This document shows positions 1 through 37,276 of a stretch of 37,276 nucleotides of DNA, piece after piece. The notes below the pieces were generated by a model. It made no database searches. It was not told the origin of the DNA and saw only the letters and a list, made by a program, of their open reading frames with translations. Made by a program: the position numbers and the translations under genes. Position 1 is the stretch's first letter. Every line of letters starts with the position of its first letter. Origin of the DNA: Nitrososphaerota archaeon (GTDB lineage Archaea > Thermoproteota > Nitrososphaeria > Nitrososphaerales > Nitrosopumilaceae); NCBI GenBank assembly GCA_021325615.1, contig JAJPGU010000022.1, positions 1 to 37,276 on the forward strand. The letters are read 5' to 3'.

Positions 1-885
1 TGGACTGCAAAGGACAGGTCTGGAAACACCGCCAATGCAACCCAGGTAGTAGACATCGTGGACAATACTCCACCAAAGATCATTCCTCCGCCTGCCATCC
101 TGGTCAATGCAACCAGCCCGACCAGCAATACAGTAACAATAGGAAACGCATCGGCGACTGACAACACAAAGGTGGTCTCCCTAACCAACAACGCGCCGGC
201 AGTGTTTCCATTTGGAAACACCACCGTGACATGGACAGCAAAAGATGTGGCGGGCAATACCGCAACTGCAACACAGGTTGTCGAGGTTGTAGACCATACC
301 CCGCCAAAGCTTACGATCCCTGCGGACATTGTAGTTAATGCCACGGCATTTGCTATGCCTATTCCGACGGGACAGGCAACCGCAACGGGAATAATTGACA
401 CGTCGCCTAGGATAACGAACAATTCCACGGGAATATTCCACATAGGAAAAACAGTGATTCAGTGGACAGCGGCTGACAAGTTTGGCAACACCAAAACTCT
501 AGACCAGACCGTGAATATCCTGGCATGCGGCAAGCCAGAGTCATACTACAACGTACTGATGGGAACAAACGGAACAGACACCCTTACGGGCTCATCAGTA
601 CCGAACCTGATCCTAGGACTTGAAGGCAATGACGTAATCCGAGCAGGACCAGCGGGTGACTGTATAATTGCAGGAAACGGAAACAACGTGATAGTAGGCG
701 GTGGCGGAAACGACATGATAATTGCAGGAAACGGCAGCAACGTCATCAAAGGCGGGACAGGCAACGAGCTAATCTATGTGGGCTCTGGAAGCAACGTCAT
801 TGAGGGCGGCAGCGGACACAACATGTGCTACCTTGGAAACCCAAGCGAGGACACCGTCGTAAACTGTCAGTCCCAGAAGCAGTAG
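1..885 (+). CDS. Secreted HYR-domain / RTX-like repeat protein (5' end outside window)
   Basis: The reading frame is open from base 1, so this is the C-terminal part of a longer protein. The first ~160 residues contain at least two HYR-type immunoglobulin-like modules, seen in the repeated 'DNTPPK/DHTPPK' starts and 'TVTWTAKDxAGNTATATQ' ends. The last ~110 residues carry degenerate glycine/asparagine-rich nonapeptide repeats (GGxGN-xxx, such as 'VGGGGNDMI' and 'AGNGSNVI') like the calcium-binding RTX beta-roll. HYR modules mediate extracellular adhesion, and RTX rolls fold outside the cell on binding calcium, so a surface or secreted role is inferred. Only some repeats keep the Asp expected for calcium binding, so binding is not certain. 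An internal GTG at 58 is not a real start, because the same HYR repeat continues upstream of it. Confidence 0.8.
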   Translation, partial: WTAKDRSGNTANATQVVDIVDNTPPKIIPPPAILVNATSPTSNTVTIGNASATDNTKVVSLTNNAPAVFPFGNTTVTWTAKDVAGNTATATQVVEVVDHTPPKLTIPADIVVNATAFAMPIPTGQATATGIIDTSPRITNNSTGIFHIGKTVIQWTAADKFGNTKTLDQTVNILACGKPESYYNVLMGTNGTDTLTGSSVPNLILGLEGNDVIRAGPAGDCIIAGNGNNVIVGGGGNDMIIAGNGSNVIKGGTGNELIYVGSGSNVIEGGSGHNMCYLGNPSEDTVVNCQSQKQ

Positions 886-933
886 TTCCGAAACCCGAAC
901 CGGGACACTCCCATAGATTATAATGACAACCTG

Positions 934-940
934 TTTTTTT
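934..940 (+). terminator. T-run, possible terminator of the HYR/RTX gene
   Basis: Seven consecutive T residues lie 49 bases after the stop codon at 885 and just before hemL. Archaeal termination often needs only an oligo-T tract. It overlaps the presumed hemL promoter region, which has a TATA-like 'ttataatg' at 918-925, so the role is tentative. Confidence 0.35.
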
Positions 941-948
941 GATTGTGG

Positions 949-2226
949 ATGTCAAAATCGAGGAAACTGTTCCTAAGGTCCAAGAAGGTAATTCCGTCTG
1001 GCATCAACAGCCCAGTAAGATACTATGCGCCGTACCCGTTCTTCGTCACTAGGGCGGAGGGGAGTTCCATGTGGGATGCAGACGGAAAACGCTACCTGGA
1101 TTTCTGCAATGGCTACGGTGCGCTCCTTCTAGGCCACAGGCGGAAGGAAATCATCTCCGCGGTGGCATCACAGCTAAAAAAAGGCACTCTGTACTGTGCG
1201 CCGACAGAACTTGAGGTGAATCTGTCGGAATTGATATCAAAAAATTTTCCTTCCATGCAGAAGGTGAGGCTTGTAAATACTGGAGGCGAGGCCACCATGA
1301 CTTCGATAAGGCTTGCCAGGGGTTTTACCAAAAAGAAGAAGATTATAAAATTCGAAGGCTGCTACCATGGGGCACACGACTATGTGCTTGTAAAGGCAGG
1401 ATCCGGGGCGGCACACAATGGAATTTCCGTCTCGGCAGGCGGGCTTGACGAGGTTTCAAGGAACACGCTTGTAATCCAGTACAACAACTCTCAGGACCTC
1501 GCTGACGTGCTTGACAGGGAGAAAGACGTGGCGGCGGTGATCATAGAGCCGGTCCTTGCAAACATGGGGCTTGTTCCACCGGGTAAGGGCTTCCTCAAGG
1601 ATGTCCGAAAACTGACCCAAGAACACGATTCACTCCTGATATTTGACGAGGTTGTTACCGGATTTAGGATGTCGACTGGGGGGGCACAGAAGTATTATTC
1701 CATAAGGCCAGACATTACCACCCTTGGAAAGGCCCTCGGAAACGGGTTTGTAATAGCGGCTGTAGGAGGCAGGGGGGAAATCATGGACATGCTTTCCCCG
1801 GAGGGACAGGTGTACCAGGCAAGCACCTATGCGGGAAACCCTGTGTCGGTCTCTGCCGCGATATCTTCCATCGAGACGATGAACCGTAATAAGGCGAAGC
1901 TATATCCGGGCCTTGAAAAGAAATGCAAGGATCTTGCCTCCTCGATAGGAGATCAGGCCTCGGACATGAGAATTCCCCACCAAGTAAACCGCGAGAGCTC
2001 AATGTTCCAGATATTCTTCACAGATAGGCCGGTCGTGGACTATGCTACTGCAAAGGCGGCAGATCAGGAAAAGTTCAAAACTCTTTTCAAGGAGCTGCTC
2101 AGGGAGGGAATTTTTGTCGCGCCGTCGCAGTTTGAAACGGTCTTCCTGTCATATGCCCACGGTGAAGATGAGATCAAAATGGCGGCGGCTGCCTATGAGA
2201 GGGCGCTAAAGAAGGTGAAGCAATGA
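949..2226 (+). CDS. hemL: Glutamate-1-semialdehyde 2,1-aminomutase
   Basis: PLP enzyme that converts glutamate-1-semialdehyde to 5-aminolevulinate, the second step of the C5 route to tetrapyrroles. The 425-residue length is normal for HemL. Visible motifs are the N-terminal 'VIPSGINSPVR', the 'GGEATMTSIRLARG' phosphate-binding region, 'LIFDEVVTGFR' with the PLP-ring Asp, and 'TTLGKALGNGF' with the Schiff-base Lys at about 261. 'SPVR', 'GCYHGAHD' and 'ASTYAGNPVS' separate it from ordinary class III aminotransferases such as the one at 28598-29809. I chose the ATG at 949; a TTG at 943 would add only two residues. It is the first gene of the hemL-hemC-cobA-hemD operon, and the hemC ATG overlaps its TGA. 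The TATA-like 'ttataatg' at 918-925 suits a near-leaderless transcript. Confidence 0.95.
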   Translation: MSKSRKLFLRSKKVIPSGINSPVRYYAPYPFFVTRAEGSSMWDADGKRYLDFCNGYGALLLGHRRKEIISAVASQLKKGTLYCAPTELEVNLSELISKNFPSMQKVRLVNTGGEATMTSIRLARGFTKKKKIIKFEGCYHGAHDYVLVKAGSGAAHNGISVSAGGLDEVSRNTLVIQYNNSQDLADVLDREKDVAAVIIEPVLANMGLVPPGKGFLKDVRKLTQEHDSLLIFDEVVTGFRMSTGGAQKYYSIRPDITTLGKALGNGFVIAAVGGRGEIMDMLSPEGQVYQASTYAGNPVSVSAAISSIETMNRNKAKLYPGLEKKCKDLASSIGDQASDMRIPHQVNRESSMFQIFFTDRPVVDYATAKAADQEKFKTLFKELLREGIFVAPSQFETVFLSYAHGEDEIKMAAAAYERALKKVKQ

Positions 2227-3158
2227 AATACCTCGTGGGTGCTAGGGGGAGCCAGCTCTCACTTGCGCAGACCAACTGGGTAATATCCGAATTAAAACAA
2301 CGGGATTCCTCAAACGAATTTGAGGTAGTACCAATCACAACAAGGGGAGATACGGACGCCAGGCCGCTTTTTACAATAAACCAGAAGGGTATCTTCGAGA
2401 AGGAAATCGACCGGGCAGTTGCTGAACGGAAGGTGGACTTTGCCGTTCACAGCTTGAAGGACGTCCCTGCGGAGTTGCCAGATGACCTAGTCCTTGCATG
2501 CATACCAAAAAGGGAGCCTGCAAATGACATTTTCATCTCAAAAGACGGTTCAAGGCTCGATGAAATCAAACCTGGCGCACTGGTAGGTACAAGCAGCCTG
2601 CGTAGGGCAGTGCAGGTATCAAGACGGAGGCCTGATCTGGTGGTAAGGCCTATCCGGGGCAACATCGAAACAAGGATAAAAAAAATTAACGACGGTGGTT
2701 TTGACGGCATAGTGCTTGCAGAGGCCGGCGTGAAGCGCCTTGGATTGGACGTGAAGTTTGAAAAACTTCCTCTGGAGTCGTTTATGCCGTCCCCAGGACA
2801 GGGCGCACTTGCCATCGTGGCGCGAGGCGACAACGGCGGCGCCCTGGATCTCCTAAAAAAAATTGAGGATCCCGTGTCGAGGAACGCCATAGAGGCAGAG
2901 AGATCCCTCTCCCTGTTTGTGGACTCTGGGTGCAGGTTCCCAGTGGGCGCCCTTGCGCAGCAGGAAGGAAATATGCTGACACTCAGCGTTACAGTTTATT
3001 CAGTGGATGGTAGCAAGTTCATAGCCGTGAAGAAGGAATCAGAGGTTGGAAAGTCAAGGGAACTTGGGAGACAGGTCGCCTCCGAACTATCAGCAAAAGG
3101 AATAGAAGAGCTTGCAAAAAACTGGAGGGAGAAGGTGGAGGAATGGAACGCAAAATGA
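2223..3158 (+). CDS. hemC: Porphobilinogen deaminase (hydroxymethylbilane synthase)
   Basis: Polymerises four porphobilinogens to hydroxymethylbilane. The 311-residue protein starts in the typical way ('YLVGARGSQLSLAQTNWV') and has 'DFAVHSLKDVP', 'VGTSSLRRAVQ' and 'PIRGNIETRIKKI', which hold the substrate-binding Arg residues and the catalytic Asp region. 'DSGCRFPVGA' places the cysteine that carries the dipyrromethane cofactor at 237. Start ATG overlaps the hemL stop (ATGA), and the stop overlaps the next start in the same way, so translation is probably coupled through the operon. Confidence 0.96.
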   Translation: MKYLVGARGSQLSLAQTNWVISELKQRDSSNEFEVVPITTRGDTDARPLFTINQKGIFEKEIDRAVAERKVDFAVHSLKDVPAELPDDLVLACIPKREPANDIFISKDGSRLDEIKPGALVGTSSLRRAVQVSRRRPDLVVRPIRGNIETRIKKINDGGFDGIVLAEAGVKRLGLDVKFEKLPLESFMPSPGQGALAIVARGDNGGALDLLKKIEDPVSRNAIEAERSLSLFVDSGCRFPVGALAQQEGNMLTLSVTVYSVDGSKFIAVKKESEVGKSRELGRQVASELSAKGIEELAKNWREKVEEWNAK

Positions 3159-3898
3159 GAGGGAAGGTTTCAATAGTGGGGGCCGGGCCCGGGGATCCAA
3201 AACTGATTACCCTTAAGGCAGTCGAGGCCCTGAAATCTGCGGATGTAGTGCTTTTTGACCGGCTGGTGAGCAAGAAAATAATCACAATGATACCAAAAAG
3301 GGCAAAGAGGGTCTATGTTGGCAGGGAAGTGGGGGACGACTACAAGCACCAAGACACCACCAATGACCTTATGGTCAAGTATGCAAAGGAAAAAAAGAAC
3401 GTCGTACGACTAAAAGGCGGAGACCCGTTCATCTTCGGGAGGGGCGGGGAGGAGGCCGAATTCCTACGGGCGCATGGCGTTAGCTACGAGATAATCCCCG
3501 GCATCACTTCCGGCATCGGATCTGCCGAATATTCCGGCATACCGCTAACGCACAGGGATCATGCATCATCGGTGGTATTTGTAACCGGACACGAGGATGC
3601 AAAGAAGGCGCGAGGGACGGTAAAATGGAAAAGGCTGGCAGGGTCGGTAGACACCATAGTGATAATGATGGGACTTTCGCGCCTTGACGAAATATCAAAA
3701 AGCCTCGTTAGCGGTGGCCTTCCGAGGAAAACCCCGGTGGCGGTTATCCAAAACGGAACCACAAGCGAGCACAGGATGATAAAGGGGGACCTTTCTAACA
3801 TCGTGAAAAAGGTAAGGGCGGCAAAGGTTAGGCCTCCATCCATAATTATAATAGGCGAGGTCGTATCACTTTCAGATAAGATAGGTTGGCGCAAATGA
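3155..3898 (+). CDS. cobA: Uroporphyrinogen-III C-methyltransferase (SUMT)
   Basis: Methylates uroporphyrinogen III twice, using S-adenosylmethionine, to give precorrin-2. This is the branch point to siroheme, cobalamin and, in archaea, heme. The 247-residue protein opens with 'GKVSIVGAGPGDPKLITLKA' and contains 'DVVLFDRLVS', 'VVRLKGGDPFIFGRGGEEAE', 'PGITSGIGSAEYSGIPLTHRD' and 'ARGTVKWKRLAG', all signature stretches of SUMT. An ATG at 3143 exists, but the ATG at 3155 overlaps the hemC stop (ATGA), matches the family N-terminus and has a GGTGGAG 14 bases upstream, so I use 3155. Its product feeds the dehydrogenase at 20254 and the siroheme decarboxylase at 19153. Confidence 0.95.
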   Translation: MRGKVSIVGAGPGDPKLITLKAVEALKSADVVLFDRLVSKKIITMIPKRAKRVYVGREVGDDYKHQDTTNDLMVKYAKEKKNVVRLKGGDPFIFGRGGEEAEFLRAHGVSYEIIPGITSGIGSAEYSGIPLTHRDHASSVVFVTGHEDAKKARGTVKWKRLAGSVDTIVIMMGLSRLDEISKSLVSGGLPRKTPVAVIQNGTTSEHRMIKGDLSNIVKKVRAAKVRPPSIIIIGEVVSLSDKIGWRK

Positions 3899-4689
3899 TG
3901 CAAGGCAAAGTCATAGCGATTACAAGGTCAAAGGAAGACTCGGAAGAGTTTGTAAGGCTCGTCTCAAGCGAAAAGGCAAGAGCCATATCGCTTCCCACCA
4001 TCGAACTTGTGAGCAAGGGCGACGGTATGGTCGACGAGTTTCTGGACGCAATCCGGGAGGACGATCCAGATTTTTCAGTCTTCATGAGCTCCAAGGCGGT
4101 AAGGCTTCTCTTTGAAACCGCTAGAAAAATCTCAAAACATGAAAAGCTTCAGCTGGCAGTGGCAAACACTACGGTGATTGCAGTGGGGCCCAAAACAAGG
4201 GCCGCCCTGGAAGCAGAAGGAATCCGGGTGGCGCATGTCCCGGAGAGATTCTCGTCAGTGGGAGTGGGAGAGGTATTCACGCGGCTCAATGCGGAAGAAA
4301 AGAAGGTGATCATCCCGAGAAGCGGGGCCTCTACGCCTTTCCTTGCACAACTTCTCGGGAAGATAGGTCTGAATGTCAGGGAGGTATACCTGTATGACGT
4401 GAAGTCCCACAGCGACCTCACGCAGTGGATGGAGTTCAAACAGCTACTTTCCGCAAACAAGGTGGACGGGGTGGTGTTCACGAGTGCCTCTTCAGTACGG
4501 GCCTTCTTTGACATAATGCTGGGAGACACGGATGAAAAAACACTCAAGGCCAACCTGGAAAGAACAAAGGTTGTGGCAATTGGACCCTTCACTGCTGACG
4601 AGCTCAAGAAGTTTGGCATAAACCCGATAATTGCCAACATACATACCGTACCTGGTGCCGTGGAGACGATAAAGAACTGTCTTTGTTGA
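3895..4689 (+). CDS. hemD: Uroporphyrinogen-III synthase
   Basis: Closes and inverts ring D of hydroxymethylbilane to give uroporphyrinogen III. HemD sequences diverge strongly; here the evidence is the N-terminal 'GKVIAITRSKEDSEEFVRLV', the first-lobe 'FSVFMSSKAVRLLFETA', 'VIAVGPKTRAALEAEGI', 'ERFSSVGVGEVF', 'IIPRSGASTPFLAQLL', 'VFTSASSVRAFFD' and 'VVAIGPFTADELKKFGI', the two-lobed pattern of the family. The length of 264 residues is typical. The ATG at 3895 overlaps the cobA stop. It is the last gene of the operon; 176 bases separate it from sufB. Confidence 0.92.
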   Translation: MMQGKVIAITRSKEDSEEFVRLVSSEKARAISLPTIELVSKGDGMVDEFLDAIREDDPDFSVFMSSKAVRLLFETARKISKHEKLQLAVANTTVIAVGPKTRAALEAEGIRVAHVPERFSSVGVGEVFTRLNAEEKKVIIPRSGASTPFLAQLLGKIGLNVREVYLYDVKSHSDLTQWMEFKQLLSANKVDGVVFTSASSVRAFFDIMLGDTDEKTLKANLERTKVVAIGPFTADELKKFGINPIIANIHTVPGAVETIKNCLC

Positions 4690-4732
4690 ATCTGCCTGAG
4701 GAAAATAACTCCAAGCCAAAACTAGAATCCCG

Positions 4733-4748
4733 CTTAGGTCGAGCTAAG
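4733..4748. promoter_or_regulatory. CTTAG-N6-CTAAG inverted repeat upstream of sufB
   Basis: A perfect 5-base inverted repeat lies in the 176-base hemD-sufB gap, about 90 bases upstream of the sufB TATA box. The stretch from 4734 resembles the TTAGGTTAG.CTAA core known for DtxR/IdeR-type iron regulators at 11 of 14 positions. That similarity is short and could be chance. Nothing else recognisable sits in this gap. Confidence 0.25.
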
Positions 4749-4834
4749 GATCATATTCTAAGACCTTGGAATCTGTCGCCGGTGCCCATTTAGCTTGGCC
4801 TACTCCGCTTTACGACTATGAAGTGGTGTGTAAC

Positions 4835-4844
4835 TTTTTTATAA
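4835..4844 (+). promoter_or_regulatory. TATA box of the suf operon
   Basis: The T-rich 'ttttttataa' is centred about 25 bases before the ATG at 4866. Archaeal transcripts start about 25 bases after the TATA centre, so the message would begin at or next to that ATG. This favours 4866 over the ATG at 4857 as the sufB start. Confidence 0.6.
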
Positions 4845-4865
4845 CATAACGGAGTTATGCAAAAC

Positions 4866-6266
4866 ATGACCACCGAGAACCTCAATATGGATTATACCAA
4901 ATATGATTTCAAAAACCCGACCGAGATGTATGTTTACACAAGCAAGAAGGGGCTGTCAAAGGAGGTAATCGAGGAAATCAGCAGGCTAAAGGACGAACCA
5001 AAGTGGATGCTGGATTTTAGGCTCCGCTCCTACGAGATATTCATGAAAAAATCCATGCCAAACTGGGGCGCGGATCTTTCCACCATTGACTTTAACAACA
5101 TTTACTATTATGCGAAAGCATCCGAGAAGACGGAGAAAGACTGGGACAGCGTACCGGCTGACGTCAAGGCAACATTTGACAAGCTTGGCATCCCAGAGGC
5201 TGAAAAGAAGTTCCTCGCAGGTGTTGGTGCCCAGTACGAGTCAGAGGTGGTCTATCACAATCTGAGGGAAGATCTGGCAAAAAAGGGCGTCCTTTTCCTT
5301 GACACCGACACTGCCCTAAAGGAGCACCCTGAAGTTTTTAAGAAATATTTCGGAAAGGTAATCCCTCCTGAAGACAACAAGTTTGCCGCACTTAACAGTG
5401 CAGTCTGGAGCGGGGGATCGTTCATCTATGTACCAAAGGGCGTGAAGGTAGACCTGCCATTGCAAGCATACTTTAGGATAAATAAGGAAAACATCGGGCA
5501 GTTCGAAAGGACGCTCATAATTGCCGACGAGGGTGCAGAGGTCCACTATATTGAGGGATGCACCGCTCCTGTATATTCATCGGAATCCCTCCACTCTGCG
5601 GTAGTAGAACTTATTGCAATGAAGGACGCCAGACTGAGGTATACCACAATCCAGAACTGGAGTAACGACGTGTATAATCTGGTAACTAAAAGAGCATACG
5701 CATACGATGGAGCACGGGTCGAGTGGATTGACGGCAACATCGGAAGCAGAGTCACAATGAAATATCCGGGAGTTTACCTCCTGGGGCAGCGGGCACACGG
5801 GGAGACACTATCCATTGCCTTTGCAGGAAAAAACCAGCATCAAGACACCGGCGCCAAAATGGTGCACCTCGCTCCAAATACCACATCAAGAATCACATCA
5901 AAATCTGTAAGCAAAAGCAACGGCAGAACCACGTACCGCGGACTGCTGCATGTTGCCAAGGGGGCAACCAATGTCAAGGCATCCGTTAGATGTGATGCCC
6001 TGCTGCTTGATGATACTTCAAAAACCGACACATACCCATACATGGAGATAAACCAAGAAGATGCCACCATAACCCACGAGGCGACTGTAGGAAAGATTGG
6101 TGACGAACAGATATTCTATCTCATGACAAGGGGCTTTACCGAAGAGGAAGCATTAACATTAATAGTGAACGGATTCATCGAGCCATTCACCAAAGAGCTA
6201 CCGATGGAATATGCGGTGGAACTTAACAGGCTGATCAAGCTGGAAATGGATGGCTCAGTCGGCTAG
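4866..6266 (+). CDS. sufB: Fe-S cluster assembly scaffold SufB
   Basis: Scaffold subunit of the SufBCD complex, where Fe-S clusters are assembled in the cytoplasm. The protein has 466 residues. It shows the long beta-helix region and the C-terminal SufB/SufD core: '[32 protein letters not shown]' as separate blocks, then '[18 protein letters not shown]' with Cys376 (the residue matching the essential E. coli Cys405), '[22 protein letters not shown]' with His404, and '[10 protein letters not shown]'. An alternative ATG at 4857 adds three residues; promoter spacing favours 4866. First gene of sufB-sufD-Rieske-sufS-sufU. The partner ATPase SufC is not here but at 30314-31093 on the other strand. 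Confidence 0.96.
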
Positions 6267-6291
6267 CCAGAAAGCCGCAACCTGAAAAGAT

Positions 6292-7692
6292 ATGTCGTCC
6301 TTCAACCTGTCAAAGCTTGGCGCGAGTCACATTGATGAGATTTCGGAATCCAACAACGACCCATTGTGGCTGAAGGAATACCGGAAGAATGCATTTGCGA
6401 TTTATGAAAAGCTACCCGCTGAGGTCTCGCCGCTTTATAACAAATATTCAGATGCCAACAAGATGGATCCTTCGCAGGTAACGTTCTCCCTCAGTTCGGA
6501 CACCACGCTGCCAGACTTTGTAAAGGACAGGCTTGCAGAGATTTCCGACGACCCCAGCATTATCCAGATCGGGACCAACATCTTGAAGATAAACATCCCG
6601 CAGGATCTGAAAGCAAAGGGCGTTGTTGTCTGCTCCATCCAAGATGCAATCCGAACCCATGAACCGAAGGTCAGGCAAGTGTTTGAAAAAATCGATGCCA
6701 ACCGTGACAAGTACATTGCGCTAAACAACGCCTTTTTCAATTCGGGAATCTTTGTCTATATCCCCCGTGGGGTTTCAGTAGAAAGGCCCATCCACATAGT
6801 TTCATCACTCTCGCTTGACAGCACCTCGACAATTTCAAGGAACATTGTGGTAGCGGAGGAAAACTGCGCCGCCTCCATCGTCCAGGAAATCTACGCCCCA
6901 AGTTCAGGCAAGCAACAGGCGTATCTCGAGGTTCTGGATGTCACCTCGGGGCAAAACAGCCGCCTGGAGCTTGTAACACTACAAGCCATGGGGAGCCACG
7001 CAGTAAACTTCTCATCCCGATCCGCCCATGTTGCACAGGATGCGATGATGAGCTGGTACCTTGGTCTTTTCGGATCTCACCTTTCAAGATACAAGGTAGA
7101 CAACTTTCTAAACGGAACCGGTGCCACGGCACACGATACTGAGGTCGTCTTTGGCGACAAAAACCAATCATTCGACCTTGCATCCAACCTTATCCACAAC
7201 GCCCCGTCCACAATAGGCCGGGTACTTGAGAAATCAGTCCTTAAGGACACCTCGAAATCTCTCTTTAAGGGCATGATTAGGATCGAAAAGGGCGCCGTAC
7301 ATTCCGAGTCATATCTTGCAGGGCACTCCATCCTGCTTGACAAGGGCGCGAAATCAGACTCTATTCCCGGACTGGAGATCCTTACCAACGATGTCAAGGC
7401 CACCCACTCCGCCTCGGTGGCCCAGATGGATGAGGAACAGCTGTTCTATCTTGCCACTAGATGCCTCAGCAAGTCAGAGGCTCAAAAGATCATTGTGGAA
7501 GGCTTCCTCGAACCGCTGTCAAGAAAGATGTCATACCAGATAAGGGCCTGGATAAGCTACCTAATAGAATCGAAATGGCTTGGCCGAGACCTCAAGATAA
7601 AGACCGACGAGCAGCTCAAGGCAATACTGGAGGTGGAGGAGACGAGGTACCGTGAGGCAGACATCTTTGGAAGCCACTACAAGTACCGGTGA
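6292..7692 (+). CDS. sufD: Fe-S cluster assembly protein SufD
   Basis: Partner of SufB in the SufBC2D complex. 466 residues, starting at an ATG 25 bases after sufB. The C-terminal core is recognisable ('NLIHNAPSTIGRVLEKSVLKDTSKSLFKG' in parts, 'SILLDKGAKSDSIPGLEILTNDVKATHSASVAQMDEEQLFYLATR', 'IIVEGFLEPL'). His in 'ATHSASVAQ' is the conserved histidine of SufD (E. coli His360). The cysteine found in SufB is replaced: 'AGHSILLDKGAKSDSIP', which is what separates SufD from SufB. The stop TGA overlaps the GTG start of the Rieske gene. Confidence 0.94.
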   Translation: MSSFNLSKLGASHIDEISESNNDPLWLKEYRKNAFAIYEKLPAEVSPLYNKYSDANKMDPSQVTFSLSSDTTLPDFVKDRLAEISDDPSIIQIGTNILKINIPQDLKAKGVVVCSIQDAIRTHEPKVRQVFEKIDANRDKYIALNNAFFNSGIFVYIPRGVSVERPIHIVSSLSLDSTSTISRNIVVAEENCAASIVQEIYAPSSGKQQAYLEVLDVTSGQNSRLELVTLQAMGSHAVNFSSRSAHVAQDAMMSWYLGLFGSHLSRYKVDNFLNGTGATAHDTEVVFGDKNQSFDLASNLIHNAPSTIGRVLEKSVLKDTSKSLFKGMIRIEKGAVHSESYLAGHSILLDKGAKSDSIPGLEILTNDVKATHSASVAQMDEEQLFYLATRCLSKSEAQKIIVEGFLEPLSRKMSYQIRAWISYLIESKWLGRDLKIKTDEQLKAILEVEETRYREADIFGSHYKYR

Positions 7693-8009
7693 GCCTGTTG
7701 ACAGAGTGGGTAAAGGTGTGCTCCATGAGCGATTTGAAAAAAGGCGAGATGCTGGATTTTGATTATGAAGGCAAGAAAATTCTGCTGGCAAACATAAACG
7801 GCAAGGTGTACGCCACGGACAGGATCTGCACGCATGCAGATGCAGACCTTACAACCGGGATGCTGAGCGAGGAGGGAGTGACATGCCCGTTGCACCTCTC
7901 AACGTTCAATCTCGAGACGGGAATTCCCCAGAACCTTCCGGCAGAGGTGCCCCTGAAAACCTACAATGTTAAAATAGAACAAAATGAGATTTATGTCGAG
8001 GTAGCGTAG
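7689..8009 (+). CDS. Rieske-type [2Fe-2S] ferredoxin within the suf operon
   Basis: Soluble 106-residue protein with a complete Rieske motif: C47-T-H49 and C66-P-L-H69, two Cys and two His, which ligate a [2Fe-2S] cluster. There is no signal peptide or membrane segment, so it is a cytoplasmic Rieske ferredoxin of the NirD/BphF type rather than a cytochrome bc subunit. The start GTG overlaps the sufD stop (GTGA), and sufS begins one base after its stop, so it is firmly in the operon. It could deliver electrons for cluster assembly or be an early client of the machinery; the sequence cannot tell which. Confidence 0.93.
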   Translation: MSLLTEWVKVCSMSDLKKGEMLDFDYEGKKILLANINGKVYATDRICTHADADLTTGMLSEEGVTCPLHLSTFNLETGIPQNLPAEVPLKTYNVKIEQNEIYVEVA

Positions 8010-8010
8010 T

Positions 8011-9255
8011 TTGCAGGCAAGCATAATAAACATAGAAAGTGTCAGGAACGACTTCCCAATCCTTAGGCGCAAGGTCCACAAGGACAAGGCGCTGGTATAC
8101 CTCGACAACGCTGCCACCACCCAGAAACCAATCCAAGTAATAGACGCGATAAGCAATTACTATCTTAACTACAATTCTAACATCCACAGGGCCGTCCACG
8201 AGCTTGCGGAGGAGGCAACGGCTGCATACGAATCAACCCGTGACAAGGTGGCCAGGTTCATCAACGCGAAAAATAGGGAGGAAATAGTTTTTGTAAGGGG
8301 CACCACAGAGGCCATAAACCTAGTGGCATACACTTGGGGCAGGCAGAACGTGGGCAAGGACGACATAATAGTTACAACGGAATATGAGCATCACAGCAAC
8401 ATTGTCCCGTGGCAATTGCTGGCAAAGGAAAAGGGGGCCAAGCTGGAATATATAGGCGTAGACGACAACGGCGAGCTTATTGTTGACCAGCTAGACAAGT
8501 ACCTCGAAACAGGCAGGGTAAAACTGGTCACCTTTAGCCAGATGTCAAACGTGCTGGGAACCATAACAAACTCTGAGGAGATTATCAAGCGTTGCAAGGC
8601 AAAGGGTGTGCGGGTCCTAGTAGACGGCGCACAGTCTGTCCCACACATGAAAGTGGATCTCCAAAAACTGGACTGCGACTTTTTCGCCTTTTCTGCCCAT
8701 AAGATGCTCGGGCCTACGGGAGTCGGAGTCCTGTGGGCGCGAAAGGAACTGCTTGAGGGAATGGTGCCGTTCAACGGCGGAGGGGACATGATAAGGGAGG
8801 TCCACAAATATGAAACCTCATGGAACGACCTGCCATACAAATTCGAGGCCGGTACTCCAAACATAGCAGATGTCATTGGATTCGGCGCAGCGATAGACTA
8901 CCTCGAGAGGATAGGGATGGACAAGATAAGGGAGCATGAGATTGACCTGACAAGGTATGCACTTGACAAGCTTTCACAGATTAAAGGCATGAAGATTTAT
9001 GGCCCAATGGACGCGGCCAAGCGAGGAGGGGTAATCTCCTTCAACTTGGGCGACATTCACCCGCATGATCTTGCGACAATAATTGACGAGGACGGCATCG
9101 CAATCAGATCAGGACACCACTGTGCACAGGTTCTCATGGAAAGGCTGGATGTTTCGGCCACCTCGCGCGCAAGCTTTTATATCTATAACACCAAGGACGA
9201 GGTAGATGCTTTTGTCAAGTCCCTCTACAGGGCAAAGGAGCTGTTCAGGATTTGA
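8011..9255 (+). CDS. sufS: Cysteine desulfurase SufS
   Basis: PLP enzyme that takes sulfur from cysteine as a persulfide for Fe-S assembly. The 414-residue sequence has 'VYLDNAATTQKPIQVIDAI', 'TEYEHHSNIVPWQ', 'VDGAQSVPHMKVDLQKLDCDFFAFSAHK' in parts with the Schiff-base Lys231, 'GPTGVGVLW', and 'RSGHHCAQVLMERL' with the catalytic Cys371, the short-loop group II (SufS) arrangement. Start is TTG at 8011, one base after the Rieske stop; no ATG is available nearby. The last codons overlap the sufU start (TTGA), the natural neighbour because SufU accepts the sulfur from SufS. Confidence 0.96.
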   Translation: MQASIINIESVRNDFPILRRKVHKDKALVYLDNAATTQKPIQVIDAISNYYLNYNSNIHRAVHELAEEATAAYESTRDKVARFINAKNREEIVFVRGTTEAINLVAYTWGRQNVGKDDIIVTTEYEHHSNIVPWQLLAKEKGAKLEYIGVDDNGELIVDQLDKYLETGRVKLVTFSQMSNVLGTITNSEEIIKRCKAKGVRVLVDGAQSVPHMKVDLQKLDCDFFAFSAHKMLGPTGVGVLWARKELLEGMVPFNGGGDMIREVHKYETSWNDLPYKFEAGTPNIADVIGFGAAIDYLERIGMDKIREHEIDLTRYALDKLSQIKGMKIYGPMDAAKRGGVISFNLGDIHPHDLATIIDEDGIAIRSGHHCAQVLMERLDVSATSRASFYIYNTKDEVDAFVKSLYRAKELFRI

Positions 9256-9692
9256 GTAGCGCGGACATATACAGGGAAATAATACTGGATTACTACAGGA
9301 ACCCGAGAAATTACGGCAAGCTGCCAAATCCCGACGTGGCACAAAGGGACAGCAATCCTCTCTGCGGAGACGAGCTTGAGATGCACCTCAACATAAAGGA
9401 CAACAAGGTGGTCGATGTCAAGTTCACGGGAAAGGGATGCGCGATAAGCCAGGCAAGTGCCTCGATGTTGACGGAATTGATAATGGGAAAAGATTTCGAG
9501 GACGTAAAGAAACTCTCCAAGGAAGACATTCTTGAAAACCTCGGCCTGCACGACCTCGGTCCTGCTAGGATTAAATGCGCACTCCTCTCGCTTAAGGTCT
9601 TGAAATCCGGGCTGTATTCCTACCTGTCGGATAAACTCAAGGACACCGCATCGGCGGACAAGATAAAAGAGGAAGCCTCGGGTCTCTATTAA
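9252..9692 (+). CDS. sufU: SufU-type sulfur acceptor / Fe-S scaffold
   Basis: Zinc-dependent sulfurtransferase that receives persulfide from SufS. 146 residues: 'YREIILDYYRNPRNYGKL' at the N-terminus, Cys38 and Asp40 in 'NPLCGDELE', Cys63 in 'FTGKGCAISQASASM', and Cys109 in 'ARIKCALLSLKVL'. The Cys/Asp/Cys/Cys set matches the zinc site of SufU. The start TTG overlaps the sufS stop. An IscU-like scaffold role cannot be ruled out from sequence alone, but pairing with a SufS favours SufU. Confidence 0.93.
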   Translation: MSSADIYREIILDYYRNPRNYGKLPNPDVAQRDSNPLCGDELEMHLNIKDNKVVDVKFTGKGCAISQASASMLTELIMGKDFEDVKKLSKEDILENLGLHDLGPARIKCALLSLKVLKSGLYSYLSDKLKDTASADKIKEEASGLY

Positions 9693-9693
9693 A

Positions 9694-10032
9694 TTGGCAA
9701 CCCAAAACCAGCAGATACCGCTGCAAATAAGAAAGATAATCTTTGAAAAATTCAACGATCCGAACCTCAGGTTCACAAACGACGAGGTCTTTGATGTGCT
9801 CAAACAGTCAGGGCTTGACAGTTCACTAACGATAGATGACATGGAGCCCTACTTTGAGCAGCTCCACAAAGAGGGCCTGATAAGGCCCATCGCACAGAAT
9901 TTTACCACCCAGTACTTCAAGATTTTTGATGTTGTGGAAAGGTTTGACTGCAAGTCATGCCACCTCGAGATATGCCTTGGAAAGCTGGAGCCAAGGACCT
10001 GCCCGAACGCAGCCTGCAAGGCGCCTATCTAG
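9694..10032 (+). CDS. Winged-helix-like protein with C-terminal Cys cluster, last gene of the suf operon
   Basis: I do not recognise a named family. The 112-residue protein has a helical N-terminus with a helix-turn-helix-like stretch (residues ~10-70: 'IRKIIFEKFNDPNLRFTNDEV' in two blocks, then 'LHKEGLIRP') and a compact C-terminal metal-binding tail with Cys86, Cys89, Cys94, Cys103 and Cys108 (CxxC-x4-C-x8-C-x4-C). It starts at a TTG one base after the sufU stop, so it is co-transcribed with the Suf genes. The tail could hold zinc or an Fe-S cluster. A regulator that senses cluster supply is possible but is inference only. Its stop overlaps the end of the convergent pgk by 8 bases. Confidence 0.75.
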   Translation: MATQNQQIPLQIRKIIFEKFNDPNLRFTNDEVFDVLKQSGLDSSLTIDDMEPYFEQLHKEGLIRPIAQNFTTQYFKIFDVVERFDCKSCHLEICLGKLEPRTCPNAACKAPI

Positions 10033-11233
10033 ATCTGTATCTCTCGGCAGCCTCTTCGAGGGCCTGGATCATGGGCAGTTTTACGCCGGTCAGGTAAAGC
10101 ACAAGCGCTCCCCCCGCAGTGCTAATGTGGTTTATCTTCTCCGCAAGGCCGTACCTCTTGAGGGCTGCGGTGAGGTGTCCGCCGCTAACAATGGTCGTGG
10201 CGAAGGAATTTGCAACCCCTTTTAGGAGCTCCTCTGTGCCGAACTTGAAGCTCTCATTCTCGAAAAAGCCCGCAGGCCCGCTCATGAACACCGTGCCGGC
10301 ACTCTGGATTGATTTGAGGTAGTATTCTACCGTCTTTGGCCCTAGGTCAAAAACACTGTCCCCTTTTACCAGTTCGCGCACGTCCATCTCTACTCTCTTT
10401 CCATTCCTTTCGATTGCAATGTCTACCGGTACAGAGAAAACATCTGGGTATTCCCCAATCAATGAGTGGGCCTTTTGCACCACCTCCTCCTCGCGCTTTA
10501 TGCCTAGGGGGAACTTGATCCGCCCCTGCGCGCGCAAAAACACGTTTGCTATCACGCCGGTCAGCAGGACTTGGTCTGCACGGCCGTTCTGAATGAGTTC
10601 CTTTATCGCCTCGAGCCTGTCTATCACCTTGGATCCTCCAAGGACCACCACGTGGGGTCCTTTTGCGACGGTAAGGATCTCGTCAAGTTTCTTTACTTCG
10701 CGCTCGACCAATCTTCCCGCGCAGGCAGGAAGGACGTGGGCAAACCCAACGATGGACGGATGTGCGCGGTGGGAACTTGGAAACGAGTCCAATACACACA
10801 GGTCGAACAGCTTTGAAAGGCGCGTTACCATTATGGTTTTTGACGCATCAGCAGGGGAAAACTCGTAATTTTCCTCTGCACACAACCTGACGTTGTCCAG
10901 GAGGAGTATGTCTCCATCCTTCATGTTTTTTATCGAGGTCTGGGCTTCCGAACCTATCACATCCTCGACATACTTTATCTTCCTTCCAAGAATTTCCTCC
11001 AGCACCTTGGCGTGGTTCTCCATTCCGGTGTAGTCCTTGTTGCCCACCCTGCCCTGGTGTGAGGCGATCACAACCTTGGACCCTTCCAGGTCCTTGAGTG
11101 ACTCGGTCGCCTCCCTTATCCTGCTGGTCTCTATAATTTTCATCGTCACGGGATCAATGGGGCAGTTCATGTCCACGCGCAAAAACACAGTCTTACTTTT
11201 GGTATCAAAATCGTCAAGGGTTAGAATCCTCAC
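10025..11233 (-). CDS. pgk: Phosphoglycerate kinase
   Basis: Interconverts 1,3-bisphosphoglycerate and 3-phosphoglycerate; in an autotrophic archaeon it would serve gluconeogenesis. Motifs: 'KTVFLRVDMNCPIDP', 'SRIREATESL', 'VVIASHQGRVGN', 'LLLDNVRLCAEEN', 'DSFPSSHRAHPSIVGF', 'VVVLGGSKVIDRLEAI', 'SGPAGFFENESFKFGTEELL' in parts, and 'STAGGALVLYLTG'. These match archaeal PGK. The usual family start is 'M.ILTLDDFD', so I use the GTG at 11233 (402 residues), with 'ttttaa' ~25 bases upstream and AAGGA in front. An upstream ATG at 11278 would add 15 unusual residues. The 'RVDFNVP' motif is changed to RVDMNCP, as in other distant archaeal forms. Confidence 0.93.
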   Translation of the reverse strand: MRILTLDDFDTKSKTVFLRVDMNCPIDPVTMKIIETSRIREATESLKDLEGSKVVIASHQGRVGNKDYTGMENHAKVLEEILGRKIKYVEDVIGSEAQTSIKNMKDGDILLLDNVRLCAEENYEFSPADASKTIMVTRLSKLFDLCVLDSFPSSHRAHPSIVGFAHVLPACAGRLVEREVKKLDEILTVAKGPHVVVLGGSKVIDRLEAIKELIQNGRADQVLLTGVIANVFLRAQGRIKFPLGIKREEEVVQKAHSLIGEYPDVFSVPVDIAIERNGKRVEMDVRELVKGDSVFDLGPKTVEYYLKSIQSAGTVFMSGPAGFFENESFKFGTEELLKGVANSFATTIVSGGHLTAALKRYGLAEKINHISTAGGALVLYLTGVKLPMIQALEEAAERYRSR

Positions 11234-11372
11234 GGCGATCCTTTCTTGGCGGTGGTTAAAATCCTTTAGCCATTCCAACGTGCAGTAGAATTTTCTAGAA
11301 GAATTGATCTCACTTTAATATGGTCTGGCACGCGATCAAGGTTTAGATGTATGTGCAAAGGAGGAACTTTCT

Positions 11373-12032
11373 GTGCAAAAATGGATCTTTGATGTAAGAA
11401 GTAGAACATTTTTCCTCTTACTACTCGCTTTTTTTGTTTTGGTATGGCTTGCCAGTGCAAAAATCCCAGCAGCCGCAGACTCGAGCTTTGAGGGCTCGAT
11501 GCAGAAACTCGCGGGGAACAAGATTCTAGACCTTGCCATGCAGGGGTTCTCGGAAATTGGTTGGGTCCTGTATCCTATATTTGTGGCAATAATCCTCTTT
11601 ATACGAAAAAGCACGAGGCGGCTGGGCCTCATCCTGCTGCTCTCGCTCCTGATAGGTACGATTGCAGCGGCATACATGAGGTGCTATACTGGTTATGAAA
11701 AACCGGCACTGCAATTCCTTGGGACCAAACTCCAATTCACCTCAGGCGCGGATGTCGGGATACCGTGCCAGGTGGATGGAACATTTCCGGCGGGACACAC
11801 CGTAAGGACCATGCTGTTTGCCTTCATCGTGGGCTATGCCCTCTCGCGGAGGTTTCCAAGGGGCTGTCACCTAATCTGGCTATATCCGATACTTGTCTCC
11901 ATTAGCAGGCTGTACCTACTGCAAGAATATCCGACAACCGTGATCGGAGGGGCGGTCCTTGGGATCCTGCTTGCAGACATTATGGCAAAAAAACTCAAAC
12001 TCGATCTGATATTCGATGCCTCAAAAACCTAG
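11373..12032 (+). CDS. PAP2-superfamily membrane protein with altered catalytic motifs
   Basis: Integral membrane protein of 219 residues with about six hydrophobic segments and the layout of membrane-bound PAP2 phosphatases (lipid or diphosphate phosphatases). The three motifs are visible but unusual. C1 reads R103-x6-K110-P instead of K-x6-RP. C2 is PAGH with His142 kept. C3 reads S178-R179-x5-Glu185-x3-Thr189, where the nucleophilic His and its partner Asp are expected. It may therefore be an inactive relative or use different chemistry. Start GTG at 11373 is preceded by AAGGAGG with 8-base spacing. The end overlaps the convergent gene at 12021-12332 by 12 bases. Confidence 0.75.
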   Translation: MQKWIFDVRSRTFFLLLLAFFVLVWLASAKIPAAADSSFEGSMQKLAGNKILDLAMQGFSEIGWVLYPIFVAIILFIRKSTRRLGLILLLSLLIGTIAAAYMRCYTGYEKPALQFLGTKLQFTSGADVGIPCQVDGTFPAGHTVRTMLFAFIVGYALSRRFPRGCHLIWLYPILVSISRLYLLQEYPTTVIGGAVLGILLADIMAKKLKLDLIFDASKT

Positions 12033-12332
12033 GTCGGAGAATACCTTGGAGCTGATGAGGACCATCGCATAGTGCCCCTCGTCATGGCTGTAAATCCAGT
12101 ACCTTACGTCCCTCTCCTGCTTTGCCTTCCTCAGGCCGAAGTTCAGCTCGTTCATTATTGTAAACCCTATTTTTTTTGCGGCGTTCTTGTCCTTGGTCAT
12201 TATCACTCTGAACCCGCCCTTCTGCGACCCAAATCCCATCCTTATCATCTCTGATGCAACGCCGGGGACTTCGCCCTCTCCGTTGACCTCGAAGGTTTTC
12301 GAGATGGGGATCTGAGAGGGGTGGAATTCCAT
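12021..12332 (-). CDS. Conserved hypothetical protein, 103 residues
   Basis: I do not recognise the family. The protein is soluble, with an N-terminal 'EFHPSQIPISKTFEVNGEGEVPGVA' in two blocks, a central 'MIRMGFGSQKGGFRVIMTKDKNAAKKIGF' in parts, and a C-terminal 'RDVRYWIYSHDEGHYAMVLIS'. It looks like one alpha/beta domain. No membrane segment, signal peptide or cysteine is present. A TATA-like 'attttattt' around 12354-12362 (read on the minus strand) is ~25 bases before the ATG, which supports expression and a leaderless start. It is convergent with the PAP2 gene and shares 12 bases with it. Confidence 0.7.
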   Translation of the reverse strand: MEFHPSQIPISKTFEVNGEGEVPGVASEMIRMGFGSQKGGFRVIMTKDKNAAKKIGFTIMNELNFGLRKAKQERDVRYWIYSHDEGHYAMVLISSKVFSDLGF

Positions 12333-12416
12333 GGCATGTGTGCTGGGCTGCCAAATAAAATCTACTTGCTCCTTCCGAGACTACCCAAAATTTTTGACTA
12401 AAATTCCTGAAAACAT

Positions 12417-12431
12417 GTTAAAAATATTAAC
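12417..12431. promoter_or_regulatory. GTTAA-AAATA-TTAAC inverted repeat in a promoter region
   Basis: A perfect 5-base dyad with a 5-base A/T centre lies in the 159-base gap between divergent genes (12332 on minus, 12492 on plus). The position would suit an operator, but AT-rich promoter DNA gives such dyads by chance. Confidence 0.2.
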
Positions 12432-12491
12432 TCTTATGTCAAATCCTGATCATAACAAAAACTTAATCGATTACAAAGTGACTAAAAACAC

Positions 12492-13349
12492 ATGGCGTCC
12501 CTAGAGGCACTTACTAAATCGTATAGAGAAAGGAAGGCTGAAGTTTCCAAGATGCGTAAGAAAAGCGAGAACAGTCTCAGGGAAACACTGTCACTCAAAA
12601 GGAGATCCTCCTCAGGACTTGCTTCTCTTCAACGAAGAAAGGAAGTTCTTGAAAGGGAGGCATCGCACGTTGCGCAGCTTCTAAACCAATATCGCTCTCA
12701 GAAGGAAAGCATTGCAAGGCTCAAGACAGATGCCGAGGAAAGGCTGAAGCACGACCTTGACGTTCAGGACAGCACAAAACAGCAGATAGACTTTGGCCCT
12801 GTCGAGGAGAAGGCATCGGCGCAGGAAAGAATGCGCTCAATCGAGGAAAAAATATCTGAGATTCGGGCCTCTATGAAGGAGCGCGAGGCCGCAGAAGGCC
12901 GCCTCGAAAGGCAGATTGCGGATCTTGAGAAGGAGAAGACGAGGCTCGACTCTCAGTTGAAAAAGCAGGCCCACGCCAGGCCTGGGCTGGTGGAACAGCT
13001 AAAAACGAGCGAGAGGGCAGAATTGCTCCTGAGGCCGAAGGTCAGGTCGCTCATCAAGAGGGAGGAGCAGACTACAAAGGCACTACAATCGGCGGAGAAA
13101 AAACTTGCAGAGTCACTCGCAAAGAGGAGGCGGGCCAAAAAAGCAAGGAGCCATAGAAGACGACCCAAAAGAAGCGCCAAGACAAAGGCCAGGAGGCCGG
13201 TGAGGGCATCGCGCAAGTCGGGAACACGTAAAAAAGCCAAGGCGGGGGCTCGGAAGAATGTCAGAAAGGCAGCCAGGAAAAAGGCGGCAAGGAGGATCCA
13301 TCCGAGAAGAACCGGCAAGTCCCGGGGATCAAGGCCAAGGCGAAAGTAG
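12492..13349 (+). CDS. Coiled-coil protein with Lys/Arg-rich histone-H1-like tail
   Basis: 285 residues in two parts. Residues 1 to ~205 are an almost continuous charged coiled coil (heptad-rich, few Pro/Gly), with 'RMRSIEEKISEIRASMKERE' as an example. Residues ~206-285 are an extremely basic, low-complexity tail rich in Lys, Arg and Ala ('KKAKAGARKNVRKAARKKAA'), like the tail of eukaryotic histone H1 or of bacterial AlgP/HU-tail proteins. Such a tail binds nucleic acid non-specifically, so a nucleoid-organising or DNA/RNA-scaffolding role is inferred. There are no cysteines, signal peptide or membrane segment. An ATG at 12492 follows a TATA-like 'acttaat' at 12461-12467. It could also bind ribosomes or polyphosphate. 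Confidence 0.75.
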   Translation: MASLEALTKSYRERKAEVSKMRKKSENSLRETLSLKRRSSSGLASLQRRKEVLEREASHVAQLLNQYRSQKESIARLKTDAEERLKHDLDVQDSTKQQIDFGPVEEKASAQERMRSIEEKISEIRASMKEREAAEGRLERQIADLEKEKTRLDSQLKKQAHARPGLVEQLKTSERAELLLRPKVRSLIKREEQTTKALQSAEKKLAESLAKRRRAKKARSHRRRPKRSAKTKARRPVRASRKSGTRKKAKAGARKNVRKAARKKAARRIHPRRTGKSRGSRPRRK

Positions 13350-13394
13350 CCGTCCTACGCTTAATTAATATTGAATAACTTTTTTTCCGTAGCC

Positions 13395-14171
13395 ATGTCC
13401 GCCACTGGCAGGATAATGGTTGAACTGACGGAGATGCCGAAGCTGAAGAACCCGTCTCTGGTATGCGGCCTCCCGGGGAGCGGATATGTGGGAAAGCTTG
13501 CCGTTGATCATCTTATAGAAGAAATGAAAGGGATACCATTTGCAAACATATTCTCCTCCTCGTTTCCCCCGCAGGTAATCATACAATCGGACGGAACTGC
13601 CGACCTTATGAAGAACACCCTTTATTACTGCAGGTCCGAGCCGTCAGACCTTGTGCTGCTAAGCGGCGACGCGCAACCGGTAAGCCCGGAAAGCGAATAT
13701 GAGATGGCGGAGGAAATCACGAAGATCTGCGAAAAGCTCGGCGTAAGGGAGATCTACACCCTTGCAGCCTATATCACGGGATCATTTACAAAGACCCAGC
13801 GAGTCTACGGCACCAGCACCTCCAAGGAAGTTGTAAAGGGCTTTTCAAAGCATGGAGTGTTACCTATGAACAGCGGCAGCATCACCGGCATGAACGGACT
13901 GATAATAGGAGTCGGCAAAAGGAAGAACATACAGGGAATCTGTCTCCTTGGGGAGACATCCGGCTATGTGGTTGATGCCATGGCGTCAAAGGCAGTGCTT
14001 GAAACCCTGGCGAAGCTGCTGGGCCTGACCTTGGACTTGTCCGGAATAACAAAGAAGGCGCAGGACACTGAGCAACTTGTCAAGACTATCGAGGAGCAAA
14101 TGGGGGGCAGACATCCTCCGGAATCCCTTCCAATGCAACAGCCTGACAAGAAGCTGGGATACATAAGCTAG
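13395..14171 (+). CDS. PAC2-family protein (proteasome assembly chaperone-like)
   Basis: 258 residues with the archaeal PAC2-family pattern: 'NPSLVCGLPGSGYVGKLAVDHLIEEM' in two blocks at the start, 'LVLLSGDAQPVSPESEYEMAEEI', 'REIYTLAAYITG', 'TGMNGLIIGVGK' and 'ICLLGETSGYVVDAMASKAVLETL' as separate blocks. PAC2 proteins include eukaryotic proteasome assembly chaperones and archaeal PbaA/PbaB. A role in proteasome assembly is inferred from family only; no proteasome gene is in the window. I chose the ATG at 13395 because a TATA-like 'ttaattaatatt' at 13361-13372 lies ~27 bases upstream. The TTG at 13371 sits inside that box. Confidence 0.85.
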   Translation: MSATGRIMVELTEMPKLKNPSLVCGLPGSGYVGKLAVDHLIEEMKGIPFANIFSSSFPPQVIIQSDGTADLMKNTLYYCRSEPSDLVLLSGDAQPVSPESEYEMAEEITKICEKLGVREIYTLAAYITGSFTKTQRVYGTSTSKEVVKGFSKHGVLPMNSGSITGMNGLIIGVGKRKNIQGICLLGETSGYVVDAMASKAVLETLAKLLGLTLDLSGITKKAQDTEQLVKTIEEQMGGRHPPESLPMQQPDKKLGYIS

Positions 14172-14173
14172 CA

Positions 14174-14779
14174 ATGAAAAAACGCGGACCCGTAGTCATT
14201 ATTTCAGGTGCCGTACTTGTGGGCATAGCGTTCCTGCTATCGTACTCGATACTGGAGAATGCTGGCTCAACCCTTGGTGGTAACGGACTTCTTCCGTCGC
14301 CTGAAAGCATGTTTGACAAGGTTTCTGAAAAGGAAACGATTTTTCCCGGGATGACGTATACCTTTAGCCACACGACATCCACGTCACAGGTGCCGCTAAT
14401 GTGGGGGGTGTATGTTACGGACTACCGACCAGACGACCGCCTTTCAATAGTCATCACCAATTCCTCCGACACAAAGTTGGCCTCATACGACGACGGAGAC
14501 CCGATATTCATAAAGTCATTTCTTATCCCAAAGGTGGACACCTACAGCTTCGCAGTTCAGAACACCGGCAGCGACTCTCTGACCGCTGAAATGCTGTTCA
14601 CGGAGAATCCTGAAAAATCAAAGGCCCTCACTGACCCGAACTCACCATTTAACAAGAACATCGTCCCGCTTGCCGCGGCTGGTTTTATGCTAATCTTTGG
14701 GATTATGGCAATCATTGCAGGGATAGTACTTGTCGTAATGGATTGGAGAAAAAGCAGAAATCAGTCGAGGTATATTTAG
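14174..14779 (+). CDS. Membrane protein with extracytoplasmic domain, two TM segments
   Basis: No family recognised. 201 residues: TM segment at ~8-25 after a KKR start, a soluble ~130-residue beta-rich domain ('TYTFSHTTSTSQVPLMWGVYV' in parts, 'YSFAVQNTGSDSLTAEMLF'), TM segment at ~168-191, and a short basic tail 'DWRKSRNQSRYI'. The topology puts the central domain outside the membrane, and the beta-strand pattern resembles small sandwich domains. It starts two bases after the PAC2 gene stop, so they are probably co-transcribed. Its last 4 bases overlap the convergent OB-fold gene. Confidence 0.7.
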   Translation: MKKRGPVVIISGAVLVGIAFLLSYSILENAGSTLGGNGLLPSPESMFDKVSEKETIFPGMTYTFSHTTSTSQVPLMWGVYVTDYRPDDRLSIVITNSSDTKLASYDDGDPIFIKSFLIPKVDTYSFAVQNTGSDSLTAEMLFTENPEKSKALTDPNSPFNKNIVPLAAAGFMLIFGIMAIIAGIVLVVMDWRKSRNQSRYI

Positions 14780-15075
14780 AACTCTATTACCTCTAGCTTT
14801 CCATATTTGCCCACGTTGAGGGAATTTTCTCCCCGGAACGTGCTGATGTATCCATTTTCAATTCTGACCTTTGAGCCCTGCTTGACCATCTTTATCTGCG
14901 CATCCCACAAGGTCAGCTTAATCTGTCCGGTGTCGTCCTTTAGAACGGCATCAGCAACCTGAGCCTGTCCACCTGTCTTGAGGTTAACCGTTCTCGGTTC
15001 GCTTATGCTGTCTATTGTTCCTTCAACTGGCTCCAGCCTGTTTTGTGGCTTGTTGAGTTGGCCTATGTTTGGCAT
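14776..15075 (-). CDS. OB-fold nucleic-acid-binding protein (RPA/SOSS-B-like)
   Basis: 99 residues forming one OB fold of the RPA type: 'VEGTIDSISEPRTVNLKTGG' gives the first strands, followed by 'VADAVLKDDTGQIKLTLWDAQ', which is the hallmark strand pair of single-stranded-DNA-binding OB folds, then 'VKQGSKVRIENGYISTFRG' and 'LNVGKYGKLEVI'. This resembles human SOSS-B1/hSSB1 and the short thaumarchaeal SSB-like proteins. It lacks an acidic C-terminal tail. A TATA-like 'ttatta' ~25 bases before the ATG suggests a leaderless mRNA. Single-stranded DNA binding in repair or replication is inferred; RNA binding is possible. Confidence 0.85.
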   Translation of the reverse strand: MPNIGQLNKPQNRLEPVEGTIDSISEPRTVNLKTGGQAQVADAVLKDDTGQIKLTLWDAQIKMVKQGSKVRIENGYISTFRGENSLNVGKYGKLEVIEF

Positions 15076-15267
15076 TTAGCAAAGTTCTCCCCACTCAAAT
15101 AATAAGTGTTTTGCTGCAAACTTCGATCACCACGGGAAAACCACATGTGCTCGCTGCCTATCAGCCTGCAAAAACTTCGGGCCAGTTTGGCGGCACGAAA
15201 TATTTCGAGTGCACCACAGGCAAGACATTACGCCTGCGCTTGCCCGCACACCTGCATGTAGTGTGAT
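15076..15267. other. 192-base gap between OB-fold and winged-helix genes
   Basis: It contains the TATA-like element of the OB-fold gene. A forward frame (15069-15266, 65 residues) and a Cys-rich frame without a start codon ('CARCLSAC', near 15144-15170) were examined; neither is convincing as a gene. Confidence 0.5.
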
Positions 15268-15543
15268 TTACCACCTGTGGATTGTATACTTGGTGTTGGG
15301 CGCAGCTATCATGTCATTTAGTTCGCTTGAAATGTTCAGGAACTTGAATCCCTTTTCGGTGATTCGATAAATCTGTTTTTCAGCGTCGTGCTTGATAAGG
15401 TCATTTTTCTGCAAAAAATCTAGATATTCGCCCACTTGTCCGTAGGAAAGGTATGCCTGATACATTATCTTGGTCTTGGTGGCGCCCCCGCGCACCGCCT
15501 CGAGAATCATTATTGTTATGTCAGTCCTGCTCCGGTACTTCAA
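15268..15543 (-). CDS. Small winged-helix transcriptional regulator (ArnR1-like/HTH_45)
   Basis: 91 residues, single winged-helix domain: 'RSRTDITIMILEAVRGGATKTKIMYQAYLSYGQVGEYLDFLQKNDLI' (in parts) gives helices 1-3, and 'KQIYRITEKGFKFL' is the wing. This is the common archaeal single-domain 'ArnR1-like' type. The start is TTG at 15543; the TATA-like 'ttttatag' at 15568-15575 lies 25-30 bases upstream, supporting a leaderless TTG. The target is unknown. Its neighbours give no operon partner. Confidence 0.82.
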   Translation of the reverse strand: MKYRSRTDITIMILEAVRGGATKTKIMYQAYLSYGQVGEYLDFLQKNDLIKHDAEKQIYRITEKGFKFLNISSELNDMIAAPNTKYTIHRW

Positions 15544-15717
15544 TGTACGGGATAGGATCGTCTAGCTATAAAAGGGAAAAGATTTAGTGAGATGTATCCA
15601 TGTTCTACTATCAAGTTGCATGTTTTATTGGGGAATCTAGGGCAAGCTTGGGCATTACGAGTCTCAAAAAAACGCGCCTTTACAAATTGTGCCAATTCCC
15701 CTGCGACATGGAACGGG

Positions 15718-15804
15718 TCAGGGACGGGATGCGTTGATTACCATGACGACGGTGCCTATTATAAAAAGCCCAAAAATGCCGTCCATGACAATTGCGATGA
15801 CCAT
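15718..15804 (-). CDS. Possible 28-residue single-TM microprotein
   Basis: An ATG-started frame encodes a peptide whose residues 2-24 are almost wholly hydrophobic with a central Asp ('VIAIVMDGIFGLFIIGTVVM'), ending in 'NASRP'. GAGGA lies 5 bases before the ATG. An in-frame TTG at 15816 would add a positively charged 'LRRK' that fits an inside-facing end. No dedicated promoter is obvious. Only composition and the ribosome-binding-like site support it, so it is a candidate and not a firm gene. Confidence 0.3.
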   Translation of the reverse strand: MVIAIVMDGIFGLFIIGTVVMVINASRP

Positions 15805-15891
15805 CTTTCTCCTCAAGCCGTCCTTTTGCCGGGCAGATGCCTATTATTTCTTCCACACATTCCGCAGAAAGGGCTGAATATTGTGGTTAGA

Positions 15892-15899
15892 TTTTAAAT
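15892..15899 (+). promoter_or_regulatory. TATA box of the hemQ-like operon
   Basis: 'ttttaaat' is centred ~28 bases before the ATG at 15924, the spacing seen in front of many genes here, which predicts a leaderless or near-leaderless transcript. Confidence 0.55.
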
Positions 15900-15923
15900 A
15901 ACCATCAGGTAAATCAAGACGAC

Positions 15924-16595
15924 ATGAGTTCCGAACCCAGGACCTTCTTTAACTTCTCCTTTTTCAAGGTGGACCCCAAATGGCGGTGGATGGCTGATCT
16001 TGCAAAGGAAGAATCTGCAAAGGAGGTCGAGAACGTCCTGAGGAACTCTCAAATCCAATTCAGATCCTACTCGACCTTGGGGCTTCGTGATGACGCCGAG
16101 TTTCTCCTCTGGTTTGCCGCAGAATCTGTTGACAAGATGCAGGATGTCATATCAAAGCTTTACCTCACAGTTTTTGGCAAATACATTGTGCCGACCCACG
16201 TCTACCTCTCATGTACCAGACCATCAGTCTACACGAAAAACCCGACAACACATGGATGGCTTGGCGGGGAGGAGCAGAAAAAATACACCATTGTTTATCC
16301 ATTCATCAAGACAAGGGAATGGTACCTGCTGCCAATTGAGAAGAGGAAGGAGATGATGGCAGAACACATTGCGGTTGGGCAGAGATATCCCGACGTCAAC
16401 CTGAACACCACCTATTCCTTTGGCATACATGACGAGGACTTTATGCTTGCCTTTGAAACCAATGTCCTTGACAGGTTTCAGGACCTGATAATGGACCTGC
16501 GCGAGACGCGGGTCAGCGCATATGTCCAAGTTGATACGCCGATGATAGTGTGCATCAAAAAGGATCTTGTGCCAATGATAAGGAGTCTCGGATGA
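15924..16595 (+). CDS. hemQ: HemQ / chlorite-dismutase family heme protein
   Basis: 223-residue member of the Cld/HemQ family. The family includes coproheme decarboxylase (ChdC/HemQ), which turns iron-coproporphyrin III into heme b, and true chlorite dismutases. The second half is strongly diagnostic: 'YPFIKTREWYLLPIEKRKEM' then 'AEHIAVGQRYPDVNLNTTYS'. His148 is the expected proximal heme ligand. Tyr125 and Lys129 keep the Tyr-x3-Lys pair important in coproheme decarboxylases. A clear chlorite-dismutase distal Arg is not obvious, so decarboxylation is favoured. It heads an overlapping operon with DUF1802 and an aldo/keto reductase. Heme genes elsewhere in the window make a role at the last step of heme synthesis plausible. 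Confidence 0.9.
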   Translation: MSSEPRTFFNFSFFKVDPKWRWMADLAKEESAKEVENVLRNSQIQFRSYSTLGLRDDAEFLLWFAAESVDKMQDVISKLYLTVFGKYIVPTHVYLSCTRPSVYTKNPTTHGWLGGEEQKKYTIVYPFIKTREWYLLPIEKRKEMMAEHIAVGQRYPDVNLNTTYSFGIHDEDFMLAFETNVLDRFQDLIMDLRETRVSAYVQVDTPMIVCIKKDLVPMIRSLG

Positions 16596-17140
16596 TGAAG
16601 GCGCTGAAGGAATGGGCTACCGTGATAAAGGCGCTTGAAACTGGCAACCAGACCGTTCTTCTAAGAAAGGGTGGAATACTGGAAACTGCCTCCGGATTCA
16701 GGGTGGAGGCAAGAAGGTTTGCCCTGTTTCCTACATTTGAGCATCAGGACAACGCATCCCTAAAGTCACAGTTTTACGGTTATCTTGCGGAAGCAAGGGA
16801 GAACCAGCCAAGGAACGGATACAACACAATAACATCGGTGGCCGATGTGGTGGAGGAGCGCGATATAGATTCACAAGAAAAATTGGAGCGGCTATCGCAT
16901 TTCCACATATGGAGCGACTCTTACATGGCGGAAAGGATGAACTGGATGCCGTCAAAACCGATGAAGGCGATCTTCCTTAAGGTTTTCAAGGTGCCGCCCA
17001 CGGAAATACCGGTGCTGCCGGATTACCAGGGTTGCAAATCTTGGATAGAATTAAATGTAAATTCCGAGGGTGGAAAGGCTGTTTTGAGCGATGCCGAACT
17101 TGAAGCGCAGCTATCGGATTTTAGGAGAATTGTAATTTGA
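16592..17140 (+). CDS. DUF1802 family protein
   Basis: 182 residues. The opening 'LKEWATVIKALETGNQTVLLRKGGI' (in two blocks) and 'ARRFALFPTFEHQ' are characteristic of DUF1802, a family of unknown function found in cyanobacteria and other prokaryotes. The later 'KPMKAIFLKVFKVPPTEIPVLPDYQGCKSWIEL' (in parts) also fits. The ATG at 16592 overlaps the HemQ-like gene stop (ATGA). An upstream frame opening at 16550 is out of place inside hemQ. Position suggests a shared task with the HemQ-like protein. Confidence 0.85.
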   Translation: MMKALKEWATVIKALETGNQTVLLRKGGILETASGFRVEARRFALFPTFEHQDNASLKSQFYGYLAEARENQPRNGYNTITSVADVVEERDIDSQEKLERLSHFHIWSDSYMAERMNWMPSKPMKAIFLKVFKVPPTEIPVLPDYQGCKSWIELNVNSEGGKAVLSDAELEAQLSDFRRIVI

Positions 17141-18135
17141 AATACAGAACCCTTGGTAAAAGCGGGATAAAGGTATCCGAAATCGGATTTGGGGCATGGA
17201 CCCTCGGTCTTGATTGGTGGGGAAAGAAGATTGAGGACGACGAGGCAAAGAGGATTCTGAAGCGCGCCTACGACCTTGGCATTAACTATTTTGAGACCGG
17301 AGACATCTATGGCAGGGGTAAAAGCGAGCAGCTGATAGGCGAAGTCTTTGCGGGCACAAGGAGCGAAGTTGTAATATCGACAAAATACGGGTATGACATT
17401 TACAGCAATGAGCAGATAGGCCACAGGGAGCTCCCCCAAAAGTTTACGCCGGAATTCACTGATTTTGCGCTGAAAAAAAGCCTCGAAAGGCTTCAGACTG
17501 ACTATCTGGACGTATATGGACTCCACAACCCAAAAATTCACACCATACGTGACAGGACGATAATAGACCATCTTGACAAAAAAGTACGGGAGGGTACAAT
17601 CAAAAGCTACCAGGTGGCATTGGGCCCGGCCATAGGTTGGGCACAGGAAGGCCTAGAGTCAATGGACCGAACCGGCGCAACAGCCGTGCAGACCGTTTAC
17701 AACATACTTGAGCAGAATCCAGGCAATGCACTGATAGAGAAGGGTGAAAAACACGACGTGGGAATTCTTGTGAGGGTTCCTGACGCATCTGGCATACTGA
17801 CAGGAAAAGTTAAGGCCGACACAAAGATCAGCGAAAAGGACCACCGCTCTGTCAGGAGCGGTGACTGGGTGAAGCAGTCCCTCCAGAAGGTGGACCAGCT
17901 CATGCCAATCGCCAAACGCTACGGGTGGAACATAACGGAGCTTGCAATAAAGTTCATTCTTTCACACCGGGGAATCTCGTCCGTGCTGCCAACAGTCGTA
18001 AGCGAGGAAGAGGTAGAACTGTTCTCGCAAATGTCTGACGGGAGATATCTCGAACCTTCCGACATGAAGGAGATTGCCGAGCTCTTCAACCAGTGGCCGC
18101 CGTATGAGCTAAAGGCGTCTGCCCAGACAGCTTGA
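17137..18135 (+). CDS. Aldo/keto reductase
   Basis: 332-residue (beta/alpha)8 NADPH-dependent oxidoreductase. Motifs: 'MKYRTLGKSGIKVSEIGFGAW', in two blocks, 'YDLGINYFETGDIYGRGKSE', 'VVISTKYGYD', 'LERLQTDYLDVYGLHNP', and 'ELAIKFILSHRGISSVLPTV'. Of the catalytic tetrad, Tyr58, Lys83 and His130 are present, but the usual Asp of 'D-T-A-x-x-Y-G' is Glu53. The TTG start overlaps the DUF1802 stop (TTGA). The substrate is unknown; co-transcription with a heme-family protein is the only functional hint. Confidence 0.92.
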   Translation: MKYRTLGKSGIKVSEIGFGAWTLGLDWWGKKIEDDEAKRILKRAYDLGINYFETGDIYGRGKSEQLIGEVFAGTRSEVVISTKYGYDIYSNEQIGHRELPQKFTPEFTDFALKKSLERLQTDYLDVYGLHNPKIHTIRDRTIIDHLDKKVREGTIKSYQVALGPAIGWAQEGLESMDRTGATAVQTVYNILEQNPGNALIEKGEKHDVGILVRVPDASGILTGKVKADTKISEKDHRSVRSGDWVKQSLQKVDQLMPIAKRYGWNITELAIKFILSHRGISSVLPTVVSEEEVELFSQMSDGRYLEPSDMKEIAELFNQWPPYELKASAQTA

Positions 18136-18194
18136 GGATGTTGCCGCGGCTGAGAATTGTAGAGAATCTATAATTACTGGAGGTCTGTAGAGAA

Positions 18195-18725
18195 GTGGTT
18201 TTGAGTACTAAAAAGACATCCACAATGACATTTAGAATTGACGAGGACGTCCTGAACAAACTCCGTGCCGAATCCGAACACAGGGAAACCAGCCTCAACA
18301 CATTTGTCAACCAGATCTTCAAGAGGTATGTGGAATGGGACATGTTCGAATCAAAGGTCGGCATGGTGCCAATCGCCAAGCCGATAATTGTAGAGCTTTT
18401 CGAAAAGATGTCAAAGGAGGAGATAATAGACATGGCAAACCGCATAGGAAAAAACGTGGTCCGAGATATTGCATTGTTCATGAAGGGCGACATAAACCTG
18501 GGCTCCTTCCTGTCGTGGTTCGAGGCAAGGATGAAGGCATCGTCTATAGAGATAAACCACAATATGAAGAACGGCTACCACACCTTCATCGTGAAGCACG
18601 ACCTTGGAGAAAACTGGTCCCTTTATCATAAAACCGTCCTTGAGCTGATTTTTTCCGAAGTGCTTGACAAGAAGGTCCAGTTTGACTACAACGCTGGCAT
18701 GATCTCTTTCAAGTTCAGCGACTAG
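18195..18725 (+). CDS. Ribbon-helix-helix-like DNA-binding regulator
   Basis: 176 residues. Residues ~8-45 look like a ribbon-helix-helix domain: 'KTSTMTFRIDEDVLNKLRAE' gives the strand and first helix, and 'TSLNTFVNQIFKRYVEWD' the second helix. The remaining ~130 residues are an alpha/beta domain that I do not recognise ('VRDIALFMKGDINLGSFLSWF', in parts; 'YHTFIVKHDLGENWSLYHKT'). RHH proteins bind DNA as dimers. A TATA-like 'ctataatt' at 18168-18175 lies ~25 bases before the GTG at 18195; GGAGG at 18179-18183 could serve either that GTG or the TTG at 18201. Confidence 0.78.
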   Translation: MVLSTKKTSTMTFRIDEDVLNKLRAESEHRETSLNTFVNQIFKRYVEWDMFESKVGMVPIAKPIIVELFEKMSKEEIIDMANRIGKNVVRDIALFMKGDINLGSFLSWFEARMKASSIEINHNMKNGYHTFIVKHDLGENWSLYHKTVLELIFSEVLDKKVQFDYNAGMISFKFSD

Positions 18726-18797
18726 ATGTTTGCAACTGTTTGCAAATAAGCACATCAGAATCGCCCTTGTTATATCGCCTAGGGAAAAGAGTTACCT

Positions 18798-19121
18798 ATG
18801 CAAGTCCTTCTTTTGGGCCGAGACGTTGGCGAAGAAAACATCCGAGAGGCAGTCTTGAAGGTCATCTCGAACGAGCAGGCAATGCAGATACTTGATTTCA
18901 GCATGAGCACCCCGAGGTCTGCATACGAGATTAGCTCTTCATGCAACATACCGCTTACGCAGGTCTACAGGTGGGTCAGGAAACTTCACAAACTGGGCTT
19001 TGTCAAGATCTCGGGCGCCACAAATGAAGCAGGTAAAAAATACTTCATGTACAAAAGCAGGGTGAGGACCATCAAGGTCACACTCGACGCAGTACCGGGC
19101 CCACAACTGGAAATCCTCTAG
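18798..19121 (+). CDS. Winged-helix regulator (ArsR-like HTH)
   Basis: 107 residues. The central part is a winged helix: 'ISNEQAMQILDFSMSTPRSAYEISSSCNIPLTQVYRWVRKLHKLGFVKI' (in parts) gives three helices with a clear recognition helix, followed by 'KKYFMYKSRVRTIKVTL' as the wing and strand. No metal-binding cysteine pair is present apart from Cys49, so ArsR-type metal sensing is unlikely. TATA-like 'ttatat' near 18770 lies ~27 bases before the ATG. Targets unknown. Confidence 0.8.
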   Translation: MQVLLLGRDVGEENIREAVLKVISNEQAMQILDFSMSTPRSAYEISSSCNIPLTQVYRWVRKLHKLGFVKISGATNEAGKKYFMYKSRVRTIKVTLDAVPGPQLEIL

Positions 19122-19130
19122 GGCCTTCTC

Positions 19131-19149
19131 TTCTATTTTATTTTTAGTT
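19131..19149 (+). terminator. T-rich terminator between convergent genes
   Basis: 'tctattttatttttagttt' follows the winged-helix gene by 10 bases and precedes the end of the convergent siroheme decarboxylase gene. T-rich tracts like this terminate archaeal transcription without a hairpin. Confidence 0.45.
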
Positions 19150-19152
19150 TCC

Positions 19153-20166
19153 CTATGCGGGAATAGTTTCTTCTATCTTGAAATCGTGCTCTACAAAGTA
19201 TTCCACGCGGGTCTTCTTGAATTCGCGGGAACTGAACAGTATCTTGTAGTCGTGCACATTTATCTGGGACTCGATCTCCTTTGCCATCTCTTCCGCCTCA
19301 CCGTTTGACTTGCAGTGTACCATCGAAAAAACATTGTAGGGCCAGTCTGCATATACGGGTCTCTGGTAGCAGTGGCTCACCTGGGGGAAAGCCCCGAGTT
19401 TTGCACCAACCTGCTCTATCCGCTCGTCGGGAACCTTCCACACTATCATGCCGTTTGAGACAAACCCTGCGTCCCTGTGCCTTAGAATTGCAGCAAACCT
19501 CCTAATGACTCCGATGCCTTCGTAATACCTCGCCTTGTCAAGAAGCTCCTCCTCCGTAATGCCTAGGGCCTTGGCTGACTTCAAAAACGGCCTCTCGGTT
19601 ATCTCAAGATCCTTCTGAAGCTCGCGAATGTATCTCTTGTCCTCCTCCGTGGCTACAAACTTTATCTCGTTTATCTTCTTCTTCTCCTCCGTCGGCTTTA
19701 CATCTGCCTTCTTGTCCTCTACCATCTCGAGTTTTACGCCTATCTTGAAAAGCTTGATGGTCGGAAGCATCCTTACCTTATTGATTCCCGCAAGCTTTGA
19801 AAACTTGTCAATTTCCGTCTTGAGATCAGAACCGGGGGGCACTGCCAAGGTGAACCACAGGTTGTATTCATGGTTTCTCTCGTAATTGTGACTGACGCCG
19901 GGATGCCTGTTAATCTGCGCCGCAACGTGGTCCAGCTTGTCGGCGTCGATGGCCATGGCAACAAGTGCGCTCTTGTAACCGAGCCTTCGCGTATCAAAGA
20001 TTGCGCTAAGTTGCCTTATGATTCCAGATTTTTTCAGTTCACGAAGTCTGTTCATGACCTCCTCCTCCGAAACGTGGAATTTGTTTGCAATCTCAGAATA
20101 CGGCCTTGGGACAAGAGGGAATGTCCACTGGATCTCGTTTAGGATCTCCTTGTCCATCTTGTCCAT
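19153..20166 (-). CDS. ahbAB: Siroheme decarboxylase, fused AhbA-AhbB type
   Basis: Removes two acetate carboxyl groups from siroheme to give 12,18-didecarboxysiroheme in the archaeal/sulfate-reducer heme route. Two Lrp/AsnC-like siroheme-decarboxylase domains lie in one 337-residue chain. Domain 1 (~1-147) has 'FPLVPRPYSEIANKF', 'LGYKSALVAM' and 'GVSHNYERNHEYNLWFTL'. Domain 2 (~173-337) has 'FVSNGMIVWKVP' and 'SHCYQRPVYADWPYNVFSMVH'. A charged linker (~148-172) joins them. These signatures belong to AhbA/AhbB/NirDLGH rather than to true Lrp regulators. I use the ATG at 20166: 'tttttaatt' at ~20186-20194 lies ~25-28 bases upstream. An ATG at 20217 would place the start upstream of that box. 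It is divergent from precorrin-2 dehydrogenase. Confidence 0.9.
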   Translation of the reverse strand: MDKMDKEILNEIQWTFPLVPRPYSEIANKFHVSEEEVMNRLRELKKSGIIRQLSAIFDTRRLGYKSALVAMAIDADKLDHVAAQINRHPGVSHNYERNHEYNLWFTLAVPPGSDLKTEIDKFSKLAGINKVRMLPTIKLFKIGVKLEMVEDKKADVKPTEEKKKINEIKFVATEEDKRYIRELQKDLEITERPFLKSAKALGITEEELLDKARYYEGIGVIRRFAAILRHRDAGFVSNGMIVWKVPDERIEQVGAKLGAFPQVSHCYQRPVYADWPYNVFSMVHCKSNGEAEEMAKEIESQINVHDYKILFSSREFKKTRVEYFVEHDFKIEETIPA

Positions 20167-20222
20167 GTACACCAAAATCTTCCTGTTTACAATTAAAAAT
20201 GTTGCCTCGATTTCCATGGAAT

Positions 20223-20230
20223 CTATAAAT
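20223..20230 (+). promoter_or_regulatory. TATA box of the dehydrogenase-hemA operon
   Basis: 'ctataaat' is centred ~27 bases before the TTG at 20254 and supports that start as leaderless. The box is read on the plus strand; the divergent ahbAB gene has its own box further left. Confidence 0.6.
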
Positions 20231-20253
20231 ATCTTACAAAGCCAGCGAGATCG

Positions 20254-20907
20254 TTGATCGTCGACCTCAACCTGAAGGGAAATCTTGTAATTGTTGTGGG
20301 GGGTGGCAATGAGGGTCTGAAGAAGGTAAACGCACTTTTGACCCAGGACTGCAGAATCCTCCTAATCTCAGACTCGACAAACAGGCAGATAGAAAAGTAC
20401 GTCAAACAGAAAAAGATTGATTTCAAGAAGATGCGCCTTGTAAACGCCGACTTTGTAAAAAAATACAAACCGTTTGCGGTCCTTGCAACAACGGATGACC
20501 GGAATCTGAACAGGAAGATTGTCGAGCAGGCAAAAAAGATGCGGTGCTATGCATACGCGGCCGACGACCCAGAGGTAAGCGACTTTGCATTCGGGTCGGT
20601 CATAAACATACAGGATACCGTCCAGATAGCTGTTTCCACCGGGGGAAGGAGCCCTGCCATGGCAAGAAGGCTGCGGATGCAGGCAGAGAAGGTTTTCAAG
20701 AAGCTCATAAAGAAAGAGGACATCTACCAGATAAGGCTGCAGGATTTTGCAAGGCATGCCGCGAAGGAAAAACTTGCCACCTTCCCGGAACGCAAGAAGT
20801 TCCTATACCGGGTCATGAATGACAATCGTATCAAACAATTAATAGCTCACGGAAATTTAAAAAAGGCACAGAAACAGGTGATCGAGATGTTGGGTGATCT
20901 CAAATAA
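20254..20907 (+). CDS. Precorrin-2 dehydrogenase / sirohydrochlorin ferrochelatase-like (Met8/CysG N-domain type)
   Basis: Oxidises precorrin-2 to sirohydrochlorin with NAD+, and in some members also inserts iron. The 217-residue protein opens with 'VDLNLKGNLVIVVGGGNEGLKKVNALL' (in two blocks), a Rossmann NAD-binding start, and has 'PFAVLATTDDRNLNRKIVEQ', 'SDFAFGSVINIQDTVQIAVS' and 'TGGRSPAMARRLR', the signature of the family. Start is TTG at 20254, set by the TATA box. It consumes the product of cobA (3155-3898) and supplies the divergent siroheme decarboxylase. Its TAA stop at 20905-20907 overlaps the proposed ATA start of hemA. Confidence 0.92.
   Translation: MIVDLNLKGNLVIVVGGGNEGLKKVNALLTQDCRILLISDSTNRQIEKYVKQKKIDFKKMRLVNADFVKKYKPFAVLATTDDRNLNRKIVEQAKKMRCYAYAADDPEVSDFAFGSVINIQDTVQIAVSTGGRSPAMARRLRMQAEKVFKKLIKKEDIYQIRLQDFARHAAKEKLATFPERKKFLYRVMNDNRIKQLIAHGNLKKAQKQVIEMLGDLK
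20893..20898 (+). promoter_or_regulatory. GGTGAT ribosome-binding site for hemA
   Basis: GGTGAT is fully complementary to the conserved ATCACC near the 3' end of archaeal 16S rRNA. It sits 5 bases before the ATA at 20904. It lies inside the coding end of the upstream gene, so it could be chance, but the spacing is ideal and helps decide the hemA start. Confidence 0.5.
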
Positions 20908-22160
20908 CAGGCGAAGTAATCAACGCTAGGGTTACTTTTAGAAAGGCGCCAATCCACATGCTTGAAAGGTTTACCTTTAGGGATATTGATTCTGCCTACC
21001 AGTCTTTCCTCAAACATTCTGGCCTCCAAGAATGTGTGCTGCTGCAGACATGTAACCGAGTGGAACTTTTTGGTTTTGGAGATACGTCAGTTCTTGAAAG
21101 GATAAAAAAGACATGGGCTTCGGTATCAGGTCTCGAAGAAAATGCCTTCAAGGAGAACCTGGAAATAAGCCAGGGTGCAGAGGCCTTCCAGCATCTGCTC
21201 AAACTCACCTCCGGGCTTGACTCGCTTGTAATAGGCGAGGAGCAGATACTGGGACAGGTTAAGGAGTCCATTAGTGCAGCCCGACAGATGCGCGCCTCGG
21301 GGGCGACGCTTAACACGCTATTTGACAAGGCAATCCGCGTGGGAACAAGGGTAAGGCAGGCAACGGGAATCAGCAAGGGAAGCATATCAATCGGCTCAAT
21401 GGCGGTAAAGCTTGCGGAGGAAAACATCGACGATCTAAAGTCAAAAAAAATACTGCTTATCGGGACGGGCGAGGCGGCGAGCCTGGTCGCAAAATCCCTC
21501 AAAAAGCGAGGAATAGATTTTGATGTAACCAGCAGAACGTTTGAACGTTCAAAGTCGTTTGCAGAGACAGTAGGTGGAACCCCAGTGAAGTTTGAGGGTG
21601 CAATTGCAGACTTCAAGTCCATGGATGTGCTTTTTGTGGCTACCGTTGCCCCATATTTCTTGGTGACCTATGATAGGGTGAAGGAGGCCATGGAATCCCG
21701 TAAAAACGGCATGATGATAATGGATCTCTCAAACCCCAGGACTGTTGATGAGAAGGTTTCAACGATAAAGAAGATAAAGATGATGAACCTGGACCAAATT
21801 GCCGAAATGGTGGACAAAAACATGCGCACCAGGATGGGGGTTGTCTCGTCGGCGGAGAAGATAATTAACGAGGAGCTTCCAGTAATGGAAGCGGCTATGA
21901 AAAGGCTAGAGGTAGAACCAATTGTGAAGAATGTCTTCAAGGAGATAGATCAGGCCCGCGTTAAGGAATTAAAAAAAGCGTTGCAGATGCTTGGTGAAAA
22001 AGACGAGCAGAGGATTAGAATCATCGACCAGCTCACGCAAGCGATAGTCGAGGACATTATATCCGTACCGATGAACAATCTTCGGAAGGCGTCAGAGCAG
22101 GGCGACTCGGAAATGCTCAAGACGGCGACAAAGCTCTTTGATTACAAGATAAAAGAGTAA
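20904..22160 (+). CDS. hemA: Glutamyl-tRNA reductase, probably starting at ATA
   Basis: Reduces glutamyl-tRNA(Glu) to glutamate-1-semialdehyde, the first step of the C5 route. Motifs: 'LLQTCNRVELFGFGD' with the nucleophilic Cys, 'LTSGLDSLVIGEEQILGQVK', 'GSISIGSMAVKLAEEN', NADPH site 'ILLIGTGEAASLVAKSL', 'MIMDLSNPRTVDEKV', and a C-terminal dimerisation helix. The first ATG (20958) would cut off the conserved first strand, 'INARVTFRKAPIH', which is encoded just upstream. No ATG, GTG or TTG lies between the in-frame stop (20895) and 20958. The ATA at 20904 overlaps the preceding TAA, follows GGTGAT, and makes the catalytic residue Cys50, the canonical number. Protein length 418. Confidence 0.9.
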   Translation: MTGEVINARVTFRKAPIHMLERFTFRDIDSAYQSFLKHSGLQECVLLQTCNRVELFGFGDTSVLERIKKTWASVSGLEENAFKENLEISQGAEAFQHLLKLTSGLDSLVIGEEQILGQVKESISAARQMRASGATLNTLFDKAIRVGTRVRQATGISKGSISIGSMAVKLAEENIDDLKSKKILLIGTGEAASLVAKSLKKRGIDFDVTSRTFERSKSFAETVGGTPVKFEGAIADFKSMDVLFVATVAPYFLVTYDRVKEAMESRKNGMMIMDLSNPRTVDEKVSTIKKIKMMNLDQIAEMVDKNMRTRMGVVSSAEKIINEELPVMEAAMKRLEVEPIVKNVFKEIDQARVKELKKALQMLGEKDEQRIRIIDQLTQAIVEDIISVPMNNLRKASEQGDSEMLKTATKLFDYKIKE

Positions 22161-22194
22161 GAAGTTATATTGACTCGGGGTCGTAATTTTTGTA

Positions 22195-23175
22195 ATGTCC
22201 TTCCCTAACGTCCGTCTTCGTAGACTGCGTCAGAGCAGTAAGATTCGAGAACTGTTGGAGGAGGTAAGGGTCTCACCAAAGGATCTGGTGTGCCCGATAT
22301 TTGTTCAGGAGGACCTCAAGTCGAAACTTGCAGGTGGCTCCATGCCGGGTTTTGAGAGGCTGCCTCTAAGCGGCGTGACGGACGAGGTAAATTCGATCAT
22401 CGACCTCGGTATCCCGGCAATAATGGTATTTGGAATTCCGTCCCACAAGGATGACAAGGGGACCTCTGCATTTTCCGATGACGGCGTGGTACAAAAGGCA
22501 ATTTCTGAAATTAGGAAGGGCGTGGGAAACCGCGTTGCCATAATGTCAGATGTCTGCCTCTGCCAGTACACCACCTCTGGACACTGCGGTCTTGTGAATG
22601 GAAACAAGATTGACAACGATTCGAGCCTAGAGGTGTTGGCCAAGACTGCGGTGAGCCAGGCTCGCGCAGGTGCCGACGTCGTATCCCCCTCTGCCATGAT
22701 GGACGGGCAGGTTAGGGCGATAAGAACCGCGCTTGATGATGCAGGTTTTACGGATGTAGCCATAATGTCACATTCGGCAAAGCACAGATCGTCCCTTTAT
22801 TCTCCCTTCAAAGACATGGCACACTCTGCACCTCAGTTTGGGGACAGGAAGACATACCAACTGCCATACACCAATCCCAAAGAAGCAATGCGGGAGGTGG
22901 AGACCGACATAGCTGAGGGCGTCGATGTCGTCATGATCAAGCCTGCGCTTGCTTACCTCGACCTTATAGCTATGACGCGGGAAAGATTCAACGTCCCTAT
23001 AGCAGCATACAGCGTCTCCGGTGAATACGCCATGGTAAAGGCGGCAGCAATGCAGGGCTGGCTAGACGAGAAAGAGGTAACGCTCGAAATACTTACCGCC
23101 ATAAAGAGGGCCGGGGCTGACATGATAGTAACATATTTCTCGAAGATTGCCGCAAAGGCACTTGGCGAAAAATGA
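22195..23175 (+). CDS. hemB: 5-Aminolevulinate dehydratase (porphobilinogen synthase)
   Basis: Condenses two 5-aminolevulinates to porphobilinogen. 326 residues with 'RLRRLRQSSKIRELLEEVRV', 'CPIFVQE', 'DVCLCQYTTSGHCGLV' (three Cys, the zinc-binding form), 'SAKHRSSLYSPFKDMAHSAP' with active Lys196, 'YQLPYTNPKEAMREVETDI' and 'VDVVMIKPALAYLDLI' with Schiff-base Lys249. The ATG at 22195 is 34 bases after hemA; a TATA-like 'gttatatt' at 22163-22170 could give it an extra leaderless transcript. The stop overlaps the start of the next small gene. Confidence 0.96.
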   Translation: MSFPNVRLRRLRQSSKIRELLEEVRVSPKDLVCPIFVQEDLKSKLAGGSMPGFERLPLSGVTDEVNSIIDLGIPAIMVFGIPSHKDDKGTSAFSDDGVVQKAISEIRKGVGNRVAIMSDVCLCQYTTSGHCGLVNGNKIDNDSSLEVLAKTAVSQARAGADVVSPSAMMDGQVRAIRTALDDAGFTDVAIMSHSAKHRSSLYSPFKDMAHSAPQFGDRKTYQLPYTNPKEAMREVETDIAEGVDVVMIKPALAYLDLIAMTRERFNVPIAAYSVSGEYAMVKAAAMQGWLDEKEVTLEILTAIKRAGADMIVTYFSKIAAKALGEK

Positions 23176-23483
23176 GAGAAGACGAAGGATTCGAGATAGA
23201 CAGGGCTTTTGACCTTCTCCCCCACGTGGTGGGTGCAAGCTGGGCAACAATCTGGTTCAGAATGAACAGGATACGCAGCCCCGACGCCGAGGAATTCCGG
23301 AACAAGGTTGTAGAATACTACAAAATGCTCGACCCTCTGGTAGCCTGCTATTCAAAGGAAGAAAAGCTGGAGGAAATGGCAAGACACGTCCGATTCCTCT
23401 ACCAGAAGGAATTGGAAAGGATTCTTAAAGGAAAAAATCCTGAAATAGAAAAAAGGTTCAAAAGATACCTGGATTACGGCTGA
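23172..23483 (+). CDS. Conserved hypothetical protein at the end of the hem operon
   Basis: 103 residues, mostly helical, no cysteine cluster (one Cys), no TM segment. Visible features: 'FDLLPHVVGASWATIWFRMN' near the N-terminus, then charged helices ('EEKLEEMARHVRFLYQKELE') and a basic end 'EKRFKRYLDYG'. The ATG overlaps the hemB stop (ATGA), so it is translated with hemB. I do not recognise a family. Tight coupling suggests a tetrapyrrole-related role, but this is inference. It overlaps the convergent HD gene by 10 bases. Confidence 0.72.
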   Translation: MREDEGFEIDRAFDLLPHVVGASWATIWFRMNRIRSPDAEEFRNKVVEYYKMLDPLVACYSKEEKLEEMARHVRFLYQKELERILKGKNPEIEKRFKRYLDYG

Positions 23484-24103
23484 ATTTCTCGCCTGAGATC
23501 GTCCAGAAACTTCCTCATGACCCCGGTCCTCCTTTTGGCCTCTAGGCGCGCGCTCGGCGTGTTCATGCCAGACTCTAAGCGCAGAAGCTTTTTGTAAAAA
23601 TGGTCAAGAGTCCAGACCTTGTCATCGGGCTTGCGCAACCTGCAAAAAGGGTCCCTGGTGCTGTAAAAGGGCCTTCCCTCCGATCCCCCTACGGAAAAAG
23701 TCCTCGCAATACCTATGGCCCCGATGGCGTCAAGCCTGTCCGCGTCCTGCAATATCTTACCTGTTGCAGTGCCGGGGATTGCGCCGCGTGAGAAGCTGTG
23801 ATCCCGTATGGCGTCCGAAATTTCATCTACCTCCTCGGCTGAAAACCCGTATTTTGGGAGAAGCCTTGCTGCGAGCCTCGCACTCTCAAGGGAGGAATCC
23901 CTCGCCCTGGGATGGGATTTTGGATATGATACCAAGTCATGCATGAGTGCCGCTGCCAGTACCATCCTTGGGTTTGCCCCCTCTTTCCTTGCTATCCTCC
24001 CTGCAGTCCTGCAGACCCTCATTACGTGGTCAAAGTCATGAGCCGGGTCGTGTCCTTTGGTTCTTTTCCGCACATATTCCTCGATTTTTTTCAAAGATTC
24101 CAA
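23474..24103 (-). CDS. HD-domain metal-dependent phosphohydrolase
   Basis: 209 residues of the YedJ/YpgQ-like HD family: 'HDPAHDFDHVMRVCRTAGRIA' (in parts, first His ~26), 'LAAALMHDLVSYPKS' with the His55-Asp56 pair, 'AIRDHSFSRG' and 'ILQDADRLDAIGAIGIARTF' with the distal Asp. These are the metal ligands. Family members hydrolyse nucleotides or similar phosphates; the substrate is not deducible. The start is TTG at 24103, because an in-frame TAA lies just upstream and no ATG is nearby. Convergent with the end of the hem operon. Confidence 0.9.
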   Translation of the reverse strand: MESLKKIEEYVRKRTKGHDPAHDFDHVMRVCRTAGRIARKEGANPRMVLAAALMHDLVSYPKSHPRARDSSLESARLAARLLPKYGFSAEEVDEISDAIRDHSFSRGAIPGTATGKILQDADRLDAIGAIGIARTFSVGGSEGRPFYSTRDPFCRLRKPDDKVWTLDHFYKKLLRLESGMNTPSARLEAKRRTGVMRKFLDDLRREIQP

Positions 24104-24303
24104 GAATTACGCCAGATTCCATAATGTCATGGTTGGAGATAAACTGGTAGCGAAGGGGCCTGTGAAACCGACGGGATAAAAATTTCTCGGTTTTTCAGGC
24201 AAAGTTTGAATTTCATAGAACATTATTCCAAAAGATTGTCCTTTTTGTAATAAATAGATGAATCGTTCACTATCCTTATAAATAAAAATCGCATAATGAA
24301 ATC
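24104..24303. other. 200-base AT-rich gap upstream of the zinc-finger gene
   Basis: Between the divergent HD gene and the small zinc-finger gene I see only the zinc-finger TATA box, and several short frames under 20 codons. No structured RNA is evident. Confidence 0.5.
24276..24283 (+). promoter_or_regulatory. TATA box of the small zinc-finger gene
   Basis: 'ttataaat' is centred 25 bases before the ATG at 24304, a strong archaeal promoter match that supports the short gene as real and leaderless. Confidence 0.6.
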
Positions 24304-24426
24304 ATGAGTTCTAAGGCGTGGAAATGTTATCGATGCAACCTTGTCTTCACCGACGAAACCCACGCCAATCTTCATGTCGACCTTTCGAGCCACACCGTTA
24401 GAAAGATTGACATGATTCGCGCATGA
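24304..24426 (+). CDS. 40-residue C2H2 zinc-finger protein
   Basis: A single-finger protein with the spacing C8-x2-C11-x3-F15-x8-H24-x5-H30, the classical C2H2 pattern including the core Phe. It starts 'MSSKAWKCYRCNLVF' and ends 'RKIDMIRA'. A strong TATA box lies 25 bases upstream. The finger plus basic C-terminus points to nucleic-acid or protein binding. A 77-residue frame on the opposite strand (24223-24456) is its shadow and lacks domain features. It is too short for usual gene-calling cut-offs. Confidence 0.75.
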   Translation: MSSKAWKCYRCNLVFTDETHANLHVDLSSHTVRKIDMIRA

Positions 24427-24465
24427 CGCGATAATCTTATTGCCAAAGGCTAGCAAGTAGACTTG

Positions 24466-25719
24466 ATGTCTTTCTCAAACATCTCCAAGATGAATTTCGA
24501 GATATCCGACGAACAGAAAAAATTTCTGGAGCAGGTGGACGAGGCATGCAAGTCAATCCGCGAGCACGAGTCTCGCTCTTATCTCGAGGAAGCCCCCAAC
24601 GACATGATAGTTCCAGAATTTGGGAAAATTGGAATGCTTGGCTGTCCCATCTCGAAAAAATATGGGGGACTAGGGTATGACATTCTGACATTCGTCTTCG
24701 CCCTTGAAAGGATAGGGCGGGAGGGGAATTCGCTCCGAACTTTCTTCTCCGCACACACCTCAATTGGGCAGATGGTGCTGCAGAACTGGGCAAGCGAGGA
24801 ACAAAAAAGAAAGTATCTTCCTGACACGGTATCTGGAAAAAAGCTGATGGCTTTTGCGCTCACTGAACCTGACGCGGGAAGTGATCCCGGATCCATGACA
24901 ACAAGATTTGAGGAAAGAGGCGGGGATTTCATCCTCAACGGAAAGAAACACTGGGTGGGTAATGGGACGCTTGCGGGAGTTATGACAACGTATGCGCGAG
25001 GTCCTGATGGCAGGATTTCCGCCTTTATCGTGGAGGCAGGTTCCAGGGGATTTCATGCCGAGGAGATGAAGAACAAGATGGGGCTGTTATCAATAAAGAA
25101 TGCGCAGATTAGGTTTGAAGAATGCGTGATACCAAAAGAAAACCTCCTTGGAACAAAGGGGAAGGGACTCAGCATTGCCTACAGCGCACTCATAGATGGC
25201 AGGCTCAGCGTTGCCGCGGGTGCAATAGGTGTGATGAAGGATTGCTTGGATGAGTCTATCAGGCATTCCCAGAAAAGACAACAGCACGGGTCCCTCTTGG
25301 CAAAGAAACAACTCATTCAAGAACATATTTCAGCCATGATACTGAACATAGAAAGCTCAAGATGGCTTGTCTACCGCTCGGCAATTGCAAGGCAGAAACT
25401 GCATGATTATGTGGAAGGCCTAAAGGAGAAGGATCCAAACTGGCAGGAAAAACTGAACCGGGAGGACAGGGAATACTCGGCGCTGCGAGCAAAGGCCGAC
25501 AGGCTTGCTGCCGTAGCAAAGCTGCATTCCAGCAACGCAGCTTATGATAGCGCAAACAGGGCCGTGCAGGTTTTCGGCTCCTTTGCCTATCAGAGGACTA
25601 ACAGGGTGGCAAGGCACTTTTTAGACTCTCGGGCGATAATAATTTACGAGGGTGCAAACGAGGTCTTGAAGCTGAAGATCGCCTCGCTTGAACTTGGTGA
25701 CAAATACCAGGCATACTAG
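24466..25719 (+). CDS. Acyl-CoA dehydrogenase
   Basis: FAD enzyme that forms the 2,3-double bond of an acyl-CoA. 417 residues: 'FEISDEQKKFLEQVDEACKS' helix, 'IGMLGCPISKKYGGLGYD', 'FALTEPDAGSDPGSMTTRFE' (FAD contact), 'FILNGKKHWVGNG', 'GLLSIKNAQIRFEECVIP', and C-terminal 'FGSFAYQRTNRVARHFLDSR' followed by 'IIYEGANEVLKL' with Glu395 at the catalytic-base position of glutaryl/isovaleryl-type enzymes. The ATG at 24466 is preceded by TATA-like 'taatcttatt'; a TTG lies 3 bases before it. Substrate unknown; fatty acid or amino-acid breakdown, or a carbon-fixation side path, is possible. Confidence 0.93.
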   Translation: MSFSNISKMNFEISDEQKKFLEQVDEACKSIREHESRSYLEEAPNDMIVPEFGKIGMLGCPISKKYGGLGYDILTFVFALERIGREGNSLRTFFSAHTSIGQMVLQNWASEEQKRKYLPDTVSGKKLMAFALTEPDAGSDPGSMTTRFEERGGDFILNGKKHWVGNGTLAGVMTTYARGPDGRISAFIVEAGSRGFHAEEMKNKMGLLSIKNAQIRFEECVIPKENLLGTKGKGLSIAYSALIDGRLSVAAGAIGVMKDCLDESIRHSQKRQQHGSLLAKKQLIQEHISAMILNIESSRWLVYRSAIARQKLHDYVEGLKEKDPNWQEKLNREDREYSALRAKADRLAAVAKLHSSNAAYDSANRAVQVFGSFAYQRTNRVARHFLDSRAIIIYEGANEVLKLKIASLELGDKYQAY

Positions 25720-25732
25720 CCCAAAGGGATTG

Positions 25733-25755
25733 GGGACTAGTTGGTTGCCAGTCCC
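25733..25755 (+). terminator. Hairpin GGGACT-N11-AGTCCC after acyl-CoA dehydrogenase
   Basis: A perfect 6-base stem with an 11-base loop lies 13 bases after the stop codon. It is not followed by a T-run but by 'tcatccaaaaata', so it may be a 3' stabilising hairpin rather than a terminator. Confidence 0.3.
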
Positions 25756-25842
25756 TCATCCAAAAATATTAAGAATTGCGGTACTTTATTAGTTCACTAT
25801 GTTCGGCAACAAATTATAATCAACACGTCCAACCTTTGAAAG

Positions 25843-26361
25843 ATGAGCCAAGTTCTTTCAAATAACCGCGCTATCACTGCCCTCTCGTTTGCCGCCGCAG
25901 CGGCAACAGTTCTTGCGGGGATTTTACACCTGCTCATGGTTCCCCGCTCGATATCTCAAGAGGCGGGGGAGGGCGTCTTGTTCCTTGTTGGCGGCATCCT
26001 GCAAGTCTTTTGGGCAGTCCCAGTCCTAAAGGGGTGGGGTAGGGCCTGGCAGATTGTCGGCATCGGCGGAACCGTTGTTTTCATGATTCTGTGGTTCGCA
26101 ACCCATACCCACAGCCTATTTGGGCCTTCGGGGGCGCATGTACAACACGGACTGGCGGGAATCAATTCCTCAAATGGGGGTCATCATGCGGGCCTCGAAA
26201 GGGACGATGATTTTCCAAGGGGGGAGGCCAGAAGGGGCCTTGCGGGCATACCGTCAATAGAATACATCCAAATGGCCTTTGTCGGCCTTTATGCAGCCCT
26301 TGGGGTGATGACACCCGGAAAGTCTTCGGGCGGCAAGAAGGACATAGTGTCAGATCATTGA
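25843..26361 (+). CDS. Membrane protein with His-rich loop
   Basis: 172 residues with about four hydrophobic segments (~10-34, ~42-62, ~66-88, ~137-158). Between the third and fourth lies a loop rich in His and Gly ('THTHSLFGPSGAHVQHG', then 'GGHHAG'), followed by acidic 'ERDDDF'. Such loops often bind copper, zinc or nickel, but no known transporter signature is visible. The N-terminal His in 'LHLLMVPRS' is within a membrane segment. TATA-like 'aattataat' at ~25811-25819 lies ~27 bases before the ATG. Function unknown. Confidence 0.72.
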   Translation: MSQVLSNNRAITALSFAAAAATVLAGILHLLMVPRSISQEAGEGVLFLVGGILQVFWAVPVLKGWGRAWQIVGIGGTVVFMILWFATHTHSLFGPSGAHVQHGLAGINSSNGGHHAGLERDDDFPRGEARRGLAGIPSIEYIQMAFVGLYAALGVMTPGKSSGGKKDIVSDH

Positions 26362-26409
26362 TGCAACCGGGCCGTCATAACAAGATTTGCGGCGAGGCCC
26401 GTTACCTTC

Positions 26410-26424
26410 CTATACCAGCTATAG
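26410..26424. promoter_or_regulatory. CTATA-CCAGC-TATAG inverted repeat upstream of the HxlR gene
   Basis: A perfect 5-base inverted repeat lies 10 bases before the TATA-like 'tatttaaatt' (26434-26443) of the HxlR-family gene, a position suited to an operator or activator site. Confidence 0.35.
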
Positions 26425-26482
26425 AAAAGTAAGTATTTAAATTGCAAAGCGGCCCAATGAATTCCGGATGTGGCCCTAAGGT

Positions 26483-26881
26483 TTGAGAGAGGACGAATGC
26501 AAAATTGTCAATGGTAATCTAAAGGCGTGCCCTATTGATAACACGTTTAAGATAATTGGAAAAAAGTTTACCGTACACATAATACGCAACATGACCAAGC
26601 TTGGCCAAGGCAGGTTCAACGAATTTCTGGAATCCATCGAGGGAATTAATCCCAAGACGCTGTCTGCAAGGCTGAGGGAGATGGAAAAAAACGGGATAAT
26701 AGAAAAGCGTGTCTCTCCTGGAACTCCCGTGAAGATTGTGTATTACATGACAAAAAAGGGGCTTGCACTAGAGCCAGTCCTTGAGGCGATGGCGGCCTAT
26801 TCCATGCAGTATTGCGCAAAGGACATCTTCAAGGACGGCAAGCCTAAAATTCTAAAGGAAATCTATTCGAAGCCGAAATGA
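26483..26881 (+). CDS. HxlR-family (MarR/DUF24) winged-helix regulator with redox-type cysteines
   Basis: 132 residues. 'ACPIDNTFKIIGKKFTVHII', 'INPKTLSARLREMEKNGIIEK' (in parts) and 'TPVKIVYYMTKKGLALEPVL' are the HxlR fold, with the diagnostic 'GKKFTVHII' and the wing. Cys16, followed by Pro, aligns with Cys6 of Bacillus YodB, and Cys111 aligns with its C-terminal Cys101; these sense quinones and diamide by disulfide formation in YodB. Another Cys is at 6. Start is TTG at 26483. A TFB and an azoreductase-like gene follow at 27003; YodB controls an azoreductase in Bacillus, so the context fits. Confidence 0.88.
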   Translation: MREDECKIVNGNLKACPIDNTFKIIGKKFTVHIIRNMTKLGQGRFNEFLESIEGINPKTLSARLREMEKNGIIEKRVSPGTPVKIVYYMTKKGLALEPVLEAMAAYSMQYCAKDIFKDGKPKILKEIYSKPK

Positions 26882-26985
26882 GCCTCTGTGCCTGGGACGT
26901 CCGGCAGGGGAGGGCAGAGTGTGCCACTTACCAGACCTTAATCTGCTATACTTGCCTTAACCTACCATTTTAAATACTTTCAAAT

Positions 26986-27000
26986 GTATAGTAACTATAC
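26986..27000. promoter_or_regulatory. GTATAG-TAA-CTATAC palindrome at the tfb start site
   Basis: A perfect 6-base dyad with a 3-base centre ends two bases before the tfb ATG (27003). The TATA-like 'ttttaaata' at 26969-26977 predicts transcription starting at ~26998, inside the palindrome, so a bound protein would block initiation. A further CTATAC lies at 26946-26951. The likely binder is the upstream HxlR protein or the TFB product, but neither is shown. Confidence 0.5.
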
Positions 27001-27002
27001 AA

Positions 27003-27956
27003 ATGAAAGTTAAGAAAAATAAACCAAAACAAGAGATTGTATTGCAGACAAAGGGGCAGGGTAACTGCCCATCTACCGGGGGGCCACACGGACCTCTGGT
27101 GACGGACAGCGTCCGGGGCGAGATACTCTGCGCCGGATGCGGATCAGTCTTGGCAGACCGCGTAGAGGACTTGGGACCCGAACAGCGGTCCTTCACCATG
27201 GAGGAATATTCACAAAATTCAAGGACGGGGCTTGCATCCACGCTCTCCATCCACGACAAGGGACTTTCCACCGTAATAGGCAGCTCCGACAGGGATGCAG
27301 CCGGAAATTCAATATCTTCTTACATGAGGTACGCATTCAACCGACTCCGAACTTGGGATAGCAGGAGCAAGGCCAACTCTACGGAGAGGAATCTCAGGTC
27401 GGCCTTTGTAATCATGGAAAGCGTCCAGTCCAAGTTGGAGGTGTCGGACACGGTAGTGGAGAGGGCGGCCTACCTCTACAGGAAGGCACTGGCGAAGAAG
27501 ATCATCCGGGGAAGGACCATTACGGGAATGGTTCTTTCCGCCCTTTACGTGGCATGCAGGGAGGCAAACGTGCCCAGGACACTTCACGACGTTGCAAAGG
27601 CGGGGAACGTCTCTTTCAAGGACCTCTCGAGGAGCTACCGGGTCCTAGTCAAGTCTCTGGAATTGCAGGTGGACTCGTTCAACCCATTGGAATTCGTTTC
27701 CAGGATAGGCACTCTTGTGGGGTTTAGCGAAAAGTCGAAGAGGGATGCACTGGATCTGATAAGCAGGGCCAGGGAAAAGGGCATAACCGACGGCAAAAAC
27801 CCAGTCTCGATGGCGGCCACAGCAATATTCCTGTCGGGCCTTATAAACAAGGAAAAGGCCACACAGAAAAACATCGCAAAGGCCTCCGGTGTAAGCAGCG
27901 TGACTATAAGGAACCTTTCAAGGGCACTGAGGAAACAGCTGGGATTGGACGATTGA
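27003..27956 (+). CDS. tfb: Transcription initiation factor B (TFB) with an altered zinc ribbon
   Basis: Archaeal TFIIB homologue that bridges TBP-DNA and RNA polymerase. 317 residues: N-terminal ribbon (~22-48), B-reader/linker (~55-100), then two cyclin folds (~120-215, ~220-315) ending 'VSSVTIRNLSRALRKQLG', the helix-turn-helix that reads the BRE. The ribbon keeps Cys22, Cys43 and Cys46 but not the second Cys of the first CxxC: it reads 'CPSTGGPHGPLV', where His29 might substitute. It is co-transcribed with the flavoprotein at 27953 (TTGA overlap). Probably a specialised TFB paralogue; the more standard one is at 32334-33293. Confidence 0.95.
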   Translation: MKVKKNKPKQEIVLQTKGQGNCPSTGGPHGPLVTDSVRGEILCAGCGSVLADRVEDLGPEQRSFTMEEYSQNSRTGLASTLSIHDKGLSTVIGSSDRDAAGNSISSYMRYAFNRLRTWDSRSKANSTERNLRSAFVIMESVQSKLEVSDTVVERAAYLYRKALAKKIIRGRTITGMVLSALYVACREANVPRTLHDVAKAGNVSFKDLSRSYRVLVKSLELQVDSFNPLEFVSRIGTLVGFSEKSKRDALDLISRAREKGITDGKNPVSMAATAIFLSGLINKEKATQKNIAKASGVSSVTIRNLSRALRKQLGLDD

Positions 27957-28588
27957 GGACCCTGATTGTCCATTATACGCCAAGGAACGAAAGGTCAAAC
28001 ACAAGGAAGCTCGTGGAAGCCTTCAGGTCGGAGATAAAAAACTCCGAGATCGAGGAGTTGAACCTCTCCCGTGATGCCCCGGACCTTTTTTCCGAGGAAC
28101 GACTCACGGCCTACATCCAGAGAAATTACCTCGGGGCGGAACTTGACCATGACCAGAAAAAATCCGTGGCCAAGATGGACCGTATGACGGAGCAGCTAAG
28201 GTCGGCAGACATTGCAGTCGTAGCCTACCCAATGTACAATTTTTCCATGCCGGCCTCGGTGAAGGCCTGGTTTGATTCTGTAATGCTAAAGGGACAAACA
28301 TGGGATGTGAGGGAGGGAAGGTATGTCGGCTTGATGGACGGCAAAAAAGCGCTCGTACTGGTAACCAGTGGGGGCTTTTATGACAAGGACCCCACAGCAT
28401 CATTGGAACACGCACTTTCCCTCGGCAAGGCAGAATTTCATTTCATGGGGTACTCGGATGTCAGGGGGATACTTGCTGGGGGCATGAACGCCGGTGATGA
28501 CAGCAAGGGGTCGGCCCTGATGGGATATGTCGGCGATGTTCAAAAGATAGCCCGGGAATGGTACGGTACTAACACCCAGAAAACCTAG
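27953..28588 (+). CDS. FMN-dependent NAD(P)H oxidoreductase, AzoR/flavodoxin-like
   Basis: 211 residues of the flavodoxin-like-fold quinone/azo reductase family: 'LIVHYTPRNERSNTRKLVEA' (phosphate loop), 'AYPMYNFSMPASVKAWFDSV' (the AzoR signature), and 'KALVLVTSGGFY'. These enzymes reduce quinones and azo compounds by two electrons and protect against electrophiles. The TTG start overlaps the stop of the TFB gene, so the two are translated together. With the HxlR-type gene upstream it may form an electrophile-response unit (inference). Confidence 0.92.
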   Translation: MRTLIVHYTPRNERSNTRKLVEAFRSEIKNSEIEELNLSRDAPDLFSEERLTAYIQRNYLGAELDHDQKKSVAKMDRMTEQLRSADIAVVAYPMYNFSMPASVKAWFDSVMLKGQTWDVREGRYVGLMDGKKALVLVTSGGFYDKDPTASLEHALSLGKAEFHFMGYSDVRGILAGGMNAGDDSKGSALMGYVGDVQKIAREWYGTNTQKT

Positions 28589-28597
28589 GCGGAAACC

Positions 28598-29809
28598 TTA
28601 GGCCTTGGACAGGGCCCTGCCCATGATCGAGAGGCCGGCCTCAACCTGCTCCTTTGTGATCACAAGGGGAGGTATGATTCTCAGGGACTTTTGGCCAGCA
28701 CCTAGTGTGAGGAGGCCTCCCCTGAAAAGTTCCATTATCTTCTTGTCGCGCCTTGCCTTGGTGTCAAACTCGAGGCCTATCATGAGGCCTAGTCCGCGGA
28801 CATCCACCACGCCCCTTCTCCCGACTAGTTCCTGCAGGCCTCTCAGTAAAATCCCGCCCATCCTTGTAGCGTTGTCTAGGAGCCTGTCCCTTTTTATCAC
28901 CCGGATTGTGCGCATGCCAACAGCCATGTCTATCCTGCTCCCGCCTCCCCAAGTGCTGGAAAGGGACGCCCTGTCCCTCGGCTCGAGCTTCCTGTCATAT
29001 GCCGTAGCCCCTACCTGGAGAGCCTTGGCCGCACTCAATATGTCTGGCGTCACGCCATAGTGTTCAAAGGCCCACCACCTGCCGGTGTGGCCCAGCCCTG
29101 ACTGCACCTCGTCCAAAATCAGCGGCACGCCGTACGACTTGGAACTTTTTCTCAGGCGCCTTATGAATTTCCTGCTTGCAACGTTGTAGCCACCCTCCCC
29201 TTGGACGACCTCCGTAAGGATGAAGGCAACCTTGTTCTCGCGAAGCAAGGCTTCTGCGGCGTCTATCTCGGGATCGTCGTCACTTGTACAGAATTTTATC
29301 CTCTTTACCGGGACTTCGGGGAAGTTGTACTTGTGGACGGGCCTGCTGAAGGTAAAAGTCAAGGCCCCGAGGGTCCGTCCATGGAAGGCGCCCATGCAGG
29401 AGACGCCGGGAAGAGGCCCCATCTTCCGGTATGCTATTTTTATGGCATTTTCAACTGCCTCTGCGCCACTGTTGATGAAAAATGATTTGAAATCCCTGGG
29501 AAGGATTGTCGAGACCTCTTCTGCCAGGTCGGCATGCTCCTTGGAGTAAAAGTCCTGTCCCGCAATCTTATGGGTCCCGTTAGTCGAGTATTCCGCGAGC
29601 ACCTCCAAAACGTCGGGATGCGAATAACCCAAGGGGCAGGCGCCAATATTGGACGTAAAGTCGATGAACCTGTTTCCATCGAGGTCCTCTATGACACAGT
29701 CGTGCCCGTTGGCAATGACGAGCGGATACATGAAGGTAGAGTCGTAGGCATGCTTCCTCATCTTGGCTATCACCTGACGCGAACTCGGGCCCGGAAGCTT
29801 GTGGTTCAT
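28598..29809 (-). CDS. Class III aminotransferase (acetylornithine/4-aminobutyrate type)
   Basis: PLP-dependent aminotransferase, 403 residues: 'MNHKLPGPSSRQVIAKMRKH', 'RFIDFTSNIGACPLGYSHPD', 'SFFINSGAEAVENAIKIAY', 'GAFHGRTLGALTFT', 'FILTEVVQGEGGYN', 'PLILDEVQSGLGHTGRWWAFEHYG' (in parts), and 'ILSAAKALQVG' with the PLP Lys. The Arg-rich 'STWGGGSRIDMAVG' fits GABA/ornithine-type enzymes. The substrate is not settled: GABA, ornithine or another omega-amine. I use the ATG at 29809: 'aaatttacc' at 29833-29841 gives a TATA box 28-29 bases upstream, and the family N-terminus begins there. A longer start at 29860 has no box and adds 17 atypical residues. Confidence 0.92.
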   Translation of the reverse strand: MNHKLPGPSSRQVIAKMRKHAYDSTFMYPLVIANGHDCVIEDLDGNRFIDFTSNIGACPLGYSHPDVLEVLAEYSTNGTHKIAGQDFYSKEHADLAEEVSTILPRDFKSFFINSGAEAVENAIKIAYRKMGPLPGVSCMGAFHGRTLGALTFTFSRPVHKYNFPEVPVKRIKFCTSDDDPEIDAAEALLRENKVAFILTEVVQGEGGYNVASRKFIRRLRKSSKSYGVPLILDEVQSGLGHTGRWWAFEHYGVTPDILSAAKALQVGATAYDRKLEPRDRASLSSTWGGGSRIDMAVGMRTIRVIKRDRLLDNATRMGGILLRGLQELVGRRGVVDVRGLGLMIGLEFDTKARRDKKIMELFRGGLLTLGAGQKSLRIIPPLVITKEQVEAGLSIMGRALSKA

Positions 29810-29868
29810 AAAATCCAACGACAATACCTGATGGTAAATTTTTCTAATAAAGGATTTCATTGAGATTC

Positions 29869-29979
29869 ATGGGTGAAAACCATAGGGGATTTGACGAGCC
29901 TACGCGCAAGCAGCGGCAGAGGAGGGCAAGGAAGGCAAGAAAGATGCAGAGGGAGGGATTTGAACCCCCGAACCCCTGA
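29869..29979 (+). CDS. Possible 36-residue basic peptide overlapping tRNA-Leu antisense
   Basis: Divergent from the aminotransferase gene, an ATG opens a frame with 13 Arg/Lys residues in the first 29, starting 'MGENHRGFDEPTRKQRQRRA'. The last 11 codons run through the 3' end of the tRNA-Leu gene on the opposite strand. Candidate TATA-like AT-rich DNA lies 20-30 bases upstream. It may be a real small nucleic-acid-binding peptide or a chance frame; the part overlapping the tRNA is only what any tRNA reads in that frame. Confidence 0.25.
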   Translation: MGENHRGFDEPTRKQRQRRARKARKMQREGFEPPNP

Positions 29980-30044
29980 GGGAAAGGATTTCCTATGCGG
30001 TGATCTTGAGTCCTTCTCGGTTGGCCGGGCTTCGATACCTCTGC
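29945..30044 (-). tRNA. tRNA-Leu (anticodon CAA) with a 15-base intron
   Basis: The 100-base gene folds as a class II tRNA: acceptor GCAGAGG pairs with CCTCTGC, discriminator A at 29945, a 3-base D stem TCG/CGA, an anticodon stem AAGGA/TCCTT with loop CTCAAGA (anticodon CAA at 30006-30008), a long variable arm with stem CCC/GGG, and a T loop TTCAAAT. The 15-base intron (29990-30004) interrupts after position 37, the canonical archaeal site cut by the splicing endonuclease. CCA is not encoded. TATA box 'atatataaa' at 30066-30074. CAA reads the TTG leucine codon. Confidence 0.93.
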
Positions 30045-30065
30045 AAGGAGAGTCTTATTCACTGA

Positions 30066-30074
30066 ATATATAAA
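30066..30074 (-). promoter_or_regulatory. TATA box of tRNA-Leu
   Basis: 'atatataaa' (minus strand TTTATATAT) is centred ~25 bases upstream of the tRNA 5' end at 30044. Confidence 0.6.
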
Positions 30075-30100
30075 CGCAAATAGGGCGCTGCAGGGTTTTT

Positions 30101-30274
30101 CTATTTCTCGATTGCCAGTTTTTCCGACAGTGCAGGCATCGTGTAAAAGAACTCGTCCTCAAACCCAAAATCTTGCTTGCCCTGCTTCCTGAGAGAGTCA
30201 AAGTATTTCATACAGTTTGCATAAAAGTCACTCGTATGATTTTCTTCCATCATGATATGTGCTTCCGAAAGCAA
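30101..30274 (-). CDS. 57-residue conserved-looking small protein downstream of sufC
   Basis: The frame starts at TTG 30274, 39 bases after the sufC stop, with ATGs at 30253 and 30250 as alternatives. The peptide is balanced and protein-like: 'ENHTSDFYANCMKYFDSLRK', 'FGFEDEFFYTMPALSEKL'. It is soluble, acidic-aromatic, with one Cys. The codon choice looks like its neighbours. Same strand and short gap suggest co-transcription with sufC, so a Suf-related role is possible but unproven. No known domain is recognised. At 57 residues it is easily missed by gene callers. Confidence 0.6.
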   Translation of the reverse strand: MLSEAHIMMEENHTSDFYANCMKYFDSLRKQGKQDFGFEDEFFYTMPALSEKLAIEK

Positions 30275-30313
30275 AGTTTCTGCCCCTATGTAAGGAAATT
30301 TAGACTAGGAACT

Positions 30314-31093
30314 TCACTGGCTTGAAGTTTCCGTTATGCCAAGCCACGCGTATCCCTTCTGCTCGAGCTCGTCCGCGAGCTCCTTCGGCCCCTCTTTTAT
30401 CATCTTCCCCTGTGCCATGACGTGCACGTAGTCAAGCCTGTCAAGGAACTTGAGGATCCTTGCATAATGCGTGATGACGATTACAGTTGCATCCTTCCTT
30501 GATACCTGGCTTATGGCCTTTGCCACGGCCTGAACCGCATCTATGTCGAGACCCGAGTCGGGCTCGTCTAGAATGGATATCTTTGGCTGCAGTACTGCCA
30601 TCTGCAACACTTCTGACCTCTTCTTTTCGCCGCCGGAAAACCCCTCGTTTAGATATCTCGAGAGAAAGTCCTGTCTCAGGCCGACCTGATCTAGGTTTTT
30701 CTTCAGATAATTCTGGAACTCTCTAACAGTTAGAAAGACCTCCCGGTTCTGATCTCCAAGTGATTTGCTCAGAGCATTGTATGCAGTCCTTAGAAAATGC
30801 GAGTATCCTACTCCTGCGACTTCGGTTGGATACTGGAAGGCAAGGAACAAGCCCTTCTTCGCCCTTTCGTCTGCAGTCCACTCCAAAATACTCTGACCAT
30901 CAAGCAAAATGTCTCCGCTTGTCACCTCGTATTTCGGATGGCCAAGAATCGTATAAGCGAGGGTGCTTTTTCCAGACCCGTTCGGACCCATGATTGCATG
31001 AACCTCACCCGGACCTGTCTTGAGATTTACCCCCTTTAGAATCTCTTTTCCCTCTCTTTGGGCGTGAAGGTCCTTGATCTCAAGTACTGCCAT
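30314..31093 (-). CDS. sufC: Fe-S cluster assembly ATPase SufC
   Basis: ABC-type ATPase of the SufBC2D complex, 259 residues: Walker A 'GPNGSGKSTL' at 36-45, Q-loop 'FLAFQYPTEVAGV', the SufC-specific ABC signature 'LNEGFSGGEKKRSEVLQM', Walker B 'ISILDEPDSGLDIDAV', and the H-loop 'VIVITHYARIL'. 'GFSGGEKKR' and 'DEPDSGLD' separate SufC from transporter ATPases. The ATG at 31093 has GGTGA upstream with 5-base spacing. Unusually it is ~20 kb from, and opposite to, the sufBDSU cluster. Confidence 0.96.
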   Translation of the reverse strand: MAVLEIKDLHAQREGKEILKGVNLKTGPGEVHAIMGPNGSGKSTLAYTILGHPKYEVTSGDILLDGQSILEWTADERAKKGLFLAFQYPTEVAGVGYSHFLRTAYNALSKSLGDQNREVFLTVREFQNYLKKNLDQVGLRQDFLSRYLNEGFSGGEKKRSEVLQMAVLQPKISILDEPDSGLDIDAVQAVAKAISQVSRKDATVIVITHYARILKFLDRLDYVHVMAQGKMIKEGPKELADELEQKGYAWLGITETSSQ

Positions 31094-31116
31094 TCATCTC
31101 ACCCAAGGGCTTTTCG

Positions 31117-31124
31117 ATATATAA
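31117..31124 (-). promoter_or_regulatory. TATA box of sufC
   Basis: 'atatataa' is centred ~27 bases before the sufC ATG (31093). It directly adjoins the inverted repeat at 31124-31142. Confidence 0.55.
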
Positions 31125-31142
31125 TCTAACAAAAAATTAGAT
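31124..31142. promoter_or_regulatory. ATCTAA-N7-TTAGAT inverted repeat abutting the sufC TATA box
   Basis: Perfect 6-base arms with an A-rich 7-base spacer sit exactly where TFB contacts the BRE of the sufC promoter. A regulator bound here would interfere with initiation. The TTAG/CTAA half-sites recall the repeat upstream of sufB (4733-4748), but the arms are arranged in the opposite order. Confidence 0.35.
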
Positions 31143-31241
31143 CAAGCTAACTGGCTTCCACATGCACTCCAAGTGGCCTTCGCCCCAATTCCAAGGATTT
31201 GGAACACGGAGCTCGCCCAGGCTGCAGCAACCGGGGGTGTT

Positions 31242-31249
31242 CTTATAGT
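31242..31249 (+). promoter_or_regulatory. TATA box of the cupredoxin gene
   Basis: 'cttatagt' is centred 26 bases before the ATG at 31271. It decides between that start and an upstream TTG at 31199. Confidence 0.55.
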
Positions 31250-31270
31250 AGGAGTCCTCAAACCTACAAT

Positions 31271-31750
31271 ATGGCGGAGGGTACAAAGTATTACGTCATG
31301 GCAGCGCTTTCCATCGCGGCACTGGTAATTTCACTAGCTGCCCTTTCCATGTCGTTTCAAAATGCCCAAACCTCCGTCCGCACCGAATCCCCCGCTGCCA
31401 CGGCTCATTACACTGGGGAAAAAAGGGAGTTCTGGCTTTTTAACAGTGAAATTCCGGAATTCAACGAGACCAAGATGGGGATGCCACATGACGTCTACAG
31501 CATGCCTGTGATCGCAGTATACAAGGGTGACAAGGTCGTTATCCACTTTTTCAATACCGAGGAGCCGGGAGGGGACCACCACTCGTTTACACTCTTTGAC
31601 AAGCCCTACAACATCAACGTAGACCTCTCTCCTGGCCAGAACACGACCTTTTCATTTGACGCAAACACCACGGGGATATTTGCCTACTACTGCACATATC
31701 ATCCACCAACAATGAAGGGCCAACTAATAGTGCAGCCTCCTCCATACTGA
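31271..31750 (+). CDS. Membrane-anchored cupredoxin (plastocyanin-like)
   Basis: 159 residues. An N-terminal hydrophobic segment (~7-29) anchors or exports the protein. The cupredoxin domain follows (~53-155): the first His ligand is in 'GGDHHSFTLF' (His104, or His103), and the second half of the site is 'YYCTYHPPTMKGQL' with Cys141, His144 and Met148, a type 1 copper set. Blue copper proteins of this type are abundant in ammonia-oxidising archaea as extracytoplasmic electron carriers. The ATG at 31271 fits the TATA box; a frame opening at 31199 would add 24 residues without homology-like character. Confidence 0.92.
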   Translation: MAEGTKYYVMAALSIAALVISLAALSMSFQNAQTSVRTESPAATAHYTGEKREFWLFNSEIPEFNETKMGMPHDVYSMPVIAVYKGDKVVIHFFNTEEPGGDHHSFTLFDKPYNINVDLSPGQNTTFSFDANTTGIFAYYCTYHPPTMKGQLIVQPPPY

Positions 31751-31827
31751 GATGCGGGAACTTTTCACGCAAAATCTACCGGGGCGCCTTTTGAAATCCT
31801 AGTCATGGGGCCTCGAATGGAGTCGCC

Positions 31828-32262
31828 TTACTGGCCTCGGTCATCAAAGGCGGCACGTATGTTTGCAAACTCGCCCTGGCCCAAGGCCCAGCCCCTTGCC
31901 ACGAGGTCTGAGGCAGTGGAGGGTGTTACGCACGCAGGGCTGGCATCCAGCGCCTTGAGGACCAGCTGAAATCCCTGGCCGCACTCTACGTCGAGCGCCC
32001 CGATGCCTGCCTCCATCTGAATCCTTGGAGGAAGGTGCATCATCCTTACCATGGCGCACCTGTCTACGCTTGCAAGGCATATCTTGCTATCTGTTACCAT
32101 TCGCGTACCGTTGAGAAATGTCCCATTGCCGGGTGGGTGGCCCTCTGTTGCTACGACGCCTGGGCCGGACTCGCTGGCACCGCTGGATTGGGCTCCCGCA
32201 TGAGGCACAACGGCAAGACCAAAGGGGAGGAAGGCAAACATCACGAGGCAGTACCTTATCAT
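31828..32262 (-). CDS. Secreted protein with signal peptide
   Basis: 144 residues. A classical signal peptide ('MIRYCLVMFAFLPFGLAVV', then 'PHAGAQSS' with a likely A-x-A cleavage) precedes a Ser/Gly-rich linker (~25-50) and a small domain with four Cys: 'TDSKICLASVDRCAM', 'DVECGQGFQLVLKALDASPACVTPST' (in parts), ending 'ARGWALGQGEF'. The C-terminal 'SPACVTPSTASDLVARGW' pattern recurs in secreted thaumarchaeal proteins, from memory and not checked. The start is the ATG at 32262, set by a TATA-like 'tataaacg' (32287-32294, read on minus) ~27 bases upstream; a TTG at 32274 lies before it. Function unknown. Confidence 0.8.
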   Translation of the reverse strand: MIRYCLVMFAFLPFGLAVVPHAGAQSSGASESGPGVVATEGHPPGNGTFLNGTRMVTDSKICLASVDRCAMVRMMHLPPRIQMEAGIGALDVECGQGFQLVLKALDASPACVTPSTASDLVARGWALGQGEFANIRAAFDDRGQ

Positions 32263-32333
32263 CCTATAATCCAAGGGGGAACCGCGTATAAACGTGGATC
32301 GTCATATCTGGGAAAAACAAAAAGGAAAAGGGG

Positions 32334-33293
32334 TTAGTTTTTGGCTAACGCTGGTTTCAATACTACCTTTATCTTGTAGGCAGTCAGAATCTCCTTGCAC
32401 CTGTTTCGTATGGTGACCTCGGTAATCCCCGCCACGCTTGATACATCCCTCTGAAGAATGCTCTGCCCTAGAAGGGTCGAGGCTATGTACAGGTACGCGG
32501 CAGCAAGTCCGTTTGGGGCCTTGCCATCTGCCAGGTTGTGATCGTCCGTTTTTTCAGCAATCTCGGCAGCAAGCCTTTCCACGCGAACCTCGAGCTTTGC
32601 GAGGTTTGCAATCTTGGAAATGTACTTCTCCAGGGTTACCACCGGCGCAGTCTTGGACCCGAGTTCCATGACTAGCATCCTGTAGTATTTGGCGGTCAGC
32701 TTCACGTTCATTCTCTCGTCCTTTGTGCTGCCTGTTGCAGAACAAATCTCGTCAAGAGACCTCACGACGTCGCACTGTTTGCATGCCATGTAAATGGTTG
32801 CGGCAGACATGCAGGCAACAGACTTGCCCTTAGCCTCCGCCTGGCCCTCGAAGTTCCTGTAGATCATCGAGGCCGTCTCTACCACATTCCTTGGCAACGC
32901 AAGCGATTGGCATGTCTCCCCTATCTTTGATAGGATGTTTGCAAGCCTCCGCTCCCTTGGTGATGCGACCCTTATCCTTGTCTGCCATTTTCTCAGATTG
33001 TACATCTGGAATGCCATGTCGCTTGAGATCGTCTTACCGCTAAAGTCTTTGCTCCCTACTGCAATCTCGGTTCTTATCCCAAGGTCGTGCTGCGAGTATG
33101 TTGTCTGACCAGTTGCCCTTGCCGATTTCATTTTCTCTTCAGGATTTGTTGCCCTTGATTCCGGGCCATAATCTGACATCTGCTCCATTGCTACCAGTCC
33201 GCAGCCAGAACAAATCTTTTCTCCACTGTGGATGTCGTCTATAAGAGTAGAGCGGCATTCCGGACAGTGTGTTTGTAGTTCTGTTACGTTCAT
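32334..33293 (-). CDS. tfb: Transcription initiation factor B (TFB), canonical zinc ribbon
   Basis: 319 residues: zinc ribbon Cys10-x2-Cys13 ... Cys28-x2-Cys31 ('HCPECRS', 'KICSGCGLV'), B-reader/linker ('DYGPESRATNPEE', 'TTYSQHDLGIRTEI'), first cyclin fold with 'SVACMSAATIYMACKQCDVV', second cyclin fold with 'GLAAAYLYIASTLLGQSILQ' and the HTH 'EVTIRNRCKEIL'. Overlaps the gar1 stop by 4 bases, a gar1-tfb pairing that is common in archaea, so this is probably the housekeeping TFB. Confidence 0.96.
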   Translation of the reverse strand: MNVTELQTHCPECRSTLIDDIHSGEKICSGCGLVAMEQMSDYGPESRATNPEEKMKSARATGQTTYSQHDLGIRTEIAVGSKDFSGKTISSDMAFQMYNLRKWQTRIRVASPRERRLANILSKIGETCQSLALPRNVVETASMIYRNFEGQAEAKGKSVACMSAATIYMACKQCDVVRSLDEICSATGSTKDERMNVKLTAKYYRMLVMELGSKTAPVVTLEKYISKIANLAKLEVRVERLAAEIAEKTDDHNLADGKAPNGLAAAYLYIASTLLGQSILQRDVSSVAGITEVTIRNRCKEILTAYKIKVVLKPALAKN

Positions 33294-33559
33294 CTTCTTT
33301 TTCCTCTGAATCTTTTTGGTTTTGTTGCAGGAGACTCCTCGACGATGTAAACGTGATGTCCTACATGTTTCTTGATATTGTTGGTAAGCGGAACTGCGGA
33401 CGCATATGGTGCATCTACAGGACCTATCATTTCCGAAACCTTGGCGACCTTGGTTCCAGAGCTGTCTACGATGATCTGGCCATCGCGCAAGGGCTTTGAG
33501 AGTCTAATCACTACCCTCCCGCTACTAGCTAGATGCAATACTTCGCCTACCTCCTGCAA
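33290..33559 (-). CDS. gar1: H/ACA ribonucleoprotein protein Gar1
   Basis: 89 residues: 'VGEVLHLASSGRVVIRLSKP' (first strands of the Gar1 barrel), 'KVAKVSEMIGPVDAPYASAV' (the conserved core) and a basic tail 'KPKRFRGKRR'. Gar1 assists Cbf5 in H/ACA-guided pseudouridylation of rRNA. Start is TTG at 33559; the gene is directly followed by tfb (overlap of 4 bases). Length and motifs fit the short archaeal Gar1 without glycine/arginine-rich domains. Confidence 0.92.
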   Translation of the reverse strand: MQEVGEVLHLASSGRVVIRLSKPLRDGQIIVDSSGTKVAKVSEMIGPVDAPYASAVPLTNNIKKHVGHHVYIVEESPATKPKRFRGKRR

Positions 33560-33634
33560 TTAATGAAAGAACCCTCATACTCTTATCAATAGGGTTCTGT
33601 CAAAATTACTTTAGCTGCGAGCTAGATTCACGCT

Positions 33635-33934
33635 TTACTTGGATTGCTTGACCCTTCGGGACAAAAGTTTCTCGGCAATCGCGGAAATAATTTTTGCCTT
33701 GGGCTGGCCCTTTGTAACTATGATATACCCCGACCTGACATACGGCCTTCTGGGGAACCTCACTTGGTCGTTGGTTTCTGTCGGTTCAAACCCCGCAGCC
33801 TTTGCGGCATCTGACAACTCCTTTAGCGAGGGATCAAAAACGCTCCTGTCCCTGGCTACCCTGCGGCCCATTTTTTTCGGTAGTGTCTTGTTGAAATAAT
33901 CAAGCCAGATTACGACATGTTCGTAATCCTTCAT
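33635..33934 (-). CDS. srp19: Signal recognition particle 19 kDa protein
   Basis: 99 residues: 'HVVIWLDYFNKTLPKKMGRRV' (in parts), 'AKAAGFEPTE', 'RFPRRPYVRSGYIIV' and a basic end 'AEKLLSRRVKQSK', the pattern of archaeal SRP19. It binds helices 6 and 8 of SRP RNA so that SRP54 can dock, for co-translational targeting of membrane proteins. It follows the S8e gene by 7 bases on the same strand. Confidence 0.93.
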   Translation of the reverse strand: MKDYEHVVIWLDYFNKTLPKKMGRRVARDRSVFDPSLKELSDAAKAAGFEPTETNDQVRFPRRPYVRSGYIIVTKGQPKAKIISAIAEKLLSRRVKQSK

Positions 33935-33941
33935 TTTGTAA

Positions 33942-34322
33942 TCACTTTATCAAAACTGCATTCACTGCGCCGTCTTGGCCGGGCCTTGAAACCACCCTGC
34001 ACTGGCCGTCCTCGGTTTCCAAAACTGCGCCCATTGAAATCACGCCGCGTCTTTCGTAGTCGCTGCTCGCGGGATTTTTCAGAACCTTGGTTATCTTGAC
34101 CTTCTTGACTTTTCCATCCTTTATGGATAGGTTTACGAAGTCTGTTGTCTTAAGCGCGGTCTTGCTGTTCTTGCCTCTGACCTTCCTTGTGACGGTTACA
34201 TGCGGACCGGGGATTGCTTCAACGGAGTACCTGTCGATTTCATACTTCCTTCTAGTCCTCAGCGGGTATCTCCTTCCACCGGTTATCTTGCTTGTTGCAA
34301 GATTTTCCACAGACTTCTTCAT
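33942..34322 (-). CDS. rps8e: 30S ribosomal protein S8e
   Basis: 126 residues. 'MKKSVENLATSKITGGRRYP' with the typical 'TGGRR..LR.RRKYE' opening, 'GPHVTVTRKVRGKNSKTALK' and 'NPASSDYERRGVISMGAVLE' (C-terminal S8e motif region) define the protein. The ATG at 34322 is chosen because the TATA-like 'tataaat' around 34344-34350 lies ~25-28 bases upstream; the open frame continues to 34508 but that part is not S8e. Operon with srp19. Confidence 0.94.
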   Translation of the reverse strand: MKKSVENLATSKITGGRRYPLRTRRKYEIDRYSVEAIPGPHVTVTRKVRGKNSKTALKTTDFVNLSIKDGKVKKVKITKVLKNPASSDYERRGVISMGAVLETEDGQCRVVSRPGQDGAVNAVLIK

Positions 34323-34368
34323 AAGCACCCGATAAAGTACCTCTAATTTATACCATCTATAGTTCCTG

Positions 34369-34968
34369 CTACTGGGTAGCGTTTGCAACGGTGTCTGCAG
34401 TCTGTTCCGGTTGTGGCGGGGCAGACTGGACAGCAGCTGTCTGGTTCGAGGACCTGACCTTTGTAAAGAGTTTCTGCTTGAGGAGGTCCTTGTCTCCCTG
34501 TATCCCAAAGTACTTCTGGAACTTTTCCGTCGTGTTGTAAATCTTCAACCTGCCTACGTTCTGGTGCTCGATATATGCAAGCTGCTCCAAGAGCTTCAGA
34601 TGCATGTAAACCCCGGACCCCCTCACCTCGACCAGCCTTTTTGAAGAGATTGGCTGCATGTATGCAATGTATGAAAGGGTCTTGAGGGTTGCCGTAGGGA
34701 GCAGCGGCTTTGAAGCATATTTCCTTATCACCGTGTTGTACTCGGGCTTGAGCTGGAAAACGTACGACCCGTCGGGAAGGGCGGCAATTTCGATGGCTTT
34801 GAAGGCGGACTTGGTCTTCTTCACTATCCCTGTCATGAGTGCCAAGGTCTTGGTACGGGATTCGGTGCCTGAGGCCTTTATCAATTCCTCTATCGATAGG
34901 GGCCTTCCCGCGGAATAGAGGGCGGCCTCTAGCCTGGCAATTGCCTCATCGTCTTCAACCTTTCCCAT
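34369..34968 (-). CDS. scpB: Segregation and condensation protein B (ScpB)
   Basis: 199 residues. Two winged-helix domains characteristic of ScpB: 'RLEAALYSAGRPLSIEELIK', 'PLLPTATLKTLSYIAYMQPI' and 'SSKRLVEVRGSGVYMHLKLL' (the 'RG..VY.HL' core). Residues ~170-199 are a Gln/Ala/Pro-rich tail, probably disordered. ScpB works with ScpA and SMC in chromosome condensation. The ATG at 34968 has a TATA-like 'caatttatg' ~28 bases upstream, so it probably has its own promoter; scpA lies just upstream. Confidence 0.93.
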   Translation of the reverse strand: MGKVEDDEAIARLEAALYSAGRPLSIEELIKASGTESRTKTLALMTGIVKKTKSAFKAIEIAALPDGSYVFQLKPEYNTVIRKYASKPLLPTATLKTLSYIAYMQPISSKRLVEVRGSGVYMHLKLLEQLAYIEHQNVGRLKIYNTTEKFQKYFGIQGDKDLLKQKLFTKVRSSNQTAAVQSAPPQPEQTADTVANATQ

Positions 34969-35035
34969 CTATACGAAAGGGAGGCCGAATCGTACATAAA
35001 TTGAATTCCTTCCGACAGTTGATCTGCTTGTAAAC

Positions 35036-35695
35036 CTATTTTACGATGGAAACAATGATGTCGTTATCCGTCTGCTCGAGGTCCACCTTGAGGTCCCTTG
35101 CAAGGAAGAGGATTGCAAAGAAGCACCGTATGAGGTCAATCAACTCTAGCTCGGAGGTTATGTTCCTAAAGGACCCCGAGCCGGTGGGCCTTATCTTGTT
35201 CATCACGAGCTCCTCGTACTGGCCGATTATCTTCTCAAGCGAAATGAAATAATCGTCAAAATTGGGTACCTGGACCGGCTCAAACTCCAACTGCCTCCTG
35301 CTTGAGCGCGGGTTTGCAATGGTGCCAATCAGATTTTCAAGGACGGAGAGCAACTCGTCAAGCGTGACCGGATAGGTGGACTCGTGCCTGTAGGGCATGT
35401 TGATTATCTGGATGTCTACGTCCTCTCTCTGGCTCAGGGGCTTTTTTTCCATTGCTGCTTTTTGGAGGGCAAAAATGCTCTCTACCTTCATCCTGTGGAT
35501 CATTGCGGAGGAGAGGGCCGCTATTCCTGCCACCCGGAGATCCTTCTTGTCAGTCTGGTTTAGGATTGAAATAAGCATCTGAAGGATGCGGGTGATGTCT
35601 ATGCTCCAGACATCCTTCTTTGATATGTCTAGGGGTGTAAAGAGAATATTTACTGGAGGCTGCGCAAGCCCAGTCCCTGTGGTTTCCTCAGTCAC
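35036..35695 (-). CDS. scpA: Segregation and condensation protein A (ScpA)
   Basis: 219-residue kleisin subunit that closes the SMC ring. 'PPVNILFTPLDISKKDVWSI' near the start matches the N-terminal kleisin helix region; 'GIAALSSAMIHRMKVESIFA' and C-terminal 'LELIDLIRCFFAILFLARDL' (a winged-helix end) fit ScpA. The start is set to GTG 35695 by the TATA-like 'tttataatat' at 35717-35726 (26 bases upstream). An open TTG at 35755 lies upstream of that box. scpB follows after 67 bases. Confidence 0.88.
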   Translation of the reverse strand: MTEETTGTGLAQPPVNILFTPLDISKKDVWSIDITRILQMLISILNQTDKKDLRVAGIAALSSAMIHRMKVESIFALQKAAMEKKPLSQREDVDIQIINMPYRHESTYPVTLDELLSVLENLIGTIANPRSSRRQLEFEPVQVPNFDDYFISLEKIIGQYEELVMNKIRPTGSGSFRNITSELELIDLIRCFFAILFLARDLKVDLEQTDNDIIVSIVK

Positions 35696-35716
35696 TAATC
35701 TATCTTCCACGCTGTC

Positions 35717-35726
35717 TTTATAATAT
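35717..35726 (-). promoter_or_regulatory. TATA box of scpA
   Basis: 'tttataatat' (minus strand 'atattataaa') is centred 26 bases before the GTG at 35695 and lies within a longer open frame, so it decides the start. Confidence 0.5.
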
Positions 35727-35815
35727 GTGTTTGATTTGCTCTTTTGGCTGCCCAAGTCAAGTTTATTTCGTGTGCCGGAAACTCAAACAATATAATCTCG
35801 TACGGTAAATCCTTG

Positions 35816-36562
35816 GTGTTGAACACCGATCTTGAGAAGTTTGACTTGGCATGTACCTACATGAAAAACGATCAAAACGTTTCGGCCTACAACCTCCTCG
35901 TATCGCTCGCACAAAAGGAACTGAAAAAGGACGACCTGAAGGCCGGCCTGTACCTCCTCCTTGCCTCAGATTGCAAGGCAAAACAGGGAAAGGACGCCAA
36001 AGAAGAGTTTGAGACTGCTGGAAAATACTACCTGAGGATTGCCAAGAAAAACAACGCGGAATCCCAATATGCATACCGGTGTGCAGCCAAATGCCTCCTC
36101 AAGGCCGGACAGGTAGACCTTGCCATGAAGGCTTCGGAGGAAGCCAAAAAATTCATACCAAAGCTGGTGGAGGAAAGACGCACAATAGTGGTGGTGGACG
36201 ACAGTCCAGCAATCACGCTTAGGCTCCGGAGCTATCTGGAGCAGCTCGGCTACAGGGATATCAAGACTACCGATAACGGGAAAGGTGCGCTAGCCATTGT
36301 AAGCAATCTTCTCGAAGAATCACAAAACCCGATAATTCTGCTTGACATGGAGATGCCCGGCATCACGGGAGACGCAGTGGCAAAAAAACTGCTGGAAAAA
36401 AAGCCGGATCTCTCTATCATACTGATAACTGCAGACGAAAAAAGCGAACCCCGTGTCCGCAAGACAATCGGCTTTGGGTCGGCAGCCTTTATCCAAAAAC
36501 CTTTCACGATAAACGAGCTGAAAAACGCCCTTGACATCACAGAAAACAACAGGGTCAGGTAA
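35816..36562 (+). CDS. Response-regulator receiver protein with TPR/SNAP-like N-terminus
   Basis: 248 residues. N-terminal ~1-115 is helical with repeated ~35-residue units like TPR/alpha-SNAP ('ACTYMKNDQNVSAYNLLVSL', 'EFETAGKYYLRIAKKNNAES', 'YAYRCAAKCLLKAGQVDLAM'). Residues ~121-245 are a CheY-like receiver: 'TIVVVDDSPAITLRLRSYLE', 'PIILLDMEMPGITGD' with the phospho-acceptor Asp177, 'SIILITADE' and 'AAFIQKPFTINEL' with the conserved Lys. There is no DNA-binding output domain, so it probably acts through protein contacts. Start GTG 35816: TATA-like 'tataat' at 35791-35796. The frame open from 35744 has no homology in its front part. Confidence 0.88.
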   Translation: MLNTDLEKFDLACTYMKNDQNVSAYNLLVSLAQKELKKDDLKAGLYLLLASDCKAKQGKDAKEEFETAGKYYLRIAKKNNAESQYAYRCAAKCLLKAGQVDLAMKASEEAKKFIPKLVEERRTIVVVDDSPAITLRLRSYLEQLGYRDIKTTDNGKGALAIVSNLLEESQNPIILLDMEMPGITGDAVAKKLLEKKPDLSIILITADEKSEPRVRKTIGFGSAAFIQKPFTINELKNALDITENNRVR

Positions 36563-37061
36563 GCAGCACTAGGGACATGTTCAACCTGTTGACGTCCTTC
36601 ATCTGGATGTTGCTTATCCTGTAGTCCGAGATCTGGTCGGAGAACTTTTCAACTATCTTTGAGGTCGGGTTCTTCTCAGCCCCGTCAAGCCTCATCACTA
36701 TCAGCATGTTCCAGTCACCGTCAAGGGTTGCCACGAAAAGGTAGTTGGAAAATGTACCTGCAAAATCCCTTATTGCATCTACCTGAGTACTGAGGGAGCG
36801 GGCTATCTTGAGCTTGAGGAAAAGAGCCTCGAAGCCATCCGACACGGTGACGCCGCTTAGCACTGCCTTGTATCCCTTTATGATCCCGCTCTTCTCGAGC
36901 CTCTCAATCCTTTTCCTGATGGTCCTGTCTGAAACATCAACTCCCATATTCCTAAGCTCCGAAGCAATCTCCTTTGAGGGAGTCCTGGCATTCTTGTTCA
37001 AAATTGCAATAATCTTCTGATCTACCTCGTCGAGGCCTGACCAGCCTGAATCTTCTGACAC
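36555..37061 (-). CDS. Lrp/AsnC-family transcriptional regulator
   Basis: 168 residues. 'LDEVDQKIIAILNKNARTPS' opens a typical AsnC helix-turn-helix, continued by 'VSDRTIRKRIERLEKSGII' as recognition helix and 'KGYKAVLS'; a RAM ligand-binding domain follows (~75-150: 'YLFVATLDGDWNMLIVMRLD'). It binds DNA as dimers/octamers and responds to amino acids or similar small molecules in the family. Start is GTG at 37061. It overlaps the convergent receiver gene by 8 bases. No target visible. Confidence 0.92.
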   Translation of the reverse strand: MSEDSGWSGLDEVDQKIIAILNKNARTPSKEIASELRNMGVDVSDRTIRKRIERLEKSGIIKGYKAVLSGVTVSDGFEALFLKLKIARSLSTQVDAIRDFAGTFSNYLFVATLDGDWNMLIVMRLDGAEKNPTSKIVEKFSDQISDYRISNIQMKDVNRLNMSLVLLT

Positions 37062-37099
37062 GGATTCTATAGGAATGACATTCTTTTTGAATATTATGA

Positions 37100-37222
37100 T
37101 GGTCCCACGCGCAGGATTCGAACTTGCGACACTCCGGTTTCTGTAAGCCTGATAGGCTGATGACGGTCAGCCGAGAGCCAACCACTACAGCCGGAAGCTC
37201 TACCAGGCTGAGCTAGCGTGGG
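37100..37222 (-). tRNA. tRNA-Tyr (anticodon GTA) with a 46-base intron
   Basis: Acceptor CCCACGC (from 37222) pairs with GCGTGGG, with the C1-G72 pair typical of archaeal tRNA-Tyr, discriminator A at 37103, and CCA (37100-37102) possibly encoded. D arm GCTC/GAGC, anticodon stem TCCGG/CCGGA, anticodon GTA at 37186-37188, T loop TTCGAAT (T stem with one A-C mismatch). The intron (37139-37184) enters after position 37; it contains TACAG, which pairs with the anticodon-loop CTGTA, and a GGCTGA/TCAGCC hairpin, as in intron-containing pre-tRNA. TATA box ~28 bases upstream. Confidence 0.94.
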
Positions 37223-37246
37223 ACCGACTTTCATCCAGATTGTTCG

Positions 37247-37259
37247 TATTAAATAATTA
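37247..37259 (-). promoter_or_regulatory. TATA box of tRNA-Tyr
   Basis: An AT-only 'tattaaataatta' lies ~28 bases upstream of the mature 5' end at 37222. Confidence 0.55.
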
Positions 37260-37276
37260 TCGCTGGCAAAAAAACA

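Follow-up and report, generated by a model that had tools for sequence, protein, structure and literature searches.

Where does translation of hemA begin when its reading frame offers no ATG, GTG or TTG ahead of the first conserved strand of the enzyme? The question arises in the window analysed here, a 37,276-nt stretch that corresponds to contig C31 of a 1.83-Mb Candidatus Nitrosotalea genome assembled in 32 contigs, where hemA, encoding glutamyl-tRNA reductase, is flanked by a sirC-like gene on its 5' side and by hemB on its 3' side (Table 1). An earlier note on this DNA had pointed out that no standard start lies between the in-frame TGA at 20895 and the ATG at 20958, and had placed the start at an ATA that overlaps the sirC TAA and follows a GGTGAT at 5-nt spacing. 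According to that note, the catalytic residue would be Cys50 from the ATA and Cys32 from the ATG, and a start at the ATG would remove a strand of the catalytic domain. We compared the locus with those of 36 congeners, including Candidatus Nitrosotalea devanaterra and N. bavarica, and the aligned start-codon counts were taken from 35 species. The lack of a standard start was borne out base for base and both cysteine numbers hold, with the catalytic Cys codon at 21051 in a TCNR motif, expected at about residue 48-50, that aligns with the QTxNRVE segment of the Methanopyrus kandleri enzyme (1gpj).

Table 1. Features of the sirC/hemA/hemB region, in positions of the window
Feature	Position	Strand	Remarks
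sirC-like gene, precorrin-2 dehydrogenase / CysG N-terminal domain	20254..20907	+	TIGR01470 109.8 bits (cut-off 62.3); putative start TTG 20254
Shine-Dalgarno sequence GGTGATC	20893..20899	+	7-nt complement to 16S 3' end; GGTGAT (20893-20898) ends 5 nt 5' of ATA
In-frame TGA closing the hemA frame upstream	20895..20897	+	Stop in 33/35 relatives, TGG in 2/35
Proposed hemA start codon ATA	20904..20906	+	Aligned codon in 35 species: CTG 19, ATG 12, TTG 2, ATA 2
hemA, glutamyl-tRNA reductase, 418 aa	20904..22160	+	TIGR01035 338.4 bits (cut-off 209.55), full-length
sirC stop TAA	20905..20907	+	Shares two bases with the proposed hemA start codon (ATAA)
HemA codons 2-18 (TGEVINARVTFRKAPIH)	20907..20957	+	Lost if annotated from 20958; codons 7-18 conserved; aligns to first strand of 1gpj
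First in-frame ATG, internal Met	20958..20960	+	Thr in L014, Ala in L025
hemB, porphobilinogen synthase, 3' neighbour	22195..23175	+	NF006762 447.3 bits (cut-off 297)

The aligned sequences give a clear indication that the hemA frame is translated 5' of 20958. Across the 35 species, pairwise comparison of codons 7-18 (NARVTFRKxPIH) gives 100 differences at first, 66 at second and 2589 at third codon positions, and 10 of their 12 residues are invariant, whereas the next 12 codons give 983, 380 and 2721, which represents a weaker protein-level constraint. The score against PF05201 rises from 131.1 to 141.7 when the first 18 codons are included, a gain of about 10 bits. The extension matches the first strand of the M. 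kandleri enzyme, in an alignment that runs from residue 5 of the ATA-start protein, so that the segment lost with a start at 20958 is indeed the strand that had been predicted. Moreover, the Met encoded at 20958 is replaced by Thr in L014, by Ala in L025 and by Val in Nitrosopumilus relatives, and is therefore an internal residue. In L014, no ATG, GTG or TTG is found from the in-frame stop to 11 codons past the catalytic Cys, and a HemA retaining this residue therefore cannot begin at a standard codon there; in L025, the first such codon lies only 14 codons before the Cys.

The earlier note had suggested aligning relatives to see whether the ATA is conserved or is ATG in them. The aligned codon is CTG in 19 of the 35 species, ATG in 12, TTG in two and ATA in two, the window being one of the latter, and 21 species have none of ATG, GTG and TTG at the site. 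ATA is not the family norm, CTG being the commonest codon there in the genus, and the majority of outgroups carry ATG or GTG in the aligned position or close to it. Throughout the genus, the codon at this site shares bases with the sirC stop (NTGA, ATAA or ATAG), which extends to all these species the overlap first noticed in the window. The states seen are ATGA, CTGA, TTGA, ATAA and ATAG, with the sirC stop kept in each of them; since bases 2 and 3 of the hemA codon have to be TG or TA for this stop to exist, the limited choice of NTG or ATA is in part imposed by sirC and does not represent independent evidence. A GTGA overlap, and with it a GTG start, was not seen in the 35 species, though GTG would be expected to be a better start. 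An in-frame stop lies two codons ahead of the site in 33 of the 35 species, and a stop directly precedes it in three, while codon 2 encodes Thr in 33 of the 35, which suits removal of the initiator Met.

On a hemA tree of 48 rows, outgroups included, the start-codon state changes at least 11 times and the site remains constant. ATA arises separately in the window and in L022/G025, and a third case is found in the separate group L054/L059/L081, where it lies one codon closer to the Cys and likewise overlaps the sirC stop as ATAA. In the sister genome L016 the site reads CTG, two base changes away from ATA, and the placement of the window's ATA among CTG and TTG relatives means that the non-standard start would predate it. 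Taken across the 35 Nitrosotalea species, this comparison agrees with the proposed start at ATA 20904 instead of ATG 20958, and its predicted location at 20904 is strongly supported. L061 (1-7222) and L065 (1-17547) carry an additional ATG two codons 5' of an ATA overlapping the sirC stop; their Shine-Dalgarno (SD) sequence abuts the ATG but is normally spaced from the ATA, and either codon may be the hemA start in them.

A search for 16S rRNA in the window's own genome gave no match, and the anti-SD was taken from the near relative N. devanaterra, whose 16S rRNA 3' end is GGATCACCTCCTTA. This sequence makes GGTGATC a true anti-SD complement, in keeping with the complementarity to the archaeal 16S 3' end that had been proposed for GGTGAT. 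The pairing energy of the 18 nt 5' of the hemA site with the 16S 3' end is -13.2 kcal/mol in the window, and all species with CTG, TTG or ATA fall between -8.3 and -13.8 kcal/mol; a value of -13 kcal/mol or better is attained by only 0.13% of control 18-mers drawn from hemA itself. In ATG species the range is -3.5 to -13.8 kcal/mol, the value of -3.5 being confined to three sister species. A strong SD compensating for a weak start codon fits this contrast, which is one among related species and uncorrected for their shared ancestry. In those three sister species (L026, L028 and L031), the SD is gone, AGATAATC having replaced AGGTGATC, a loss that is consistent with a relaxed need for it when the start is ATG. 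RNAalifold found no conserved RNA structure at the sirC/hemA junction (z +0.9), a result that speaks against any hairpin, mini-intron or frameshift stimulator there.

Several other explanations of the locus have to be weighed against a start at 20904. The ATG at 20958 is the first standard start, the likely choice of gene finders, and an ATG is present there in 33 of the 35 species. However, translation from this codon, with the upstream conservation caused otherwise, is very unlikely, given the protein-level constraint on the codons directly 5' of it, the Thr, Ala and Val that replace its Met, the deletion of the strand aligned with 1gpj, and the 12 congeners with ATG at the upstream site. 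We regard as equally improbable a start 5' of 20958 at a different near-cognate codon, such as the ATC at 20919: codon -44 is ATC, ATT or ATA in 33 of the 35 species, but its SD spacing, of 20 nt, is wrong, it is GTA in two species, and it is ATG in no relative, compared with 12 at 20904. A Shine-Dalgarno-like sequence immediately 5' of a site can promote frameshifting there, as it does in bacterial prfB. With such a sequence lying just 5' of the overlap where the sirC and hemA frames meet, HemA might have no start of its own and be produced by a -1 frameshift close to the sirC stop, as an extension of SirC. This seems a shade less probable again, as inspection of the aligned junctions revealed no slippery heptamer common to them, no junction structure is conserved (z +0.9), codons -51 and -50 vary freely in the hemA frame, and 12 species have ATG at the hemA site.

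The window comes from a 32-contig assembly and was judged here from the assembled sequence alone, which leaves room for a sequencing or assembly error that hides a standard start. Still less weight is given to this possibility, since the CTG of the sister L016 is two changes from ATA and equally non-standard, ATA is independently present in L022/G025 and in L054/L059/L081, and the CTG pattern across the genus would persist in any case. The least probable explanation, to the point of being almost negligible, is a short mRNA intron linking hemA to an upstream ATG. It would have a counterpart in carB, which in the same genomes contains a 19-21-nt insert compatible with an archaeal intron; however, no conserved helix is found at the sirC/hemA junction, and the relatives with ATG at the site require no splicing.

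The carB case is an observation in its own right. This gene, encoding the carbamoyl-phosphate synthase large subunit, carries a short insert behind codon 25 (GEAGE) in almost every congener that has the locus. The insert measures 20 nt in the complete N. devanaterra genome (G002) and in G031 and about 19-21 nt in others, and it differs in frame or contains an in-frame TAA. The loci are G000:C8:62273-62652 (in the window's own genome, outside the window), L122 (G002:C1:751706-751801) and L221 (G031:C24:911313-911405). Removing the insert restores GEFDYSGS, and in G002 and G031 it fits a bulge-helix-bulge-like archaeal intron (GGCG-AG^A-GTCAC-CAA-GTGAC-CGTC-AA^T). The insert is a candidate spliced intron, with bypassing as the alternative.

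Returning to hemA, we consider it highly probable that the gene is translated from the codon overlapping the sirC stop, AUA here and CUG in most congeners, most likely by termination-reinitiation. What is conserved in the aligned sequences is the sirC/hemA overlap and, with exceptions, the SD. Under this mechanism, the ribosome terminating sirC at UAA would remain on the mRNA and be held over the hemA start by GGUGAUC, a strong SD some 5 nt 5' of it; there Met-tRNAi would reinitiate on the overlapping near-cognate AUA (or CUG in its kin). With the ribosome pre-positioned and held by the SD, a smaller contribution would be required from codon-anticodon pairing. Coupling to sirC, tolerance of AUA through reinitiation and the SD, and a HemA yield below that of SirC are inferred alongside this mechanism, and the weak start might limit tetrapyrrole flux, as the earlier note had suggested. 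The expected N terminus is Met-Thr-Gly-Glu-Val-Ile-Asn-Ala-Arg, whose Met would probably be cleaved before Thr. The locus has two of the hallmarks of termination-reinitiation, namely an overlapping stop and start and an SD before the downstream start (the latter being usual, not obligatory), together with two of those of a near-cognate start, namely upstream conservation at the protein level and a standard start in the same position in some relatives.

Initiation at AUU is found in E. coli infC, as part of autoregulation by IF3. hemA shows no sign of such a loop and in addition differs from infC in its archaeal initiation of the aIF1/aIF2 type and in a codon that switches repeatedly within the genus; in both infC and bacterial CUG initiation (PMC11497404), the likeness lies in a start other than AUG, GUG or UUG, an SD and an essential gene. 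In E. coli, CUG initiation is about 0.86% as efficient as AUG, and CUG accounts for 0.024% of bacterial starts (quoted in PMC11497404); HemA would therefore be required in small amounts, or initiation would be more tolerant in this group. Experiments have demonstrated termination-reinitiation at overlapping gene pairs (Huber et al. 2019, PMC6728339), in Haloferax volcanii as well as in E. coli. Those pairs share with sirC/hemA the -4 overlap, the SD within the end of the upstream gene and the functional relation of the two genes, but they overlap as ATGA or TGATG, whereas the proposed hemA start is AUA in the window and CUG in the majority of the genus. The consulted part of a review (PMC7531240) gives AUG, GUG and UUG as the start codons of archaeal mRNAs, with CUG, AUU and AUA not among them; compared with the initiation described in that part, Nitrosotalea hemA is alike in its SD-led initiation and ordinary 16S anti-SD and differs in its CUG or AUA. 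Likewise, the enzyme is the same, ordinary one as that of M. kandleri, and only its start codon is unusual. No precedent for archaeal CUG, AUU or AUA starts was found in the open-licence papers searched, and one may exist elsewhere. Both the enzyme and the overlap belong to kinds already known; what those papers do not describe is an essential archaeal gene with CUG starts, and AUA variants, across a genus.

Further near-cognate candidates were sought by comparing 860 orthologous frames between the N. devanaterra genome and 0.98 Mb of G031 (C24). NTGA overlaps with an upstream orthologue use ATG, TTG, GTG and CTG 42, 14, 5 and 2 times in N. devanaterra and 39, 13, 7 and 1 times in G031. Of the roughly 60 such overlaps in each genome, the one at hemA alone has a clear CTG start, as an ATG directly precedes the CTG in the second N. 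devanaterra case. ATA codons at other NTAA overlaps in the two genomes were not counted as starts, mostly having an ATG within a few codons. A BLAST-extension scan for sequence conserved 5' of the first standard start yielded a noisy set of 226 candidates, reduced by a third-position-bias filter to 19 rows containing about six genes of interest. A ubiB-like kinase gene (G002:C1:1735185-1736579, minus strand; G031:C24:367144-368523), present in 35 of 37 congeners, has an apparent ATT start behind AGGAGG in both genomes. In a ppx/gppA-like gene (G002:C1:442402-443940; G031:C24:313578 onward), conserved coding begins in both at a CTG that forms CTGA with the TGA stop of a 10-codon ORF lying upstream, with the same geometry as sirC/hemA. 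A tusA-like gene has an apparent near-cognate ATT start after AGGTG, and a gmd-like gene apparently starts at ATA in G002 and at ATT in G031 (tusA- and gmd-like loci: G002:C1:679909-680172; G031:C24:828634 onward; G031:C24:99647 onward). These candidate starts, seen in two genomes, are leads only. More broadly, and tentatively, Nitrosotalea might tolerate CUG, AUA and AUU where a strong SD or an overlapping stop is present, with a small set of genes (hemA and the ubiB-, ppx-, tusA- and gmd-like ones) using near-cognate starts missed by annotation and the weak hemA start keeping HemA below SirC at the entry to tetrapyrrole synthesis; we hold this wider proposal to be possible but rather doubtful.

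If the proposed start is correct, an archaeal genus of acid-soil ammonia oxidisers begins an essential gene, that of the first enzyme of heme and vitamin B12 synthesis, mostly with CUG and in some members with AUA, which would enlarge the archaeal start-codon repertoire. As the proposed start is non-canonical and lies at the end of sirC behind a strong SD, gene finders probably truncate the N terminus, and the annotated HemA proteins of the group would probably be missing 18 residues of the catalytic domain. It would also mean that a start codon can drift where a stop codon and an SD pin the initiation site, and the natural series of AUG, UUG, CUG and AUA at one conserved site bears on whether reinitiation loosens start-codon selection.
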